NCBI GenBank assembly: GCA_035764005.1 | Contig: DASTZZ010000115.1 | Location: 1-64,000, forward strand | Reading direction: 5' to 3' | Source: Terriglobales bacterium | GTDB lineage: Bacteria; Acidobacteriota; Terriglobia; Terriglobales; Acidobacteriaceae | Length of the DNA: 64,000 bases | Shown: positions 1 to 64,000 of the stretch, in pieces | Position numbering within the stretch: the stretch's first letter is position 1 | How the letters are laid out: every line of letters starts with the position of its first letter | The notes under the pieces: generated by a model | Database searches by the model: none | Seen by the model: only the letters and a program-made list of their open reading frames with translations | Told to the model about the DNA's origin: nothing | Translations under genes and position numbers: made by a program

Positions 1-94
1 CGCATCCGGAGCCCACGAAATCGCTGCCCCGCACGCGCAGCTCGCAAATGCTTTACATTAGTCGTTTGCCATTTTCACAACGGAGAGAAACTGC

Positions 95-622
95 ATGGCT
101 CGTCAGCCCGGGACTTACGCCACCTTCGACACCAGCATGGGAAAGATCGTCTGCCGCCTGTTTGAAAAAGAAGCGCCGAATACGGTGAAGAACTTCATCG
201 ATCTAGCCGAAGGCAAGCGCGACTGGCGCGACAACGTGAGCGGAAAGAAAGGCCCCGGGCCTCTCTACAACGGGACTGTTTTCCATCGCGTGATCCCAAA
301 TTTCATGATCCAGGGGGGCGATCCCAGCGGTACTGGCATGGGTGGTCCGGGATACAAGTTTGCAGATGAAACCAAAGGCTCGCCGTATAAATTCGACAAA
401 CCAGGAAAGCTGGCGATGGCCAATGCCGGTCCCAACACAAACGGCAGCCAATTTTTCATCACCGTCGCAGCAACCGACTGGCTTACGGGAAACCACACCA
501 TCTTTGGAGAAGTCGTTGAAGGGCAGGACGTCGCAGACGCGATCACCAAAGTAAAGCGCAACGCGCAGGATCGACCGGCTCAGGATGTGAAGCTAAATTC
601 AGTGTCGATCGAGAAGAGCTAA
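95..622 (+). CDS. Peptidyl-prolyl cis-trans isomerase, cyclophilin type
   Basis: A 175-residue single-domain cyclophilin that isomerises Xaa-Pro bonds during protein folding. The active-site segment FHRVIPNFMIQGGDPSGTG, the GPNTNGSQFFIT stretch and the WLTGNHTIFG loop are all present, including the catalytic Arg and the Trp of the cyclosporin-binding type. No signal peptide is visible, so it is probably cytoplasmic. The ATG at 95 follows GGAGAG at 82-87, which fixes the start. The gene faces mdh, and a long hairpin lies between them. The 94 bases before it hold only its leader. Confidence 0.95.
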   Translation: MARQPGTYATFDTSMGKIVCRLFEKEAPNTVKNFIDLAEGKRDWRDNVSGKKGPGPLYNGTVFHRVIPNFMIQGGDPSGTGMGGPGYKFADETKGSPYKFDKPGKLAMANAGPNTNGSQFFITVAATDWLTGNHTIFGEVVEGQDVADAITKVKRNAQDRPAQDVKLNSVSIEKS

Positions 623-628
623 CCGCAG

Positions 629-726
629 GAGCGAACACGAAGGTCACGATGGTTCAAAACAAAAGGTCACGAAGAGGATTCTCCGTGACCTTTCTTTTTG
701 AACCCTAGTGACCTTCGTGTTCGCTC
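629..726. terminator. Nested inverted repeat between convergent genes
   Basis: The outer arms GAGCGAACACGAAGGTCAC and GTGACCTTCGTGTTCGCTC pair perfectly. Inside them GGTTCAAAA pairs with TTTTTGAACC, and AAAGGTCACG pairs with CGTGACCTTT, giving one hairpin of about 98 nt. It sits between the stops of the cyclophilin gene and mdh, so it can act as a terminator in both directions. The arm sequence also occurs elsewhere in the window, so it is at the same time a dispersed repeat. Confidence 0.6.
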
Positions 727-734
727 TTCCCCGG

Positions 735-1661
735 TCAAACTCCAATTACCTTCACCAACTCCTGCACAGCATCAGCGCTCTTCTTCAGCGCCGCCTGTTC
801 TTCGCTCGTCAGCTTAATCTGAATGATCTGTTCCAATCCGCGTGTGCCGAGTTTGCAAGGAACGCCCACGAAGAGCCCGTTGATGCCGTACTCGCCTTGG
901 AGGTACGCGGCGCACGGCAGAATCTTCTTTTTGTCTTTGAGGATCGTCTCAACCATTTCCGTCGCAGCGGCTGATGGAGCGTAATAGGCGCTGCCGGTCT
1001 TGAGATACTTCACGATCTCAGCCCCGCCGTCGCGCGTGCGTTGCACCAGGCGATCGAGCGTAGCTTTGTCCATGAGTTCCGTAATGGGAATTCCGGCGAC
1101 TGTCGAGTAGCGGGCCAGTGGAACCATCGTATCGCCGTGTCCGCCGAGTACGAAGGCTGTCACGTTCTCCACGCTGACTTTTAGCTCTTCCGCAATAAAG
1201 GTTCGGAATCGCGCGGAATCGAGTACGCCGGCCATGCCGATCACGCGCTCGCGGTTGAACTTGCTGATCTTGAAGGCCGCCTGCGCCATCGCGTCCAGAG
1301 GATTGGAGACGACGATCAGAATCGCGTTCGGCGAGTTGGCAACGACTTTGCCGACCACGTCCTGCATGATCTTGTAATTTGTATTCAGCAGATCGTCGCG
1401 GCTCATGCCTGGCTTGCGCGGAATGCCGGCTGTGATCACGACAATGTCGGAATTGGCCGTGTCAGCGTAGTCGTTCGTGCCGCGCACGTGCGAATCACGC
1501 TTCTCGATCGGCATCGCTTCGAGCAAATCGAGGCCTTTGCCTTGGGGAATGCCTTCGACAATATCGATGAGAACAACATCGGCGAGTTCTTTGGACGCAA
1601 TCCAGTGCGCAGCCGTAGCTCCGACGTTTCCTGCGCCGACGATGGAGACTTTCTTTCGCAT
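735..1661 (-). CDS. mdh: Malate dehydrogenase (LDH-like family)
   Basis: NAD-dependent malate dehydrogenase of about 308 residues, interconverting malate and oxaloacetate in the TCA cycle. Visible are the Rossmann motif VGAGNVGAT, the mobile-loop segment [14 protein letters not shown] with substrate-binding arginines, VSNPLDAM, and the catalytic histidine in [13 protein letters not shown]. An upstream in-frame start at 1718 would add 19 unrelated residues. The ATG at 1661 is preferred because AGGAG lies at 1671-1675 and the protein then begins at [11 protein letters not shown]. The isocitrate dehydrogenase gene lies upstream on the same strand with a repeat in between. Confidence 0.95.
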
Positions 1662-1703
1662 TCTTGCTAGCTCCTGTGCATTCGGAAATCGAAAATTAAA
1701 GAT

Positions 1704-1888
1704 GAACACGGAGGACACGGAGGTCTTCCTCTGTCATTCCGAACGCCTGCTGTTGGCGTGAGGAATCCCTACCGACTTCAAAATGTGGCTGCAGCGATCA
1801 TCGCAAACGATAGGGATTCCTCTCTCCTGCTCACGCAAAACGCGCGTGAGCATCCGCTCGGAATGACAAACAGAGAGCCTCCGTGTTC
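1704..1888. repeat. Dispersed inverted repeat, family A, copy 1
   Basis: An inverted repeat fills the icd-mdh gap. From outside inwards: GAACACGGAGG with CCTCCGTGTTC, TGTCATTCCGA with TCGGAATGACA, and GAGGAATCCCTA with its complement TAGGGATTCCTC. Related copies lie at 22961-23144 and 42150-42287. The middle part differs between copies while the ends and the GAGGAATCCCTA boxes are kept. It would form a long stem in RNA. Confidence 0.75.
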
Positions 1889-1896
1889 AATTGCCT

Positions 1897-3336
1897 TTAA
1901 GCCAGCGCCGCTTCGCGAGTCGCGCCTTTCAGCGCTTCCATGTTCTCGATCATGTACGACGCGAACTCGCTGGTCTTCACTTTTTTCGCGCCTTCCATCT
2001 GGCGCTCGAAGTCGTAGGTGACTTTCTTCTGTTTGATCGTCGCTTCGAGCGAGTCTTCAATCAGGCGCGCGGCTTCGTTCCAGCCGAGCAGCTCGAACAT
2101 CATCACGCCGGAAAGAATCACCGAGCCCGGATTAATCACATCGAGATCCGCGTACTTCGGCGCCGTGCCGTGCGTGGCTTCGAAAACTGCGAAGCCGTCG
2201 CCAATGTTTCCGCCAGGAGCGATGCCGAGCCCTCCGACCTGCGCAGCGCAGGCGTCAGAGATGTAGTCGCCGTTCAGATTCGGCGTGGCCAGCACGCTGT
2301 ACTCCTGTGGACGAATGATTACCTGCTGGAAGATCGAGTCAGCAATGCGGTCATTGATCATCAGCTTCTTCTTCCATTGACCGTTGCCGTGGCTTCGGTA
2401 AATGCGATCGAGCACGTCCTTCACTTCGGCGTACACGCCTTTGCGAAATTCTTCCGGAGCGAACTCCAAACCAGGCTCGACCTGCTGCGCATTCTGCTCG
2501 ACGGTGATGTTCGGGTTCTTGTCTTTGTTGTCGAGAATCCAGCTCTCGCGCTCGGTCACGACGCGATCGCGAAATTCAGTTTGCGCGAGTTCGTATCCCC
2601 ACTCGCGGAATGCGCCTTCAGTGAACTTCTGAATGTTGCCCTTATGGACAAGCGTCACAACCGGACGCCGATTGTCGAGCGCAAACTGAATGGCGCGACG
2701 GACAAGACGCTTAGTTCCTGTAATGGAAATCGGCTTGATGCCGACGCCGGAATCTTCGCGCACGCGCTTCTTGCCCCCGGCAAGCATTTCTTCGTTCAGG
2801 AACTTGATCAGCTTGCGCGCCCCATCGCTGCCTTCTTTCCACTCGATGCCGGCGTACACGTCTTCCGTGTTCTCGCGGAAGATCACCACGTTCAGCTTCT
2901 CGGGATGTTTGACCGGCGAGGGCACGCCGGAGTAATGCTTCACCGGACGAACGCAGGCATAGAGATCAAGCTCCTGTCGCATGGCAACGTTGAGCGAACG
3001 AATGCCGCCGCCAACGGGAGTTGTGAGAGGTCCCTTGATCGAAACGCGCAGGTCCTTCGCCGCTCGCAGCGAGTCTTCAGGAAACCAGTTGCGGAACTTC
3101 GAAAAAGCCTTCTCGCCGGCAAAGATCTCGTACCATGCAACTCGCCGTTTGCCGCCGTAAGCTTTTTCCACGGCGGCGTCAAAGACGCGTCGCGAGGCCT
3201 TCCAGATGTCGCGTCCGGTACCGTCACCTTCGATGTAGGGAATGATGGGATTGTCAGGAACCTGGTATTTGCCGTTCTCGTATCGAATGGAGGCGCCGTC
3301 AGAAGGGACAGGCACGCCGTTATACACCGCTGCCAT
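1897..3336 (-). CDS. icd: Isocitrate dehydrogenase, NADP-dependent
   Basis: A 479-residue isocitrate dehydrogenase that converts isocitrate to 2-oxoglutarate and CO2 in the TCA cycle. [11 protein letters not shown] near the N terminus, [13 protein letters not shown], and the conserved lysine and aspartate segments mark the family. [17 protein letters not shown] carries the Lys-Tyr pair that in the E. coli enzyme binds the NADP phosphate, so NADP is the likely cofactor. The start is ATG at 3336, with AGGAG at 3346-3350; a TTG six bases upstream is less likely. Confidence 0.95.
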
Positions 3337-3428
3337 GAGCAACTGCTCCTATGAAGATGGGAATGCGTAAGCCAAACTTTAAAAGTAACACTCGGGGTGG
3401 CGAGACGCAATGAAGGGCAGCAGCATAC

Positions 3429-3536
3429 CTAGGGTGCGAATGGGTTGGTGACACGCAAACCCGAAAATCGCGCGAAATCATGGTCGTTGGTGATGAGTTC
3501 GGTGACACCGTGTTCGATGCAAAGCGATTCCCCTTG
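3429..3536 (-). pseudogene. C-terminal remnant of a VapC-like PIN toxin
   Basis: Directly downstream of the antitoxin gene, in another frame and without a start, 35 codons read as the end of a PIN-domain toxin: SLCIEHGVTELITNDHDFARF followed by SGLRVTNPFAP and a TAG stop. The TNDHDF segment matches the last conserved acidic part of PIN domains. The first hundred or so codons of a normal toxin are missing, and the reading frame upstream runs into the antitoxin gene. This is therefore a deletion relic. Identity is from recognition of the motif only. Confidence 0.65.
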
Positions 3537-3553
3537 CGATTCCCGGTCAGCCT

Positions 3554-3787
3554 TCAGTCTTGGTCAAACGCATCCGATAATGAATTGCGATCCGAAATAT
3601 CCACACCGGGCTGAAGTTCCCCCTTCCACGGACGCAGATTCAGGCGAAAAGGCTGCGACTCCTGTGGCGCAAGAGCACGACGCAATAAGTCAGTTATCAG
3701 GTCCTGAACACTCCGCCCTTCATCCGCAGCGATCTTCTTAATCTGCTTTAGAAGGGCGTCGTCCAGCACTAACGTGATTCTTGCCAT
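3554..3787 (-). CDS. Ribbon-helix-helix antitoxin, apparently orphaned
   Basis: 77 residues. The first half, MARITLVLDDALLKQIKKIA followed by ADEGRSVQDLITDLLRRAL, is a typical ribbon-helix-helix fold as in VapB/CopG-type antitoxins. The second half should bind a toxin. Only a 35-codon remnant of the toxin gene follows it. A perfect inverted repeat ATTGGT-T-ACCAAT (3786-3798) overlaps the start codon and could be its own operator. The ORF itself is intact, so it may still be expressed and regulate itself or other loci. Confidence 0.7.
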   Translation of the reverse strand: MARITLVLDDALLKQIKKIAADEGRSVQDLITDLLRRALAPQESQPFRLNLRPWKGELQPGVDISDRNSLSDAFDQD

Positions 3788-3798
3788 TGGTTACCAAT
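3786..3798. promoter_or_regulatory. Palindrome over the antitoxin start, possible operator
   Basis: ATTGGT and ACCAAT separated by one base form a perfect palindrome that includes the ATG of the ribbon-helix-helix gene. Such proteins usually bind short palindromes in their own promoters. The assignment is inferred from position. Confidence 0.35.
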
Positions 3799-3880
3799 CG
3801 TGCAGCATGCGAAAGCAGACGTCAAACGCAAGAGTAGGGACATGCTTAGGCCGAAATGGAGCGCGAACGAGTTGTTGAAC

Positions 3881-3972
3881 CCAGGCCCAACGGGCCGATA
3901 CAAGCGGAGCCCAGCGGCGTGAGCCCTGGGGAAGAACGCGTTAACAATCGAGCCCTGAAAGGGCGACACCGA
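3881..3972 (-). repeat. REP cluster, left flank of the RAYT gene
   Basis: Read on the minus strand it contains three small hairpins in order: CGCCCTTTCAGGGCTCG, CCCAGGGCTCACGCCGCTGGG with CTCCGC after it, and CGGCCCGTTGGGCCTG. The same three hairpins appear in the same order on the plus strand at 4481-4568. Confidence 0.75.
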
Positions 3973-3981
3973 GACCACTCC

Positions 3982-4425
3982 CTAATCGAAAATGTATCGA
4001 GGATCATAATCCACGCCGGCTTTCTTCAACATAATCAAAAGCTCCTCCTTGAAGTCACGCCTTTTGTGGTGCTCTGCCTGATTCGCGATATATTTTTTCA
4101 CCGCCGCAATCTGCGATGGGCTCACGCTGAAAGCTCCATATCCTGCCTGCCACGCAAAACCACGATGCTTCTCGCGCATCCAACGCGATGAGTTTGTCTT
4201 AAAGGTCTTCACAACATCTGCAACACTTTCCGTTGCCGGCAGCTCGAACAAGAGGTGCACGTGATCGCGCATTCCGCCGGCAATGATCAACACGATCTTT
4301 GTATTCTTTGCAATGCCGCCCATATAAGCCCAGAGGGTTTGAAGCTCGTTTTGAGGAATCAGGTTTTTCCGCTCCTTCGTACTGAAAATCACATGAATTG
4401 CGATCTTCACGAGTGATTGCGACAC
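3982..4425 (-). CDS. REP-associated tyrosine transposase (Y1, IS200-like)
   Basis: 147 residues of the Y1 HUH transposase fold. IHVIFSTKERK is the first strand, DHVHLLFELP carries the HUH metal-binding pair (His-Val-His), and VKKYIANQAEHH carries the catalytic tyrosine. Length and motifs fit the REP-associated group more than a free IS200 element. The start is a GTG at 4425 with GGAG about 10 bases upstream. It is flanked closely by inverted REP clusters. All catalytic residues are present, so it may be active. Confidence 0.85.
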   Translation of the reverse strand: MSQSLVKIAIHVIFSTKERKNLIPQNELQTLWAYMGGIAKNTKIVLIIAGGMRDHVHLLFELPATESVADVVKTFKTNSSRWMREKHRGFAWQAGYGAFSVSPSQIAAVKKYIANQAEHHKRRDFKEELLIMLKKAGVDYDPRYIFD

Positions 4426-4480
4426 AGGTCATTTCTCCGGAAATGGGAATCAAAAATGGGACATTATACGCGGTATGAAT

Positions 4481-4568
4481 GCCGCCCTTGCAGGGCTCTG
4501 TGTCGTTGATGACCCTAACCCAGGGCTTACGCCGCTGGGCTCCGCTTCTTTCGGCCCTTCGGGCCTGA
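4481..4568 (+). repeat. REP cluster, right flank of the RAYT gene
   Basis: CGCCCTTGCAGGGCTC, CCCAGGGCTTACGCCGCTGGG and CGGCCCTTCGGGCCTG follow each other, each able to fold into a short hairpin. It is the inverted counterpart of 3881-3972 and lies about 100 bases upstream of the iron-sulfur subunit gene, so it may be in that gene's leader. Confidence 0.75.
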
Positions 4569-4667
4569 CATTGCAGGCTGCCCAGTATGTGGTTGTTGCG
4601 CGCGTCCGATGAGGTCAGTGTGCGTTCGCTGCGCTCCTGCGCGACAATATCCTTTGGAGGGCCTTCC

Positions 4668-5138
4668 ATGCGAGAGATCACTCTGAACGTCAACGGCGCC
4701 GAGCATCGCGTCCCGGCCGCCGAAGACGAAATGCTGCTGTACGTCCTGCGCGATCGGCTGAATCTCACCGGCACAAAATATGGCTGCGGCGAAGGACAAT
4801 GCGGCGCGTGCACTGTACTGATCGATGGACGTCCGACGCGCTCGTGCCAGATGCATGCCGCGGCGGTTTCAGGACGGAAGATCACCACGATTGAGGGCCT
4901 TGAGACCGATGGCAAGCTCCATCCGGTGCAGCAGGCATTCCTCGATGAAGAAGCCTTCCAGTGCTCGTACTGCACGCCGGGCATGATCTTGTCGGCCGTT
5001 GGCCTCCTCAAAGCGAATCCCAAGCCCAATGATGAGGAGATCGTTCGCGGCATGAACGGCAATATTTGCCGATGCGGAACGTATCCGCGGATTGTTGCGG
5101 CAATTCGCCGCGCTGCAGAAGCGGGAGGCGCGCAATGA
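4668..5138 (+). CDS. 2Fe-2S subunit of a molybdenum hydroxylase (IorA/CoxS type)
   Basis: A 156-residue small subunit carrying two [2Fe-2S] clusters that pass electrons from the molybdenum centre. The plant-ferredoxin cluster is KYGCGEGQCGACTVLIDG. The second cluster lies in QCSYCTPGMI and NGNICRCGTYPRI. The start is ATG at 4668, with GGAGG at 4656-4660; a longer reading from 4587 would add residues made by the REP repeat. The stop overlaps the next start (ATGA), so the two subunits are translationally coupled. It lacks a signal peptide and could travel with the Tat-exported large subunit. Confidence 0.9.
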   Translation: MREITLNVNGAEHRVPAAEDEMLLYVLRDRLNLTGTKYGCGEGQCGACTVLIDGRPTRSCQMHAAAVSGRKITTIEGLETDGKLHPVQQAFLDEEAFQCSYCTPGMILSAVGLLKANPKPNDEEIVRGMNGNICRCGTYPRIVAAIRRAAEAGGAQ

Positions 5139-7303
5139 GCTTTGACAGCGAACTCCTCCAGCAAAGTGTCGATCGCCTCACGCACAGCTTTACCGTGAAT
5201 CGCCGCGAACTGCTCAAGCTATTCGGCGCCGGGCTCATGGTTTGCGCCGTCGACGCTCGCGCTCTGCAGGAATCAGGCGGTCGACGACGCAACGAAGAGG
5301 AAGAGCGCGTTCCGCACGACGTCGCCTCCTGGATTCACATTGCCGAAGACAACAACGTGACCGTCTTCACCGGCAAAGCCGAAATGGGACAGAACATCCG
5401 CACGTCGCTGGCGCAGCAGGTTTCTGAAGAGCTGCATGTACCGGTGGACACGATCACGATGGTGATGGCGGATACCGAGCTTTGTCCCTTCGACATGGGA
5501 ACTTTCGGCAGCCGCACCACTCCGCAAATGGGAACGGAGTTGCGCAACATTGCCGCCACGGCACGCGAGATGCTCGTCGATATGGCAGCGAGCAAGCTGG
5601 GCGGAAACCGCGATCACTTAGTTGCTGCCAATGGCACAGTGACCAACAACGCAACCCGCCAATCGATTCGCTACGGCGAGCTACTGAATGGACGCCAGCT
5701 GGTGCAGATGATTCCCGACGATCCGCCGCTGATTTCGCCGGAGAAGTGGACGGTTGCGGGAAGGGCGGTGCCCAAAGTCGATGGCCGCGAGTTTGTGACC
5801 GGCGAACATAAGTACGCCTCCGATATATCGCGTCCCGGAATGCTGCATGGGAAAGTTGTGCGTCCTTCGGCCTACCACGCGACGCTCGCTTCGCTCGATG
5901 CGGACGAGGCGCAGCATACGTCAGGTGTAACCGTCGTGCACGATGGCGACTTCGTCGGCGTGGTCGCACCGGATTCAACCAGTGCAGCCCGAGCCGCGAG
6001 CACAGTCAAAGCTCAATGGAAAGCGCCGCAGCAGATCTCCGAGAAAGAACTGTACAGCTACTTACGCGAGAAACCGGCCAATCAAGATCAGCACGCCGGA
6101 GGCGAAGGCGGTGGTCGCGCCAACGTCCACGAGAAAGGCTCGTTCGACTCGGCATTCGGATCGGCCGACAAAAAGATCGAAGCGACTTACACCGTGGCAT
6201 ACATCCAACACGCTCCGCTGGAGCCGCGCGCTGCCGTCGCTGAATGGAACGGTGACAAGCTTACGGTGTGGACAGGCACGCAACGTCCATTTGCTGTGCG
6301 CGATGAGCTTGTGCAGGCCTTTCACCTTCCCGAGCAGAACGTACGCGTCATTGTTCCCGATACGGGATCAGCTTACGGGGGCAAGCACACGGGAGAGGCT
6401 GCCGTTGAATGCGCTCGGCTGGCAAAGGCAGCGGGCAAGCCGGTCAAGCTGCAATGGACGCGCGAAGAGGAATTTACCTGGGCCTACTTCCGCCCTGCGG
6501 GAGTGATCGACGTAAAAGCCGGAGCGCGCAGCGACGGCTCGCTCGTCGCCTGGGAATATCACAACTACAACTCCGGCCCATCGGCGATCAATACGCCCTA
6601 CGATGTTCCCAATCAGAGAATTCAGTTTCATCCGACAGAGAATCCGCCGCTGCGGCAGGGCTCGTACCGGTCGCTCGCGGCGACGGCCAATCACTTCGCG
6701 CGTGAAAGTTCGATGGACGAGGTCGCGCACGCGATTAGCGTGGACCCTCTGGAATTTCGCCTGAAACATATTAGCGATCGGCGATTGCGCGCAGTCTTTG
6801 AAGCTGCGGCAAAACGCTTCGGCTGGAGACAACAGAAGGCGACTCAAGAACGCGGCTTCGGCCTCGCTGGCGGATTCGAAAAAGGCGGATACGTGGCCAC
6901 GTGCGCAGAGGTCGCCGTCGATCCGGCCAGCCGCGCAGTTCGCGTTGTGCGTGTAGTCGAGGCCTGGGACTGCGGTCCGGTGGTCAATCCGAATGGGCTG
7001 AAAAATCAAATCGAAGGCGCAATCATGCAAGGCATGGGCGGCGCGCTATTTGAAGACATTCACTTCGCGGATGGCCGCGTGCTGAATCCGCGCTTCGCGT
7101 TATACCGCGTGCCGCGCTTCCGCGATATGCCCAAGATCGAAGTCGAACTCATCGACCGCAAAGATGAGAAGCCTTTCGGCGCGGGCGAAACTCCCATTGT
7201 GGGAATCGCGCCGGCAGTGGGCAACGCGATCTTCAGCGCGACGGGAATCAGGTTGAGATCGCTGCCGATGGTACCGCAGGGGTTGCCGGAAAAATCAAGC
7301 TGA
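5135..7303 (+). CDS. Molybdopterin-binding subunit, IorB-like aldehyde/isoquinoline oxidoreductase
   Basis: 722 residues of the xanthine oxidase superfamily, IorB branch. The N terminus has a Tat-like motif NRRELLKLFGAG followed by a hydrophobic run, so periplasmic or membrane location is likely. Family marks are GSRTTPQMGTELRNIAATAR, the molybdopterin segment DTGSAYGGKHTGEAAVECA, and GAGETPIVGIAPAVGNAIF, where the Glu is the expected catalytic base. GGGAGG at 5122-5127 supports the ATG at 5135. The substrate cannot be read from sequence; an aldehyde or N-heterocycle is usual. No cytochrome or maturation gene is next to it. Confidence 0.88.
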   Translation: MSFDSELLQQSVDRLTHSFTVNRRELLKLFGAGLMVCAVDARALQESGGRRRNEEEERVPHDVASWIHIAEDNNVTVFTGKAEMGQNIRTSLAQQVSEELHVPVDTITMVMADTELCPFDMGTFGSRTTPQMGTELRNIAATAREMLVDMAASKLGGNRDHLVAANGTVTNNATRQSIRYGELLNGRQLVQMIPDDPPLISPEKWTVAGRAVPKVDGREFVTGEHKYASDISRPGMLHGKVVRPSAYHATLASLDADEAQHTSGVTVVHDGDFVGVVAPDSTSAARAASTVKAQWKAPQQISEKELYSYLREKPANQDQHAGGEGGGRANVHEKGSFDSAFGSADKKIEATYTVAYIQHAPLEPRAAVAEWNGDKLTVWTGTQRPFAVRDELVQAFHLPEQNVRVIVPDTGSAYGGKHTGEAAVECARLAKAAGKPVKLQWTREEEFTWAYFRPAGVIDVKAGARSDGSLVAWEYHNYNSGPSAINTPYDVPNQRIQFHPTENPPLRQGSYRSLAATANHFARESSMDEVAHAISVDPLEFRLKHISDRRLRAVFEAAAKRFGWRQQKATQERGFGLAGGFEKGGYVATCAEVAVDPASRAVRVVRVVEAWDCGPVVNPNGLKNQIEGAIMQGMGGALFEDIHFADGRVLNPRFALYRVPRFRDMPKIEVELIDRKDEKPFGAGETPIVGIAPAVGNAIFSATGIRLRSLPMVPQGLPEKSS

Positions 7304-7329
7304 GCGGGACCGGCTGTTAAGGTGTCGCG

Positions 7330-7550
7330 CACGAAAAGCAAACACAAGGTCCTTCGCGCCAAAACCCGGCGCTCAGGATGACACGGGTTTTGGATGTTTG
7401 GCGCGCCATCGACAAAAACGCGAGCATGGACAAAATGGCAGTTCGACAAAAAGCGTAATCGCCGATTTCGAGAAAAAGCGCCGCACTTTAAAAACCGTGT
7501 CATGCTGAGGCGTGCTTTTCGCCGAAGCACCTTGTGTTTGCTTTTGCGTG
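7330..7550. repeat. Long imperfect inverted repeat filling an intergenic gap
   Basis: Left arm 7330-7392 and right arm 7490-7550 are about 80% complementary over 60 bases. Both contain AAGCAAACACAAGGT and ATGACACGG or its equivalent. The 100-base centre shows no gene. This and a short pair of repeated GCCGAGTGCCGA-like units at 7602-7629 are all that lies between 7304 and 7629. Confidence 0.65.
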
Positions 7551-7629
7551 TTATCACCGGCTCTCGGCGCTGTTGTCGTGGTACCGATAAAGGTTTCCGG
7601 CCGAATGCCGAGTGCCGACAGCCGAGTGC

Positions 7630-8694
7630 CTATTTATTAATATCCTCCTTCGCCTCCAACCTCTTAACCAGCCGATCGAACGCTGACTTGTAGATATCCG
7701 GCGCGTCGGTTACTGCAAGCTTCATCTCTTTTACTGCGCCGTCGTAGTCTCCTTTTGCTACGGCGAGGCGGGCTGCATCCGAGTGCGAGATCCACTCATT
7801 TGGATATTTCTTCACGTTCGTGCGGAAGAGTTCGAGGGCTTCATCCTGCTTGCCCTGGAACTGGAGCTGGCGGGCGTAGGAATGAAGCTGGATGGCATTG
7901 GCGCTGTCGAGCGCTTTGGCGCGGACGACTTTCGCTTCGTCGTTCTTGCCCATGGCATCGAGGATCTGAGATTTCGTCAGCAGATTGTCGAATCGGGATT
8001 CGAGCTGGATCGAGTGGTTCGAGTAATCGAGCGCCTCTGGCAGATCGACCTTCTCCGCGAGCAGATAGCTGGCGGCTTCGTCCCAACTCTCCCAGATGTA
8101 TTGCGAGCCTGTACGCAGCTGCGATTTGAGATCGGCTTCGACGATGTCGTGCACGGGGACGGTGACCCGGAATGGAACCGCCACTTTTTCCCAGCGCAGA
8201 GTGACAAGCGTTGAGTCGGGCTTCACGTCGTCGAAGTCATAGGTGAGCGCTTCATGAAATTCGCTCGGCTGCGGCTTCACGGTGACCCGCAGTGCGTCTT
8301 CATCCTGCTTGTAGGAGAAGCTGCCCCAGGAGGTCGCCGCTTTCGAGAAGATCACCGTCCATTCATTCTCGTTCGGGATCATGTGCAAGCCATAAACGCC
8401 CTTAGCCAGGGGCTTGCCTTCGACGGAGACGGAATCGGTAAATTCGATAATGGTGTTTTCGTTTGCACCGGCGCGCCAGACTTGTCCGTAGGGAACGAGC
8501 TTGCCCCATATCTGCCGGTTGTTGACCAGCGGACGGCTATAGTTCACGGAGATGTCGGTGATGCCGATGCGCTGCGTCACCAGCGCATGCTGGCTGGGCC
8601 GGGGCAGGTTCAGGATGCTTTGAGCGTGCGATTGCGACGCAATCAACAGCAATGCGCCGGTCGCAAGAAATGCGAGCAGCATTCGCTTCTTCAT
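7630..8694 (-). CDS. Secreted DUF2911 protein with C-terminal TPR-like repeats
   Basis: 354 residues. A signal peptide (KKRMLLAFLATGALLLIASQ, cleavage near SHAQ) is followed by a DUF2911 domain, seen in NYSRPLVNNRQIWGKLVPYG, VWRAGANENTIIEF and KGVYGLHMIP. The last third is helical and TPR-like (AKALDSANAIQLHSYARQL, NEWISHSDAARLAVAKGDYD). The function of DUF2911 is unknown, and the family is common in Acidobacteriota and Bacteroidetes. GGAGG ten bases upstream supports the start. It is a single gene between two repeats. Confidence 0.85.
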   Translation of the reverse strand: MKKRMLLAFLATGALLLIASQSHAQSILNLPRPSQHALVTQRIGITDISVNYSRPLVNNRQIWGKLVPYGQVWRAGANENTIIEFTDSVSVEGKPLAKGVYGLHMIPNENEWTVIFSKAATSWGSFSYKQDEDALRVTVKPQPSEFHEALTYDFDDVKPDSTLVTLRWEKVAVPFRVTVPVHDIVEADLKSQLRTGSQYIWESWDEAASYLLAEKVDLPEALDYSNHSIQLESRFDNLLTKSQILDAMGKNDEAKVVRAKALDSANAIQLHSYARQLQFQGKQDEALELFRTNVKKYPNEWISHSDAARLAVAKGDYDGAVKEMKLAVTDAPDIYKSAFDRLVKRLEAKEDINK

Positions 8695-8880
8695 GTGTGA
8701 TTAGCCTCCGCGATTGGACGTGGAGATACTCGCGCCGTGAGCGGAGTTGGTGGGTGAAGTGCGACGGCTTGTCCCAGGATTTTTGAGCTGCATGGAGCAT
8801 TTGTGGCTGCGTTCTCGCACCAATAGAATGCGAAGGAACTGCTCGATGACCGGATTACTCCAGTTCGAAGTCAAAACACG

Positions 8881-8979
8881 ACGCGGATTTCGCGGACGCT
8901 TCGCGCGCGGATCACGCGGATACCAAAACTCACTTACATCGACATTAATCCGCGACCGAAGGTTCCGCGAAATCCGCGT
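8881..8979. repeat. Inverted repeat with 16-bp perfect arms
   Basis: ACGCGGATTTCGCGGA at 8881-8896 is exactly complementary to TCCGCGAAATCCGCGT at 8964-8979. The loop contains further CGCGGAT units. It lies in the 306-base gap before lpxB, which holds no gene. A related CGGATTGCACGGA repeat lies at 19504-19590. Confidence 0.65.
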
Positions 8980-9000
8980 CAGGTTTTCTGTTCCTACGGC

Positions 9001-10158
9001 ATGACCCAGTCACCCCTCCGCATTCTGATCTCCGCCGGGGAAGCTTCCGGCGAGAACTACGGCGCCATGCTCATGGCCCAACTGCGCAAGCTTACAGATC
9101 GCGACATTCAGTTCTTCGGAGTCGGCGGGGAGAAGATGCGCGCTGCCGGATTCGACACGATTGTCGATTCGGGAAAAGTGGCTGCGGTTGGTATCACGGA
9201 AGTCATCAAGCATGTCGCGACGATCTACCGTGAGTTTTTTCGCACCGTAGCAGCCGCCCGAGAACGAAGGCCGGATGCTGCCGTGCTGATCGACTTTCCC
9301 GACTTCAACCTGCGCCTCGCAGGCAAGCTGCACGACATGGGCGTGCCCGTTGTGTACTTCGTCTCTCCACAGCTTTGGGCATGGAAGCAGCGGCGAATCT
9401 GGCGGGTGAAGAAGTTTGTCGATCGCATGCTTGTGATCTTCCCTTTCGAGCAGGACTATTACCGTGAGCGTGGCGTGGACGCCGAGTACGTCGGTCATCC
9501 GCTGGCAGATCTCGCTCCACCACAGATTCCCCGCGAGGTCTTTGCGCGCGAGCATGGGCTTGATCCGGCGAAGCACTGGATCGCTCTGCTGCCGGGCAGC
9601 AGGAAGAAAGAAGTCTTATTGAATCTGCCGGTGATGATCGAGGCTGCGGCGAAATTGGGCAGTGAATATGAATATCTGGTTCCAGTAGCAAGCACGTTGT
9701 CGCACGAGTGGATGAAACAGCAGATCGGGTCAGCGCCCGTTCATCTCGTTTTGGATGCGCGGGCTGCGCTGCTTCATGCCCAGGTGTCTGTCGTCGCCAG
9801 CGGAACCGCTACCGTCGAAGCTGCGCTCATTGGGAATCCATTCATCGTTGTTTATCGCGTCAGCGGGTTGAGCTATGCGATCGGTAAACGTCTGGTGAAG
9901 GTGAAGAACTTCGGAATGGTGAATCTGATTGCGGGACGCGAGATCGTCCCAGAGCTGATCCAGGAGAACTTTACGGCAGAGCACGTAATCGAGGAGCTAA
10001 GAAAACTGATCCCCGATGGTCCACCGCGAGAACAAATGCTGCGGGAGCTTAACGGCGTTCAATCGAAGCTGCGTCAGGTGGGGGCTGCAGGTGGAGAAAC
10101 TGCCATTGCACGGGCCGCACATGCTGTGCTGGAGACGATTTCACCCGGCGCGCCTTGA
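9001..10158 (+). CDS. lpxB: Lipid-A-disaccharide synthase
   Basis: A 385-residue GT19 enzyme that joins UDP-2,3-diacylglucosamine and lipid X to lipid A disaccharide at the inner membrane face. ISAGEASGENYGAML at the N terminus, VSPQLWAWKQRRIWRVKKFV, LLPGSRKKEVLLNLP and VASGTATVEAALIGNPFIVVY are family hallmarks. It indicates a Gram-negative envelope with lipopolysaccharide. The other lpx genes are not nearby. The start has no clear ribosome binding site, but the protein begins properly at MTQSPLRILISAGEA. Confidence 0.95.
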   Translation: MTQSPLRILISAGEASGENYGAMLMAQLRKLTDRDIQFFGVGGEKMRAAGFDTIVDSGKVAAVGITEVIKHVATIYREFFRTVAAARERRPDAAVLIDFPDFNLRLAGKLHDMGVPVVYFVSPQLWAWKQRRIWRVKKFVDRMLVIFPFEQDYYRERGVDAEYVGHPLADLAPPQIPREVFAREHGLDPAKHWIALLPGSRKKEVLLNLPVMIEAAAKLGSEYEYLVPVASTLSHEWMKQQIGSAPVHLVLDARAALLHAQVSVVASGTATVEAALIGNPFIVVYRVSGLSYAIGKRLVKVKNFGMVNLIAGREIVPELIQENFTAEHVIEELRKLIPDGPPREQMLRELNGVQSKLRQVGAAGGETAIARAAHAVLETISPGAP

Positions 10159-10448
10159 GCTGAAGATCGGGTCGAGTGCGACGAATAGCTCGCACTCCGA
10201 CCTGGGCCTTTCCGCCTTACTTCCCGGTTGCGATAGAAAGCAGTGAACTCCGTTCACTGTACACGAATATAAAGCGAAAGTAAAGTTCTGACTCCAAGAT
10301 AGAGAAAGCAACACTGAGTAGAAATGAGGTGAATCTCCTTTCGATCGTTGAGGCCTCATTCCCCGCTTCTCCCAGCGCGATAGCCCGGGTGCCATGCCAA
10401 CTCGGCACAAATCATTACTCTTTCCGGAGAATTCATCCCGGTCTGCAC

Positions 10449-10565
10449 TTACGCTGTTATTACGCTGTTAGTTCGCTGTTCTTTTTCGAAAATGTGCGAA
10501 CTGTTGGGCAGAAAACTCGAAGTCGCAAATGTGTACGCTGTTTTTTACGCTGTTAGCAGCGTAAA
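10449..10565. repeat. Cluster of CGCTGTT repeats in a 634-base gene-free gap
   Basis: CGCTGTT occurs at 10452, 10463, 10474, 10536 and 10548, mostly as TACGCTGTTA with 11- to 12-base spacing, and the cluster ends in the hairpin ACGCTG-TTAG-CAGCGT. The rest of the gap (10159-10792) shows no gene; short ORFs there have no family resemblance. Confidence 0.5.
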
Positions 10566-10792
10566 GTGCGCTCCGAGCTGACGCAACTTCCATTTCGTTC
10601 TATGTGTTCTCAGTGCTTCGTGGTGAATGAGCACAGGCGCGAGTTAAACTATTTCTGCACCTCATTCGTTTATAGAATGGAAGTGTCGATTCTCGTAGTG
10701 GGCCGTCCAACCTCTTCCTGTAAAGGTCATTCATCTGCATCTTTTCTGGATGTGCGGAGGCGTCGTACGAGGACGGCTACTGTGGAGCTTCA

Positions 10793-12790
10793 ATGAGTTT
10801 TTCTAGCCGGATGCGCACCGCGCGCATTCCCTATAGCATTCTGCGGCTGCTGATTTCTGCGGCCTTTGTCGCCCTTACTCTTGCCGCCAGCGCTGCCGAG
10901 AAGCCTCGGATCGAGGTCAATGACTACGTAATTGACGCGGACCTCGCGCCCAAAACGCATCACATTACTGCCAAAGCCAAGGTCAAATTCACGGCGCTGG
11001 ACGACATCAGCACCGCCGTATTCGAGCTCAACAATGCCCTTCGCGTCACGCGGGTGACTACCGAAGCCGGCAAGGTTCTGCCAACGGAGCGCGTCACTCA
11101 GGACTACACAGTGCGCGTTTCCCTGCCGGACGGCTTGTCCAAGGGGCAATCGCAAACACTCAATTTCGACTATGAAGGCGTGCTGGCAAACGGCGATGAC
11201 AGTCCTGTGGAAGGCCTGAAACTCGCCTCGATCAATCCCGATACAAGCTACTTGCTCTATGCCGCCCGCTGGTTCCCGATGGTTGGTTACGGTACGAACC
11301 GGTTCACGGCAACTATCAACATTACGGTTCCGGCGTTCTTTTCCGTAATCGGCAGCGGCGCCAAGCCGGGATCGGAGCATCCGGCGTCGGCGGGGAACAA
11401 AACCGCGAGCTTCGTTTGGGACACTCCGAGTTTTCCCGGAACGATCATCGCCGGCACTTTCGTTGAAACCAACGACAGCAATCTAAAAATCTACTTCAAG
11501 CCGAATCACAAGGATTTCGCGCATGCTTACGCCGATACGGCTGCGCGTGAGATTGCATTCTTCTCTGAGATTTATGGGCCAATTTCTACGGCAAATTTGA
11601 GCATCGTCGAGATTCCTGACGACACGGTTCCTTCGGCCTGGGCTCCGCAGATTGCGGCGATTGCTTCGCGGGCCGTAAGCGACAAGGTGAATTACCGACT
11701 GCTCGGCAACGTTCTTGCCCATCAGTGGTGGGGCGCATCGGTGAGTCCCGCGTCGAAGGATGACTTCTGGATTACCGAAGGCGCGGCCCGCGACAGCGAA
11801 GTTCGCTATGTTCAGGAGGCGGCAGGAGAAGCGGGCTTCGAAGAAGCGACCAAAGACATGGCCGTCGGCGCGCTCGCCTACGACAACATCCCGCTCTCGG
11901 GCGTAGGCAAGCTCGATCCGTTTTCGCCGGAGTTCCAATCGCTGGTCACGGACAAAGGCGGAATGATCTTCCACATGCTGCGCTGGCAGCTTGGCGATGC
12001 TGCTTTCGACCGCACCATGAAGTCTCTGGCGCAACAGTATGCGAATAAACCGGTCACTACCGATCAGTTCCGTGCGTTGGCGGAGCAGAACTCAGGCGAG
12101 AAGCTGGGAGCTTTCTTCACCCAGTGGCTCGATGGAACTGGCGCACCTGAATTCAAGAATAAATACACCGTTTATCGGTTAGGAAACAACAAAGGGTTCC
12201 GCATCGTTGGCCAGGTGAATCAGGATCTCGATTTGTTTCGTATGCCCTTGGAAGTGCGAGTCGATACCGACGGCAAAAGCGAGATGAAGCGCATCGATGT
12301 GGTCGGGACCGAATCCACTTATTCAATCGAGACCTTCGGAAAGCCGCGGCGTATTGTCCTCGACCCGAATAACTGGGTGCTCAAGAACTCCCCCGACCTG
12401 CGCGTTCGTGTGGCAATTCTCCGCGGACAACAGCTTGTTGCGCAGGGGGATCTGGCTGAAGCCCTAAAGGAATACCAGAAGGCGCTTGACGCCAACCACA
12501 ATAGCTCGCTGGCGCATTACAGGATTGCTGAGGTCTTCTTCTTGCAGAAGAACTATCAATCAGCGGCAAACTCTTACCGCGAAGCTCTTAACGGCGATGG
12601 CGAGCCGAAATGGACTGAGGTCTGGAGCCATATCCAGCTGGGCAAGATTTTCGACATCACCGACCAGCGGGAGCGTGCCACCAACGAGTACCGCCAGGCA
12701 CTGCAGACGAACGACAACACGCAGGGAGCTCTGGACGAGGCACGTCGGTACCTAAACCAGCCCTATAAGCGAGAAACCGTGGGGCAATAG
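10793..12790 (+). CDS. M1 aminopeptidase-like protein with damaged zinc motif, plus TPR
   Basis: 665 residues: a signal peptide (LRLLISAAFVALTLAASAAE), an M1-type N-terminal beta domain, a gluzincin-like middle domain, and TPR repeats from about residue 545. Where active M1 peptidases have HELAHQWWG, this protein has NVLAHQWWG, so the first zinc histidine and the catalytic glutamate are replaced. The third zinc ligand is kept as the Glu of WITEGAA, 19 residues after the remaining histidine. The GxMEN substrate motif is also not visible. It is probably a non-catalytic secreted or periplasmic relative. GGAG five bases before the ATG supports the start. Confidence 0.8.
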   Translation: MSFSSRMRTARIPYSILRLLISAAFVALTLAASAAEKPRIEVNDYVIDADLAPKTHHITAKAKVKFTALDDISTAVFELNNALRVTRVTTEAGKVLPTERVTQDYTVRVSLPDGLSKGQSQTLNFDYEGVLANGDDSPVEGLKLASINPDTSYLLYAARWFPMVGYGTNRFTATINITVPAFFSVIGSGAKPGSEHPASAGNKTASFVWDTPSFPGTIIAGTFVETNDSNLKIYFKPNHKDFAHAYADTAAREIAFFSEIYGPISTANLSIVEIPDDTVPSAWAPQIAAIASRAVSDKVNYRLLGNVLAHQWWGASVSPASKDDFWITEGAARDSEVRYVQEAAGEAGFEEATKDMAVGALAYDNIPLSGVGKLDPFSPEFQSLVTDKGGMIFHMLRWQLGDAAFDRTMKSLAQQYANKPVTTDQFRALAEQNSGEKLGAFFTQWLDGTGAPEFKNKYTVYRLGNNKGFRIVGQVNQDLDLFRMPLEVRVDTDGKSEMKRIDVVGTESTYSIETFGKPRRIVLDPNNWVLKNSPDLRVRVAILRGQQLVAQGDLAEALKEYQKALDANHNSSLAHYRIAEVFFLQKNYQSAANSYREALNGDGEPKWTEVWSHIQLGKIFDITDQRERATNEYRQALQTNDNTQGALDEARRYLNQPYKRETVGQ

Positions 12791-13004
12791 AGGACGGCGA
12801 CTTGCGCCTGTATCGATTTCGCTCGATTTCGAGCCGGAGTAGCCGTTAAACTAGTCGACATTAGGCAGAGCTGTCCTCCTAATACCCCCGATTTTCAAGC
12901 GATTGCCGGAACGCCACCCCCCGGCGTGGCATCCAATAGATAAAGCGGCTTCTGGTCCATTGAACGTCTCTTCCGGTGGGCTGTGGGCCGATATGGAGCG
13001 AGTC

Positions 13005-13307
13005 GTGAACCAGCGGCTGAAGCAATTGATGAAGGAATTGGGCGAGGCGATTAACGAGTCCCTATCCGAGGCAGAACCGATAGCAGCAGTCATAGGCAAG
13101 ATTAAGGGCGAGGGCTACGACGTATTCCTGGTTTTGGAAGCGACGGTCGGCTTTAACCGGCATGAAGAGGAACAGCCGAAGCCCGAAGTCGTTCGCGCTG
13201 GCAAGGCAGCGAGCGTCAATCCGGAGCTGAAGGTGAATGCTCAAGATTTGCGCTTCCTAAAGTCGCTCCGCATCAGCCTGGACGAGAGTAAAGACCGCGC
13301 AGCTTAG
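13005..13307 (+). CDS. Small conserved-looking protein of unknown function
   Basis: About 100 residues, beginning VNQRLKQLMKELGEAINESL, with a helical N terminus, a GYDVFLVLEATVGFN strand region, and a C-terminal LRFLKSLRISLDES helix. I do not recognise a named domain. The GTG at 13005 has GGAG at 12995-12998. An ATG at 12993 and longer readings back to 12903 have no ribosome binding site. A clear terminator follows at 13331. Coding use is like its neighbours, so I take it as real. Confidence 0.6.
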   Translation: MNQRLKQLMKELGEAINESLSEAEPIAAVIGKIKGEGYDVFLVLEATVGFNRHEEEQPKPEVVRAGKAASVNPELKVNAQDLRFLKSLRISLDESKDRAA

Positions 13308-13330
13308 TTTCACATCAGTGCATTTTTACT

Positions 13331-13354
13331 ACCCGGAGCAGAAGCTCCGGGTTT
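13331..13354 (+). terminator. Rho-independent terminator
   Basis: ACCCGGAGC, a loop AGAA, then GCTCCGGGT followed by TTTCATTT form a nine-base-pair stem with a short T run just after the small unknown gene. Confidence 0.8.
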
Positions 13355-13445
13355 TCATTTGACCTGTTATCATCGTTTGTTTCCGGGCCATCTTCCGGCC
13401 CACCCAGTAGCTCGCAGTACGAACTAGCAACACATCAGAGCACTC

Positions 13446-14699
13446 ATGAAGGACACACTCGGAGTCTTGCTGGCCGGAGGCGCCGGCGAGCGTCTCTTCC
13501 CTCTCACACGCGACCGCGCCAAGCCCGCCGTGACCTTCGGGGGCAACTACCGCATCATCGACGTCACATTGTCGAACTGCATCAACTCCGACCTTCGCAA
13601 GGTCTACATCCTCACGCAATACAAAGCGCTGTCTCTGAATCGCCACATTCGTGAAGGCTGGGGCACCATCGTGGCCAGCGAGCTTGGCGAATTCATCGAA
13701 ATCCTCCCACCGATGAAGCGCGTGAGTGAGAACTGGTATATGGGCACAGCCGATGCGGTGTATCAGAACATCTACTCGATCGGCAGCGAGCAGCCGAAGT
13801 ACGTAATGATTCTCTCCGGCGACCACATCTACAAGATGAACTATGACCTGATGATGCGTCAGCATCTCGACGCCGGAGCCGACGTGACGCTGGCGACCAT
13901 CTTGATCGATCCATCAGAGTCTTCCCGTTTTGGAGTTGTGGATGTCGATCGAAGCGCACGCGTCATCGGCTTTGAGGAGAAGCCTAAGACCACGCAGCTC
14001 CGCTCGCCGTTCAACGCAAACATGTGCTCCGGATCCATGGGCGTTTATCTCTTCAACACTGACGTGCTGCTGCCCGCGCTGCTCAAAGATGCTGAGGATC
14101 CCGATTCATCTCACGACTTCGGCCATGACATACTGCCGAAACTCCTCCAGGAATATCGAGTCTACGCTTTCAATTTCATCGACGAAAATAAGAAAGAAGC
14201 TCTTTACTGGCGCGACGTGGGAACGCTCGACGCCTACTACGACGCCAACATGGACTGTGTAGCCGTCTCGCCGGTGTTTAACCTGTACGACAAAGCGTGG
14301 CCGATCCGTACGCATCAGCGGCAGTATCCGCCGGCAAAATTCGTCTTCAGCGAGCCCGGACGCACCGGCATGGCGGTGGATTCGGTTGTATCCTCCGGCT
14401 GCATCGTTTCGGGAGCAACAGTTCGCAAGAGCGTGCTCTCGCCGGATGTGCGCGTGAACTCCTATGCCGAAGTGGAATCGTGCATCGTCTTCTCGCACGT
14501 GAATATCGGACGCCATTGCCGCATCCGCCGCGCGATCATCGATCGCGACGTCCACATTCCAGAAGGCAGCGTAATCGGCTACGATATAGAAGAAGATCGA
14601 CGCAACTACTTCGTCACCGACACTGGAATTACCGTCGTGACACGCGACTACTCACTTTTCGAGTCACCGGTAGCAGTCGATTACTTCACCTCAGAATGA
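13446..14699 (+). CDS. glgC: Glucose-1-phosphate adenylyltransferase
   Basis: A 417-residue ADP-glucose pyrophosphorylase, the first committed step of glycogen synthesis. LAGGAGERLFPLTRDRAKPAV is the nucleotide-binding signature, with DVTLSNCINS, GTADAVYQN, LSGDHIYKMNY and FEEKP following. The C terminus is a left-handed beta helix (GATVRKSVLSPDVRVNSYAE). glgA and glgB are not adjacent. The stop overlaps the start of a small membrane protein gene. Confidence 0.95.
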   Translation: MKDTLGVLLAGGAGERLFPLTRDRAKPAVTFGGNYRIIDVTLSNCINSDLRKVYILTQYKALSLNRHIREGWGTIVASELGEFIEILPPMKRVSENWYMGTADAVYQNIYSIGSEQPKYVMILSGDHIYKMNYDLMMRQHLDAGADVTLATILIDPSESSRFGVVDVDRSARVIGFEEKPKTTQLRSPFNANMCSGSMGVYLFNTDVLLPALLKDAEDPDSSHDFGHDILPKLLQEYRVYAFNFIDENKKEALYWRDVGTLDAYYDANMDCVAVSPVFNLYDKAWPIRTHQRQYPPAKFVFSEPGRTGMAVDSVVSSGCIVSGATVRKSVLSPDVRVNSYAEVESCIVFSHVNIGRHCRIRRAIIDRDVHIPEGSVIGYDIEEDRRNYFVTDTGITVVTRDYSLFESPVAVDYFTSE

Positions 14700-14965
14700 T
14701 GTTGCAGCGCTTCCTGAATTCCCGCACACCTTCGATCATTTGCATGTTGGCTTTCGCGGCAAGTTGCCTGATTTTCTGCTACGAGCTGATGAGCGCCCGC
14801 GATACCGGCCAGGTTTCTCCGGAACTTCTGCGCAAGTTGATCGCCTGGGGCGCGATTGCGATCTTGTGGATGTTCGCGTTTTGTCTCTGCCTGATGCGGG
14901 TCACACGCTATCGCCGCAGCCTTCCTGAGGAGCCGCGTCGAACCCGTTCGGCCCAGTGGGTATAG
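14696..14965 (+). CDS. Small two-helix membrane protein coupled to glgC
   Basis: 89 residues starting MMLQRFLNSRTPS, with two predicted membrane helices (SIICMLAFAASCLIFCYELM and KLIAWGAIAILWMFAFCLCL) and a basic tail RRSLPEEPRRTRS. Its ATG overlaps the glgC TGA (ATGA), which suggests translational coupling. I know no family for it. The function is unknown, and the link to glycogen metabolism rests on position only. Confidence 0.6.
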   Translation: MMLQRFLNSRTPSIICMLAFAASCLIFCYELMSARDTGQVSPELLRKLIAWGAIAILWMFAFCLCLMRVTRYRRSLPEEPRRTRSAQWV

Positions 14966-15075
14966 TGAGCCGGCAAGATTCTGCTGTAAATTACTGAAAA
15001 ATGACGAGAAACACAGATCAGGAGTTGTCGATTCCCTTGCCTTTCGACCGTCGTATTTATGGAAGGGGAGATTGA

Positions 15076-15435
15076 ATGCGCTATATGTTTCTCGTGTACT
15101 CGGTCGAAAGGCCCGACGTCGATCCTGCGATGCTGCAATCTGTCGCGGAGCAGCATCGCAAGGTGATGGCTGAAGCAGCCCAACGCGGCGTCTTCGAAAG
15201 CGCGGAGCCGCTTAAACCAACCACAACCGCTACGACGGTGCGTGCCTGTGACGGAGAGCCGCAGCTGCTGGATGGCCCATTCGCCGAGACGAAAGAGCAA
15301 CTCGCAGGCTACTACATCCTCAACTGCAAAGATCTGGACGATGCCATTGAGTGGGCAAAGAAGATTCCCAGCGGCTGCAAGGGCGGTGAGGGCTGTATCG
15401 AGATTCGTCCGCTCCACGAGGGCTTAGCACACTAG
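15076..15435 (+). CDS. YCII/DGPF-family protein
   Basis: A 119-residue YCII-related protein. The opening MRYMFLVYSVE and the motif LLDGPFAETKEQLAGYYIL are typical of the DGPF group. GGGGAG at 15065-15070 supports the start. It ends immediately before the sigma factor gene with no spacer, and this pairing is the standard neighbourhood of ECF42 sigma factors. The biochemical role is unknown; the fold resembles small ferredoxin-like dimers. Confidence 0.85.
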   Translation: MRYMFLVYSVERPDVDPAMLQSVAEQHRKVMAEAAQRGVFESAEPLKPTTTATTVRACDGEPQLLDGPFAETKEQLAGYYILNCKDLDDAIEWAKKIPSGCKGGEGCIEIRPLHEGLAH

Positions 15436-16722
15436 ATGGACGCGCGGCTGGCGGCCGAAACGGTTTTTCGCGAGGAGTCGGGCAAAATCATCGCCAGTCT
15501 CATTCGCGTATCCGGTTCGTTCGACCGAGCCGAAGACGCAACGCAGGAAGCCTTCGCCGCCGCCCTGACCACTTGGCCCAAGGCGGGAATTCCCACGAAT
15601 CCGGCCGCGTGGTTGATGACTGCCGCTCATCGCAAGCTGATCGACCAGGTCCGCCGCGATCGTACCGTTCGCGACAAAGAAGATGCGGTCCGATACGAGA
15701 TCGAAGCCTTCGCCCCTTCCAGCGAGCCAGACCTCGAAGACGAACCCATGCACCTTCCCGACGACCGCCTGCGACTGATCTTCACCTGCTGCCATCCCGC
15801 GCTCAATCGCGAAGGGCAGGTCGCGCTCACGTTGAGAACACTGGGCGGGTTAACCACGCCCGAGATCGCAAAAGCCTTTCTCCTTCCCGAACCGACACTC
15901 GCGCAAAGACTCGTTCGCGCAAAACGCAAGATTCAGGAAGCGCACATTCCTTATGAGGTACCGCCACCTGAGAGTCTTCCCGATAGGCTCGCATCAGTGC
16001 AGGCCGTAATCTATCTCATCTTCAATGAAGGCTACGTGGCCGCTTCTGGAGAAAAACTAATTCGTACCGACCTTTGCGCAGAGGCGATCCGCCTCGGTCG
16101 CGTTCTCCGGGAACTCATGCCGAAGGAACCGGAGAATCTGGGGTTGTTAGCTCTCATGCTGCTTCATGATTCGCGCCGTCCAGCACGCACGCGCGATGGC
16201 AAACTCGTCACCCTCGAAGAGCAAAACAGATCGCTTTGGGAACAGAACGAAATCGCCGAAGGTCTAGCAATTTTGGATGAGGCATGGAAGCTGCGCCAGA
16301 TCGGGCCATATCAGCTACAGGCCGCCATCAGCGCTCTTCATTCCTCCGCAAAAACGTCGGCGGAAACGGATTGGGCACAGATCGTCGCTCTATACGGCAA
16401 GCTGCTCGAGCTGAACCCCTCGCCGATCATTGCACTGAATCAAGCTGTGGCAATCGCGATGAGCAGCGGATTCGAAGAAGGGCTGAAAAGAATCGATGCG
16501 CTTGGAAAATCAGGAGAACTGAAAAATTACTATCTGCTGCACGCTGCGCGAGCCGATCTTCTTCGACGCTTGCAGCGTCCCGCCGAAGCTGCCGAGGCAT
16601 ATCGCAATGCTCTTGAACTTGCCACAAACGAAATCGAACGCGCTTTCCTGATAGACCGCTTGGACGCCGTGGAAGCAAAACTTCCACCACGGAGCCACGG
16701 AGCACACGGAGAAATTTCTTAG
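15436..16722 (+). CDS. ECF sigma factor, ECF42-like with C-terminal TPR extension
   Basis: 428 residues. Sigma region 2 covers roughly residues 10-75 ([39 protein letters not shown]), and region 4 covers 110-170 ([21 protein letters not shown]). A long helical C-terminal domain follows ([37 protein letters not shown]), as in ECF42. There is no anti-sigma gene; in this group control is thought to lie in the C-terminal part. The ATG directly follows the YCII stop. The last codons ([10 protein letters not shown]) are made by an intergenic repeat, so the natural C terminus has been replaced or extended. Confidence 0.88.
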
Positions 16723-16765
16723 CTCTTGCTGGTTCCACTCTCCGTCTCCTCCGTGGCTTCGTGGT
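16684..16765. repeat. Inverted repeat overlapping the sigma factor 3' end
   Basis: ACCACGGAGCCACGGAG on the left pairs with CTCCGTGGCTTCGTGGT on the right with one mismatch. The left arm lies inside the last codons of the sigma gene. The pattern of short CACGGAG units resembles the CACGAAGG repeats elsewhere in the window. It may terminate the YCII-sigma transcript. Confidence 0.6.
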
Positions 16766-16810
16766 AAATAAAGCTGTTATTATGCCGCCGCTGTTCCATT
16801 CATCACATCC

Positions 16811-19489
16811 ATGAAGAACCCGATTTTGCTGCTCTTGTCCCTCCTCGTTTGCACTGCCGCAATGGGCTCCCAAAAGCAAATAATGAAACTTGACAGCGGT
16901 TGGCAATTCCGCCTCGCGCCGGATACCGCTCTCAACCGCGTCGAAGGCGTGAATCCCGAAGTGGATCAGGCGACTTTGCAGCGCGTGTCGAATTGGACAG
17001 CCGCAACAGTTCCTGGATGCGTGCAAACAGATTTGCTGCAGAACAAAATCATTCCAGAGCCGTTCTACCGCGAAAATGAGAAAACGCTGCAATGGGTCGG
17101 CGAAGAAGACTGGCAGTACCAGATGACGTTCGATGTTCCAGCAGCGACGATCAGCCGCAAACACATCGAGCTGGTCTTTCAAGGACTCGACACCTACGCG
17201 ACTGTGAATCTGAACGGCCGCGGAATTCTGGATGCCGACAATATGTTTCGCATCTGGCGCGTCGATGCGAAGCCCTACCTGAAACAAGGCAGCAATACTC
17301 TGCTGATTACATTCCGTTCACCCATCAACTTGGTCCTGAAGCAAATCCAGCTTCTGCCTTATCGGCTACCTTCCATTTCGGAGCACGACGCCGATGCCGA
17401 GAAAGGAATCGGCACGGATCCGTACACGCGTAAAGCGCCCTATCAGTACGGATGGGATTGGGGACCGCGCTTTGTCACTTTGGGAATCTGGAAGCCTGTC
17501 ACGCTCGAAAGCTGGGACGATGCTGTAATTCGCGATCTGCACATTGCACAAAACGAAGTAACAGCCGATGTGGCGAATCTCGCGGCCGAGCTTGAGGTTG
17601 AGTCGGATGGAGACAATTCCGCCAAAGTAACCGTCGGATACACGGCTCCGGGATCAACCGCATCGAAGAGAATCGACCGCACTGTGACTTTACATTCCGG
17701 GCTTAATCGCGTGACTGTCCCGATCGAAATCGAAAAACCGGCGCGCTGGTTTCCGGCCGGATACGGTCCGCAATCGCTCTACAACTTCTCTGCTTCGGTA
17801 GATGTTAAGCGGGGCGTGGTTGATGAAGCGAAAGTTCGCACCGGGTTGCGCTCTCTCGAGCTGCGTCAGGAACCCGACCACTGGGGACGCAGCATGGCGT
17901 TCGTCATTAATGGTATTCCCATTTTCGGAAAAGGCGCCGATGTAATTCCATTCGACAGCTTCCCTTCCCGCGTAACCGAAGCTACATACCGGCAGATTCT
18001 GCAGTCCGCCCGCGACGCCAACATGAACATGGTTCGCGAGTGGGGCGGCGGGATTTATGAGATGGACGACTTCTACAACATCTGCGACGAACTCGGCCTG
18101 ATCGTCTGGCAGGACTTCATGTTCGGCGGCGACATGTATCCCGGCGATGCCGCGTTCCTCGATAACGTTCGACAGGAAGCGATCGATCAGGTAAAGCGTT
18201 TACGGAATCACCCAAGCATCGTGATCTGGTGCGGCAATAACGAGGTCGAAACCGGGTGGGATCACTGGGGAGATCGTCAGCAGTTCAAAGCTGAAGTCGG
18301 CCAGAAAGTCTCAGAAAAGGTTTGGCAGGATTACATGGTGCTCTTTAACCGCGTGCTGCCGGACGTGGTTGTTCAATATGGCCAGCCAGTCCCATACTGG
18401 CCGAGTTCTCCAAGCTCAAACTTCGAAGATGATCCAGACTCGCAGCGCATCGGCGACATGCATTACTGGCAGGTTTGGCACGCGCTCGCACCAATTGAAG
18501 ATTACAAGTTGCAGGTTCCCCGGTTCATGACGGAATACGGCTTCCAGTCGTTTCCCGAAATGAACACGATCAAGGCATTCAGCGTCCCGTCCGATTGGGA
18601 CATCAGCTCGCCGGTGATGCTCTCACACCAGAAAAACAAAGGCGGGAACGGCCGCATTTATGACTACCTGCTGCGCTACTTCGGCCAGCCAAAGGACTTC
18701 CCTTCGTTCCTCTACGCCAGCCAGGTGATGCAGGCCGAGGCGATCAAAGTGGGCGCGGAGCATCTGCGCCGCAGCCGTCCACGGACGATGGGCTCTCTGT
18801 ATTGGCAGCTCAATGATTGCTGGCCCGTCGCATCATGGGCGAGCATCGATTATTACGGGCGCTGGAAGGCATTGCAGTATTACGCACGTCGTTTCTACAA
18901 CGATTTGCTGGTAAGCCCTAATGAGGAAAACAGCGCGCTGCAGATTTATGTCGTATCTGATCGTCAGCAAACGCAACCGGCACAGTTGCATGTGCGCCTG
19001 CTGGATCTTTCAGGAAAAGTTCTTGAGGATAAATCGGCTGATATTCAAGTTAAACCGCTAGCCAGCGACGTGTACCTGAGTCTGCCTGTCACTGAACTGC
19101 TGGCTCAACGTCAGCGCAATCAGGTCTTCATCGCTGCGGAACTGCTAGTGGACGGAAAATCTGTCTCGAAAAATCTGTACTTCTTCACTCCCATGAAGAA
19201 CGTCACTCTGCCCCAGCCGCAGATCACGGCGAACATCGAAGCAGCAGGCACCGGCTATCGGGTGACGTTGCATTCAGCGCAGCTCGCTCGTGATGTCTAT
19301 CTTTCATTCGGCGATGCCGATGCCAAATTCTCCGACAACTACATTGATCTGCTTCCAGGCGAGACAGCGCAGATTGAGGTCACGAGCAAAGCATCGCTTG
19401 ATCAACTACGGCAGGCGATGAAGGTCGTGTCCCTCTACGACGCGTTCCTGCCGACGCAAAAGCAAGTCGCAATCACGAACGCGCCTTAG
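16811..19489 (+). CDS. Secreted GH2 beta-mannosidase
   Basis: 892 residues with a signal peptide (KNPILLLLSLLVCTAAMGSQ) and the layout of GH2 beta-mannosidases: a jelly-roll sugar-binding domain, two beta-sandwich domains, a catalytic barrel, and C-terminal sandwiches. The likely acid/base is the Glu of VIWCGNNEVETGWD, and the nucleophile is the Glu of FMTEYGFQSFPE. GSLYWQLNDCWPVASW is also typical. It removes terminal beta-mannose from manno-oligosaccharides outside the cytoplasm. It is a single gene with its own repeat-type hairpin downstream. Confidence 0.92.
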   Translation: MKNPILLLLSLLVCTAAMGSQKQIMKLDSGWQFRLAPDTALNRVEGVNPEVDQATLQRVSNWTAATVPGCVQTDLLQNKIIPEPFYRENEKTLQWVGEEDWQYQMTFDVPAATISRKHIELVFQGLDTYATVNLNGRGILDADNMFRIWRVDAKPYLKQGSNTLLITFRSPINLVLKQIQLLPYRLPSISEHDADAEKGIGTDPYTRKAPYQYGWDWGPRFVTLGIWKPVTLESWDDAVIRDLHIAQNEVTADVANLAAELEVESDGDNSAKVTVGYTAPGSTASKRIDRTVTLHSGLNRVTVPIEIEKPARWFPAGYGPQSLYNFSASVDVKRGVVDEAKVRTGLRSLELRQEPDHWGRSMAFVINGIPIFGKGADVIPFDSFPSRVTEATYRQILQSARDANMNMVREWGGGIYEMDDFYNICDELGLIVWQDFMFGGDMYPGDAAFLDNVRQEAIDQVKRLRNHPSIVIWCGNNEVETGWDHWGDRQQFKAEVGQKVSEKVWQDYMVLFNRVLPDVVVQYGQPVPYWPSSPSSNFEDDPDSQRIGDMHYWQVWHALAPIEDYKLQVPRFMTEYGFQSFPEMNTIKAFSVPSDWDISSPVMLSHQKNKGGNGRIYDYLLRYFGQPKDFPSFLYASQVMQAEAIKVGAEHLRRSRPRTMGSLYWQLNDCWPVASWASIDYYGRWKALQYYARRFYNDLLVSPNEENSALQIYVVSDRQQTQPAQLHVRLLDLSGKVLEDKSADIQVKPLASDVYLSLPVTELLAQRQRNQVFIAAELLVDGKSVSKNLYFFTPMKNVTLPQPQITANIEAAGTGYRVTLHSAQLARDVYLSFGDADAKFSDNYIDLLPGETAQIEVTSKASLDQLRQAMKVVSLYDAFLPTQKQVAITNAP

Positions 19490-19503
19490 TTTATGACTGA
19501 GCG

Positions 19504-19590
19504 AAAAAAACATGATACGGATTGCACGGATACAGCAAACATCTCTAATGCGTGCGCGGAGCGTCCGTGCGATCCGCGTCGTGTTTTTTT
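19504..19590. terminator. Inverted repeat between convergent genes, likely bidirectional terminator
   Basis: AAAAAAACATGATACGGATT with GCACGGA on the left pairs imperfectly with TCCGTGCGATCCGCGTCGTG followed by seven Ts on the right. The A run on one side and T run on the other give a T tract for either strand. It sits between the beta-mannosidase and the leftward TPR gene. Confidence 0.65.
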
Positions 19591-19594
19591 GGTT

Positions 19595-20602
19595 TTAAGC
19601 GCCAAGCCGCTTCAACGCGGCATTTGCTGGCGCGAATTCGCTAGCCTCAGATCGGGCTGCGAGATAGGCGAGTTTAGCTCCCTGCACGTCACCAGATTTT
19701 TCGAGAATCTGTCCTAGCAAGTGCTGAGCTTGAAAAAGCGGCGCATCTTCCGATTTTGTGCCCTGGTCGATGTAGCGCCGTAGGAGAGTTGCAGCCAGCG
19801 GCAGATTGCGCCCGACTCGCAGCAGCAATCCGGCGGAATCGACCAGACTGGAATCGTTCTTCGCATTCAACTGTGCAGCTTTCTGGATGGTCGCCTCAAG
19901 CTCGTTGAGGCGATTTGCGCGACGATAAAAAGAGGCGAGATCGAACAACCGACGTGGCGAGTTCGTGTCGAGCGATAGGGCACGCTTGTATTCGGTTTCG
20001 GCATCGCTGTTTCTATCTTGGTGCTCGGCTATGCGCGCGCGAATCCAGTGCGCTGTTGCCGGTTCGATCTTCTCGACGATATTCGCTTGCGCTGCGGCTT
20101 TGTCCGTACCACCACCGAGGAAGCCAGGAGCCTCGATGTAATACTCGCTGAGATCCGAATGAGCTTGAACATTCTCCGGATCGAGTTGTACGGCCTTCTC
20201 AAAAGCAATGCGCGTCTTCTTTGCCAATCCGATCGCAGTCAGCCAGCTTGAATGCTCAGCTTTTTCGCCGTACGCGCGGCCCAGCCAGAGCTGGTAGGTT
20301 CCGTTCTTCGGATCGAGATTCGCAGCACGCTCGCATTCGGAAACCGCAGCATCCCACCGTTCTTCGGCGTACTGGACACGGCAAAGCAGGTTGTGCTGTT
20401 GAGCGTCAGACGGATTGGCATTCACCGAGGATCTGAGAGTACGAACGGCAGCATCAGCCTGACCATTGATGAACAGATTCAGCGCGGATTCGTCTGCCGG
20501 CTGCGCGAGGCCCAGAATGGGAACAACCAAAGTAGCCATTACAGCGGCCAAAAGACCCTTGCGATACAACTTAGGATTCAGAGGAAAAATGCGATTTAAC
20601 AT
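19595..20602 (-). CDS. Secreted TPR-repeat protein
   Basis: 335 residues with an N-terminal signal region (KGLLAAVMATLVVPILGLAQ) and several TPR units, for example AEERWDAAVSECERAANLDP, AFEKAVQLDPENVQAHSDLS and AETEYKRALSLDTNSPRRL. It starts seven bases after the adaptor gene stop, so the two are one operon. TPR proteins act as scaffolds; no enzymatic domain is visible. It probably works at the periplasmic side with the efflux adaptor. Confidence 0.8.
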   Translation of the reverse strand: MLNRIFPLNPKLYRKGLLAAVMATLVVPILGLAQPADESALNLFINGQADAAVRTLRSSVNANPSDAQQHNLLCRVQYAEERWDAAVSECERAANLDPKNGTYQLWLGRAYGEKAEHSSWLTAIGLAKKTRIAFEKAVQLDPENVQAHSDLSEYYIEAPGFLGGGTDKAAAQANIVEKIEPATAHWIRARIAEHQDRNSDAETEYKRALSLDTNSPRRLFDLASFYRRANRLNELEATIQKAAQLNAKNDSSLVDSAGLLLRVGRNLPLAATLLRRYIDQGTKSEDAPLFQAQHLLGQILEKSGDVQGAKLAYLAARSEASEFAPANAALKRLGA

Positions 20603-20609
20603 CCGAGAA

Positions 20610-21854
20610 TTACCGAGTACGAACTTCCAGTCCGGGCTTTAGAGGTTGAGTGGCGTTGAGACTGTTGAGGGCGACCAGTTCTCCTGGCTCGAGTCCTTTG
20701 GTGATTTCGATGCGAGTGTTGTTGGCGATGCCTGCTTCCACAGGCTGACGGTCCAGATGTCCCTCCCTGATCAGGTACACGAAACGACCGTTCTCATCAT
20801 CATGAAGAGCTTCGCGGGCAACGGTGACTACATCCTTCTTGTTCGCGATGCTCACGTTTACCGTCACGTTGATATTCGGCAGTAAGCGCCCGTCGTCATT
20901 GTCGACTCCACAGAGCACCTGGCCGACGTTGCGCGTTCCGTAGGTTGTGATCGTGTACGGCATCTGCGTAATCTCGCCATGCCAGCTCTTTCCCGGCAAC
21001 GCATCCCAAGTAATGTTCACAGGCTGTCCTGTAGCAAGCTTTCCGATTTCGGGTTCATCAACAAACGCCCGCACCTGCACCCTCTTCAGATTGGCAAGCT
21101 GGAGCAACAATTCGCCTTGCTGCACGTACTCACCTTGCTTGATGGGAATAGAGTAGACCGTCCCGTTGAATGGAGCCCGAATTTCCGTGTGCTTTAGCTG
21201 GTCTTCGGCGGCGGCCAGAGTTGCGCGAGCCTGTGCGCCCTCAGCCTGAATCTTATTCACTTCAGGACGCGAGTAGCGATCCTGCTGTTTCTGCTGGAGC
21301 AGCTTCAGCGTGGCATCGGCTGTTGCCAGGCGGCTCGCCGCTTCGCGCACTTCCGACGGCGCGGCAGATCCGGTCTTCGCCAGCAGCTGGAGTGCATCGT
21401 AGTTTTTCTGTGCAGCGTCGCGATCCGCTTGGGCTTTTACGAGATCGGATCGAGTCGTAAGCACCTCTTCCTGAGTTCCACCTGTTTGTATCGCGTGCTG
21501 ATCAGCTTCAGCGCCTTTGAGTTGGGCCTGAGCGCGCGCAACTTGAGCACGCACGTCAGAATCCTCAAGCTGCATCAGCATCTCTCCAGCTTTCACTTGT
21601 TGTCCTTCCCGCACATAAATCTTCTTCACCGTCGTAGGAATAGGACTGTGCGGTTCAAAAATCTGAAGAGGTTCAACCTTGCCGTTGGTGGAAATGGATG
21701 TGACCAGATCCTGGCGCGTGACGCGGTCGGAACGAACGGGAACGCTGCTCTTGCGGCTGGAGATAAAAGCGGCAAGCACGATTACGGCGACGATCGCGAC
21801 GATCACGAATCGCCATACGTGCCTTCCATTCCCATTCTTAGTGCGTTCGACCAT
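20610..21854 (-). CDS. HlyD/MFP-type periplasmic efflux adaptor
   Basis: A 414-residue membrane-fusion protein with an N-terminal anchor (FVIVAIVAVIVLAAFISS), a lipoyl half-motif (TVKKIYVREGQQVKAGEMLM), a coiled-coil hairpin of about 100 residues (ARAQAQLKGAEADQHAIQTG onwards), a second lipoyl half (TEIRAPFNGTVYSIPIKQGE) and beta-barrel domains. It would link an inner-membrane transporter to the outer membrane. No transporter gene is adjacent; only the TPR gene follows. There is no ribosome binding site, and a 12-bp palindrome covers the ATG. Confidence 0.88.
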   Translation of the reverse strand: MVERTKNGNGRHVWRFVIVAIVAVIVLAAFISSRKSSVPVRSDRVTRQDLVTSISTNGKVEPLQIFEPHSPIPTTVKKIYVREGQQVKAGEMLMQLEDSDVRAQVARAQAQLKGAEADQHAIQTGGTQEEVLTTRSDLVKAQADRDAAQKNYDALQLLAKTGSAAPSEVREAASRLATADATLKLLQQKQQDRYSRPEVNKIQAEGAQARATLAAAEDQLKHTEIRAPFNGTVYSIPIKQGEYVQQGELLLQLANLKRVQVRAFVDEPEIGKLATGQPVNITWDALPGKSWHGEITQMPYTITTYGTRNVGQVLCGVDNDDGRLLPNINVTVNVSIANKKDVVTVAREALHDDENGRFVYLIREGHLDRQPVEAGIANNTRIEITKGLEPGELVALNSLNATQPLKPGLEVRTR

Positions 21855-21865
21855 TTGTTAACAAA
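21854..21865. promoter_or_regulatory. Perfect palindrome TTTGTTAACAAA at the adaptor start codon
   Basis: The 12-base palindrome begins at the ATG of the adaptor gene on the minus strand, where a ribosome binding site would be expected. A TATACT box lies about ten bases further upstream. A repressor site or a leaderless start would fit. No regulator gene is adjacent. Confidence 0.35.
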
Positions 21866-22052
21866 AGTAAAGTATATCGGACAACAAAGAAGCTCCTCGC
21901 CCGAGCTTTTCCTAGGCTATTGCCTGCCTGTATGCGCTGCTAATCTGATGCCTTGGCGGGTCGTTTTGGCTCAACGACATCTCAGCAAAACAGCAACTCA
22001 TCTAATCCAACCAGGCAACACGGTACTACGGTACTTCTGTATACGAATTGCG

Positions 22053-22949
22053 ATGGGCATTGGACTGCGCGAGGCCAAAGAGGTCACCGTTTCGGTGTAC
22101 AACGAAGTGCAGCGCACGCGCACCTTCAGCGTAGCCGCCGGACTCGCGTACTACTTCCTCCTATCTTTGTTCCCGCTCTTGATCCTGCTCGCGACGGTTC
22201 TGGGGTATCTGCCAATTCCAAATCTCTTCAACCAGATTCTCGATTTCGCGGCACGCTTCATTCCGCACGACGCAATGGGTCTGGTGCGTAAGATCCTGCA
22301 AAGCGTATTAACCCCGAGCCGAGGTGGATTGTTGTCATTCGGGATCGTGGGAACACTCTGGGCGGCTTCAGGGGGCTTCTCAGCGATGATCGATGCGCTC
22401 GACATCGCCTACGACGCACGCAAGAGCCGTCCAATGGTGAAGCAGCGACTACTTGCCTTAGGTCTTACTTTCATGACCGGAGGCCTCATGGCGCTTGCTA
22501 TGGTTCTTACACTCGTAGGAAATCGTGCCGGATACTTTCTCAGCAACGTGCTTCATCTCTCGCGTATCTTCGCGCAAAGTTGGGGACTGATCCGTTGGGG
22601 CATCATCGCAGCCTCCATTGTGCTCTCGATGGAGCTGCTCTACTTCTTCGGTCCCAATGTGAAACAGCGGTTCAAGCACACGCTGCCGGGAGCGATTGTC
22701 GGAACCATTCTCTGGATTCTGATCTCGCTAGCCGTCAACATCTACATCTCCAACTTCGCCAATTACAACAAGACCTACGGCACCATCGGCGCAGTCATCG
22801 CGCTCATGTTCTGGCTGTATGTGAGCAGCATTGCGATTCTCATTGGAGCCGAACTGAATTCGGAGCTATTGAAAGTGGAAGGCAAAAAGCTCCAAGGCCA
22901 GCAGCGGATTGCTCCCGGAGATGTCGCCGAGATGCCAAAGGCCGCGTAG
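22053..22949 (+). CDS. YihY/BrkB-family inner membrane protein
   Basis: 298 residues with about six membrane helices: AAGLAYYFLLSLFPLLILLA, LLALGLTFMTGGLMALAMVL, GTILWILISLAVNIYISNF and AVIALMFWLYVSSIAILIGA among them. The NYNKTYGTIGAVIALMFWLY block and ELNSELL ending are typical of the family once annotated as ribonuclease BN, whose function remains unknown. The start at ATG 22053 is chosen because the protein then begins like family members; there is no strong ribosome binding site. It is divergent from the efflux adaptor. Confidence 0.85.
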   Translation: MGIGLREAKEVTVSVYNEVQRTRTFSVAAGLAYYFLLSLFPLLILLATVLGYLPIPNLFNQILDFAARFIPHDAMGLVRKILQSVLTPSRGGLLSFGIVGTLWAASGGFSAMIDALDIAYDARKSRPMVKQRLLALGLTFMTGGLMALAMVLTLVGNRAGYFLSNVLHLSRIFAQSWGLIRWGIIAASIVLSMELLYFFGPNVKQRFKHTLPGAIVGTILWILISLAVNIYISNFANYNKTYGTIGAVIALMFWLYVSSIAILIGAELNSELLKVEGKKLQGQQRIAPGDVAEMPKAA

Positions 22950-22960
22950 CCCCGTGTTGT

Positions 22961-23144
22961 GATTCCGAACCGCCGGTGTTTGGCGGTGAGGAATCCCTAC
23001 TAACTTCGACAACTCATAAGAACGCGAGTGCTGTCGATCAGGTGCGCTGTGGTGCAAGAATCCATCCATGAGCGTGCTCTTGGCCCTCACAGTCTGGAAT
23101 TCCATAGGGGTTCCTCACCGCCAGACCCGGCGGTTCGGAATGAC
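22961..23144. repeat. Dispersed inverted repeat, family A, copy 2
   Basis: It opens with GATTCCGAACCGCCGGTGTT and GGCGGTGAGGAATCCCTAC, and closes with the complement ATAGGGGTTCCTCACCGCC then GGCGGTTCGGAATGAC. It occupies the gap between the YihY-family gene and queF. Compared with copies 1 and 3, the outer boxes are conserved and the centre is different. Confidence 0.75.
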
Positions 23145-23173
23145 ATACGTATCTCGCTACAATAGATCCACTA

Positions 23174-23602
23174 ATGCCGCAAAAACCCAGATACACCCCT
23201 GAGCACGCCAAGTCCGGCCTCGATTTCGACTTCCCCGAAATCGAAACCTGGCCCAACCAGTTCCCTGCTTACGAAATCGAGATCGACATTCCCGAATTCA
23301 CCTCGGTCTGTCCCAAAACCGGACTACCCGATTTCGGCGTACTCACATTGCGCTATATGCCGCGCGAACGCTGCCTTGAGCTGAAGTCTCTGAAGGAATA
23401 CCTGACCTGCTACCGCAATCTCGGAATCTTTCAGGAGAACATCGTCAATCGCGTTCTGGATGATGTAGTACGAGCCGCAGATCCGGAATGGGCGCTGGTG
23501 CGCGGAGTCTTCCGCCCGCGCGGGGGAATCGGAACCACCGTCGAGGCGCGCTGGCCGCGTCCCGCGAGCAGCAAAAGCGGCAACGGGCGAAGCCGCGCAT
23601 GA
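23174..23602 (+). CDS. queF: NADPH-dependent 7-cyano-7-deazaguanine reductase
   Basis: A 142-residue unimodular QueF of the T-fold family that reduces preQ0 to preQ1 in queuosine synthesis for tRNA. The thioimide-forming cysteine lies in FTSVCPKTGLPDFG, and the NADPH motif is LELKSLKEYLTCYRN. The C-terminal end is extended by a basic tail (SSKSGNGRSRA). The stop overlaps the next start (ATGA). Other queuosine genes are not in the window. Confidence 0.95.
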   Translation: MPQKPRYTPEHAKSGLDFDFPEIETWPNQFPAYEIEIDIPEFTSVCPKTGLPDFGVLTLRYMPRERCLELKSLKEYLTCYRNLGIFQENIVNRVLDDVVRAADPEWALVRGVFRPRGGIGTTVEARWPRPASSKSGNGRSRA

Positions 23603-24840
23603 ACCGCGTCCCGCGGCCGGCACTCGTCCTTGGTCTGCTCACCGCGCTGAACTTCCTGAATTACATCGACCGCTACATCCTTCCGGCGGTGCAACCGTTG
23701 GTGAAGCAAGAGTTCCATCCGTCGGATACTGCACTCGGTGGGCTCACCACGGTCTTCTTCGTGTTCTACATGTGCTGTGCGCCGGCCATCGGATTTCTCG
23801 CCGACCGCAAGTCGCGCAAGATGATCATCACCATCGGTGCGATTGTCTGGAGCGCAGCGACTCTGCTGACGGCAGTTACACATAACTTCACCGAACTGCT
23901 TGTCCGTCACACAGTTGTCGGCGTGGGAGAAGCTACTTTTTCGCTAATCGCGCCTGCGTACATCGCCGATCTTTACCCGGAAGAGCGCCGCGGACGCGTG
24001 CTCGCACTGTTCTATCTCGCGATTCCCGTCGGAGCCGCGTTGGGCTACATCATCGGCGGCGCGCTGGGCACCACCCACGGCTGGCGCTCGCCCTTCTACG
24101 TCTGTGCCATTCCGGGATTCCTTGTAGCCTTCGCGTTCTATTTCGCGGGCGCAGAGCCAGCGCGAGGAGCAAAGGAAGCTGGACTTTTGACGGTTGAGCG
24201 CACCACATTTCATGGCTTGCTGCGCAATCCGGCATTCTGGAGCGCGACGCTTGGCCTGGCTATGATGACCTTCGCTATGGGCGGGATCTCAGCCTGGATG
24301 CCGACCTTCCTGGAACGGGAACGCGGAATTCCGCTCGATAAAGCTAATTACTACTTCGGTATCATCACCGTCATCGACGGACTTGCAGGCACTGCAGTGG
24401 GAGGCTGGCTTGGCGATCTCTGGCTGAAACGCACGCGTTCTGCCTATTATCTCCTCTCAGCACTTAGCATGCTCCTCGCCATTCCCGGTGCGCTGTTCGC
24501 GTTCTATGGCAATCCCAGTTGGATCTTCCTCTCGCTCGCCGGGGCCGAGTTCTTCCTGTTCCTCAATACCGGACCTCTGAATGCCGCAATCGTGAACTCC
24601 GTCGCGGCCCCAATTCGCGCAACAGCAATCGGCGTAAATCTCTTTACCATCCATCTCCTCGGCGATGCGTTGTCACCGACGATTATCGGCGCCATCTCTG
24701 ATCGCTCAACTTTGCGTCTCGGTTTCTCCGTCACTTTGATCGCGCTAGTGCTCTCAGCAATCATTCTGTTCATCGGCATGCGCTTCGCGCCGCCGCTCTC
24801 GTCGGAACAGCAACCAAATCTCGCGGGAGCGTCCGCTTGA
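23599..24840 (+). CDS. Major facilitator superfamily transporter
   Basis: A 413-residue MFS carrier with about 12 helices, beginning MNRVPRPALVLGLLTALNFL followed by NYIDRYI. The conserved cytoplasmic loop is FLADRKSRKMIITIG, and the second-half copy is WLGDLWLKRTRSAYY. It resembles spinster-like or anion:cation symporter-like MFS proteins; the substrate is unknown. The start overlaps the queF stop, and the stop overlaps the next gene's TTG start. An upstream in-frame start at 23488 lies inside queF and is unlikely. Confidence 0.85.
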   Translation: MNRVPRPALVLGLLTALNFLNYIDRYILPAVQPLVKQEFHPSDTALGGLTTVFFVFYMCCAPAIGFLADRKSRKMIITIGAIVWSAATLLTAVTHNFTELLVRHTVVGVGEATFSLIAPAYIADLYPEERRGRVLALFYLAIPVGAALGYIIGGALGTTHGWRSPFYVCAIPGFLVAFAFYFAGAEPARGAKEAGLLTVERTTFHGLLRNPAFWSATLGLAMMTFAMGGISAWMPTFLERERGIPLDKANYYFGIITVIDGLAGTAVGGWLGDLWLKRTRSAYYLLSALSMLLAIPGALFAFYGNPSWIFLSLAGAEFFLFLNTGPLNAAIVNSVAAPIRATAIGVNLFTIHLLGDALSPTIIGAISDRSTLRLGFSVTLIALVLSAIILFIGMRFAPPLSSEQQPNLAGASA

Positions 24841-26045
24841 GTCGCTGGATCTGGCTCGCAGCAGGACTCATCCTCGGAGCAGACTGGCTCCGCCGCTCCT
24901 TCGATGCGGTGCACGGCATGCAAAAGCTTGCCGATCTAACTCAGCCAGAGTGGAACAGAGCTCCTGTGCTGACTGGAGAGCAGCCGAGCGTTTCCGTGGT
25001 TGTGCCGGCCAGGAACGAAGCCGCAAAGATCGAAGAATGCCTGCGTTCTCTGCTGGCGCAGGATTATCCCGAATTGAAACTCTGCGCCGTCGATGATCGC
25101 TCCACCGATGCCACGGGAAGCATCATGGATCGGCTGCAACGCGAATTTCCCGGCAAGCTGGACGTGATCCATATCAACGAACTTCCTTCCGGATGGCTGG
25201 GAAAGACACACGCCATGTGGCGCGGCGCCGCCGCTTACGAGAGCGACTGGATTCTTTTCACCGATGGCGACATCATCTTCCGTCCCGACGCGCTCCGCCG
25301 CACACTTACTTATGCTGAACTCACGCGGTGCGATCATCTCGTGATCTTTCCGACCCTGATCATGCATACCATCGGAGAAAAGATGATGCTGGGCTTCTTT
25401 GGCCTGGCCTCCTCCCTCTTCCTGCGCGCGTGGAAAGTTCGCGATCCTCGAGCTAAGGATCACGTGGGCGCGGGAGCCTTCAATCTGATTCGTCGCGGCG
25501 TTTATGAAAACCTGGGCACATATCAGGCGCTCAGGATGGAGGTGATTGACGATCTGAAACTCGGACAAGCTGTGAAAGAGCACGGCTTCACTCAGGATTG
25601 CGTGCGCGGACCCGGTCTGATCGAGCTGCGCTGGGCCGAAGGTGCCTTCGGCGTTGTTCGTAATCTACAAAAGAATATGTTCAGCCTGCTGCGCTTCAGT
25701 TGGCCACTGGCCCTGCTTGCGAGTATCGGGGCTTTGATCTACCACATAGGTCCGTGGCTCGGAATTTTCCTCGCTCCAGGAATTTCCAAATTGGGATTCG
25801 GAGTTGCACTGTTCTCGATCGTGTTGCTCTATGCTCGTGTCTCTCGCAGATTCCACGTTTCACCCTGGTACGTGTTCACCCATCCTATTGCGGCCTTGAT
25901 GTTCGTGTACACACTGATCAATTCGGCCGTGAGCTCCGTAATTCATGGCGGAGTTTTGTGGCGAGGGACAACGTATTCCCTAAATGAAATCCAGGCAGTC
26001 GCATCGCAGAGCCGACAAGAGCGGCTGCAACGACGAACGGAATAG
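24837..26045 (+). CDS. Membrane-bound family 2 glycosyltransferase, HpnB-like
   Basis: 402 residues. An N-terminal membrane helix is followed by a GT-A domain: VSVVVPARNEAAKIEECLRS, CAVDDRSTDATG, ILFTDGDIIF as the DxD site, and the acceptor region EVIDDLKLGQAVKEHGF. Three C-terminal helices follow. The arrangement resembles hopanoid-associated HpnB-type transferases, but no hopanoid genes are near, so the acceptor is uncertain. The start is a TTG overlapping the MFS stop (TTGA), with GGGAG at 24825-24829. Confidence 0.82.
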   Translation: MSRWIWLAAGLILGADWLRRSFDAVHGMQKLADLTQPEWNRAPVLTGEQPSVSVVVPARNEAAKIEECLRSLLAQDYPELKLCAVDDRSTDATGSIMDRLQREFPGKLDVIHINELPSGWLGKTHAMWRGAAAYESDWILFTDGDIIFRPDALRRTLTYAELTRCDHLVIFPTLIMHTIGEKMMLGFFGLASSLFLRAWKVRDPRAKDHVGAGAFNLIRRGVYENLGTYQALRMEVIDDLKLGQAVKEHGFTQDCVRGPGLIELRWAEGAFGVVRNLQKNMFSLLRFSWPLALLASIGALIYHIGPWLGIFLAPGISKLGFGVALFSIVLLYARVSRRFHVSPWYVFTHPIAALMFVYTLINSAVSSVIHGGVLWRGTTYSLNEIQAVASQSRQERLQRRTE

Positions 26046-26076
26046 CCATCATCGCGAGTATGAGCGTGGTAGCGAG

Positions 26077-26162
26077 TGGTCAGTACCGTTCGCGGTAGCG
26101 AATGGGTTACACCGCCGACGCCTCAGAGCCCGCCGATTCCCTACCGGGAACGGTACTGACCA
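26077..26162. repeat. Inverted repeat with 15-bp perfect arms
   Basis: TGGTCAGTACCGTTC at 26077-26091 pairs exactly with GAACGGTACTGACCA at 26148-26162. An inner CGGTAG/CTACCG pair extends the stem. It lies between the convergent glycosyltransferase and hemD genes and may also end both transcripts. Confidence 0.65.
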
Positions 26163-26234
26163 TCTGTTCCGGACTCTTCGAACTGGGCTGACGTTTAATC
26201 AGACGAACCTACGGCTCTGACATTGTCGCAAGCA

Positions 26235-27071
26235 TCATCCACCCAACTCCCTTACGAGGGCTTGGGCGAGACCATCCATCGTGAACTCGTCGGCCTCCAC
26301 ATGAACGGGCAACGCATATTCGCGCAACGTTTCTGAAGTCACCGGCCCGATGGAGGCGAACTTCGTCTTTGTGAGCTTGGCGGGAATATCGGTTCCGAGG
26401 ACGATGGAGAGAAAGTTCTTCACTGTTGAAGAACTCGTAAACGTGATCGCGTCAGGCACTCCGCCATCGCTGAAGATCTTCTGCAACCGCTCCTTAGCAC
26501 CATCTGGAATCACCGTTTGGTAAGCCTCAACAACATCTACCTGCGCTCCAGCAGCGCGAAGCTCTTCTGGGATCACGTCACGCGCGACTTTCGCGCGGAC
26601 CAGCAGAACTCGCTCGCCTTTCACCTGCTTGCGCAGCATGTGTACGACCTCTTCGGCGACATATCGCGTCGGCACGAGGTCGACAACCAGTCCGTGATCC
26701 TGAATGCGTTCTTCAGTCGCAGGCCCGATCGCGGCAATCTTGAGATGCTGAAGCGAATCGATGCTGAACCCAAGAGGCTCCAGGCGGGAGAACAACGCCT
26801 CCACTCCATTCACGCTGGTGAGAATCAGCCAGTCATATTGCAGAATGTTCTTTAGAGCTTCATCCAGCGACTCGAAAGAAGCGGGGGGGCGAATCTCGAT
26901 CACGGGAGCTTCGATCACCTCGGCTCCGTATCCGCGCAGAAGCGAAGAAAGTCCTTCCGCCTGCTTATGTGCACGAGTGACGACGATGCGCTTTCCCGCA
27001 AGCGGACCAGCGGTGACCAACTCGGCAACGCGGTGCGATTCACGATCTGTGACTTTCTTCTTTGCGGGCAT
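26235..27071 (-). CDS. hemD: Uroporphyrinogen-III synthase
   Basis: 278 residues of the HemD fold, two domains joined by strands, which closes and inverts ring D of hydroxymethylbilane. AGKRIVVTRAHKQAEGLSSL at the start of domain 1, WLILTSVNGVEALF, and the C-terminal ITFTSSSTVKNFLSIV and IGPVTSETLREY are typical. About 14 extra residues precede the domain. It is the last gene of the haem operon, 15 bases after hemC. Confidence 0.92.
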   Translation of the reverse strand: MPAKKKVTDRESHRVAELVTAGPLAGKRIVVTRAHKQAEGLSSLLRGYGAEVIEAPVIEIRPPASFESLDEALKNILQYDWLILTSVNGVEALFSRLEPLGFSIDSLQHLKIAAIGPATEERIQDHGLVVDLVPTRYVAEEVVHMLRKQVKGERVLLVRAKVARDVIPEELRAAGAQVDVVEAYQTVIPDGAKERLQKIFSDGGVPDAITFTSSSTVKNFLSIVLGTDIPAKLTKTKFASIGPVTSETLREYALPVHVEADEFTMDGLAQALVRELGG

Positions 27072-27086
27072 GAATACCGCAGGATA

Positions 27087-28022
27087 CTACGGCTGCTGCG
27101 GAACTGATGTCATGGTCCCATAAACGGATTCGAGAATTCGTCTGGCGCCTCGTGCGAGCAGCGCCTCGCCGACATCTGCTCCGAGCTTTTGCGGGTCAGA
27201 ACCCGAGCGCTTTTCACGAACAATCTCTTTGCCATCGGGACTGGCTACGACCGCCTGCAGCGTAATGTTCCCGTTATTATGGCGAGCGTATGCGCCGATG
27301 GGTACCTGGCATCCGCCGCCGAGCGCATTGAGAGCAGCTCGCTCGCATTCGACAGCAGCTCGCGTGGGAGCATGATCGAGAAACTTCAATGCGGCGATGG
27401 TCGCCGAATCAGAGGAACGAGCCTCGATGCCTAATGCTCCCTGCCCCGCTGCGGGACACATCTGCTCAGGATCGAAGCACATACGGACCAAGTCCGTGAG
27501 TCCCAATCTGGAAACGCCTGCCGAAGCCAGAATGATGGCGTCAAACTCTCCCGATTGCAGCTTGCGAAGGCGCGTGTCGACATTGCCGCGCAAGGGAATG
27601 ATCTCAAGATCGTTGCGTATGGCATGGAGTTGAGCCTGACGCCGCAAGCTGCTCGTGCCAACTCGCGACCTGGCCGGCAGCTCTTCGACTCGAGAGTACT
27701 TCGTCGATAAGAATGCGTCGCGCGGGTCTTCCCGTTCCGGAACGGCAGCAATTACGAACTCGGGCGCAAGCTCGGTCGGCAGATCCTTGAGGCTGTGCAC
27801 CGCGAGATCAATTCGACTATTAAGCATCGCCTCTTCAATCTCTTTGGTGAACATTCCTTTTGTGCCCACCTTCGCGAGAGCGACATCAGTGATCTTGTCG
27901 CCGGTAGTTTTAATGATTTCGATGTGAACTGTATGTCCCTGAACGCGCAGTCGATCAGCAATGTGATTCGCCTGCCACAGCGCCAGTTGCGAACCACGGG
28001 AGCCGATGCGCAGATGAGCCAT
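27087..28022 (-). CDS. hemC: Porphobilinogen deaminase (hydroxymethylbilane synthase)
   Basis: A 311-residue enzyme that joins four porphobilinogens into hydroxymethylbilane. [15 protein letters not shown] at the N terminus, the Asp-containing [23 protein letters not shown] and [11 protein letters not shown] are conserved. The dipyrromethane cofactor is carried by the cysteine of [12 protein letters not shown]. The ATG follows the hemA stop directly with no spacer, so they are cotranscribed. Confidence 0.96.
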
Positions 28023-29408
28023 TTAGGAACGTGCTGTGAATTTCAGAATGGGACGATCGGCTTCGGAATTCTCAGCGGAAGACTTGGATTTTGGTTCCTT
28101 TGGACCCGAAGAACTGGAGCCTTCCTGTGCATGAGCAAACCCGTTGGTGTGAGAGGCAAGCTCTAATCCAAACAAGGCGCGCAGCATCTCCGAGGTTGTC
28201 GTCAGCTCTTCCGACCCACTCGCGCTCTTGAGTGCCGAGATTGGAGGATGCAGGATTTTGTTCACGATACTGCGCGTGAGATTCTCGATTGCGCTTTGCT
28301 GCTCCACTGTGAGCGGACCGAGCTTCGCTCGAAGTCGTTCAATCTCGTCTTGGCGAATTTGTTCCATGCGTTGCTGCAGCGCAAGGATGGTTGGGACAGC
28401 ATCAAGACTCTGTATGCGCCGGCGGAAGCGGACAACTTCCTCCTCGATCAGAGCTTCGGCTCGCTGCGCTTCTCGTCCGCGGTCGCTTACGTTTGCTTCG
28501 ACGATTTGCTGCAGGTCATCGATGTTGTAGGTAAAAATGCCGTCCACCTGTCCCATTTCAGGATCGACGTCGCGCGGGACCGCGATATCGATAAAGAACA
28601 TAGGTCGATTCTTGCGGCGATGCATGAAGAGCTCGCCATGTTCTCGACAGAAGATCGCGTGCGGCGCTCCCGTCGAGGTAATCACAATATCTGCGCGGTC
28701 GGCGGTTTCATAAAGCCGATCGAAATGGATCGCGCTGCCGCCGATTTTCTCCGCCATCCGTTGTGCACGCTCATGCGTGCGATTCGTGACGAGAATCGCT
28801 CCCGCGCCATGCGAATGCAGGTGCCGCGCCGCCAACTCGCTCATCTTCCCGGCGCCGACGAGATACACGCTGCGCCCTTGCAGGCTGCCGAAGATTTTCT
28901 TTGCAAGTTCCACGGCGACCGAGGCCACGGACACTGCCGAGCTTCCAATCGCTGTTTCTGTGCGCACGCGCTTGGCAACGGAAAATGCTCGGCTAAGCAG
29001 TGCTTCAAAGTTGGTAGCAATCGATCCGACTGCCTTTCCAACTGAGTATGAATGTTTTACCTGTCCCAGCACCTGTGGCTCGCCGACGACCATCGAATCC
29101 AGGCTGGCGGCAACGCGGAAGACGTGACGAACGACGTCGTCTTCCCAAAATTCGTAGAGATAAGGACGAAAATGGGAATCATCAGCGAGGAGGTAGTTCC
29201 GCAGGAAAGCGTGCAGGTCCGCGCCCTTATCGGAGCAGACAGCGAGCTCCACACGATTGCAAGTGGAGAAGACAACACATTCGGTTACATCCGGATGACC
29301 CAGAAGCTTGCGAGTAGCCTCCTCCAGTTTCCATTCGGGAATCGCAAGCCGCTCGCGCACTTCCACAGGGGCGGTCTTGTGATTGATGCCGAGGAGTTGG
29401 AGTCTCAT
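28023..29408 (-). CDS. hemA: Glutamyl-tRNA reductase
   Basis: 461 residues. It reduces glutamyl-tRNA(Glu) to glutamate-1-semialdehyde, the first step of the C5 haem pathway. GINHKTAPVEVRERLAIP, the catalytic cysteine in VFSTCNRVELAV, the NADPH motif VYLVGAGKMSELAARHL and TSTGAPHAI are all present. The C-terminal dimerisation helix is followed by a Ser/Lys-rich tail of about 40 residues that is longer than usual. ATG 29408 overlaps the stop of the preceding hemX-like gene (ATGA). A longer reading to 29558 lies inside that gene. Confidence 0.95.
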   Translation of the reverse strand: MRLQLLGINHKTAPVEVRERLAIPEWKLEEATRKLLGHPDVTECVVFSTCNRVELAVCSDKGADLHAFLRNYLLADDSHFRPYLYEFWEDDVVRHVFRVAASLDSMVVGEPQVLGQVKHSYSVGKAVGSIATNFEALLSRAFSVAKRVRTETAIGSSAVSVASVAVELAKKIFGSLQGRSVYLVGAGKMSELAARHLHSHGAGAILVTNRTHERAQRMAEKIGGSAIHFDRLYETADRADIVITSTGAPHAIFCREHGELFMHRRKNRPMFFIDIAVPRDVDPEMGQVDGIFTYNIDDLQQIVEANVSDRGREAQRAEALIEEEVVRFRRRIQSLDAVPTILALQQRMEQIRQDEIERLRAKLGPLTVEQQSAIENLTRSIVNKILHPPISALKSASGSEELTTTSEMLRALFGLELASHTNGFAHAQEGSSSSGPKEPKSKSSAENSEADRPILKFTARS

Positions 29409-30220
29409 CGCGCCACGAACCTGTGAACGCCACTGAAGTAGTTGGCCGCCCAAACGCTTAATGCGGCAGCAAAAGCGATCGCGGCCAGTAGGGCCGCACG
29501 GCGGCCACGCCAGCCAGAATTCCAGCGCGTGTACAGCATGAGCATGTACACACCCCACATCAACAGGCTAAGGATCACTTTAGGATCGAGAAAGTAACGC
29601 GATCCGTATTGGACTTGAGCGATCACCGATCCAGCGATCAGCCCGATCGTCATAAACGGAAAACCGATGAGCAGCAGCTTGTAACCGATGTTGTCGATGG
29701 TCTCGAGTGCCGGAAGCTTGCCCGCAATTCCATTCAGTTTCTTGTTCTTAAGGCTGCGCTCATGCAGGAGGTAAAGCACGCTGGCGATGAAGCTGAAGAA
29801 GAGCGCTGCGTATCCGATGAGGATGAGGATGATGTGCGTATAAATCCAGCCACTGCGGAGCAACGGCGATCCAAACTGCGGTGCAGCCTGCGCCAACGCG
29901 GCCGACAAAGAGAGCAGGAAGGCGATCGGTAGAACTACGATGCCCGGAGAAGTCGTGCGATATAGATAACAAACGCCGATGAACAAAAGCATCATCAGGA
30001 ATGCAAGCAGAGATTCCGATTGATGCAGCGGCATCGCTACCATCTTGCCGGCGACGAAAGCCTCAACGAGCGCAACGAAATGAAGGGTTACAGCGACGAC
30101 CGCGACGGGAAGCGTCGCGCGTGAAAGGATCTCTCGCCTTCGCACCAGCGCGATGAGCGCATAGAGCAAGCTGATGCCGTAAAGGCAGACCGCAACTCGC
30201 AACCAGAATAGGGACATCAC
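29405..30220 (-). CDS. HemX/YpjD-type membrane protein (CcsA family)
   Basis: 271 residues with eight predicted helices, of the cytochrome c assembly/CcsA superfamily. RSGWIYTHIILILIGYAALF, LYLLHERSLK and YFLDPKVILSLLMWGVYMLM match the HemX/YpjD branch. The full haem-handling WWD motif of true CcsA is not visible. Being first in the operon with hemA, hemC and hemD supports a role in controlling GluTR levels or haem synthesis as known for HemX, rather than cytochrome c assembly. Confidence 0.82.
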   Translation of the reverse strand: MMSLFWLRVAVCLYGISLLYALIALVRRREILSRATLPVAVVAVTLHFVALVEAFVAGKMVAMPLHQSESLLAFLMMLLFIGVCYLYRTTSPGIVVLPIAFLLSLSAALAQAAPQFGSPLLRSGWIYTHIILILIGYAALFFSFIASVLYLLHERSLKNKKLNGIAGKLPALETIDNIGYKLLLIGFPFMTIGLIAGSVIAQVQYGSRYFLDPKVILSLLMWGVYMLMLYTRWNSGWRGRRAALLAAIAFAAALSVWAANYFSGVHRFVAR

Positions 30221-30241
30221 AAAGACGGCAGAGTATCAGAT

Positions 30242-30247
30242 ATTATA
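30242..30247 (-). promoter_or_regulatory. Candidate -10 box of the haem operon
   Basis: A perfect TATAAT on the minus strand lies about 22 bases before the hemX-like ATG. No good -35 box is seen at 16-18 bases, so this would be a weak or activator-dependent promoter. The 193-base gap to ilvC holds nothing else I can identify. Confidence 0.35.
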
Positions 30248-30413
30248 CGCAGTCCGTATCAGAAGCTGCCGAAGCGATAGCCCGCAAAAATCCTACGGAA
30301 GCGACAATTCAGCCACGTGCCTCCTGCGTGCACCAGATACCCGCGGCACAGAGAGGCAGCCTTTTGCCTTCCCCATGGCATTTTGTCCCAGGTTTCGTCG
30401 TCCTGTACAGGAA

Positions 30414-31487
30414 CTACACAGCCACCTTGGCCTTCTGCTGCTCCGATAGCGGCGCCTTGGCCTGAGTTTCAGTTTGGTCCACGCTGACGGCTACAGGATT
30501 CACAAAGGGCATCATCGCGCGAAGGCGCTCACCAACCTGCTCGATCTGATGATTGTGATCTTTCTTGCGGGCCTCGTTGAACCACGGACGATTTTTCTCA
30601 TTCTCGGCGATCCACTGCCGCGCAAACTCACCGCTGCGAACGTCGGCGAGCAGCTTGCGTAGGGCCGCGTACGTTTCTTTTGTGACCACCTTCGGACCGG
30701 CCGTGTAGTCGCCATACTCGGCGGTGTCGCTAACGGAATAACGCATGAAGTTGAGCCCGCCGCGATACATGAGATCAACGATCAGTTTCAATTCGTGCAG
30801 GCACTCGAAATATGCGATCTCCGGCTGGTACCCGGCTTCAACGAGCGTTTCAAATCCGGCTTTGATGAGTGCGCTCACGCCCCCGCAGAGCACAGCCTGC
30901 TCTCCGAACAAGTCCGTTTCCGTCTCCTCCGCGAATGTCGTTTCGATCACTCCAGCACGGGTGCAGCCGATTCCTTTCGCGTAAGAAAGCGCGAACGCCT
31001 TCGCTTGTCCGCTCGAGTCCTGATGCACGGCAAGAAGTCCCGGCGTGCCTCCGCCTTCGACAAACACTTCGCGCACGCGATGGCCGGGAGATTTGGGTGC
31101 GATCATCACTACATCGACGTTTGGGGGCGGATTGATCGTTTTGAAATGGATGTTGAAACCATGTGCAAAGAGCAGCGTCTTGTGGCCACTTGAAAGAGCC
31201 GGGACGATCGCCTGGTTGTAGAGCTTGGCCTGAACTGTGTCAGGCGTAAGGATCACGAGCACGTCAGCCCATTTCGCGGCTTCTGCCGGAGTGAGCACTT
31301 CGAAGCCAGCCTCGCGAGCTTTGTTGCGCGAGCGACTGGTGGGCTCGAGCGCGATGCGCACTTCAACGCCGCTGTCGCGGAGGTTAAGAGCGTGAGCGTG
31401 TCCCTGCGAACCATAGCCGAAGACGGCTACTTTCTTGCCTCGGACCAGGGATATGTCTGCCGAATTCTCGTAGTAGATTTTCGCCAT
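30414..31487 (-). CDS. ilvC: Ketol-acid reductoisomerase (NADP+), class I
   Basis: A 357-residue class I enzyme for the second common step of valine, leucine and isoleucine synthesis. [20 protein letters not shown] is the Rossmann motif, and [12 protein letters not shown] is a loop with Arg/Ser residues suited to [31 protein letters not shown], the metal site [16 protein letters not shown] and [14 protein letters not shown] are present. GAGGA precedes the ATG. It is last in the operon, 12 bases after ilvN. Confidence 0.97.
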
Positions 31488-31499
31488 GTAAGTTCCTCT

Positions 31500-32069
31500 C
31501 TAAGAACAATTGCGCGGAAGGTCCGCGGAATGGGTTAGGTTCCAAAATGGTCCTCGCTGCTCTTCGCCGGCGGCGACAGCAGCGTGAAGCGCAGAAGCTT
31601 GGCTGGTCATAGCAACGCGTCCTGTGCGAGTGAGTTCAAGAATTTCAAATGGCCTGAGTGATTCGATCAGGTGGTTGATCGCGTCCTCTGGTCCCGTAGC
31701 TTCGGCGACCACAGAGTCGTTGGAAGTTTCCAAAACGCGAGCTCCGCCAGACGCAAGAACGCGCAAAACTTCAGATTGCGTTGCAGGATTGCTTGCGACC
31801 TTAACGATCATCAACTCGCGATGAACGGCAGGGACTTTGGTGATGTCGTCCACACGAATCACTTCTGCGAGCTTATAGAGATTCGCCATCACAAGCGGCG
31901 CGCCGATCTCGTCGATCGCGACCACGACTGTCATGCGCGAGATGCCGGGTTGATGCGTGTGACCCACGGTTAATGACTCAATGTTGTATCCGCGACGGCG
32001 GAACAGCGAGGAAACGCGATTCAACACGCCCGGATGATCGGCGACGTATACGATAAATGTGCGTACCAT
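31500..32069 (-). CDS. ilvN: Acetolactate synthase small (regulatory) subunit
   Basis: 189 residues with an N-terminal ACT domain (RTFIVYVADHPGVLNRVSSL, RRGYNIESLTVGHT), which should bind valine for feedback inhibition, and a C-terminal ALS-type domain (ELMIVKVASNPATQSEVL). The ATG at 32069 is chosen because GGAGG lies seven bases upstream inside the end of ilvB; another ATG at 32075 overlaps the ilvB stop but is too close to that site. The last 35 residues or so go beyond the usual family end and look unstructured. Confidence 0.93.
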   Translation of the reverse strand: MVRTFIVYVADHPGVLNRVSSLFRRRGYNIESLTVGHTHQPGISRMTVVVAIDEIGAPLVMANLYKLAEVIRVDDITKVPAVHRELMIVKVASNPATQSEVLRVLASGGARVLETSNDSVVAEATGPEDAINHLIESLRPFEILELTRTGRVAMTSQASALHAAVAAGEEQRGPFWNLTHSADLPRNCS

Positions 32070-32071
32070 GC

Positions 32072-33781
32072 TCATGCCTCCGATGCCGCCGTTTCCACGA
32101 GCGGACTTGGACGTCGAATCATTTCGTTGAGCGCTGCGCCGCTTGGCACCATCGGAAATACCGAGTCTTCTTGTTCGACCAGGAAATTGATCAAAGTCGT
32201 GCCACGATGATTCCGCGCTTCGCAAATCGCTGGAACGACCTGATCGCGGTTCTGCACTGTTAAGCCGCGTAGACCAAAAGCCTCGGCCAGTCTGGCGAAA
32301 TCCGGACTCAGGAGGGGTGTCTCGGAGTAGCGGCGGTTGTAAAAGAACTCCTGCCACTGCCGAACCATGCCAAGATATCCGTTGTTGATGACCGCTATAT
32401 TGACATCAAGTTCTTCCTGCGCAGCGGTGGCTAACTCTGGCATCGTCATCTGAAATCCGCCGTCGCCTGCGACGACCCAAACGTCGGCTTCAGGACGAGC
32501 GAACTTCGCGCCGATTGCTGCGGGTAAGGCAAAACCCATCGTGCCCAATCCGCCGGAAGTGATGAGCGATCGCGGCTGCTCATGTTTGTAATACTGCGCC
32601 TCCCACATCTGGTGCTGGCCAACATCGGTTACAACAATGGAATTTCCGTTGGTCTCGCGCCAGAGATCGTGGATCACGTGCGCGGCGTAGAGATGCCCAC
32701 TATCGGGCATCTTCTGAATGTCGCGCACGGCGGAATCGCCCTTGAGTTCGTCAATGTAGTGCAGCCACGCCTGGCGATCGATGCGTTGCACATCAGGCAG
32801 CAACTTTTGCAATGCCGGACGAAGATCCGAAACCAGTGCGACATCTACGCGAACGTTTTTATTAATCTCGGCCGGATCGATCTCGATGTGAAGCTTTTTC
32901 GCCTTTGGCGCATAAGTCTTCAACGTGCCGGTCACCCGATCGTCGAAGCGCATGCCGAAAGCCAGCAGCAAGTCGGCTTCCTGAATCGCGTGATTCACCC
33001 ACGCTTCGCCGTGCATGCCCATCATGCCGAGATTCAGAGGATGGGAGGCCGAAAAGCCGCCGATTCCGAGCAGCGTCATCGCGACCGGCATACTTGCTCG
33101 CTCAGCGAATTCGCGCAGTTCTTCCATTGCATTGGAGAGCAGGACGCCGTGACCGGCAAGAATGACTGGCCGTTTTGAGGAATTGATCAGATCGAGCGCA
33201 GCCGCGTACTGCTCAGGACCAGAATGGGACTTCCCTTCCGCGGACGGAAGCGGCTTATAGCTCGCCATGTCGAACTCGCACGAGCTTTGCTGCGCGTCCT
33301 TCGTAATATCAACGAGAACCGGACCAGGACGGCCGCTCCGCGCAACGTAAAACGCTTCGCGCAGCGTGGGCGCGATGTCTTCAGCGCGCTTAACCAGGTA
33401 GTTGTGCTTGGTAATCGGGAGTGTGATGCCGGTGATGTCGGTTTCTTGAAAAGCGTCGGTACCGAGGAACTTGCTGCCGACCTGCCCGGTAATACAAACG
33501 ATAGGAGAGGAATCCATCGCCGCCGTCGCGATACCGGTGACCATGTTGGTGGCGCCCGGACCTGAGGTCGCCATCGCTACGCCCACTCGTCCGCTGGCGC
33601 GTGCGTATCCGTCCGCCATGTGTGTCGCCCCTTGCTCGTGGCGCACCAGGACGTGATGGATCTGCGGATACTGGCACAACGCGTCGTACGCCGGAAGGAT
33701 TGCGCCGCCCGGGTATCCGAAGACGTGCTTTACGTCTTCGGCGATCAGGCATTCCCAAATGATCTGCGCACCGGTTCTCAT
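32072..33781 (-). CDS. ilvB: Acetolactate synthase large (catalytic) subunit
   Basis: A 569-residue ThDP enzyme that makes acetolactate or acetohydroxybutyrate from pyruvate. The catalytic Glu is in VRHEQGATHMADGYARASG, and FGYPGGAILPAYDAL marks the N terminus. The ThDP/Mg motif is VVAGDGGFQMTMPELATAAQ ending in VINNGYLGMVRQWQE. ATG 33781 has GGAG upstream; a longer reading into ilvD is rejected. It forms a heteromeric complex with the overlapping ilvN product. Confidence 0.96.
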   Translation of the reverse strand: MRTGAQIIWECLIAEDVKHVFGYPGGAILPAYDALCQYPQIHHVLVRHEQGATHMADGYARASGRVGVAMATSGPGATNMVTGIATAAMDSSPIVCITGQVGSKFLGTDAFQETDITGITLPITKHNYLVKRAEDIAPTLREAFYVARSGRPGPVLVDITKDAQQSSCEFDMASYKPLPSAEGKSHSGPEQYAAALDLINSSKRPVILAGHGVLLSNAMEELREFAERASMPVAMTLLGIGGFSASHPLNLGMMGMHGEAWVNHAIQEADLLLAFGMRFDDRVTGTLKTYAPKAKKLHIEIDPAEINKNVRVDVALVSDLRPALQKLLPDVQRIDRQAWLHYIDELKGDSAVRDIQKMPDSGHLYAAHVIHDLWRETNGNSIVVTDVGQHQMWEAQYYKHEQPRSLITSGGLGTMGFALPAAIGAKFARPEADVWVVAGDGGFQMTMPELATAAQEELDVNIAVINNGYLGMVRQWQEFFYNRRYSETPLLSPDFARLAEAFGLRGLTVQNRDQVVPAICEARNHRGTTLINFLVEQEDSVFPMVPSGAALNEMIRRPSPLVETAASEA

Positions 33782-33798
33782 TCGCTTTCTCCTTCCAT

Positions 33799-35469
33799 CT
33801 AGATCGTCACCGCTCCACGCGCAGCCGACGAGACTTGGTTGGCATACTTCGCCATGACCCCGGTTGGATATCGCGGCTGCGGAGGCTTCCACGACGCCAA
33901 CCGTTGTTTCATTTCGGAATCGGGAATCTCCACTCGCAACTCGCGTTTCGTAATGTCAAAGACGATCTGGTCGCCCTCGCGTACCGCGGCGATCGGTCCA
34001 CCCGCCATGGCTTCGGGCGCAACGTGGCCCGCCATGAGTCCATGCGTGGCCCCTGAAAACCGGCCGTCCGTGAGCAATGCAACAGATTCGCCAAGTCCGG
34101 CTCCAACGATTGCCGCCGTAACCGCCAGCATCTCCCGCATTCCTGGTCCGCCCTTCGGACCTTCATAGCGGATCACAACTACATCCCCTGCTTTGATCTT
34201 CCCGTTTTGAACCGCGGCGAAGGCTTGCTCTTCACCATCAAAAACGCGCGCCGGGCCGGCATGGCGCTGAAACTCGTGGCCCGCCACCTTTACTACGCAT
34301 CCTTCGGGGGCGAGATTGCCCTTCAAAATGACCAGACCGCCGGTCGGCTTGAGCGGCTGGGCTGTGGGCCGGACCACTTCCTGATCGGGAGTTTCCACGG
34401 CCCGCTTCGCCTCTTCACCGATCGTTTTGCCGGTGACAGTGAGAGCATCGGGCTTAAGAATGCCTGCCTCGAACAACCGCTGCGCCACCAGTGGAGTTCC
34501 TCCGGCTTCAAACAGATCGGTCGCGACAAACCTTCCGCCGGGCTTGAGATCCGCAATCAAAGGAACGTGCGAGCTGATGCGCTCGAAATCATCGATCGCG
34601 AATGGAACGCCGGCGGTATGCGCAATTGCGAGCAGATGCAGAACAGCATTCGTTGATCCACCGGTAGCGGCCACGCTGGCAACGGCATTCTCAAAAGCAG
34701 AGCGAGTGAGAATCTGCCTGGGCAAACGCTGCGCCTTGGCCAATTCCATAACGAGTTTTCCCGTCGCTTCGCCCTGCCGCAGCTTTCCTGGATGCGTCGC
34801 TGGAATTCCACCGCTTCCCATTTCGGCAATGCCGAGAAACTCGCATACCATCGCCATCGTGTTGGCCGTAAACTGTCCGCCGCAGGCCCCGGCTCCGGGA
34901 CAGGCATGATCTTCAATTTCCTTCAGATCAGAATCCGACATCTTGCCTCGGCTGTGAGCGCCGACTGCTTCAAAGACGTCCTGAATCGTGACATTGCGTC
35001 CGTGGAACTTCCCGGGCGCAATCGATCCGCCGTAGAGAATGACGGAAGGCAGATTTAGGCGAGCAACGGCCATGACTGCGCCAGGTATGGTCTTGTCGCA
35101 GCCGACCAGTACAACCAACCCATCGAAATGATTTCCGCGCGCGACTAACTCAACCGAATCAGCAATCACTTCTCGGCTGACAAGCGAGGTGCGCATGCCT
35201 TCCGCGCCCATGGTGATGCCGTCGGAAATGGAAACCGTATTGAACTCCATCGGAGTGCCGCCTGCCTGTCGCACACCCTGCTTCACTGCGGCGGCAAGCT
35301 CGCGAAGATGGAAGTTGCATGGACCGATTTCGGTCCACGTATTGGCAATGCCGATGATCGGTTTGCGCAGGTCTTCGTCGGTGAAGCCCACTGCTTTGAA
35401 CATCGCGCGCGCCGGCGAACGGCTTGGTCCATCTGTGATCGCGGCGCTATTCCGTTTTGGATCGCTCAT
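33799..35469 (-). CDS. ilvD: Dihydroxy-acid dehydratase
   Basis: A 556-residue Fe-S dehydratase for the third common branched-chain step. [38 protein letters not shown] and [20 protein letters not shown] supply the three cluster cysteines, and [20 protein letters not shown] is the C-terminal signature. It is the first structural gene of the operon, preceded by a leader peptide and attenuator. Its own ribosome binding site is weak (GGGAAGAG about 14 bases upstream). Confidence 0.97.
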
Positions 35470-35505
35470 CTGAACGCTCGGTCTCTTCCCTGCCCTGAAA
35501 TGCTT

Positions 35506-35567
35506 AAGGCCATCATCTGCTTCGATGATGGCCTTGAATCTTTTCTCCTGCCGCTGGCCATCATCCC
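35506..35567 (-). promoter_or_regulatory. ilv attenuator: overlapping terminator and antiterminator
   Basis: On the minus strand a segment GATGATGGCC (35565-35556) can pair with GGCCATCATC (35533-35524). The latter can instead pair with GATGATGGCC (35517-35508), extended to a perfect 12-bp stem AAGGCCATCATC with GATGATGGCCTT and a six-base loop. The two hairpins exclude each other. The stop codon of the leader peptide lies in the first segment, so a ribosome finishing the leader would block the antiterminator. The T run after the terminator is poor (AAGCATTT), which is the weak point. Confidence 0.7.
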
Positions 35568-35671
35568 GTGCCTACAACGCTAAGCACGACTGTAAGCAGG
35601 CAAATATCTACGACTGCGCCCGTGGCCGCAACAGCGCTTCTGCGCGAACTGAATTCTGGGGCTGCATTCAC
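35561..35671 (-). CDS. ilv operon leader peptide
   Basis: A 36-codon reading frame between the promoter and ilvD. It starts with GTG at 35671 after a strong AGGAGG and ends in TGA at 35563-35561. The encoded peptide ends [19 protein letters not shown]: seven valines, three leucines and one isoleucine within the last 17 residues, exactly the amino acids made by the operon. It fits a peptide whose slow translation senses branched-chain aminoacyl-tRNA. It has no other expected function. Confidence 0.75.
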
Positions 35672-35701
35672 CGGAAATCCCCTCCTGCTCCAATGCCGAA
35701 G

Positions 35702-35730
35702 ACTATAAATAGGGCTTATATAAATGTCAA
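35702..35730 (-). promoter_or_regulatory. Sigma-70-type promoter of the ilv operon
   Basis: On the minus strand TTGACA (35730-35725), a 17-base spacer and TATAGT (35707-35702) give a near-consensus promoter. Transcription would start near 35695, about 25 bases before the leader GTG. This is the best promoter match I found in the window. Confidence 0.8.
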
Positions 35731-35737
35731 CATTATA

Positions 35738-35773
35738 AGCGGTTTCGTTGTTTGAACCGCTGATTCGGTTTTT
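35738..35773 (+). promoter_or_regulatory. Possible structured leader before gltB
   Basis: AGCGGTT can pair with AACCGCT ten bases later, and that AACCG can also pair with CGGTT followed by a T run. Alternative hairpins of this kind could attenuate gltB. Stems are short (7 and 5 bp), and no gltB promoter was identified upstream, so this is a weak suggestion. Confidence 0.2.
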
Positions 35774-35884
35774 TAATGACCTGCATCGGAAGATTCAATT
35801 GGATGAATGCCCATCAGTGCCTGTAAATCTAGTTGGTATCAGGCGCAGTGTCGTGAGGCGCCGATCTTCTATTCAGGCGGATGA

Positions 35885-38800
35885 ATGCAGCAAGGCTTGT
35901 ATGATCCCCGGTTTGAGCACGACTCCTGCGGCGTAGGCTTTGTCGCCCGCGTCTCCGGCACCCCCTCACGCGAGATCGTGGAGATGGGCTTGGAAGCCCT
36001 TGCACGGCTCGCGCATCGCGGTGCGGTCGCGGCCGATGGCCGCAGCGGAGATGGCGCCGGGATCACGACTTCGATTCCTCGGAGCTTACTTCAGCGTTCC
36101 CTAACCGACCCCGACCTGCAGATTCCATCCGATGTTCCCCTCGCAGTTGGAATGGTGTTCTTCGATTCTGACGAGCTGCCTGCCGCTGCCGATCAACTGC
36201 GCGTTGCCATTGAAGCCCAGGAGTTGAGGCTCCTCTGTTGGCGTGAAGTGCCGGTGAACCGAGAAGCGCTCGGACACACCGCGCTGGCCTCGATGCCTGT
36301 GATCCGCCAGGCTCTCATTGCTCCGCAGCCCAAAGTCAGTCAAAACGAGTTTGAGTCGCGTCTTCATCGCGCCCGTAAACAATTTGAACGCGCAGGACTG
36401 AAGAGCTACGTAGCTTCGCTCTCGTCGCGCACGATCGTTTATAAGGCGCTCTGCGCCGGCGGACATCTGCGCGAGTTTTACCCCGATCTGCAGAATCCCG
36501 AATTTGAAAGCTCATTTGTTCTCTTCCATCAGCGTTATGCGACGAACACGCATCCTTCCTGGTGGCTCGCGCAGCCGTTCCGATTCATCGCGCACAACGG
36601 CGAGATCAATACCATCGACGCCAACCGCACCTGGATGAAAGCGCGCGAGACCGAGCTTCCTCCTGACTTCCTGCCCCTGCTCCGTGAGGGCGCATCAGAT
36701 TCCTGTCATTTCGACGAAGCTGCCGAAGCGCTCCTTCGCAGCGGACGCGATCTGCTGCACAGCATGGCGATGCTGGTCGTTCCTGCGTGGCAGGCTCATC
36801 CAGCGTTTCAGGATCTGGCGTGCTTCTACCGCGAGCATGCCGCATTGATGGAGCCTTGGGATGGCCCTGCGGCTATGGCCTTCGCGGATGGTCGCTATGT
36901 CGGCGCTGCTCTCGATCGCAACGGCCTGCGTCCGATGCGCTACAAAATCACCAGCGACGGGCTCGTAATCGCCGGTTCCGAAGTGGGACTGTTCGATCTG
37001 GATGCCGACCACGTCGAAGTCAACGGCCGTCTCGGCCCGGGACAGATGCTCGCCGTCGATCTCGAACGCCACGAAGTGCTCGATGCCGAGCGCCTGAAAC
37101 AGCATCTGTTCCATGCAACTCCGGAGACAAGCTCGCACGTAATCGCCGTCGAGAAAGCTCCGGCGGGCACTTTTGAGACACCCACCGAGCAGACTCATGC
37201 GTTATTCGGCTACACGCGCGAAGATCTGAAGCTCGTAATTGCCCCCATGGCACGCGACGGGAAAGAAGCCGTGTGGTCGATGGGAGATGACACTCCCGTT
37301 TCGGCACTCGCTCGCGTCCCGCGCTCGCTCTACACGTTCTTCCGCCAGCGGTTTGCGCAGGTGACAAATCCCCCGATCGATCCGCTTCGCGAAGATCTGA
37401 TGATGTCGCTTCGCACCGTCCTGGGCCGCAGACCAAGACTCTGCGCAGATGATTCGAGCGCTCCCGCAACGCTTCTCGAACTAAGCTCTCCAGTCATTAG
37501 CGAAGAGGAACTCGAAGGTATTCGTTCGCAGTCTGTGCTGCAGATCGCGGAAATCGAGTGCGTCTGTCCGGATTCAGACGGCCTCGCAGCGAGCGTAGAA
37601 CAAATTTGTCGCCTGGCCGAATCAGCCGTAAAAAGCGGCGCCGAACTGCTGGTGTTGTCTGACACGACTGCAAGCTCGAGTGCGCCGCCGATTCCGATCG
37701 CGATGGTTGTCGGTGCCGTTCACCATCACCTGATCAACATCGGCCTGCGCACTCACTGCGACCTGATCGCGGAGTGCGGCGATTGTTGGGACGTTCATCA
37801 CGCAGCGGTGCTCATCGGCTACGGCGCGGGGGCGGTTTGCCCGTGGCTGGCGCTGCGCACCTGCGAGACTCCGCACAAAATGCTCGAGGGCTTCAACAAC
37901 GGTCTGAAGAAGATCATGTCGAAGCTCGGCATCTCCGACGTGGCCAGCTATCGGGGCGGCCAGTTCTTCCAGACCATCGGCTTCGACGAGGAACTCGTCA
38001 ACCGCTGTTTCGCCGGCACACCGAATCTTCGCGGCAAAGTAGGATTCGCGACTGTTGAGCAGGAACTCGCTCGTCGTGCTGAGCCGCTGGCGGCCGAGGC
38101 TAAAGAACTGCTCCAGGACTATGGCTACATCCGTTATCGCAAGGCCGATCGCGCCGACCAGCATGGATGGGCTCCGCCTGCAGTACGCGCAATGCAAACC
38201 GCAGTCGGCGTCGCTCGCAAAGCCGATGCTTCGCTGACTGAAAGTGCGTGGAGCGAATTCACCCGCCATGCCGACACGCTCAAGCCGCACAACCTCCGAG
38301 ATCTGCTTGAGTTTGCTCCCGTTTCGGAACGGGTTTCCCTCAATGAAGTCGAGCCTGCTGCCGAGATTGCCCGCCTCTTCGTGAGTAGCGCTATGTCGCT
38401 CGGCTCCATCAGCCCTGAAGCGCATCGCACGCTGTCAGAAGCCATGAATCTGCTCGGCGGCAAGTCGAATACCGGCGAAGGCGGTGAAGATCCCGATGTT
38501 TATCACGGACGCCGCGAAGCGAACAACAAGGTGAAGCAGGTTGCTTCCGGACGCTTTGGCGTCACGACCGAGTACCTGGTCAACGCGGAAGAGATCGAAA
38601 TCAAGATCGCGCAAGGCTCGAAACCGGGAGAAGGTGGACAGCTCCCGGCAGCCAAGGTGACCGAGCTGATTGCGCGTCTGCGCCACGCTCAAGTAGGAAT
38701 GTCGCTGATCAGCCCTCCCCCACATCACGACATCTACAGCATTGAGGACCTGGCGCAGCTTATTCACGACCTCAAGCAGGTCAATCCAACCGCTCGCGTA

Positions 38801-40264
38801 GGCGTGAAGCTGGTTTCCGAAGCGGGAATCGGAACGGTGGCTTCCGGCGTAGCGAAGGCCTATGCCGATTACGTGGTTGTCTCCGGACATGCCGGCGGCA
38901 CTGGAGCCTCGCCGCTGAGCAGCATTAAGCACGCCGGCGCCCCGTGGGAGCTTGGCCTTGCCGAAACCCAGCAGACGTTAATGCGCAATGGACTTCGGAG
39001 CCGTATTCGCGTGCGCGTTGACGGCGGCCTACGTACCGGACGCGACGTTGTAGTCGCTGCTCTGCTCGGCGCCGAACAGTTCGCTTTTGGAACTGCAGCG
39101 CTCGTCTCGCTGGGCTGCGACATGGCTCGTCAATGTCATCTCGATACGTGCCCGGCCGGAATCGCAACGCAGCGTCCCGAACTGCGCGCAAAGTTCCGCG
39201 GCAAGCCTGAGCACGTGGTTGCTTACTTCCTGAAAGTTGCAGAAGACATTCGCACGCTGCTGGGGCAACTAGGCTTGCGTTCAATCAGCGAAGCCGTAGG
39301 ACGCACCGATCTGCTTCGCCAAATCTCGACCGACGGCGCACTCGACCTCTCACAGCTGCTCTATCGCAGCGACGGCGACTTGCCACGCTGCATGACTCCG
39401 CGCAACGATCGTCCATCCGATCACGATGCTTTCGGACTGGAACTAGCGAATGAGATCGTAGGCTTCGTTCGCCAGGGACAGCACTTCGATCGCGAGTTCA
39501 CGATCCGTAACCAGGATCGCTCGACCGGCGCAAGCATTGCTGGAGAACTCGTCCGCAAGCTCGGCGTTCGTGGGCTGCAGAACAGCGAAGTTCGCCTCGG
39601 CTTCCGTGGCTCAGCGGGCCAGTCGTTCGGAGCGTTCTGCGTCGATGGCATGGAATTGACGCTGGACGGCGAAGCCAATGACTACGTCGGAAAAGGTCTC
39701 TGCGGCGGCGCGCTGATTCTGCGCCCGCGCGGCAAGGCGATCGATAGCTCGAACGAGAATGTCATTTTGGGAAATGTCGCGCTCTACGGCGCGACCTCCG
39801 GACGGCTCTTCGCCGCCGGACGCGCCGGCGAACGCTTCGCCGTACGCAACTCCGGAGCAGTAGCCGTAGTTGAAGGCGTTGGCGATCACGGCTGCGAATA
39901 CATGACCGGCGGATGCGTAGTTGTACTCGGCGATATCGGCTGCAACTTTGCCGCAGGAATGACCGGCGGCAAGGCTTACGTCTTCGATCCCGCAAACCTC
40001 ACCGAGACCCGCGTAAATCAGGATTCGGTCGAGCTGAGTGTTCCTTCGCCTGAACAGCTACACCAGGTGGAGATGCTAGTACGTGTCCACGCCCTGCTAA
40101 CCGGCAGCGTGTGGGCGCAGCAGCTTCTAGCGAGTTGGCAGGAATGCAGCCGCTTCTTCCGCTCCATAGCTCCGAAGCAGGCTGGCAAGCCTGTCTGGAA
40201 GACTCAGCCAGCGGCGGTACTGCCGGTTCCCGAAATTGCACCCCCCACATTCCCGCAGGCTTAA
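35885..40264 (+). CDS. gltB: Glutamate synthase, large subunit
   Basis: 1459 residues. A short propeptide-like start (MQQGLYDPRFEHDS) precedes the nucleophile Cys15 of SCGVGFVAR, heading the glutaminase domain (to about 420). A central domain and an FMN-binding synthase domain follow (GEGGEDPDVYHGRREANNKV, GGTGASPLSSIKHAG). The 3Fe-4S cysteines are in CDMARQCHLDTCPAGIATQR, and the C-terminal beta helix is rich in Gly. It makes two glutamates from glutamine and 2-oxoglutarate. No gltD lies downstream, so the electron-donor subunit must be elsewhere or replaced. Confidence 0.96.
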   Translation: MQQGLYDPRFEHDSCGVGFVARVSGTPSREIVEMGLEALARLAHRGAVAADGRSGDGAGITTSIPRSLLQRSLTDPDLQIPSDVPLAVGMVFFDSDELPAAADQLRVAIEAQELRLLCWREVPVNREALGHTALASMPVIRQALIAPQPKVSQNEFESRLHRARKQFERAGLKSYVASLSSRTIVYKALCAGGHLREFYPDLQNPEFESSFVLFHQRYATNTHPSWWLAQPFRFIAHNGEINTIDANRTWMKARETELPPDFLPLLREGASDSCHFDEAAEALLRSGRDLLHSMAMLVVPAWQAHPAFQDLACFYREHAALMEPWDGPAAMAFADGRYVGAALDRNGLRPMRYKITSDGLVIAGSEVGLFDLDADHVEVNGRLGPGQMLAVDLERHEVLDAERLKQHLFHATPETSSHVIAVEKAPAGTFETPTEQTHALFGYTREDLKLVIAPMARDGKEAVWSMGDDTPVSALARVPRSLYTFFRQRFAQVTNPPIDPLREDLMMSLRTVLGRRPRLCADDSSAPATLLELSSPVISEEELEGIRSQSVLQIAEIECVCPDSDGLAASVEQICRLAESAVKSGAELLVLSDTTASSSAPPIPIAMVVGAVHHHLINIGLRTHCDLIAECGDCWDVHHAAVLIGYGAGAVCPWLALRTCETPHKMLEGFNNGLKKIMSKLGISDVASYRGGQFFQTIGFDEELVNRCFAGTPNLRGKVGFATVEQELARRAEPLAAEAKELLQDYGYIRYRKADRADQHGWAPPAVRAMQTAVGVARKADASLTESAWSEFTRHADTLKPHNLRDLLEFAPVSERVSLNEVEPAAEIARLFVSSAMSLGSISPEAHRTLSEAMNLLGGKSNTGEGGEDPDVYHGRREANNKVKQVASGRFGVTTEYLVNAEEIEIKIAQGSKPGEGGQLPAAKVTELIARLRHAQVGMSLISPPPHHDIYSIEDLAQLIHDLKQVNPTARVGVKLVSEAGIGTVASGVAKAYADYVVVSGHAGGTGASPLSSIKHAGAPWELGLAETQQTLMRNGLRSRIRVRVDGGLRTGRDVVVAALLGAEQFAFGTAALVSLGCDMARQCHLDTCPAGIATQRPELRAKFRGKPEHVVAYFLKVAEDIRTLLGQLGLRSISEAVGRTDLLRQISTDGALDLSQLLYRSDGDLPRCMTPRNDRPSDHDAFGLELANEIVGFVRQGQHFDREFTIRNQDRSTGASIAGELVRKLGVRGLQNSEVRLGFRGSAGQSFGAFCVDGMELTLDGEANDYVGKGLCGGALILRPRGKAIDSSNENVILGNVALYGATSGRLFAAGRAGERFAVRNSGAVAVVEGVGDHGCEYMTGGCVVVLGDIGCNFAAGMTGGKAYVFDPANLTETRVNQDSVELSVPSPEQLHQVEMLVRVHALLTGSVWAQQLLASWQECSRFFRSIAPKQAGKPVWKTQPAAVLPVPEIAPPTFPQA

Positions 40265-40411
40265 CCTGGAGCCGGACACCCTCGCCCGGGGGTGTTCGTT
40301 GGGACTGCCATAATGGTGCGTGTCAAGCTCCAGCACGGCTGCGAAAGGTGCGCCTTCAGAGTCCTGCAGAAACACCCGGCCGAGGGCTCCCGACTCTATG
40401 TCTTTCTGAGG

Positions 40412-41713
40412 CTACGCCGCAGCCGTCGCCGCGCCATGCCGAGAGCCGCGGAAGCCGTAATACGCGATGTAGATGTAGCAGAGCAGCGGGAGAATAAACG
40501 CGTGGTGGATCCCGATATGGTCTGCCAGGATGCCCTGCAACTCGGGGATGACTGCACCGCCGACGATGGCTGCAATCAGCAACGCTGAGCCGTCGCCAGT
40601 GAGTGGACCAAGGCCATCGACGCCCAGCGTGAAGATGCTGGGGAACATGATCGAGTTGAACAGGCCGACGAGCAGAATCGTCCACATCGCGAAGTGGCCG
40701 AAGGTGAGCATCGATGCCGCGACTAGAATTCCCGCAACGATGGCATTGAACCCCAGCAATCCTCCGGTCGGGATCTTTTGCAAGAGTGCGGAACCGACGA
40801 ATCGGCCAATCATTGCTCCCATCCAGTAATAAGTCAGCATGCCGGCCGCGGCGGTGAGAGTGAGGCCTCCGATTTCCGGACGATTGAGATAGTTCACGAG
40901 AAAGCTGCCGATCGCTACTTCAGCTCCGACGTATACAAAAATTCCGATTGCACCCAGCACGAGGTGCGGATGTCGCCATACTGAGTCATTCACGGCTCCA
41001 TGCGCCTCAGCGGAAGCGATGGTCGGCAGTTTGAAAAATCCGATGATTACGGCCAAGACAAACAATGCCAAGGCAAGGCCGATGTAAGGTAGTTTCACCG
41101 AAGCAGCCTGCGATACCCGATAGGCCTGCAACTGATCCGGAGACATGGAGCGCAGCACTTCAATTGAGACCGGCGCGGCAACAGCGCCCAAGATCAAGAG
41201 CTTTCCGAACCACGGAGCGATCGTCGTCCCCAGCGAATTGAATGCCTGGGTAAGATTCAGTCTGCTGGAGGCGGTGCGTGGTGGGCCGAGGACCGCAACG
41301 TAAGGATTGGCCGACGTCTGCAGGATCGTCATGCCTGCGGCGAGCGTAATCAACGCCGCTAAGAATAGCGGAAACGACGGCGCTGCAGCTGCCGGAACGA
41401 ACATGAACGCTCCGATTCCCATTGTCACCAGGCCGGCCACCATGGCCTTCTTATATCCGAAAAAGTCGATGATCTTTCCCGAAGGGAACGAGAACACGAA
41501 ATACGAAGAGAAGAAGGCGAACTGCACCAGCATCACTTCGGCATAGTTCAGATCGAAGATGCTCTTCAGATGCGGAATCAGGATGTCATTCAGGCAGGTG
41601 AGAAATCCCCACATGAAGAAGAGCGTCGTGACCATCGCCATCGCGCGATAGTTGGTGGTCTGTGGAGTTGCGGCGGTTTGCGGAGCTGAGGCGATGACTG
41701 TGGTCGAAGGCAT
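40412..41713 (-). CDS. Sugar MFS permease, FucP/GluP type
   Basis: A 433-residue proton-coupled sugar carrier with 12 helices. TLFFMWGFLTCLNDILIPHL, QFAFFSSYFVFSFPSGKIID and ILQTSANPYVAVLGPPRTAS are hallmarks of the L-fucose/glucose-galactose permease group. It probably takes up fucose, glucose, galactose or a related sugar. It is a single gene, convergent with gltB, with no catabolic partner adjacent. Confidence 0.88.
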   Translation of the reverse strand: MPSTTVIASAPQTAATPQTTNYRAMAMVTTLFFMWGFLTCLNDILIPHLKSIFDLNYAEVMLVQFAFFSSYFVFSFPSGKIIDFFGYKKAMVAGLVTMGIGAFMFVPAAAAPSFPLFLAALITLAAGMTILQTSANPYVAVLGPPRTASSRLNLTQAFNSLGTTIAPWFGKLLILGAVAAPVSIEVLRSMSPDQLQAYRVSQAASVKLPYIGLALALFVLAVIIGFFKLPTIASAEAHGAVNDSVWRHPHLVLGAIGIFVYVGAEVAIGSFLVNYLNRPEIGGLTLTAAAGMLTYYWMGAMIGRFVGSALLQKIPTGGLLGFNAIVAGILVAASMLTFGHFAMWTILLVGLFNSIMFPSIFTLGVDGLGPLTGDGSALLIAAIVGGAVIPELQGILADHIGIHHAFILPLLCYIYIAYYGFRGSRHGAATAAA

Positions 41714-41763
41714 GAATGAAAATCCTGTCTCGGCTAGAGAAATATAACTGAGAACCGGCGTTT

Positions 41764-41793
41764 ACCACGAAGGACACGAAGAGCACGAAGGAA
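41764..41793. repeat. Short CACGAAGG-type tandem repeat
   Basis: Three copies of CACGAAG-like units (ACCACGAAGGACACGAAGAG then CACGAAGG) lie upstream of the sugar permease gene. The same unit forms the hairpin arms at 629-726 and recurs at 56693-56716. Confidence 0.5.
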
Positions 41794-41796
41794 AGC

Positions 41797-42066
41797 CTAC
41801 GCCGAAGCCTTTGCCCCGTGTACCACGCTGATGGTCCGGTTCATCCATCTTGCGACAAGCGTCTGCAGGCAGGCTTGACCACATAGGTGCTTCACATCTG
41901 CATCGTGGGCGGACATGGTTTCCCACGGGTAGATCTTCAGAATCGGGTGCTCAGGCGCGCCCTGGTATGGAGGCCGGTAGCTCTCGGCCCAGGCGAGCCA
42001 CCAGTGATCGACGCTGCCCTTCTGCTTGCCGCAGATTTCGCAGTGAAAAGTTTCGGTCCACGTCAT
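41797..42066 (-). CDS. Small four-cysteine, zinc-ribbon-like protein
   Basis: 89 residues beginning MTWTETFHCEICGKQKGS, with a second cysteine pair in HLCGQACLQTLVARWM. The CxxC and CxxxC pairs about 45 residues apart could bind one zinc. The middle is rich in Trp and Pro (DHWWLAWAESYRPPYQG). I do not recognise a named family. The function is unknown, and a regulatory or nucleic-acid role is only a guess. Confidence 0.65.
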   Translation of the reverse strand: MTWTETFHCEICGKQKGSVDHWWLAWAESYRPPYQGAPEHPILKIYPWETMSAHDADVKHLCGQACLQTLVARWMNRTISVVHGAKASA

Positions 42067-42149
42067 GGGAAATGTGCGCTCTACTTTAGCAGAGAAAGTC
42101 GGGAGTCTTCGCGGAAAATGCGGGGCCGTTCGCTTGTTTCAGTGTCTAT

Positions 42150-42287
42150 CATTCCGAGCGAATGCTCACGCGTGCCGTTCGCGTGAGCAGGAGAGAGGAA
42201 TCCCTATGGCCGCGAAGCTTACGTCGACGCACCATTATCGAAGGCATAGGGATTTCTCGCCGCCAAAAGACGGCGGTTCGGAATGAC
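42150..42287. repeat. Dispersed inverted repeat, family A, copy 3
   Basis: It starts CATTCCGAGCGAATGCTCACG and contains GAGGAATCCCTATGGC, then the complementary ATAGGGATTTCTCGCCGCC and GGCGGTTCGGAATGAC. It fills most of the 294-base gap between the zinc-ribbon and XRE genes, which has no other feature. Confidence 0.75.
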
Positions 42288-42360
42288 AAGAAGGAAAACC
42301 ACAAAGGCCGATCCCAGTTTCGAGATCGGCCTACGCGAGCGTGGGTTGGGGGAGAGAAAC

Positions 42361-42897
42361 TTAGATTTTGCGTCTCGGACGTGTAGCTAGTTCGCGCATC
42401 TGCATCATCAGGCTCGAGCGCTGCATGGGATCGAGCTGGAAGATGAATGGCGCAATCTCGGAAATGAACGGATCACCTACCAGAGAAGCAATTTCATCTT
42501 CACGCGCCCGTCCATCGCCGCGGAGCAGATCGGGGATTGTAACTTCGAGCGCGTTGGCTAGGCGCTCTAGCGAGGATAGCGTCGGGGTGGCCTTTTCGTT
42601 CTCGATCTTCGACACGTAGGTGCGCGGCACCTGCATGCGTCCTGCGAGCTGGCGCTGGCTCAGTCCTGAGCGGCGCCGCAACGAACGGATCGCGAGCGCA
42701 ATCTGAATCTGCGGATGAGAGCTGTTATTCGTGATCGCCGGAGCGATTTCCGGCGCGACTACCACCGGCTCCGGCTCGTTATCGAGTGACGTGCGGCAGC
42801 GGCGGCAATTATTGTTATTGGTCCGAAATTGGACGAGATGACAATGGTCGCATCTCACCACCTCTCGTGAATCAACAGGTGCGAGCGTCGTTGCCAT
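42361..42897 (-). CDS. Zinc-ribbon XRE-family transcriptional regulator
   Basis: 178 residues. The N terminus has a CxxC-x13-CxxC zinc ribbon (VVRCDHCHLVQF, NCRRCRTSL). A spacer is followed by a Cro/CI-type helix-turn-helix (IRSLRRRSGLSQRQLAGRMQ, PRTYVSKIENEKATPTLSSL, ERLANALEV). The C-terminal 50 residues are helical. The ATG at 42897 gives a protein starting MATTLAPVDSREVVRC; the longer reading uses a TTG. It is divergent from the HD-domain gene. Confidence 0.8.
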   Translation of the reverse strand: MATTLAPVDSREVVRCDHCHLVQFRTNNNNCRRCRTSLDNEPEPVVVAPEIAPAITNNSSHPQIQIALAIRSLRRRSGLSQRQLAGRMQVPRTYVSKIENEKATPTLSSLERLANALEVTIPDLLRGDGRAREDEIASLVGDPFISEIAPFIFQLDPMQRSSLMMQMRELATRPRRKI

Positions 42898-43074
42898 GTA
42901 GTTTGGGAGTTGCCAGAGCGGGGCACTCTCAAACAAAAGCCGATTCGGGAAATGGTCCCGGAATCAAGCCACGGTTACTTTGCGGTACTCTGAAGGAGAA
43001 GTCAAGAAAAAACCGTAAGAAAACCTAAATAAACCGGCAAAGAACACCAGCGAAACAAGGGAGAAAACAGGCAA

Positions 43075-43671
43075 ATGATCGGGCAATCCCTTGAATCAGC
43101 GTGGGAGTTACTAACTGAATACACCCAGTCGGAAAGTTTGCGAAAACATGCTAGGGCGGTCGAGGCATGCATGAGGGCGTACGCGCAGAAATTCGCCCGC
43201 GACAACGGACTGAACGGAGAAGAGGCCGCCGCGCTCGAGCTTAAGTATTCAATCACTGGCCTGCTTCACGACTTCGACTACGAGAAATTCCCCACGCCCG
43301 AAGAACATCCTTTCGTCGGTAACAAGATCCTCGCCGAGCGCAGCTACCCGGATGACATTCGACGCGCGATTCTTTCCCATGCCGACTACGCCGGAGTCCC
43401 TCGCGAGAGTCACATGGAGAAAGCTCTCTTCGCGTGTGACGAACTCGCAGGATTCATCACTGCCACGGCTCTGGTGAAGCCATCGAAGTCGCTCGCCGAA
43501 GTAGATGCGAAATCAATTCGCAAGAAGATGAAGGACAAAGCCTTCGCCCGCAGCGTCTCGCGTGACGACATTACGTACGGAGCTGCCGCGCTCGGAATCG
43601 ATCTCGACGAGCACATCACGTTCTGCATCGAGGCAATGAAGAAGATCGCGCCGGATTTGGGATTGGCGTAG
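43075..43671 (+). CDS. HD-domain phosphohydrolase-like protein
   Basis: 198 residues. The HD-domain residues are spread as RKHARAVEACM, LLHDFDYEKFP, EEHPFVGNK and ILSHADYAGVP, giving the H...HD...H...H metal site. A C-terminal helical part (VDAKSIRKKMKDKAFARSVS) follows. Proteins of this type are metal-dependent phosphohydrolases, but the substrate is unknown. GGGAG nine bases upstream supports the ATG. It is divergent from the XRE gene. Confidence 0.82.
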   Translation: MIGQSLESAWELLTEYTQSESLRKHARAVEACMRAYAQKFARDNGLNGEEAAALELKYSITGLLHDFDYEKFPTPEEHPFVGNKILAERSYPDDIRRAILSHADYAGVPRESHMEKALFACDELAGFITATALVKPSKSLAEVDAKSIRKKMKDKAFARSVSRDDITYGAAALGIDLDEHITFCIEAMKKIAPDLGLA

Positions 43672-43874
43672 TGGCCGGCGGAGTCTCTCCGAGAATCTGT
43701 TCACAAACAGTGACCAAGTCGTTTCACCTTCACTTTCGTAACCTTCTCGTCCGGAATTGGAACCGCTAACTTGGAAATCGCGCCGGTGTGGAAGTGGCCA
43801 GAAGTTGGTTCACGCAGGCGATCTGTTGGATTTCCTGGGCCTCTATAACTCACACGCTGATGGAGGTAGTAAGC

Positions 43875-44363
43875 ATGCGATTTCCAATCCTGAAAGCTCT
43901 TCTGCTTCTGGCTTTCGCAACATCCCTTTTAAACGCGCAGCAGCCTGATTCCGCGACACCGCAGGCAGACAACGCTGCTAAGAAAGATGACTCGCAGGTA
44001 ACTGTTTACATCTACCGCTACAAGCAGTTTGTTGGTAGCGCACTCTCTCCGTCTGTGTATTGCGACGACACCGAACTTGCCCGCATGGAGAACGGCCGTT
44101 TCTTTGCCGCCAAGCTTTCGTCAGGCAAACACACCTTCCATTCGAACGATAAGCAGGCAGGTATCGACGTCGACCTGAAGAGCGGACAGGACTACTACAT
44201 TCGAGTAGAAATCGCCGCCGGGATGATGAAGGGCCACGGCCGTATGACGTTGGTTGCTCCCGAGCAGGGCAGCTACGAAATCAAGAAGCTCAAACCGCTC
44301 GACGGCGACAAAGTAAAAGACAGTCAGCACGTGGTCGCGGCAAGCCTGGAGGTGAAGAACTAG
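43875..44363 (+). CDS. Secreted DUF2846-like protein
   Basis: 162 residues with a signal peptide (RFPILKALLLLAFATSLLNA) and a single beta-rich domain resembling DUF2846 (VTVYIYRYKQFVGSALSPSV, YCDDTELARMENGRFF, DLKSGQDYYIRVEI). The family function is unknown. GGAGG eight bases before the ATG at 43875 decides the start; a longer reading from 43788 has none. A strong terminator follows. Confidence 0.8.
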   Translation: MRFPILKALLLLAFATSLLNAQQPDSATPQADNAAKKDDSQVTVYIYRYKQFVGSALSPSVYCDDTELARMENGRFFAAKLSSGKHTFHSNDKQAGIDVDLKSGQDYYIRVEIAAGMMKGHGRMTLVAPEQGSYEIKKLKPLDGDKVKDSQHVVAASLEVKN

Positions 44364-44451
44364 CCCCAGTTTCAACAGCTCAGCGTTGTCTTCGAAAGCC
44401 TGAGGATGTTCTAAGCCTTTTCATTTTCAAACCCCCGCCTCTGGCCGAGCG

Positions 44452-44497
44452 CGCCCAGTCGTCGTTGTTTTCGAATCAGCGATGACTGGGCGGTTTT
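44452..44497 (+). terminator. Rho-independent terminator after the DUF2846-like gene
   Basis: CGCCCAGTCGTCG pairs with CGATGACTGGGCG (one G-U pair), followed by GTTTTCTT. Confidence 0.8.
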
Positions 44498-44516
44498 CTT
44501 GCAGTATTCATACCGA

Positions 44517-46709
44517 ATGAGCGTGGAGCCGCTCAGCGGCAATGGAGGAATTGCTGAGGCATATGGGACGGAGTTAAAGTATCCCACTCGTCGAAGTTCG
44601 CGATGCCTGGGCACCCGATTGGAACCTTCTTCTCGAATTAAACCAGTTGCTTTAGTCTCTCTTCTTGGCGTCTGGATCATCTCATTGGCTTCGTGTTCCC
44701 GCGAGCAGCAATGGCCTGTCTACGGCGGACCTGACGGCGCTCATCATTCCTCGCTCACGCAGATCAGCCGTTCGAACGTAAGTGAGCTAGCTGTCGCATG
44801 GACTTACGACACCGGCGAAACCGGCGGGCTGCAGACAAGTCCAATTGTCGTGCATGGAGTGCTCTACGGCATAACACCGTCGCAAAAGATCTTCGCCCTT
44901 GACGCCGCAACCGGAGCACTGAAGTGGCAGTTCGACTCCGGCGTGACCAGCACGCAACCGAATCGCGGTCTTGCATATTGGGAGCATGGGAACGATGCGC
45001 GCATCATCTCCGGCGTAATGAACTTTGTTTATGAGCTGAATGCCAACAGGGGACAACCGATCTCCACCTTCGGCGATCACGGCCGCATCGACCTGCGCGA
45101 GAAACTCGGACGCAATCCGGCCACAGTGTCGATCGCACTAACCAGCCCGCCAGTCATCTACAAAGACCTGTTCATCGTTGGCGGACGCGACCCTGAAACA
45201 CTACCCGCCGCTCCGGGCGATATCCGAGCTTATGACGTTCGTAGCGGGAAACTGCGCTGGAGCTTCCACACGATTCCTCATCCCGGTGAGTATGGCTATG
45301 AAACCTGGCCAAAAGACGCGTGGAAGAGCAGCGGCGCTGTGAACAATTGGGCGGGCATGACTCTCGATGCGAAGACGGGAATCATCTACGCTCCCACCGG
45401 ATCAGCAGCCTTCGACTTCTACGGCGGGGATCGTGTCGGCAACGATCTGTTCGCAAATTGCTTGCTCGCGCTCAGAGCGGAGACAGGTGAACGTGTCTGG
45501 TATTTCCAGGCGGTTCGGCACGATCTGTGGGATCGCGACTTCCCAGCCGCGCCTGTTCTGGTGAGAGTCACACGTAGCGGAAAAACCATCGATGCCGTCG
45601 CACAAACGACCAAGCAAGGATTCGTTTACCTCTTCAATCGAGCTAACGGGACTCCACTGTTTCCGATTGAGTACAGGAAATACTCCTCGAGCGATCTGCC
45701 CGGCGAGGTAACTGCCGCCGAGCAGCCGCTACCCAGAGCACCTGCGCCATATGCTCGGCAGCTTTTGACCGAAGGCTTGCTCACGAACCGCACTCCCGCC
45801 GCGCATGAATGGGCGCTGAAAAAATTCAGAACGCTGCGCAGCGAAGGCCAGTTCGTTCCTCTAAGCACGAAGCAGGACACGGTCGTGTTTCCCGGATTCG
45901 ACGGCGGCGCCGAATGGGGCGGTCCTGCCTATGATCCCAAGACGGGACTGCTGTACGTAAACGCCAACGAGATGGCCTGGTATGCGCGTTTGGCCAAGAA
46001 CTCCGCCAATCCCCTGAGCGGACGCGGTATCTACCAGCAGCAATGCACGATTTGCCACCGCGACGACATGGCCGGCTCTCCACCGCTTTTCCCTTCTCTG
46101 CAAGGCATCGGCCGGCACTCCAGCCGTTCGGCGATCAAGAACGTTGTTCAGAAAGGCCGAGGCAGGATGCCCGCCTTTCCCAATCTCTCGCGCGATGAGC
46201 TGAGTGCGCTCATCGACTACCTCATTGAGGGCGCGAACAAAGAACTCACTGGCGCGGAGCCGGTCGGCCCTCCGATGCCGTACCGCTTCTCGGGATACAC
46301 GCGCTTTCTTGATCCTGATGGATACCCGGCCGTCGCTCCGCCGTGGGGCACTCTAAGCGCAATTAATCTCAGCACTGGGGAGTATGCCTGGAAGATTCCT
46401 CTTGGCGAATATCCCGAGCTTGCGGCGCAGGGATTGAAAGACACGGGATCAGAAAATTACGGCGGCCCGCTGGTCACTGACAGCGGCCTTCTGTTCATCG
46501 GTGCGACAAATTACGACAAGAAGTTTCGCGCCTTCGACAAGTCTTCGGGCAAATTGCTTTGGGAAACCACCCTGCCTTTCGCCGGCAATGCCACGCCAAT
46601 TGCATATGAGGTGAATGGTCGGGAATACGTAGTAATCGCTGCTGGAGGGGGAAAGGATTTGAAGTCAAAGTCGGGAGGGATGTACATCGCTTTTGGCCTC
46701 CCTAATTAA
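44517..46709 (+). CDS. PQQ-dependent dehydrogenase with inserted cytochrome c domain
   Basis: About 730 residues. After a hydrophobic segment comes a lipobox-like LASC, then a quinoprotein propeller (QQWPVYGGPDGAHHSSLTQI, VAWTYDTGETGGLQTSPIVV, WSFHTIPHPGEYGYETWPKD). A cytochrome c domain near residues 520-590 has the haem site CTICH and an axial-Met candidate in RGRMPAF; the last propeller blades follow it. It would oxidise a sugar or alcohol in the periplasm and pass electrons to the chain. The start is uncertain: ATG 44517, TTG 44499 or an internal start just before the signal are possible, none with a good ribosome site. Confidence 0.85.
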   Translation: MSVEPLSGNGGIAEAYGTELKYPTRRSSRCLGTRLEPSSRIKPVALVSLLGVWIISLASCSREQQWPVYGGPDGAHHSSLTQISRSNVSELAVAWTYDTGETGGLQTSPIVVHGVLYGITPSQKIFALDAATGALKWQFDSGVTSTQPNRGLAYWEHGNDARIISGVMNFVYELNANRGQPISTFGDHGRIDLREKLGRNPATVSIALTSPPVIYKDLFIVGGRDPETLPAAPGDIRAYDVRSGKLRWSFHTIPHPGEYGYETWPKDAWKSSGAVNNWAGMTLDAKTGIIYAPTGSAAFDFYGGDRVGNDLFANCLLALRAETGERVWYFQAVRHDLWDRDFPAAPVLVRVTRSGKTIDAVAQTTKQGFVYLFNRANGTPLFPIEYRKYSSSDLPGEVTAAEQPLPRAPAPYARQLLTEGLLTNRTPAAHEWALKKFRTLRSEGQFVPLSTKQDTVVFPGFDGGAEWGGPAYDPKTGLLYVNANEMAWYARLAKNSANPLSGRGIYQQQCTICHRDDMAGSPPLFPSLQGIGRHSSRSAIKNVVQKGRGRMPAFPNLSRDELSALIDYLIEGANKELTGAEPVGPPMPYRFSGYTRFLDPDGYPAVAPPWGTLSAINLSTGEYAWKIPLGEYPELAAQGLKDTGSENYGGPLVTDSGLLFIGATNYDKKFRAFDKSSGKLLWETTLPFAGNATPIAYEVNGREYVVIAAGGGKDLKSKSGGMYIAFGLPN

Positions 46710-46830
46710 CGCCAAATCGCGACTGGTGCTGTGTAGGTATCAGAAATTTGCAGAAATTTCATCGCGAGGCAACTCTGGAGCAGCAGCTTACACTCCAACT
46801 CTCACGTATCGCCTCTGTCGCTTCTGTTTT

Positions 46831-46859
46831 GGGGAGCTCAAAAAGCTCCCCACTTTTTT
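46831..46859 (+). terminator. Rho-independent terminator of the PQQ dehydrogenase gene
   Basis: GGGGAGCT, loop CAAAA, AGCTCCCC and then six Ts. The stem overlaps the last codons of the convergent permease gene. Confidence 0.85.
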
Positions 46860-48184
46860 GCTCTATCACCCTTCCCCCAGTTGATGAGCGTGTAATAAAC
46901 AGGAACGCCTGTCGCCGTCAGCAGGAGTCCAGCGAGCGAGGGTATTGGTCTGTTTACGAGCATATTCACCAGGAACCAAACGGTGATCACGACGAACAGC
47001 GCTGGCGTTACCGGATATCCCCACATCCGGTATGGACGCTCAAGTTGAGGCTGAGTGTGGCGCAGAATGATCACGCCAGCGACCATTAGTCCGTAGAACA
47101 GCCACATCGCGATCATCGCGTAATCGAGAAGGCTCTCGTATGAACCGGTAAGCAGAAGCACGAGCGCCCAGGCTGCTTGAGCCACGATGGCAAACGCCGG
47201 TGTCTGGTACCGCGGATGTACATCAGCAAACTTGCGGAAGAAGAGTCCGTCGCGAGCCTGGGCGAAGTACATTCGCGGACTGGTCATAAAACAGCCGTTT
47301 AAGGCAGCAATAATCGACAACAGAACAATTAGCGAGACAAACCGTCCGCCCAATGAGCCAAGTACGCGCTCCGCCAGCGACGCACCGACATAATCGCTGC
47401 TCGCAATTTCTGTTACCGGCAGCACGCGCAAATACGCCAAGTTCGCGAGGAGATAAAGCGCGATACATGCGAGCGTGCCCAGACTGAGGGCCCGCAGGAT
47501 GTTGCGTCGAGGATTGCGAATTTCTCCGGCGACAAAACTGACCTGCACCCATCCATCAAAAGCAAGCAGACACGCGATCAACGCAGTGCCAAAGCCGCCA
47601 ATCGAGAACCCGGAAGCAATCGGAGCAGAAGGAGCTTTAGTTCCGTGCCACAGGAAAGCGGCGCCGATAATGATTGCCAGGCCAACAACCTTCGCGAATG
47701 TAAACACGTTCTGGACGGCCGCGCCGACTGTCACACCGCGATAATTGATCGCAGTGAAGATCGCAATCACAGCGATTCCGAGCAGCTTTGCGATGAGTGG
47801 TGACAGGGGATGGAAATAGGAGACGTAAAGCATCATGGTGACCGCGAGCCACGCCACTTGGGCACTGCGGGCAACCACAAACATCGACCAGCCGCAGAGA
47901 AATCCGACCATAGGACCGTACGCTTCGCGCAGAAAAACATACTGTCCGCCGGTAGAGGGCAGAGCCGTTCCCAATTCGGCACAGGCCAGCGCTCCGAAAA
48001 AAGAGATGATCCCACCAAAAATCCAAACTGAGAGAATTGCCGGAATGGATCTCAGTTCGCGCGCAACAAGGTTGGGAACCAGGAAAATGCCTGCACCGAT
48101 CACCACTCCAATGACAATCGAGAGAGAATCTATTAGCCCCAGTCTGCGTGGAAGATCGTCTGGCGAAGAGACGGAAGCAGTCAT
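46838..48184 (-). CDS. APC-family amino acid permease
   Basis: 448 residues with about 12 helices. IVIGVVIGAGIFLVPNLVAR and FGALACAELGTALPSTGGQY match the helix 1-2 region of the APC superfamily, closest in style to the LAT-type amino acid exchangers. The substrate is unknown. The start is taken as MTASVSSPDDLPRRLG at 48184; an upstream reading to 48229 is possible. Its last codons are part of the terminator hairpin for the opposite strand. Confidence 0.88.
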   Translation of the reverse strand: MTASVSSPDDLPRRLGLIDSLSIVIGVVIGAGIFLVPNLVARELRSIPAILSVWIFGGIISFFGALACAELGTALPSTGGQYVFLREAYGPMVGFLCGWSMFVVARSAQVAWLAVTMMLYVSYFHPLSPLIAKLLGIAVIAIFTAINYRGVTVGAAVQNVFTFAKVVGLAIIIGAAFLWHGTKAPSAPIASGFSIGGFGTALIACLLAFDGWVQVSFVAGEIRNPRRNILRALSLGTLACIALYLLANLAYLRVLPVTEIASSDYVGASLAERVLGSLGGRFVSLIVLLSIIAALNGCFMTSPRMYFAQARDGLFFRKFADVHPRYQTPAFAIVAQAAWALVLLLTGSYESLLDYAMIAMWLFYGLMVAGVIILRHTQPQLERPYRMWGYPVTPALFVVITVWFLVNMLVNRPIPSLAGLLLTATGVPVYYTLINWGKGDRAKKWGAF

Positions 48185-48304
48185 TATGAGTGCTGGCACT
48201 ATACACCGGCTCAAGCAGAATGCATCCAAATCAAAGCGGTAGAGGTTGGGTGCAAATTTTCCGGCAGAGAGCGATAAGCTTCAGTTAGAGTGTTTCTCAC
48301 CAAG

Positions 48305-49252
48305 ATGACGAAAGCTGCCATGGTCGATGTCGTAGGTGTGGGACTCAACGCCACCGACATGTTGATTCCCCTGCCCGAATATCCTGCTCCGGGATCGAAG
48401 ATCGAATTTCGAAATGCGAGCTTTCTACCGGGAGGCCAAGTCGCGAGCGCGGTGATGGCATGCCAAAGCTGGGGATTGCGCACGCGATACGTCGGGAAGT
48501 TGGGAGAGGATGATGCGGCCCGACTGCATCGCTCTGAGTTCGCGCGCGCCGGAGTTGACGCCCAGGTCATCGCTGTACCTGGGTGTCCGAGCCAGCAGGC
48601 TGTCATTCTGGTCGACCGCCACGGCGAGCGCACCGTACTCTGGCGACGCGACCCGCAACTTAGTCTTCGTCCTGACGAACTCGATCGCGAGTGGATCGTA
48701 AATGCTCGCGCTCTTCACGTAGATGGTTACGACACGGCAGCAGCCACGCTTGCAGCAACCTGGGCACGCGCATCCGGCATTCCTGTCGTTGCTGACCTTG
48801 ATGATGTCTACGCTGGAGTCCAAGGCCTGCTGGAGAACATCGATTACGCCATCGTGAGCAAAAATGTGCCCGCGCGCCTAGTCGGTGAAGATGATCTTGA
48901 AAAAGCGTTGCCGCTCATGCAGCGTCGTTTCGATTGCGTCCTCACCGCCGCCACTCTCGGCGAAGACGGCGTGCTCGCCTGGGATGGCAAACAATTCCAC
49001 TACGCCCCGGCATTTCAAGTAGACGCGGTTGATACCACCGGCGCGGGTGACACATTCCACGCCGGCTTCATCTATGGTCTGCTGCAGGGCTGGAAGCTAC
49101 CGCGCATTCTCGATTTTGCTTGCGCCGCCGCCGCGCTGAATTGCATGGGCGTTGGCGCGCGAGGCGGAATCAAGCCGGTGAAGGAAATTGAGAAATTGAT
49201 GACAAGCGGGCTTCGCTACTCGCCGCTTCTCGGTGTAGCAAATCTGGGATAA
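48305..49252 (+). CDS. PfkB-family carbohydrate kinase
   Basis: About 315 residues of the ribokinase fold. VVGVGLNATDMLIPLPEYP and the GGQVASAVMACQSWG region bind the sugar, and VDTTGAGDTFHAGFIYGLLQ holds the anion hole and the catalytic Asp. The exact sugar is not predictable. The start could be GTG 48290, ATG 48305 or ATG 48320; ribosome sites are weak. It lies next to the sugar locus that follows but is separated from it by an opposite-strand gene. Confidence 0.88.
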   Translation: MTKAAMVDVVGVGLNATDMLIPLPEYPAPGSKIEFRNASFLPGGQVASAVMACQSWGLRTRYVGKLGEDDAARLHRSEFARAGVDAQVIAVPGCPSQQAVILVDRHGERTVLWRRDPQLSLRPDELDREWIVNARALHVDGYDTAAATLAATWARASGIPVVADLDDVYAGVQGLLENIDYAIVSKNVPARLVGEDDLEKALPLMQRRFDCVLTAATLGEDGVLAWDGKQFHYAPAFQVDAVDTTGAGDTFHAGFIYGLLQGWKLPRILDFACAAAALNCMGVGARGGIKPVKEIEKLMTSGLRYSPLLGVANLG

Positions 49253-49340
49253 ACCGATCGCGCGAACACGAGCTTACGCCGAGTTCTGCCGACTGAAGCG
49301 GATGACGATTGGTTCTGCGATCCGTCTAATAGGTATCCGA

Positions 49341-49419
49341 AGGGAACCCTGAAGGGTGCGGCCGGTCATGGGGGAAGCGTTGACGATGCGCGACAACGTC
49401 TTCTGCATGATCCGGCCGC
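49341..49419. repeat. Structured element between convergent genes
   Basis: GCGGCCGGTCATG at 49358-49370 pairs with CATGATCCGGCCGC at 49406-49419 with one bulged base, and GTTG/CAAC can pair inside. The small hairpins AGGG-AA-CCCT and ACCCT-GA-AGGGT precede it. There is no T run. It could be a terminator, a REP-like unit or a small structured RNA. Confidence 0.45.
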
Positions 49420-49441
49420 TTCTGCGTTGAGCGAGACTGGA

Positions 49442-51484
49442 TTAGTGCACCGGCCTCGCTTCCAGTGTGAGTACTTCGAATGGCTTGAGCTCAATTTTTT
49501 CTTTGCGGCCTGCCACAAACTGCTTCGCATTTCCCGATGTCCAAACATCGCTCACGCGATAGGAACGAGCTGCCCCCGAGGGCAACTCGAAAGCGCGACT
49601 TACATCCAGCAGAAACTCCTGCGTGTGATCGCTTGGATTTCGCAAAGTGACAATTCCCTTCTCGGGCCACCAGGCCGCCCACCCATAGACTTCGAGTTTG
49701 CGCGGATCACCGCCGATCCAGTGCGTATCGCGTAGGACCTCGGCGTTGTGTCGCGACCACTTCGCGGCAGCCGCAAGCACATCCCAGCTCTGTGAACTTA
49801 GCAGCGACGGAGTGATATACATTTCCTGCAGCTGGGTGCCAGTTCCGAAATAGGAATGGACTTCATCAGCGAAGTCATTACCCGGATCGGAACTGAGGTC
49901 TTTGGCATGCTGCGCATAGATTAGGCCGTGCAGCATGAGCGAGCTGAGGGGAAAAAGCGGCCCAGCTTGGACCACGTGTTCGTACGTAGCGCCGTCGCGA
50001 TATGTTATCCAGCGCTGTCGCGCAGTTCCGACTCCGGCAAAGTCGTGGTCTTCTCCACCGCGCCAGATGGAATCCGCATAGCGCAACCAGAACGGCGATG
50101 GATATGTGCCCGTGGTCAGATTCACGTACAGATCAGGCTTGTGCGATCGCAGCTCGGAGATCAAGGAGATCGCCGCATCAAAATCGCTATCGAAGCTGCT
50201 GCCGGGGATCACACGATCGGCGTTTCCGGTTCCATCGAACTTGAACTGATTCACACCATAATGCTCGATGACGTCGAGGCAGACTTTGCGGAAGTATTCG
50301 AAATAGTGGGGACTAGAGAGAGCGAGTCCGCCTTGATAAGTTTCATATCCGGAATGGTGTGCCGATTCGAGCCGTTGCTGCTTCGGCTGCCCATAGCCTC
50401 CCCACGGCGACAGCCACATTCCGGGAGCTGCGGCGTAGTCGGCCGCAGTTGCCGTTATGCGCTGCAGCGCATCTGGGAAACCTGGATTGAAATGCCATAA
50501 GTGCGTGGGATCGTCCCAACCATCATCGAGAAGAAAAGAATCGAGCTTCACGCCACGTTTCTTCGTCAACTCGCTGCCGAACGCGCTGATTCGATCCAGA
50601 ACGCCGGCTTCGTCGTATCGTCCGAAATATCCGAGATCGTACCAGGTGTTGTAGTGCAGAAATGTGCGGTAAGGATGCGCCCGCTCGCGTTCGACATAGT
50701 TCAGAAAATCACGGCGAAGCTGTCCTGGACGCGTAACGCCGATAACAGCAGAGTACGTTGCAGATTGTCCAGCGCGAATCGGCAACTCTCGCTTCAAGCT
50801 GCAGGTAAGCGCGGTCTGTTCAACCTCACACGAGGAAAGCGGATGCTCGAATGCCAGAAAGTCATTTCCTTTAACTGCTGGAGAGCCCTTTACTGTACCT
50901 ACGACATGAGCGTTGGCTGAGTTCGAGCCGATGAGACGGATCTCTGCCACTGGCACGTCCTGTCCGTTGGCACGAATCGTGACTTCAGTTCGCAAGTAGT
51001 TTGAGCCATCTCTGAGAATTGCGCGCCAGGTGACGTGAAGATGTCCGGCGCTGTCTTCCAACTCTGCCGCAATCTCGCGTCCGGCGGATCGCTGCGCCAA
51101 GTTCGATGATCCAGAATCCGCAGACAGCGCCCGAATCTGCGGAGCGCTAAGAACCTTCATCTTCGACGAGCGAACCGCATCGCCATCATGGAGCCTCAGC
51201 ACGAAGAGATCATCATCGAGGGAGATCGGCCGATGTGCAACGCGATCCTCAATTGCAGCGAGACGAAGTCCGCCATCACCGACGCTCCACTTCGCAGCGA
51301 TCACATTGTTGTGAAGCTCCACAACCGACGTCGTGCCGGCTGCCCTCGGCCGGGTGTTCGTAACCTCTGTGCTGCCGGCTCGAATGACCGCGCCCGCTGC
51401 TGGGCCTGGTGTGAGCACACTCGCGGACTGTCCGAAGCAGATGCAGGCAGCGATAAGGAAAAAAAGCGCGAAGAAGGTTCTCAG
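49442..51484 (-). CDS. Secreted GH36-like glycoside hydrolase (alpha-galactosidase type)
   Basis: About 680 residues: a beta-sandwich N-terminal domain, a (beta/alpha)8 barrel (HYNTWYDLGYFGRYDE, LDSFLLDDGWDDPTHLWHFN, MWLSPWGGYGQ) and a C-terminal sheet domain. The Asp of NQFKFDGTG is the likely nucleophile, as in GH36/clan GH-D. An ATG/GTG/TTG-only reading begins at 51418, which cuts off the signal peptide. The frame is open upstream, and the CTG at 51484, seven bases after GGGAG, gives the leader RTFFALFFLIAACICFGQSA. It is divergent from the SSS symporter gene, 75 bases away. Confidence 0.82.
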   Translation of the reverse strand: MRTFFALFFLIAACICFGQSASVLTPGPAAGAVIRAGSTEVTNTRPRAAGTTSVVELHNNVIAAKWSVGDGGLRLAAIEDRVAHRPISLDDDLFVLRLHDGDAVRSSKMKVLSAPQIRALSADSGSSNLAQRSAGREIAAELEDSAGHLHVTWRAILRDGSNYLRTEVTIRANGQDVPVAEIRLIGSNSANAHVVGTVKGSPAVKGNDFLAFEHPLSSCEVEQTALTCSLKRELPIRAGQSATYSAVIGVTRPGQLRRDFLNYVERERAHPYRTFLHYNTWYDLGYFGRYDEAGVLDRISAFGSELTKKRGVKLDSFLLDDGWDDPTHLWHFNPGFPDALQRITATAADYAAAPGMWLSPWGGYGQPKQQRLESAHHSGYETYQGGLALSSPHYFEYFRKVCLDVIEHYGVNQFKFDGTGNADRVIPGSSFDSDFDAAISLISELRSHKPDLYVNLTTGTYPSPFWLRYADSIWRGGEDHDFAGVGTARQRWITYRDGATYEHVVQAGPLFPLSSLMLHGLIYAQHAKDLSSDPGNDFADEVHSYFGTGTQLQEMYITPSLLSSQSWDVLAAAAKWSRHNAEVLRDTHWIGGDPRKLEVYGWAAWWPEKGIVTLRNPSDHTQEFLLDVSRAFELPSGAARSYRVSDVWTSGNAKQFVAGRKEKIELKPFEVLTLEARPVH

Positions 51485-51559
51485 AGCATATCTCCCGGTT
51501 GTTCAGTTCATCGGATTGTATTACGCTCGGGCGGCAGCTCTTAACACTCACTCTTCCTC

Positions 51560-53077
51560 ATGGCCTTCACTCCGCTCGACTGGACGATTGTCGCCGTTTA
51601 TCTCCTGCTCTCGGTTTCCATCGGTCTGATCGGCAAACGCCTTATCGGCAGCAGCGTCTCGCATTACCTGGTCGCGGGACGTGAGCTTGGAGTGTTCGTC
51701 GGCATCGCGACTTTAGCCGCCACCGAGATCGGCACGATCACATACATGTACAACGCTGAACTCGGCTACAGGTACGGCTTCGCGGCATTTGCCGCGGCAC
51801 TGATCTCAGGTGTGGTGATGATCATCGTCGGCCGAACGGGTTTCGTGATCAGCCGTTTTCGCGAAATGCGTCTGATGACGGTCCCGGAGTTCTTCGAGCG
51901 CAAGTACAGTCGCGGATTGCGCGTGCTAACCGGTGTTCTGGTTGCACTCGGCGGCATTCTCAATATGGGAGTGTTCCTGAAGATCGAGGGAGAGTTTCTC
52001 ACCATCGTCAGCGGCATCGGCGCGCAGTATCTCGTGGGAGCGATGACCGTCATTCTTTTGCTTGAGCTCCTCTACACGGTTGTAGGCGGAATGGTCGCCG
52101 TCGTCATTACCGATTTCCTGCAATACGTTCTGCTCTCAGTCGCGACGATCCTAATCACTGGGTATTCGATTCACCACGCCGGATGGACTCATATCCTCGA
52201 CAAAGTAACCCACACCATGGGAGCCGCCGGATTCGACCCGCTGCTGACGCCAAAGTTCGGCCTCACATTCCTGATTTGGCAAACGCTGCTCTGGTTCTCC
52301 ATTCACACCTGCTGGCAAACAACGGCCATGCGCATGTTCTCGACCCGCAGTCCCGAGATATCCAAACGCGTGATGACATGGACAGGCTTCATCTTTCTGG
52401 GACGTGGAATGCTGCCTATGCTTTGGGGAATCGCAGCTCTTACGCTGTTTGGGACGGGAGCCCTGAGCTCCGGAGTGCCGGCTCCGGTGATCGGCAACCA
52501 TACACTCGCGCCCATCGATGCGATGCCTGCAATGCTTGCACAAATTCTCAAACCGGGAATCAAAGGGATCGTAGTAGCAGGGATGCTCGCGGCAACCATG
52601 TCCGTCAACAGCTCCTACCTGCTCGGCTGGAGCGCAGTCATCTCGCAAGACGTCATCCTGCCGATGCGGCAAATTCTCGGTCGCACGCCGCTCAGTTCGC
52701 GATCACAGATTCTGGTCAATCGAATTGCAAACCTCTTCGTCAGCCTCTTTCTGATGTTCTGGGGACTCTACTACACGCCTCCCGGCGCGGTTTATCTCTA
52801 TCTCAACATCACTGGAACGATCTTCCTCGCCGGCGCATTCGTGTGCGTCATCGGCGGACTCTACTGGAAACGAGCCAGCATCACCGGCGGATACCTGGCA
52901 ATGCTGATGGGAGCCCTAGGCGCAATCGTTCCCTTCTTCTTCCTGCACTGGAACGAAAATATCACCGGCTTCATGGCATTTGGACTGGCCGCCGCCGGAT
53001 TGTTCATTGGATCACTAGTGAAAGCCCAACCCAGCGCGAACCTGCGGTTTGCCAACGCGGCGACGGAGGAGCAATGA
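51560..53077 (+). CDS. Sodium:solute symporter (SSS family)
   Basis: 505 residues with about 13 helices. Typical SSS segments are LLSVSIGLIGKRLIGSSVSH, VAGRELGVFVGIATLAATEI, the helix-2 QTTAM region and VAGMLAATMSVNSSYLLGWS. In this family sodium drives uptake of sugars, amino acids or other small solutes. Its neighbours (GH36-like enzyme, sugar nucleotidyltransferase, sugar kinase) favour a sugar. The stop overlaps the start of a small membrane protein gene. Confidence 0.9.
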   Translation: MAFTPLDWTIVAVYLLLSVSIGLIGKRLIGSSVSHYLVAGRELGVFVGIATLAATEIGTITYMYNAELGYRYGFAAFAAALISGVVMIIVGRTGFVISRFREMRLMTVPEFFERKYSRGLRVLTGVLVALGGILNMGVFLKIEGEFLTIVSGIGAQYLVGAMTVILLLELLYTVVGGMVAVVITDFLQYVLLSVATILITGYSIHHAGWTHILDKVTHTMGAAGFDPLLTPKFGLTFLIWQTLLWFSIHTCWQTTAMRMFSTRSPEISKRVMTWTGFIFLGRGMLPMLWGIAALTLFGTGALSSGVPAPVIGNHTLAPIDAMPAMLAQILKPGIKGIVVAGMLAATMSVNSSYLLGWSAVISQDVILPMRQILGRTPLSSRSQILVNRIANLFVSLFLMFWGLYYTPPGAVYLYLNITGTIFLAGAFVCVIGGLYWKRASITGGYLAMLMGALGAIVPFFFLHWNENITGFMAFGLAAAGLFIGSLVKAQPSANLRFANAATEEQ

Positions 53078-53220
53078 CAGCCTGGAAAATCTTCTGGACG
53101 GTCTGGCTCGCAATCTCCGGTGCATCGTTCGCGCTGATAACGGTGATCGTCACCGTTCGCGGATTACGCGATTTGAAGGCAATGTTCCGCTCACTTGAGC
53201 ATCAATCGAAGGACCAATAA
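53074..53220 (+). CDS. 48-residue single-helix membrane protein coupled to the symporter
   Basis: The ORF MTAWKIFWTVWLAISGASFA and so on has one membrane helix (WTVWLAISGASFALITVIVT) and a charged tail RGLRDLKAMFRSLEHQSKDQ. Its ATG overlaps the symporter stop (ATGA). Small accessory subunits next to SSS or similar symporters are known in other bacteria, so it may be a subunit, but no family is recognised. Confidence 0.65.
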   Translation: MTAWKIFWTVWLAISGASFALITVIVTVRGLRDLKAMFRSLEHQSKDQ

Positions 53221-53221
53221 A

Positions 53222-54034
53222 TTGCGGGTTCCGGATCGGGAAACATCCAAAGCAGTCATTCTGGCGCGCGGAGTAGGCAAACGAATGCGCGCTGCCCTTG
53301 CGGATGCCTCGCTCACTCCGGAGCAGGAGCAAATTGCTGATCGCGGCATCAAGGCAATGATCCCCATCGGTCGGCCATTTCTCGATTACTCCATCAGCGC
53401 TTTGGCTGATGCAGGATTGCGCGAAATATGTCTCGTGATAGGCCCTGAGCACGATGTGATTCGGAGTTACTACGAATCGCTGAAAACCAGACTCGTACGA
53501 ATCTCATTCGCCATTCAGCCACAGCCGCTCGGCACTGCAGATGCGCTGCGAGCGGCACAGGAGTTCACTGCATCAGACTGCTTTCTGGTCATCAATTCTG
53601 ACAATTACTATCCCGTCGAAGCTCTGCGTAAACTGCGCGACCTCCGTGGATCGGGTACGGTCGGCTTCGATCGCAACGCACTGCTCCGTAATGGAGTCAT
53701 TGCCGAAGTTCAACTGAACGCCTACGCGACTCTTGAACTCCATCCTGCAGGCTACCTGCGGCGCATAAACGAAAAGCCTGTGGCGATCCAAGCCGACGCA
53801 CTCATCAGCATGAACTGCTGGTCGTTCACACCAACTGTTTACCGCGCCTGCGAAGCCATCCATCCTTCTGCACGCGGTGAGTATGAGATACCCTCTGCCG
53901 TCCAATACGCGATCGAGAACCTAGGCGAACGATTTCGAGTGATCCCGTTTTCTGGCGAAGTCCTCGACCTCTCCACAAGAGCCGATATCGCCAGCGTAGT
54001 TCGCGCGCTCGATGGCCGCGCGGTAGAGCTATGA
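53222..54034 (+). CDS. Sugar-1-phosphate nucleotidyltransferase
   Basis: 270 residues. KAVILARGVGKRMR is the nucleotide-binding loop with Arg in place of the second Ala of the usual LAAG. IGRPFLDYSISALADAGLRE, QPLGTADALRAAQEF and FLVINSDNYY, with the metal-binding Asp, complete the fold. It should join a sugar 1-phosphate to an NTP. The start is a TTG at 53222 with AAGGA eight bases upstream, one base after the small membrane gene; 53195 is an alternative. The stop overlaps the kinase start (ATGA). Confidence 0.85.
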   Translation: MRVPDRETSKAVILARGVGKRMRAALADASLTPEQEQIADRGIKAMIPIGRPFLDYSISALADAGLREICLVIGPEHDVIRSYYESLKTRLVRISFAIQPQPLGTADALRAAQEFTASDCFLVINSDNYYPVEALRKLRDLRGSGTVGFDRNALLRNGVIAEVQLNAYATLELHPAGYLRRINEKPVAIQADALISMNCWSFTPTVYRACEAIHPSARGEYEIPSAVQYAIENLGERFRVIPFSGEVLDLSTRADIASVVRALDGRAVEL

Positions 54035-55362
54035 ATCGATACGCGGAAGCGCTGCAGCAATCCGGAATGAGCGCAGCCGAAGCAGAAGCCAAATGCCGGC
54101 TCTTCGATCAGCTTCAGCGCCTCGCCCATGAACTGGGCATCGGCACAGTCCAGCATGCCTTTTTTGTTCCGGGACGGATCGAAGTACTCGGCAAGCATAC
54201 CGACTACGCAGGCGGACGAAGCCTGCTTTGCTGCGTTGAACGCGGCTTCTGTGTCGTTGCATCTCCTCGTCGTGACCGCATACTGCGCTTCGTGGATGCG
54301 ACAACGGGTGAGCGCAGCGAATTTGCTTTTCAGGCAGACATCGAATTGCCGCAGCGCGGCTGGAGGGCATATCCAGTCACAGTCACAAGACGCATCGCTG
54401 CCAACTTTCCCAATTCGACAACTGGAGCAGACGTGCTCTTCGCCAGCGACTTGCCTCGCGCAGCAGGCATGAGCAGTTCTAGCTCGCTGGTCGTTGCATC
54501 GTTCCTAGGTTTGGCTGCGGTCGATCTTGCTGAATCAGAGCCGTACCGCCGCAACATTCGATCAAAAGAAGATCTCGCGACTTATCTAGGATGCGTGGAG
54601 AACGGATCCACGTTCCGCGAGTTGCCAGGCGATCGCGGCGTCGGAACCTTCGGCGGCAGCGAAGATCATACCGCGATTTTATGTTGCGAACCTGGGAAGA
54701 TTTCTCAGTTCGCGTTCTGCCCAACCCTGTTCGAGCGCTCACTGGAGCTGCCCAAAGAGTTCTCGTTTGCCATCGCGGTAACCGGAGTAGTTGCTGATAA
54801 GACCGGCTCCGCACTGTCGAAGTACAACCGACTCTCGCTCGCGGTTCGTTCCATTCTGGAAATGTGGAATCACGAGACAGAACGTGACGACCGGTCGTTA
54901 GCCGCCGTGCTCGCCACTTCCAAAAGCGCCGAGAGCGACTTACGAAAGCTTCTCAGTTCGACGCCCATAAGTTCCGAGTTCCCGCTCGTCGACCGTTTCG
55001 AGCAGTTCGTCTCGGAATCCACCTCAATAATTCCCAAAGCAGCGGATGCGCTCGCCATGCGCGATTGGAGCCGCTTCGGCAATCTCGTCGATGAATCCCA
55101 ACGAAATGCTGAGCAACTCCTGAACAACCAAACCGCCGAAACTATCTTTTTGGCGCGAACCGCACGACAGCAAGGCGCGTTTGCTGCCTCAGCGTTCGGA
55201 GCAGGCTTCGGTGGCAGTGTGTGGGCTCTAATAAAGCAACACCAGATTGAAGAATTTCTCCGGGAGTGGGCGGAAGCCTATCGCAGGGAGTTTCCGGCGC
55301 AGCAGAGTTCTATGTTTTTCCTAAGCCGACCTGGGCCGTCGGCAATGACTCTGCTCTGGTGA
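54031..55362 (+). CDS. Galactokinase-family GHMP sugar kinase
   Basis: 443 residues. PGRIEVLGKHTDYAGGRSL corresponds to the galactokinase signature but has Lys where GalK has the sugar-contacting Glu. The ATP loop is DLPRAAGMSSSSSLVVASF, and the catalytic Asp candidate is in GTFGGSEDHTAIL; FGAGFGGSVWALI is the third GHMP motif. It would phosphorylate a sugar at C1. Coupling to a nucleotidyltransferase suggests that the product goes straight to an NDP-sugar. Galactose is likely given the GH36-like and GH42 neighbours, but another sugar is possible. Confidence 0.85.
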   Translation: MNRYAEALQQSGMSAAEAEAKCRLFDQLQRLAHELGIGTVQHAFFVPGRIEVLGKHTDYAGGRSLLCCVERGFCVVASPRRDRILRFVDATTGERSEFAFQADIELPQRGWRAYPVTVTRRIAANFPNSTTGADVLFASDLPRAAGMSSSSSLVVASFLGLAAVDLAESEPYRRNIRSKEDLATYLGCVENGSTFRELPGDRGVGTFGGSEDHTAILCCEPGKISQFAFCPTLFERSLELPKEFSFAIAVTGVVADKTGSALSKYNRLSLAVRSILEMWNHETERDDRSLAAVLATSKSAESDLRKLLSSTPISSEFPLVDRFEQFVSESTSIIPKAADALAMRDWSRFGNLVDESQRNAEQLLNNQTAETIFLARTARQQGAFAASAFGAGFGGSVWALIKQHQIEEFLREWAEAYRREFPAQQSSMFFLSRPGPSAMTLLW

Positions 55363-55458
55363 AAGCTGCTCGATTGCGAATCCTGCACCAGGTATATGCG
55401 GCATCAGTACCGTTGGTGGTCGCGAAGGGTGAGTTAGGACTCGGTCAGCGCGGTCCGC

Positions 55459-56667
55459 TCAGTTCCCGAACAATTCCAATTGTCCGCGATGCGGTTCTTC
55501 ATGGTCATCGAAGACCGTTCTCCCTCCGAATTCGGGCGAAATCTTCTTCTCGTGGGTGATGGCGGCCTCCAGATCGGCTCGCGGCGAAGCCGTTCGTTCG
55601 ATCTTGCGCACGAATCGATCCAGCCGTTTGAAGCCATCGAGTTTTTCAGGATGGTCTACCTTCGCGGTATCGAGCGCACGGCGGAGCACTGAGATTGATT
55701 GATCGTACGTCTTGAGCGGTACTGGGAATGGATGGCCATCTTTGCCGCCATGCGCAAAAGAGAATCGAGCCGGATCGGCGAAGCGCGTTGGCGTGCCGTG
55801 GACCACCTCAGCCACGAGGGCCAGCGATTGCAGCGTGCGCGGACCTAGCTTTTCCAGCAGCAGGAGTTCGCCGAAATCGTGGAACTCGCGTTCATAGGCG
55901 AGCGCGAGCACCGCTCCTAGACGCTTGAGATCGACATCGGGCGTGCGCACGTCGTGATGACGCGGCATGGTGAGATTGCGAGTTTCGGCAAGCGTCTTCT
56001 CCGGATTCTCGCGCACGATTTCCAGCAGCGCCTGCTGCGCCGGTGCGGCGTGCGCGTCCACCAGGTTCATGACTGTACCCTGCGACTCTCCGACGATCGC
56101 GGTGTGCGGTTCGCTGACGAAGTCGCGCACCGTGGCCGAATGCCAGTGATATCGGCGGGCCATGCCAGTGGCGTCGTTCATGCCTTGTTGAACCACCGCC
56201 CACTCTCCCTTGCTGCTCAGGACGAAGGAATGCAGATAGAGCTGAAAGCCGTCCGCGATGGCGTTGTTGTCGATGCGGGCGGTGAGTCGGCTGGCACGGA
56301 CCAGCTTGTCACCGTCCAGGCCGGAGCGGCCGGCGATCACGAGCAGTTCGGCAGGAGTTTTGCGCGAGTGCTTGCCACGTCCGCCACAGACGTAGATCCC
56401 AAGTTCGTGCGCGCGGAGATTGAGTCCGCGTTTGAGAGCTCCCAGCACTGAAGTCGTGATGCCTGACGAGTGCCAGTCCATGCCCATTACGCAGCCGAGG
56501 GCCTGAAACCAGAATGGGTCGCTGAGGCGGGTGAGCAGTTCCGACGTTCCGTAATGGTACAGAACGCTCTCGCAGATGGCGGTACCCAGAACCGTCATGC
56601 GCTCGGCCAGCCAGGACGGAACACGTCCGCCGTGGAGCGGGAGGTCGGCTGTGCCGGAGCGCTTCAT
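55459..56667 (-). CDS. DUF763 protein
   Basis: 402 residues matching DUF763, a family of unknown function. MKRSGTADLPLHGGRVPSWL at the start, GTSELLTRLSDPFWFQALGC, VCGGRGKHSRKTPAEL, YLHSFVLSSKGEWAVVQQGM and the C-terminal TFDDHEEPHRGQ-like end are conserved-looking. GMNDATGMARRYHWHS is notable for its histidines. It stands alone, convergent with the kinase gene. No link to the sugar genes is evident. Confidence 0.85.
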   Translation of the reverse strand: MKRSGTADLPLHGGRVPSWLAERMTVLGTAICESVLYHYGTSELLTRLSDPFWFQALGCVMGMDWHSSGITTSVLGALKRGLNLRAHELGIYVCGGRGKHSRKTPAELLVIAGRSGLDGDKLVRASRLTARIDNNAIADGFQLYLHSFVLSSKGEWAVVQQGMNDATGMARRYHWHSATVRDFVSEPHTAIVGESQGTVMNLVDAHAAPAQQALLEIVRENPEKTLAETRNLTMPRHHDVRTPDVDLKRLGAVLALAYEREFHDFGELLLLEKLGPRTLQSLALVAEVVHGTPTRFADPARFSFAHGGKDGHPFPVPLKTYDQSISVLRRALDTAKVDHPEKLDGFKRLDRFVRKIERTASPRADLEAAITHEKKISPEFGGRTVFDDHEEPHRGQLELFGN

Positions 56668-56692
56668 ATTCCTATTCTACGGACAACAACAA

Positions 56693-56716
56693 GAACGAAC
56701 ACGAAGGTCACGAAGT
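56693..56716. repeat. CACGAAGG-type repeat half-site
   Basis: GAACGAACACGAAGGTCACG followed by AAGT repeats the arm of the hairpin at 629-726, here without a partner arm. Confidence 0.45.
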
Positions 56717-56740
56717 TGAAACATGAGCTCGCGGATCGGT

Positions 56741-56776
56741 GGTAGAATTATATATCGATATGGTAGACAGGTAGAA
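56741..56776 (+). promoter_or_regulatory. Candidate operator/promoter of the VapBC operon
   Basis: GGTAGA occurs three times (56741, 56762 and 56770), the first and last as GGTAGAATT. Between them lies the palindrome ATATCGATAT and an AT-rich -10-like TATATA. It ends about ten bases before the vapB ATG. VapBC pairs usually repress themselves at such sites; the assignment is by position. Confidence 0.45.
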
Positions 56777-56786
56777 TTGAGCACAA

Positions 56787-57041
56787 ATGAGCTTGAACAT
56801 CAAAAACAAGGATGCTCACCGCTTAGCGAACCAGCTTGCCAAGCTAACGGGCGAAAACATGACCGAAGCCGTAACCAACGCATTGCGGGAGCGCCTGGAG
56901 CGCATAAGAGATAGGCGCGGCTCCAGCCTTGTCGAGCGGCTCTTGGCCATTGGCAAAGATTGCAGCAAACGACTGAAAGAGCCTTATCGTTCGGCCGATC
57001 ACGCGGATCTTCTCTACGACGAAAAAGGCCTCCCAAAATGA
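56787..57041 (+). CDS. vapB: VapB-type antitoxin
   Basis: 84 residues of the Rv0623/PSK-like antitoxin family: [20 protein letters not shown], then [19 protein letters not shown] as the DNA-binding half, and [15 protein letters not shown] as the toxin-binding tail. The stop overlaps the toxin start (ATGA). It should neutralise the VapC RNase and repress the operon. Confidence 0.9.
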
Positions 57042-57433
57042 TTGTGGACAGCTCCGCTCTCATTGCAATCCTTAGAGACGAATCCGACGCCAGAGTTTAC
57101 GCCGAAGCTATCGGCAATGCCAACTCTAGGCGTATTTCCGCAGCAACCTACGTAGAGACTGCTGCTGTGATCGATGGAAGCCGTGATCCCATAGCGAGTC
57201 GACGACTCGATGAGTTGCTTCGCCAAGCTCGATTCGTCATTGAACCGGTTACCGAAGCGCAAGCCCGGGTGGCGCGGGCTGCTTATCGAGATTTTGGGCG
57301 AAGCAGCGGCCACCGCGCCCGTCTAAATTTTGGTGATTGCTTCCCCTATGCGTTAGCAAAAGCGATGGACGAGCCGTTGCTCTTCAAAGGCAAGGACTTC
57401 GGCTACACCGATATCAAATCTGCCCTCCCATAA
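57038..57433 (+). CDS. vapC: VapC-type PIN-domain ribonuclease toxin
   Basis: 131 residues. [16 protein letters not shown] carries the first acidic residue, YVETAAVID the second, and [20 protein letters not shown] followed by [11 protein letters not shown] carries the C-terminal acidic residues of the PIN site. All seem present, so the toxin should be active. VapC toxins cut tRNA or rRNA. The ATG at 57038 overlapping the vapB stop is preferred over an upstream reading at 56960. Confidence 0.92.
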
Positions 57434-57553
57434 ATGGCTGAGATTCGAGCTTCGCAGTGACGCTCCAGCAATGTAAGATGTGAAGCGCTTAACCAACCGA
57501 GAATCACGACTTCAGCCGTCTTCGCGTTCAAATCTGCCGTCGGTGGAGGAAGA

Positions 57554-59626
57554 ATGATCGACAACTGGCGATGCTGTTCCCTTCGCGCTGCTTTGCTCAT
57601 TGCGGTTGCCTTATTTGCTCCAAACGCGCTGATAAGCCAATCGAGTGCTCCGCAGCCGCCGGCGATTTTGCTGGGCACGGCGTGGTATCCGGAGCAATGG
57701 CCGGAGTCGCGTTGGGATGCCGATCTCGAACTCATGCAGAAGGCCGGCATCCACATGGTGCGGGTCGGCGAGTTTGCCTGGAGCCGCATGGAGCCGAGTG
57801 AAGGTCAGTACGATCTCGATTGGCTCGATCATGCGATCGCGGCCGCTTCGAAGCACGGCATCTACACCGTTCTGGGAACTCCGAGCGCCGCTCCACCTGC
57901 ATGGCTCACGCAGAAATATCCGGAAACACTGCGCATGGAAGAAGACGGGCGCCGGGCCGAGCACGGGAATCGGCAGCAGTTCAACTTTGCCAATCCGAAA
58001 TACCGCCAACTGGCGCGCAGCATTGCCGAGCAGATGGCGAAGCGATTTGGACATAATCCTTGGGTGATCGGATGGCAGATCGACAACGAGTACGCCGAAG
58101 AATCCTATGATCCAGACACAAAGGCGCAATTCCAGCAATGGCTCAAGGCCCGATACGGGACTCTCGATAACCTGAATACACGCTGGACCACAGCGTACTG
58201 GAGCCAGACCTATTCCAGCTGGAACCAGATTCCGATCGAAACCCGATACGGGAATCCCGGCCTCCTGCTGAGTTGGCGACGATTCGTGAGCGATACCTGG
58301 CGCAGCTATCAGAAGAACCAGCTCGATGTGATCCGCGCCAACTCCGATCCGCGACAGTTCATTACCACAAACATGATGGGATGGTTCGATCGTTACGATC
58401 ACTATGTCGTCAGCCAGGATCTCGACCTGGCTTCTTGGGACGACTACGTCGGTGAAGGCCATCTTGATCCGGCAAAGAATGGTGCAACGCACGATCTGAC
58501 GCGCGGCTTCAAGCGCAAGAACTTCTGGGTGATGGAGACCCAGCCCGGCTCAGTGAACTGGGCACCGATAAACAATGCACTCAACAAAGGCGAAGTGCGC
58601 GCCATGGCGTGGCACGCGATCGGCCACGGCGCTGACACGGTGAGCTACTGGCAGTGGCGCAGCGCTCTCAATGGTCAGGAGGAGTATCATGGCACGCTGG
58701 TTGGAGCCGATGGCACACCAGTACCGCTCTACTCAGAGGTTCAGCAGCTTGGTCAGGAGTTTGCGAAGGCGAGTCCGGTGCTCGCGGGAACTACGGTGAA
58801 GTCGGATGTCGCCATTCTGCATTCTTACGACAGCCGCTGGGCGATCAACTGGCAGAAGCACAATTCGAAATACGATCCCGTAGCGGAGATCGTGAGCTAC
58901 TACAAGCCGCTGCGCGCGATCAGCCAGTCGATCGATATCGTCGCGCCTACAGCTCCGCTCACGCAGTACAAGCTTGTGGTTGCCCCTGGACTGAATGTCC
59001 TGTCGGACGCTGCCGCGAAGAACCTCGAGAACTATGTGCGGCAGGGCGGGCATCTTGTGCTGGGTCAGCGCTTGGGAATGAAGGATGACGACAACGCTCT
59101 GCAGACGGAACGTCAACCGGGTCCGCTGGTCAATCTGCTCGGCGGACGCGTCGAGCAGTATTACGCACTCACCGATCCCGTTCCCGTTCAGGGAAACCTC
59201 GGATCGGGCGAATCGAAGCTGTGGGCAGAGTTGCTGAGCGCCAAGGACTCGGGAACGGAGGTCCTCGAGACCTATGGCAAGAGCAATGGATGGCTCGATG
59301 GTCAGCCGGCAGCAATCACGCGCAAGGTTGGCAATGGCCGGATCACTTACATTGGGGCATGGCTCGACGATGCTGCCATGCAGTCCGCTGCGAAATGGAT
59401 GACCGATGTCAGCGGCGTGAAACCCGTGCTTCCGTCAGTGCCCGACGGAGTCGATGTGTATCCGAGATATGGTAGCCGGGGAGCGGTCCTTATTCTGGTG
59501 AACTTCTCGAAAGCTGACCAGACGGTGCCATTGCGGACAGCGATGACCGACGTCTTAGCAGGAGGAGCGAAGCAGTCCGTGAGTTTGCCGGTGTATGGAG
59601 TGGCGGTGCTGCAAGCGTCGAGGTGA
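57554..59626 (+). CDS. Secreted GH42 beta-galactosidase
   Basis: 690 residues with a signal peptide (CSLRAALLIAVALFAPNALI). The catalytic barrel begins LLGTAWYPEQWPESRWD. The acid/base is Glu179 in WQIDNEYAEE, and the nucleophile is Glu328 in FWVMETQPGSVNW. A trimerisation/glutaminase-like domain and a C-terminal beta domain follow. Export is unusual for GH42, many of which are cytoplasmic, and fits periplasmic breakdown of galacto-oligosaccharides here. GGAGGAAGA directly before the ATG supports the start. Confidence 0.92.
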   Translation: MIDNWRCCSLRAALLIAVALFAPNALISQSSAPQPPAILLGTAWYPEQWPESRWDADLELMQKAGIHMVRVGEFAWSRMEPSEGQYDLDWLDHAIAAASKHGIYTVLGTPSAAPPAWLTQKYPETLRMEEDGRRAEHGNRQQFNFANPKYRQLARSIAEQMAKRFGHNPWVIGWQIDNEYAEESYDPDTKAQFQQWLKARYGTLDNLNTRWTTAYWSQTYSSWNQIPIETRYGNPGLLLSWRRFVSDTWRSYQKNQLDVIRANSDPRQFITTNMMGWFDRYDHYVVSQDLDLASWDDYVGEGHLDPAKNGATHDLTRGFKRKNFWVMETQPGSVNWAPINNALNKGEVRAMAWHAIGHGADTVSYWQWRSALNGQEEYHGTLVGADGTPVPLYSEVQQLGQEFAKASPVLAGTTVKSDVAILHSYDSRWAINWQKHNSKYDPVAEIVSYYKPLRAISQSIDIVAPTAPLTQYKLVVAPGLNVLSDAAAKNLENYVRQGGHLVLGQRLGMKDDDNALQTERQPGPLVNLLGGRVEQYYALTDPVPVQGNLGSGESKLWAELLSAKDSGTEVLETYGKSNGWLDGQPAAITRKVGNGRITYIGAWLDDAAMQSAAKWMTDVSGVKPVLPSVPDGVDVYPRYGSRGAVLILVNFSKADQTVPLRTAMTDVLAGGAKQSVSLPVYGVAVLQASR

Positions 59627-59649
59627 GCCAAAGGAGGAGGATCCGGCGG

Positions 59650-60852
59650 CTATCCTTCCCAATTCAGCAACTGCTTCAGGTTCATTTGCGAAGCAGATTC
59701 GGTGCCGCGAGGCACAGTGGGACCGATCATTAACGCTTGATTGTGGCCTTCGAACCAGACCAGGAACGACGACTGCTCGGCTCCGGGCAGGCGCTGCTGG
59801 TTTAGCCAGTTGTAGTACGCGCCGATGTCGCCGTCGATCAGGGAGCCGATCGGGTCTGGTTCGGCTGCTCCGGCATTCGCCGATAGAAGCTCGTTCATCG
59901 GTTTCTGACGCTGGCGCGGCGCGAAGCGCACCAGAAGCGTGAGCGGCTGCGCGCGCCGCAGAGCTTCACGCGCCGCCCACTGGACGAAGCTGGTACTAAA
60001 GATCTGCGTGCCTGATCCCTCGGTCAGAACTTTCATCTGAAAGCGATCGAGCACCGCGTCGTCGCCGTTGAATCCGAGATCGTCAGGCCGCATCTGGGCG
60101 AGCGTCGTCCTCAGCGCCTCAGGTCCCATTCCGGGACGCTTCGTCTGCGCATCGATCTTTTTCAAGAGTTCTCTGCGCACCGGCTCAAGCGAGGTGTAAG
60201 AAATGATGCTGAGCGCCGGATCGTGCGCCACCGGTCCGCCGCCATCGATGTACCAATGCCCGTAGTTGGCTGGATGAGCCCGAGCCCGTTCACCGACCGC
60301 ATCTATCAGGCTCGCGAGCCCATTCTCCGGATCGATTTTGCTGAAGTAAGCACCGTGAGGCCTGAGCTTACGAAACAGCGCCTGGTCGTATGAAGCAACC
60401 CCTTCTCCGATAACCGTGATTCCCAATCTGGGCATCGCGGGTTGCTCGGGACGAACAGCCTGCTGCAGCAGACTCGCATAATGCACGGCGGCCGCGCGAA
60501 AGGCGTCGAGCTGATGGGTTCTCCACAGATATTCCGATAGCTGTTCTACAAATTGAGCCGGCGATGCCGCCCAGTCGAAGTCTGCCAGCGTCTGAGCGAT
60601 CTGGATTGCAGCGAATCCACCGAACCACTGGGTGCGCTGTTCGGGCGAAAGAGATGCCAGGTTTTCGAGCTCCTTCTCTAATGCTCGTCGCTCAATCGGA
60701 AACTTGTAATCGTAATCCGCAACTTCTCGTAGTAGGTTTGGAAGGAAACTCAGGGGCAGAGTCTGGAATGCTCCGATGTAGTTCGTAGCCAGGCGCTTGG
60801 CTTCGGGAGGATATGAGCTGAAGTGTTCCGGTTTGAGATCGCGGGGCAGCAC
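59650..60852 (-). CDS. Unknown protein paired with a Tat-exported phosphatase-superfamily protein
   Basis: 400 residues, no recognised domain. MLPRDLKPEHFSSYPPEAKR and the following text show no obvious signal. A conserved-looking core is ITVIGEGVASYDQALFRKLR, then YFSKIDPENGLASLIDAVGE and GHWYIDGGGP. It starts one base after the stop of the neighbouring gene, so the pair is surely cotranscribed and probably works together. Confidence 0.7.
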   Translation of the reverse strand: MLPRDLKPEHFSSYPPEAKRLATNYIGAFQTLPLSFLPNLLREVADYDYKFPIERRALEKELENLASLSPEQRTQWFGGFAAIQIAQTLADFDWAASPAQFVEQLSEYLWRTHQLDAFRAAAVHYASLLQQAVRPEQPAMPRLGITVIGEGVASYDQALFRKLRPHGAYFSKIDPENGLASLIDAVGERARAHPANYGHWYIDGGGPVAHDPALSIISYTSLEPVRRELLKKIDAQTKRPGMGPEALRTTLAQMRPDDLGFNGDDAVLDRFQMKVLTEGSGTQIFSTSFVQWAAREALRRAQPLTLLVRFAPRQRQKPMNELLSANAGAAEPDPIGSLIDGDIGAYYNWLNQQRLPGAEQSSFLVWFEGHNQALMIGPTVPRGTESASQMNLKQLLNWEG

Positions 60853-60853
60853 G

Positions 60854-62035
60854 TTACACCAGCTCCGAAATGGGCTTGCCTTTGGAGAGCGTGGCAGAGA
60901 ATCCCAAAATGGATCCGAGCGTCGGAACCAGATCGGTTGGCTCGATGCGGCGATCGTAGATCACGCCTTCGCGAACGCCATGCCCGAGTGCCATCATCCA
61001 CGTTGTACGCGAGAGCGTGTCGCCGGTGCGGTGGTGCTGGAAGCCGTTGCCGCCGGCATCTTCATCTGAATCGCGTCCAAAATCGGGAAGAATGAACAGA
61101 GTGGTCTTGCCCGCGTATTCGGGTTCAGACTGGATTGTCTTCCATAGCTCGGCGCACAGACGGTCCGTACGGCGAATTCCTTCGATATATAGCGAGTATG
61201 CACCGGCGTGGGCGATGTCGATGTCGTGCATCGTAATCCACAGCAGACTGGGCGCGACTTCACGCATCAGCCGTTTGGCAATGTAGAGCGAGAGCTCGTC
61301 GGGGCTGGAGAGCGTGCGCGCATGCGCGCGAAAATCGTCGACCGAGAGTTTCAGGATGGATTCCAACTGCTGCAGCTCAAATTCACTCCCGCCGAGTTGC
61401 GGAGCGTAGAACGGTGTTTCGTAATTGTCACGAAGCAGATGTTCGTAATCGGGGGCGCCGGAGGTCGCTGCAGTCAGCAAGTGTTTCGGCAGAATTACGC
61501 GTGCTCCGAGTCCGGAGCCGTAAGAGCGATTGCTGCTCTCGCCAATATGGTTAAATCCATTGCTCGGAGCTACCACCCAGGCATCCGATGACGGCCGTTT
61601 CTGCTCTTTACGGAAGTACTCAAATACCGTGGGGTTTTCGGGAGGCAGTGAGGCGAAGTTATTGATGGTTTCGTAAGCTCCAGTAGCGAGACTTGCCGTC
61701 GCGACATAGTGGCCGAGGATGCCGCGATTCACCACCTGGCCGAAGAAAGTCGATTGCGGAATCAGCTCCCGCATCAAATTGGGAATATTTTCCTGACCTT
61801 CAGGGGCGAAGGTCTCCTGGTCGCGCGCTCCGCCGCCAAAGGTAACTACAACTACCTTTCTCTTCGAAGTCGGAGCAGCCCAGGAGAACGCACGCGAACC
61901 GAGAAGAGTACTCCCGAGCGCGAGTCGAGCCGACGTTCGCAGAAAATCGCGACGGCTGCTGACAAGAGAACGCGCGAGTTCCTGCGCAGACTCTCGCGAT
62001 GCGCGCGTCGCCGATTTCAGGAAAGTGGTAGACAT
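60854..62035 (-). CDS. Tat-exported DUF1501/alkaline-phosphatase-superfamily protein
   Basis: 393 residues. A Tat signal (SSRRDFLRTSARLALGSTLL) is followed by an alkaline-phosphatase-like fold: KVVVVTFGGGARDQETFAPE, WITMHDIDIAHAGAYSLYIE, and LPDFGRDSDEDAGGNGFQHH with a DFGR..GG..HH arrangement resembling DUF1501 and sulfatase relatives. The ending VPTLGSILGFS is also typical. The catalytic Ser/Thr was not identified with confidence. It should be folded before export to the periplasm. Confidence 0.78.
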   Translation of the reverse strand: MSTTFLKSATRASRESAQELARSLVSSRRDFLRTSARLALGSTLLGSRAFSWAAPTSKRKVVVVTFGGGARDQETFAPEGQENIPNLMRELIPQSTFFGQVVNRGILGHYVATASLATGAYETINNFASLPPENPTVFEYFRKEQKRPSSDAWVVAPSNGFNHIGESSNRSYGSGLGARVILPKHLLTAATSGAPDYEHLLRDNYETPFYAPQLGGSEFELQQLESILKLSVDDFRAHARTLSSPDELSLYIAKRLMREVAPSLLWITMHDIDIAHAGAYSLYIEGIRRTDRLCAELWKTIQSEPEYAGKTTLFILPDFGRDSDEDAGGNGFQHHRTGDTLSRTTWMMALGHGVREGVIYDRRIEPTDLVPTLGSILGFSATLSKGKPISELV

Positions 62036-62105
62036 TACTCTATTCGTGTGTCGCCAAGCCTATGACGAGTGTCACACGCAAATCAAGAATTCTTCTCTTC
62101 CTTCC

Positions 62106-63524
62106 TCACTCCGACTTTGGCGGAGACGCATTTTTGGCCGAGTACACGAACTGCCGGATCTCAGCTTTCTGCTGATCGATTTCCGCCAAATGCTGCGTTC
62201 GCAATTTTTGATAAACATCGAACTGCTGCTGGGCATGTTGCTTGTCACCAGTCCGCACGTACGCTTGCCCAAGCCGGTAGTGCGCGTCGGCTAGATCGGG
62301 ATTTTGCGTCAAGGCCTGCATATATTCCGGAATCGCCTCTGCGTAATGCTTCTGGTCGGAATAGAGATTGCCCAACTGGAGATGAGCTTCGGCGAATTTG
62401 TTATCGAGCGCGATCGACGATTTCAGAAGCTTCGCGATCTCGCTAAGGTCTTGATCCGTTTGCTGCGCTCGCTTCCCTTTCCACAAGCTCATCGCGTAGT
62501 AGTAGAGCGCTCGAGGGTTACGCGGCTGAAGCTGCGCGTAACGATGGAAGCGCTCAATCACTTCATCCGCCTGATTGGGAGAGCTGTCGTAGGCACGCGA
62601 CAAGAATAAGTAGCAGCCCGGATCAGACGGATTCAGGTCAGCCGCCCGCAGCAGCGACTTCACCGCATCCTCGTAGTTCCCACGCGCGTACAAAGCCATG
62701 CCCAGTCCAACCGCCAGCCGCGCCGATTTGGGATAAAGTTCGGTGGCTTTCTGGAACACTTCAACTGAGGGATCGAGCGTGCGATGCACCAGCAGTTCGC
62801 TGCCCCAGTCGAAAAGATTGCTCTCGCTGGGCTCCATATGAGCGGCAGTTTCATATTCATTGGCTGCGGCAACAAACTTGCCTTCCTTCTCCTCTACTTC
62901 CGCGAGCAGGTTGTGCAGCTCGGCGGTGTTCTTCCTCGCAATGAGTGAACCGATCGTCTCGCGCGCCTCATTCGTCTTGCCGATGAGCAGATATGCACGC
63001 GCGAGGTCGTATCCGTTGTCATACGAGTCAGGCTCGATCTTCTGCGCCTTCGCCAGAGATTCCGCAGCCTGTTGAAGCTTTCCGCGCTGAATATACAGTT
63101 CGCCGAGATTGTGATTGGCGTCGAAATTGTTCGGCTCCAATTCGACGGCTTTCGCGAACTGAACTTCGGCCAAATCGAGCTTCTTCCGTCGAACGAGGTT
63201 GGCAGCCAGGTTCGTTCTCGCCGCAGCTGAAGCCGGATTGAGGCTCACGGCCTTCTGCAGATGTTCCGTTGCTTTCGCGTTCTGAGATTCCGCGGAATAT
63301 ATGAGACCAAGCAGTTCATGAACATCGAAACTGTTTGGTGCCTGTGGCAGTAGTGCTTCGAGCTTTGAAGCAGCTTGAGGAAAATGACCGGCGTTGTAGT
63401 CAGCGACGGCGGACTGGAAGGATCGATCAAGATTGCGAGATTGCCCATTCGTCTGGGCAGCAAGGAGTCCGCAGGCAACGATTGCCCAAGTAGTAAAGAG
63501 GCCCAGACAGAATCGGAGAGTCAC
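62106..63524 (-). CDS. Secreted TPR-repeat protein
   Basis: 472 residues with a signal region (RFCLGLFTTWAIVACGLLAA) and at least nine TPR units, such as AAARTNLAANLVRRKKLDLA, FAEAHLQLGNLYSDQKHYAE and ADAHYRLGQAYVRTGDKQHA. It is probably a periplasmic scaffold. It lies between the TonB receptor gene and the Tat-exported protein gene on the same strand (70-base gap to the latter), so a functional link is likely but not shown. Confidence 0.85.
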   Translation of the reverse strand: MTLRFCLGLFTTWAIVACGLLAAQTNGQSRNLDRSFQSAVADYNAGHFPQAASKLEALLPQAPNSFDVHELLGLIYSAESQNAKATEHLQKAVSLNPASAAARTNLAANLVRRKKLDLAEVQFAKAVELEPNNFDANHNLGELYIQRGKLQQAAESLAKAQKIEPDSYDNGYDLARAYLLIGKTNEARETIGSLIARKNTAELHNLLAEVEEKEGKFVAAANEYETAAHMEPSESNLFDWGSELLVHRTLDPSVEVFQKATELYPKSARLAVGLGMALYARGNYEDAVKSLLRAADLNPSDPGCYLFLSRAYDSSPNQADEVIERFHRYAQLQPRNPRALYYYAMSLWKGKRAQQTDQDLSEIAKLLKSSIALDNKFAEAHLQLGNLYSDQKHYAEAIPEYMQALTQNPDLADAHYRLGQAYVRTGDKQHAQQQFDVYQKLRTQHLAEIDQQKAEIRQFVYSAKNASPPKSE

Positions 63525-63596
63525 AGCCTTCGCATGCTATCACCGTATTGTGGAGCACGCGACCACATGATCGAAAAGGAAAACCGTTGTGCTACT

Positions 63597-63628
63597 GGCG
63601 GAGAGGCTTCCCCTGAAGCCTCTCCGCC
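63597..63628 (-). terminator. Perfect hairpin after the TonB receptor gene
   Basis: GGCGGAGAGGCTTC, a four-base loop, then GAAGCCTCTCCGCC form a 14-bp perfect stem seven bases after the receptor stop. There is no T run, so it may instead protect the 3' end or work with Rho. Confidence 0.55.
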
Positions 63629-63635
63629 TCTACGG

Positions 63636-64000
63636 CTAGTAATACAACTTCAAAGCAAACTGAATCTGTCGCGGGTCGTAGGGAGCATCGCGAGTCGATC
63701 CAATCGCCCCAAAGTTCGAGTTCGTGAAGTTAGTTGATCCAGGAATGGCGACCACACCGTTCCCGCCGAATCCCGGAGCGTTGAAGTTCGGGTGATTAAG
63801 GATGTTGAACATCTCCGCCCGGAACTGCAGGTGAAAGCGCTCCTTAATCGGGAATTCCTTGAACATTGAGAAATCGAGGCGATGGAATCCCGGCCCCTCA
63901 AGTTCGTTGATTCCGCCCAACGCAGCATTCCCGGTAAGCGGGACGCATCCGGCGGGCTGATTTGGAATGGGAGCGCCTCCGGCTCCCAAAACGCACGGCT
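63636..64000 (-). CDS. TonB-dependent receptor, C-terminal fragment (runs off window)
   Basis: Only the last 120 or so residues are inside the window; the frame stays open to base 64000. GPGFHRLDFSMFKEFPIKER, LQFRAEMFNILNHPNFNAPG and the final DPRQIQFALKLYY, with terminal aromatic residues, are typical of the last beta strands of acidobacterial Oar-like TonB-dependent receptors. It would be an outer-membrane uptake or binding protein, perhaps for oligosaccharides. Confidence 0.85.
   Translation of the reverse strand, partial: PCVLGAGGAPIPNQPAGCVPLTGNAALGGINELEGPGFHRLDFSMFKEFPIKERFHLQFRAEMFNILNHPNFNAPGFGGNGVVAIPGSTNFTNSNFGAIGSTRDAPYDPRQIQFALKLYY

Follow-up and report, generated by a model that had tools for sequence, protein, structure and literature searches.

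The ilvD-ilvB-ilvN-ilvC operon and its leader

The minus strand of the window, meaning the whole 64,000-nt stretch of DNA that was analysed, carries four genes that NCBIfam names above the model cut-offs: ilvD, encoding dihydroxy-acid dehydratase (33799..35469, TIGR00110), ilvB and ilvN, encoding the large (32072..33892, TIGR00118) and small (31500..32357, TIGR00119) subunits of acetolactate synthase, and ilvC, encoding ketol-acid reductoisomerase (30414..31487, TIGR00465). The coordinates of ilvB and ilvN are those of the longest ORFs; the true start of ilvB probably lies further inside, and the match of ilvN begins at residue 97. A glutamate synthase gene, gltB (35885-40264), is divergent from ilvD.

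Ahead of ilvD, a promoter (35702..35730, minus strand) is composed of TTGACA (35730-35725), a 17-nt spacer and TATAGT (35707-35702), with 11 of 12 consensus matches, where shuffled sequences average 0.4 sites. It is followed on the same strand by a ribosome site and start (35669..35686; AGGAGG at 35686-35681, a 9-nt spacer and GTG at 35671-35669), which open a leader ORF (35561..35671) of 36 codons with a V/L/I-rich end and a TGA at 35563-35561. The TGA lies inside arm A, GATGATGGCC (35556..35565, minus strand), the 5' arm of an antiterminator of 10 bp formed with arm B, AAGGCCATCATC (35524..35535, minus strand). Arm B is common to the antiterminator and to a terminator, in which it pairs over 12 bp and without mismatch with the 3' arm, arm C, GATGATGGCCTT (35506..35517, minus strand). 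In short form, arms A/B/C on the minus strand of 35730-35506 read GATGATGGCC / GGCCATCATC / GATGATGGCC. The post-terminator tail (35494..35505, minus strand) is poor in T. Folding also gave a hairpin, possibly a pause site, within the final codons of the leader and adjoining arm A (35566..35589, minus strand); the 78 members examined of the family described below show a weak overall tendency towards a hairpin at this place (mean z -1.05). Every part of the original prediction, from the promoter, AGGAGG, GTG and 36-codon V/L/I leader to the stop within a pairing segment, the two hairpins sharing arm B and the position in front of the four ilv genes, was found on the minus strand.

Conservation in sister genomes and distant ilvD loci

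An ilvD match (E 1e-180 or better) was obtained in four of the five other genomes of the genus. All four of these sisters have the promoter, a Val/Leu/Ile-rich leader, the three arms and a TGA in arm A (GGATGATGGCC). The original prediction would have been refuted by relatives in which the leader frame or the paired segments are missing; this was looked for and did not materialise. The sister promoters, compared by eye, read TTGAC(A/T)-N17-TATAGT in each case, and their leader ribosome sites are, again by eye, weaker than the AGGAGG of the window. The V/L/I-rich frame ends at the same place in the four sisters, with the last 17 codons encoding VVRISVLTPVLLREATG, VVRISLLTPVLLREAMG, VVRISLLTLLLLLMATG and SIRISLLTSIRLFVLSG. 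No third-position excess was observed among leader substitutions in the genus (49, 52 and 61 by codon position), and because the substitutions are spread over the codon positions, the leader is conserved in its Val/Leu/Ile richness only and not as a peptide.

The same layout precedes ilvD in records that carry the labels gp1, gp2, gp6, Terriglobia and Vicinamibacterales. A loose first criterion flagged 61 of 112 upstream regions, mostly by chance; the core model introduced below matched 14 of 80 named ilvD loci, at one of which (L050) the match is in front of pheA, itself located upstream of ilvD. The core model gave no match near ilvD in Terriglobales with cultured members (L090, L092, L094, L097, L107 and L108), among them Terriglobus, Granulicella, Edaphobacter and Silvibacterium. 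At L012, ilvD lies by eye behind a leuD-like gene, so a switch, if any, would sit elsewhere. V/L/I-rich leaders with a terminator, of other arm sequence, were also seen before ilvD in an Opitutia record (L096, leader about 230-125 nt upstream of ilvD) and in Geothrix, a cultured genus (L056, L057, L059 and L069); these are putative ilv attenuators outside the core family.

For comparison of the arms, 19 ilvD sites were picked by eye from 21 candidates (alignment A1), with L009 and L019 dropped as diverged; L033 and L034, on the same contigs as L004 and L007, are not in it. Because the rows of this alignment and of the later A2 were hand-picked, the pair counts that follow lean towards structure. 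The terminator helix of A1 was 95.1% paired, with five pairs showing double changes over the 19 rows, a pairing and covariation score reached by none of 500 shuffles. The 11 pairs of the antiterminator were 83.7% paired (2 of 500 shuffles as good) and included one doubly changed pair (116 of 500 shuffles as many). A T-to-C change in arm A is matched in both B and C in two rows, and the antiterminator core GGATGATG:CATCATCC is kept in nearly all.

A family of three-arm leaders in Acidobacteriota

Two covariance models were used, R1 built from the ilvD sites alone (A1) and R2, built later, comprising the core only (alignment A2). The window is in both training sets, and its own scores (2.9e-19 and 2.9e-8, respectively) are circular. 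Among 396 Acidobacteriota genomes, R1 matched 69 at E 0.01 or better and gave 72 full-length matches besides the window at E up to 1e-4, while R2 at E 0.01 matched 81 genomes, partial and palindromic matches counted; about four fifths of the sampled genomes of the phylum gave no R2 match. The family signature is a leader stop in arm A GGATGATG, arm B GGCCATCATCC, arm C GGATGATGGCC and cognate leader codons, all of which are present in the window.

Genes behind the switch were classed by comparison with 17 reference proteins, the first to match being taken, so that an unlisted gene could intervene. The main classes were named with NCBIfam and Pfam, the remaining ones by eye. On this basis, an amino-acid biosynthesis gene was the first recognised behind 58 of the 72 R1 matches, and it was often not an ilv gene: thrA/hom (12), ilvB (11), ilvN (10), ilvD (7), cimA (7), pheA (5), cysM (3), ilvA (2) and a cysG-like gene (1). 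Behind the other 14 stood a small unknown protein (4), a LysR regulator (3), gltB (2), a cupin (2), a transporter (1) or no recognised gene (2); one of the last two (L154) is at a contig end and has a clear Val/Ile leader. Leaders before thrA include TTIVITTTTCGVPRG and PTMTRTTTITTGDSSGG, one before cimA reads LTLAIIIRSIILPGSGSG, and those before cysM and the cysG-like gene read RILTCTCPRRCVACCCRQDFVCG and ICPICSCCCTTMMPGTSG. The pheA members found with R1 have Val-rich leaders, which may be explained by an ORF of the ilvB cluster that seems to follow pheA in L122 and L137. From the new R2 places in the phylum a subset of 18 was fetched, of which five look like members (L252, L253, L254, L255 and L257) and 13 do not. 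The five precede cimA (two) and ilvB (one), as judged by eye, and lysC and pheA (one each), as named by NCBIfam; the lysC member has the leader STITTTTITGAHGG, and the pheA member has the Phe/Tyr-rich leader SFNNFSFYFYFSG, the sole such case before pheA.

Several genomes hold more than one copy, namely ilvD, ilvA and lysC members in G178, ilvD, cysG-like and hom members in G307, ilvD and hom members in both G261 and G135, and ilvB and cimA members in G441. In the window's own genome, apart from the window site and its palindrome on the plus strand, R1 gave only weak matches (best E 0.37); six of these weak places were read, leaving out the weaker C63, and by eye none had a cognate leader, which leaves the window site as the one member seen in this genome.

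Some targets deserve separate mention. The cysM-like gene behind Cys-rich leaders has split frames in L186 (G182) and is matched only 1.1 kb downstream in L179 (G420). The gltB members (L120 and L183) have Thr/Ile-rich leaders, gltB being the gene divergent from ilvD in the window. Non-biosynthetic genes, cupin-like in L184 and L189 and LysR in L118, L125 and L136, lie behind Leu- or Val-rich leaders, which suggests that the switch is used more widely. A small, conserved protein (73-90 residues) with an end like YVDVFDSGFGHDSGYGHGI is encoded immediately after a Leu/Ile-rich member, its gene facing one that resembles ilvC, as judged by eye (L119:1722-1991 (+), L124:1248-1466 (-), L128:1691-1954 (+) and L171:2666-2932 (-)). 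Pfam gave no match for two of these proteins and NCBIfam none for two; the small protein is possibly under branched-chain control.

Alignment A2 has 54 rows, 48 hand-picked from 89 oriented matched loci, minus three, plus nine ilvD loci; L170, L174 and L177 were dropped for want of a recognisable arm A. Its terminator was 95.7% paired, with eight doubly changed pairs (4 of 500 shuffles) across gene classes and 47 double-change cells vs 14.5 in shuffles. Of the cells in the 10 antiterminator pairs, 86.7% were paired (0 of 500 shuffles), with 28 double-change cells vs 11.5 in shuffles (0 of 500); the number of doubly changed pairs, four, was no better than in shuffles (412 of 500). The covarying stems that the original prediction had proposed to look for in related Acidobacteriota were therefore borne out for the terminator helix, the signal in the antiterminator being weaker and modest.

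Leader codons match the gene behind

The correspondence between leader codons and gene class was assessed on 53 leaders, 37 branched-chain (cimA included), 12 Thr and 4 Cys, with residues counted in the last 20 codons of the best frame for real and permuted labels alike; the pheA, gltB, LysR, cupin, transporter and small-protein classes, together with L175, which has no leader, were left out. The mean number of I/L/V residues was 8.73 in branched-chain leaders vs 4.08 (Thr) and 5.75 (Cys), that of T was 5.00 in Thr leaders vs 1.59 and 1.75 in the other two classes, and that of C was 6.50 in Cys leaders vs 0.43 and 1.17. None of 20,000 label permutations fitted as well, and the same held after collapsing by genus and class (26 rows, 0 of 20,000 permutations).

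Matches outside Acidobacteriota

Other phyla, named by record titles, were searched with R2. The Opitutia record gave seven matches (6 of 194 genomes, E 0.001), all of them lacking a cognate leader, and the Nitrospira record matched in 3 of 198 genomes with nothing attenuator-like. Matches were obtained in 7 of 297 genomes of the 'Proteobacteria' record at 1e-4, one with a Phe/Tyr leader, and in 2 of 95 genomes of the Methylomirabilota record, both with Phe leaders. Attenuator-like matches in these four records thus number three, all with Phe-rich leaders. L273, L279 and L280 have leaders, FFYFYFFSG and FSFSFYF among them, that run into a similar three-arm layout, and the ORF behind L280 resembles, by eye, DAHP synthase; the three are possible Phe attenuators. 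Since the attenuator-like matches in these records are all Phe-rich, Phe leaders of such a layout may be older than the Acidobacteriota family or independent of it. Among twelve named genomes, five had a match at E 0.1, a strong one being found only in the 'Woeseiaceae' MAG of L041, which holds two members, before ilvD and hom.

Proposed mechanism

The window site is very probably a ribosome-mediated transcription attenuator of ilvD-ilvB-ilvN-ilvC and belongs to a three-arm family of Acidobacteriota with gene-matched leader codons. We infer both ribosome stalling and termination from this arrangement. With charged Val, Leu and Ile tRNAs plentiful, the ribosome would get to the TGA and cover arm A, B would pair with C, and transcription would stop before ilvD. 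With Val, Leu or Ile short, the ribosome would stall upstream on those codons, and arm A, left free, would pair with B before C is made, so that no terminator would form and the operon would be read. Throughout the family, the leader stop predicted for this role lies in or just behind arm A, and the codons presumed to be sensed are those of Val/Leu/Ile before ilv genes, Ile before cimA, Thr before thrA/hom/lysC, Cys before cysM/cysG and, in one case, Phe/Tyr before pheA.

Stepwise folding with the ribosome masked, for which a footprint of 12 nt was assumed, is consistent with this course of events. With the ribosome at the Val codon at 35578, A:B forms before C exists (-15.4 kcal/mol), and with the ribosome at the last Val codon (35575) 7 bp of A:B are left (-11.5). 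With the ribosome on the TGA (35563), A:B cannot form (0.0) and the terminator then forms (-21.4). In these calculations, the position of the stop thus lets a ribosome that completes the leader block the antiterminator, but not one that has stalled. After synthesis of all three arms, the terminator was the stabler structure at every ribosome position tried; because the completed RNA favours it throughout, antitermination must be kinetic. In 52 of 58 members, read in the frame with most cognate residues, the last cognate codon lies at least three codons before the stop.

Alternative explanations and origin of the family

A hydrophobic ORF could have come to lie beside an ordinary bidirectional terminator by chance; read on the plus strand, the window hairpin is followed by a T-rich tail, and the models also match plain terminators, for example in Verrucomicrobiota-labelled genomes and at the 13 non-member places among the 18 fetched in the phylum. 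Against this stands a strict parts test that combined a perfect stem (length 10 or more, short loop), an 8-mer further upstream able to pair with the 5' arm of the stem and an ORF stop within that 8-mer: the window site was its sole match in 64 kb on both strands, and none of 3000 dinucleotide shuffles of 360 nt matched, in keeping with the original judgement that the full set would hardly arise by chance. The layout is moreover kept in sister genomes and distant relatives, and the leader codons fit the gene class. A chance combination is scarcely credible; in our view, the comparative data refute it.

The attenuator reading is least comfortable at its tail, as the original prediction had already conceded in calling the poor T run doubtful. 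With counting begun at the last bases of the stem, the tail of the window site shows 5 T in 12 nt; counts of 5 or fewer occur in 4 of 54 family members, the window included, with a median of 8 of 12, and a terminator scan calls the window hairpin on the plus strand only. The plus-strand tail of the hairpin (window 35504-35547 +), ATCTTTTCTC, is better in T than the minus-strand tail, so the hairpin may also stop antisense transcription. The poor U-tract and the missing minus-strand call would suit a leader that senses Val/Leu/Ile and terminates here through Rho or another factor, or a switch that has partly decayed. We consider this unlikely in view of the perfect 12-bp stem, the folding of the 111-nt segment, which was better than in 200 of 200 shuffles (z -4.18; the 231-nt leader overall was less striking, with z -1.77, equalled by 13 of 200 shuffles), and a GTTTT run that two sister genomes, L004 and L005, retain at this position. 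Control of ilvD translation instead of transcription, for example by masking of the ribosome site, could be imagined from the position of the stem about 36 nt upstream of the annotated ilvD ATG at 35469. However, the sequence just before ilvD is absent from both arms, the tails of most family members are T-rich (the median given above), and the gap between hairpin and gene differs greatly among loci, e.g. from 14 to 262 nt, all of which makes translational control highly improbable beside transcription attenuation.

We infer common descent of the family members, and incline to the view that one ancestral ribosome-read core was copied between operons and retargeted by leader-codon exchange to at least five signals (Val/Leu/Ile, Ile, Thr, Cys and Phe/Tyr), with two or three differently coded copies in several genomes and a Leu/Ile-rich version before the uncharacterised small protein gene. 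Members for different amino acids might alternatively have arisen independently, the shared GGATGATG core reflecting the constraint of a TGA in a three-way pairing arm. This is the less probable account, though one with evidence of its own: leaders of different classes are not alignable, Phe leaders arranged in much the same way are present in other phyla (L273, L279 and L280), and different-class members of one genome are no more alike in the core (identity 0.732, 15 pairs) than the rest. Yet a model trained on nothing but ilvD sites recovers members of the Thr, Cys and Ile classes, and core identity between taxonomic families is alike within a class (0.718, 162 pairs) and between classes (0.713, 743 pairs), so that there is no class signal at that distance. 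Inside a family, identity is 0.827 within a class (28 pairs) and 0.749 between classes (57 pairs), the latter value being reached in 34 of 1000 permutations. Copying and codon exchange within lineages thus appear to fit these values somewhat better than independent origin.

Relation to known attenuators

Rfam 15, with its Leu, Thr, Trp and His leaders, the Leu/phe leader, the T-box and the ppGpp riboswitch, gave no match at curated thresholds in the window or in 18 family loci; permissive scans gave one weak, irrelevant match in the window stretch and none in four loci. Among the literature matches listed, no title or abstract described a leader-peptide attenuator of Acidobacteriota.

Classical attenuators of Proteobacteria govern the trp, his, thr, leu and ilv operons, and are reportedly reviewed by Vitreschak (2004). 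The putative Acidobacteriota switch resembles them in its product-rich leader, in a stop near a pairing arm, in mutually exclusive antiterminator and terminator, and in the kinetic nature of antitermination. To our knowledge, each classical operon has its own unrelated RNA, whereas here one core would serve several amino acids. T-box riboswitches are likewise one architecture retargeted among amino acids by codon change, and they bind uncharged tRNA directly; the Acidobacteriota leader, in contrast, would be read by a translating ribosome, and the Rfam scans gave no T-box match. Judged by its name, RF01743 is presumably one leader RNA for two amino acids and a possible precedent for codon exchange. 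Unlike that RNA, of one species and two amino acids, the present family is found in many Acidobacteriota, and it gave no Rfam match. RF01743 is listed as the Leu/phe leader of Lactococcus lactis (PMC2864571).

Closer in content are attenuator candidates before ilvB of Actinobacteria, with a V/L/I-rich upstream ORF and a terminator (PMC1262725), and the ilvB-OMG motif, reported from various phyla and as rich in branched-chain and Thr codons (PMC10272879). With these the Acidobacteriota leaders share a V/L/I-rich ORF and, ahead of the ilv genes, a terminator. Both motifs concerned, ilvB-II and ilvB-OMG, are described for ilvB alone (PMC10272879), which by description sets them apart from the present family. 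The trp attenuators of Actinobacteria have conserved complementary triples, gGCC-rGCy-GGCC (PMC1262725); both systems keep three exclusively pairing arms over large distances, the triple serving one amino acid there, unlike in Acidobacteriota, where the same triple is kept across several. The mechanism is of a known kind; what may be new, in our view, is that a phylum uses one core with its leader codons exchanged.

The putative function of the family comes from comparing sequences only. If true, one core whose codons can be exchanged would be a ribosome-based counterpart of T-box modularity and a new RNA family for annotation, and it would allow amino-acid control, together with the likely role of unknown genes behind the switch, to be read from the genomes of uncultured soil bacteria.
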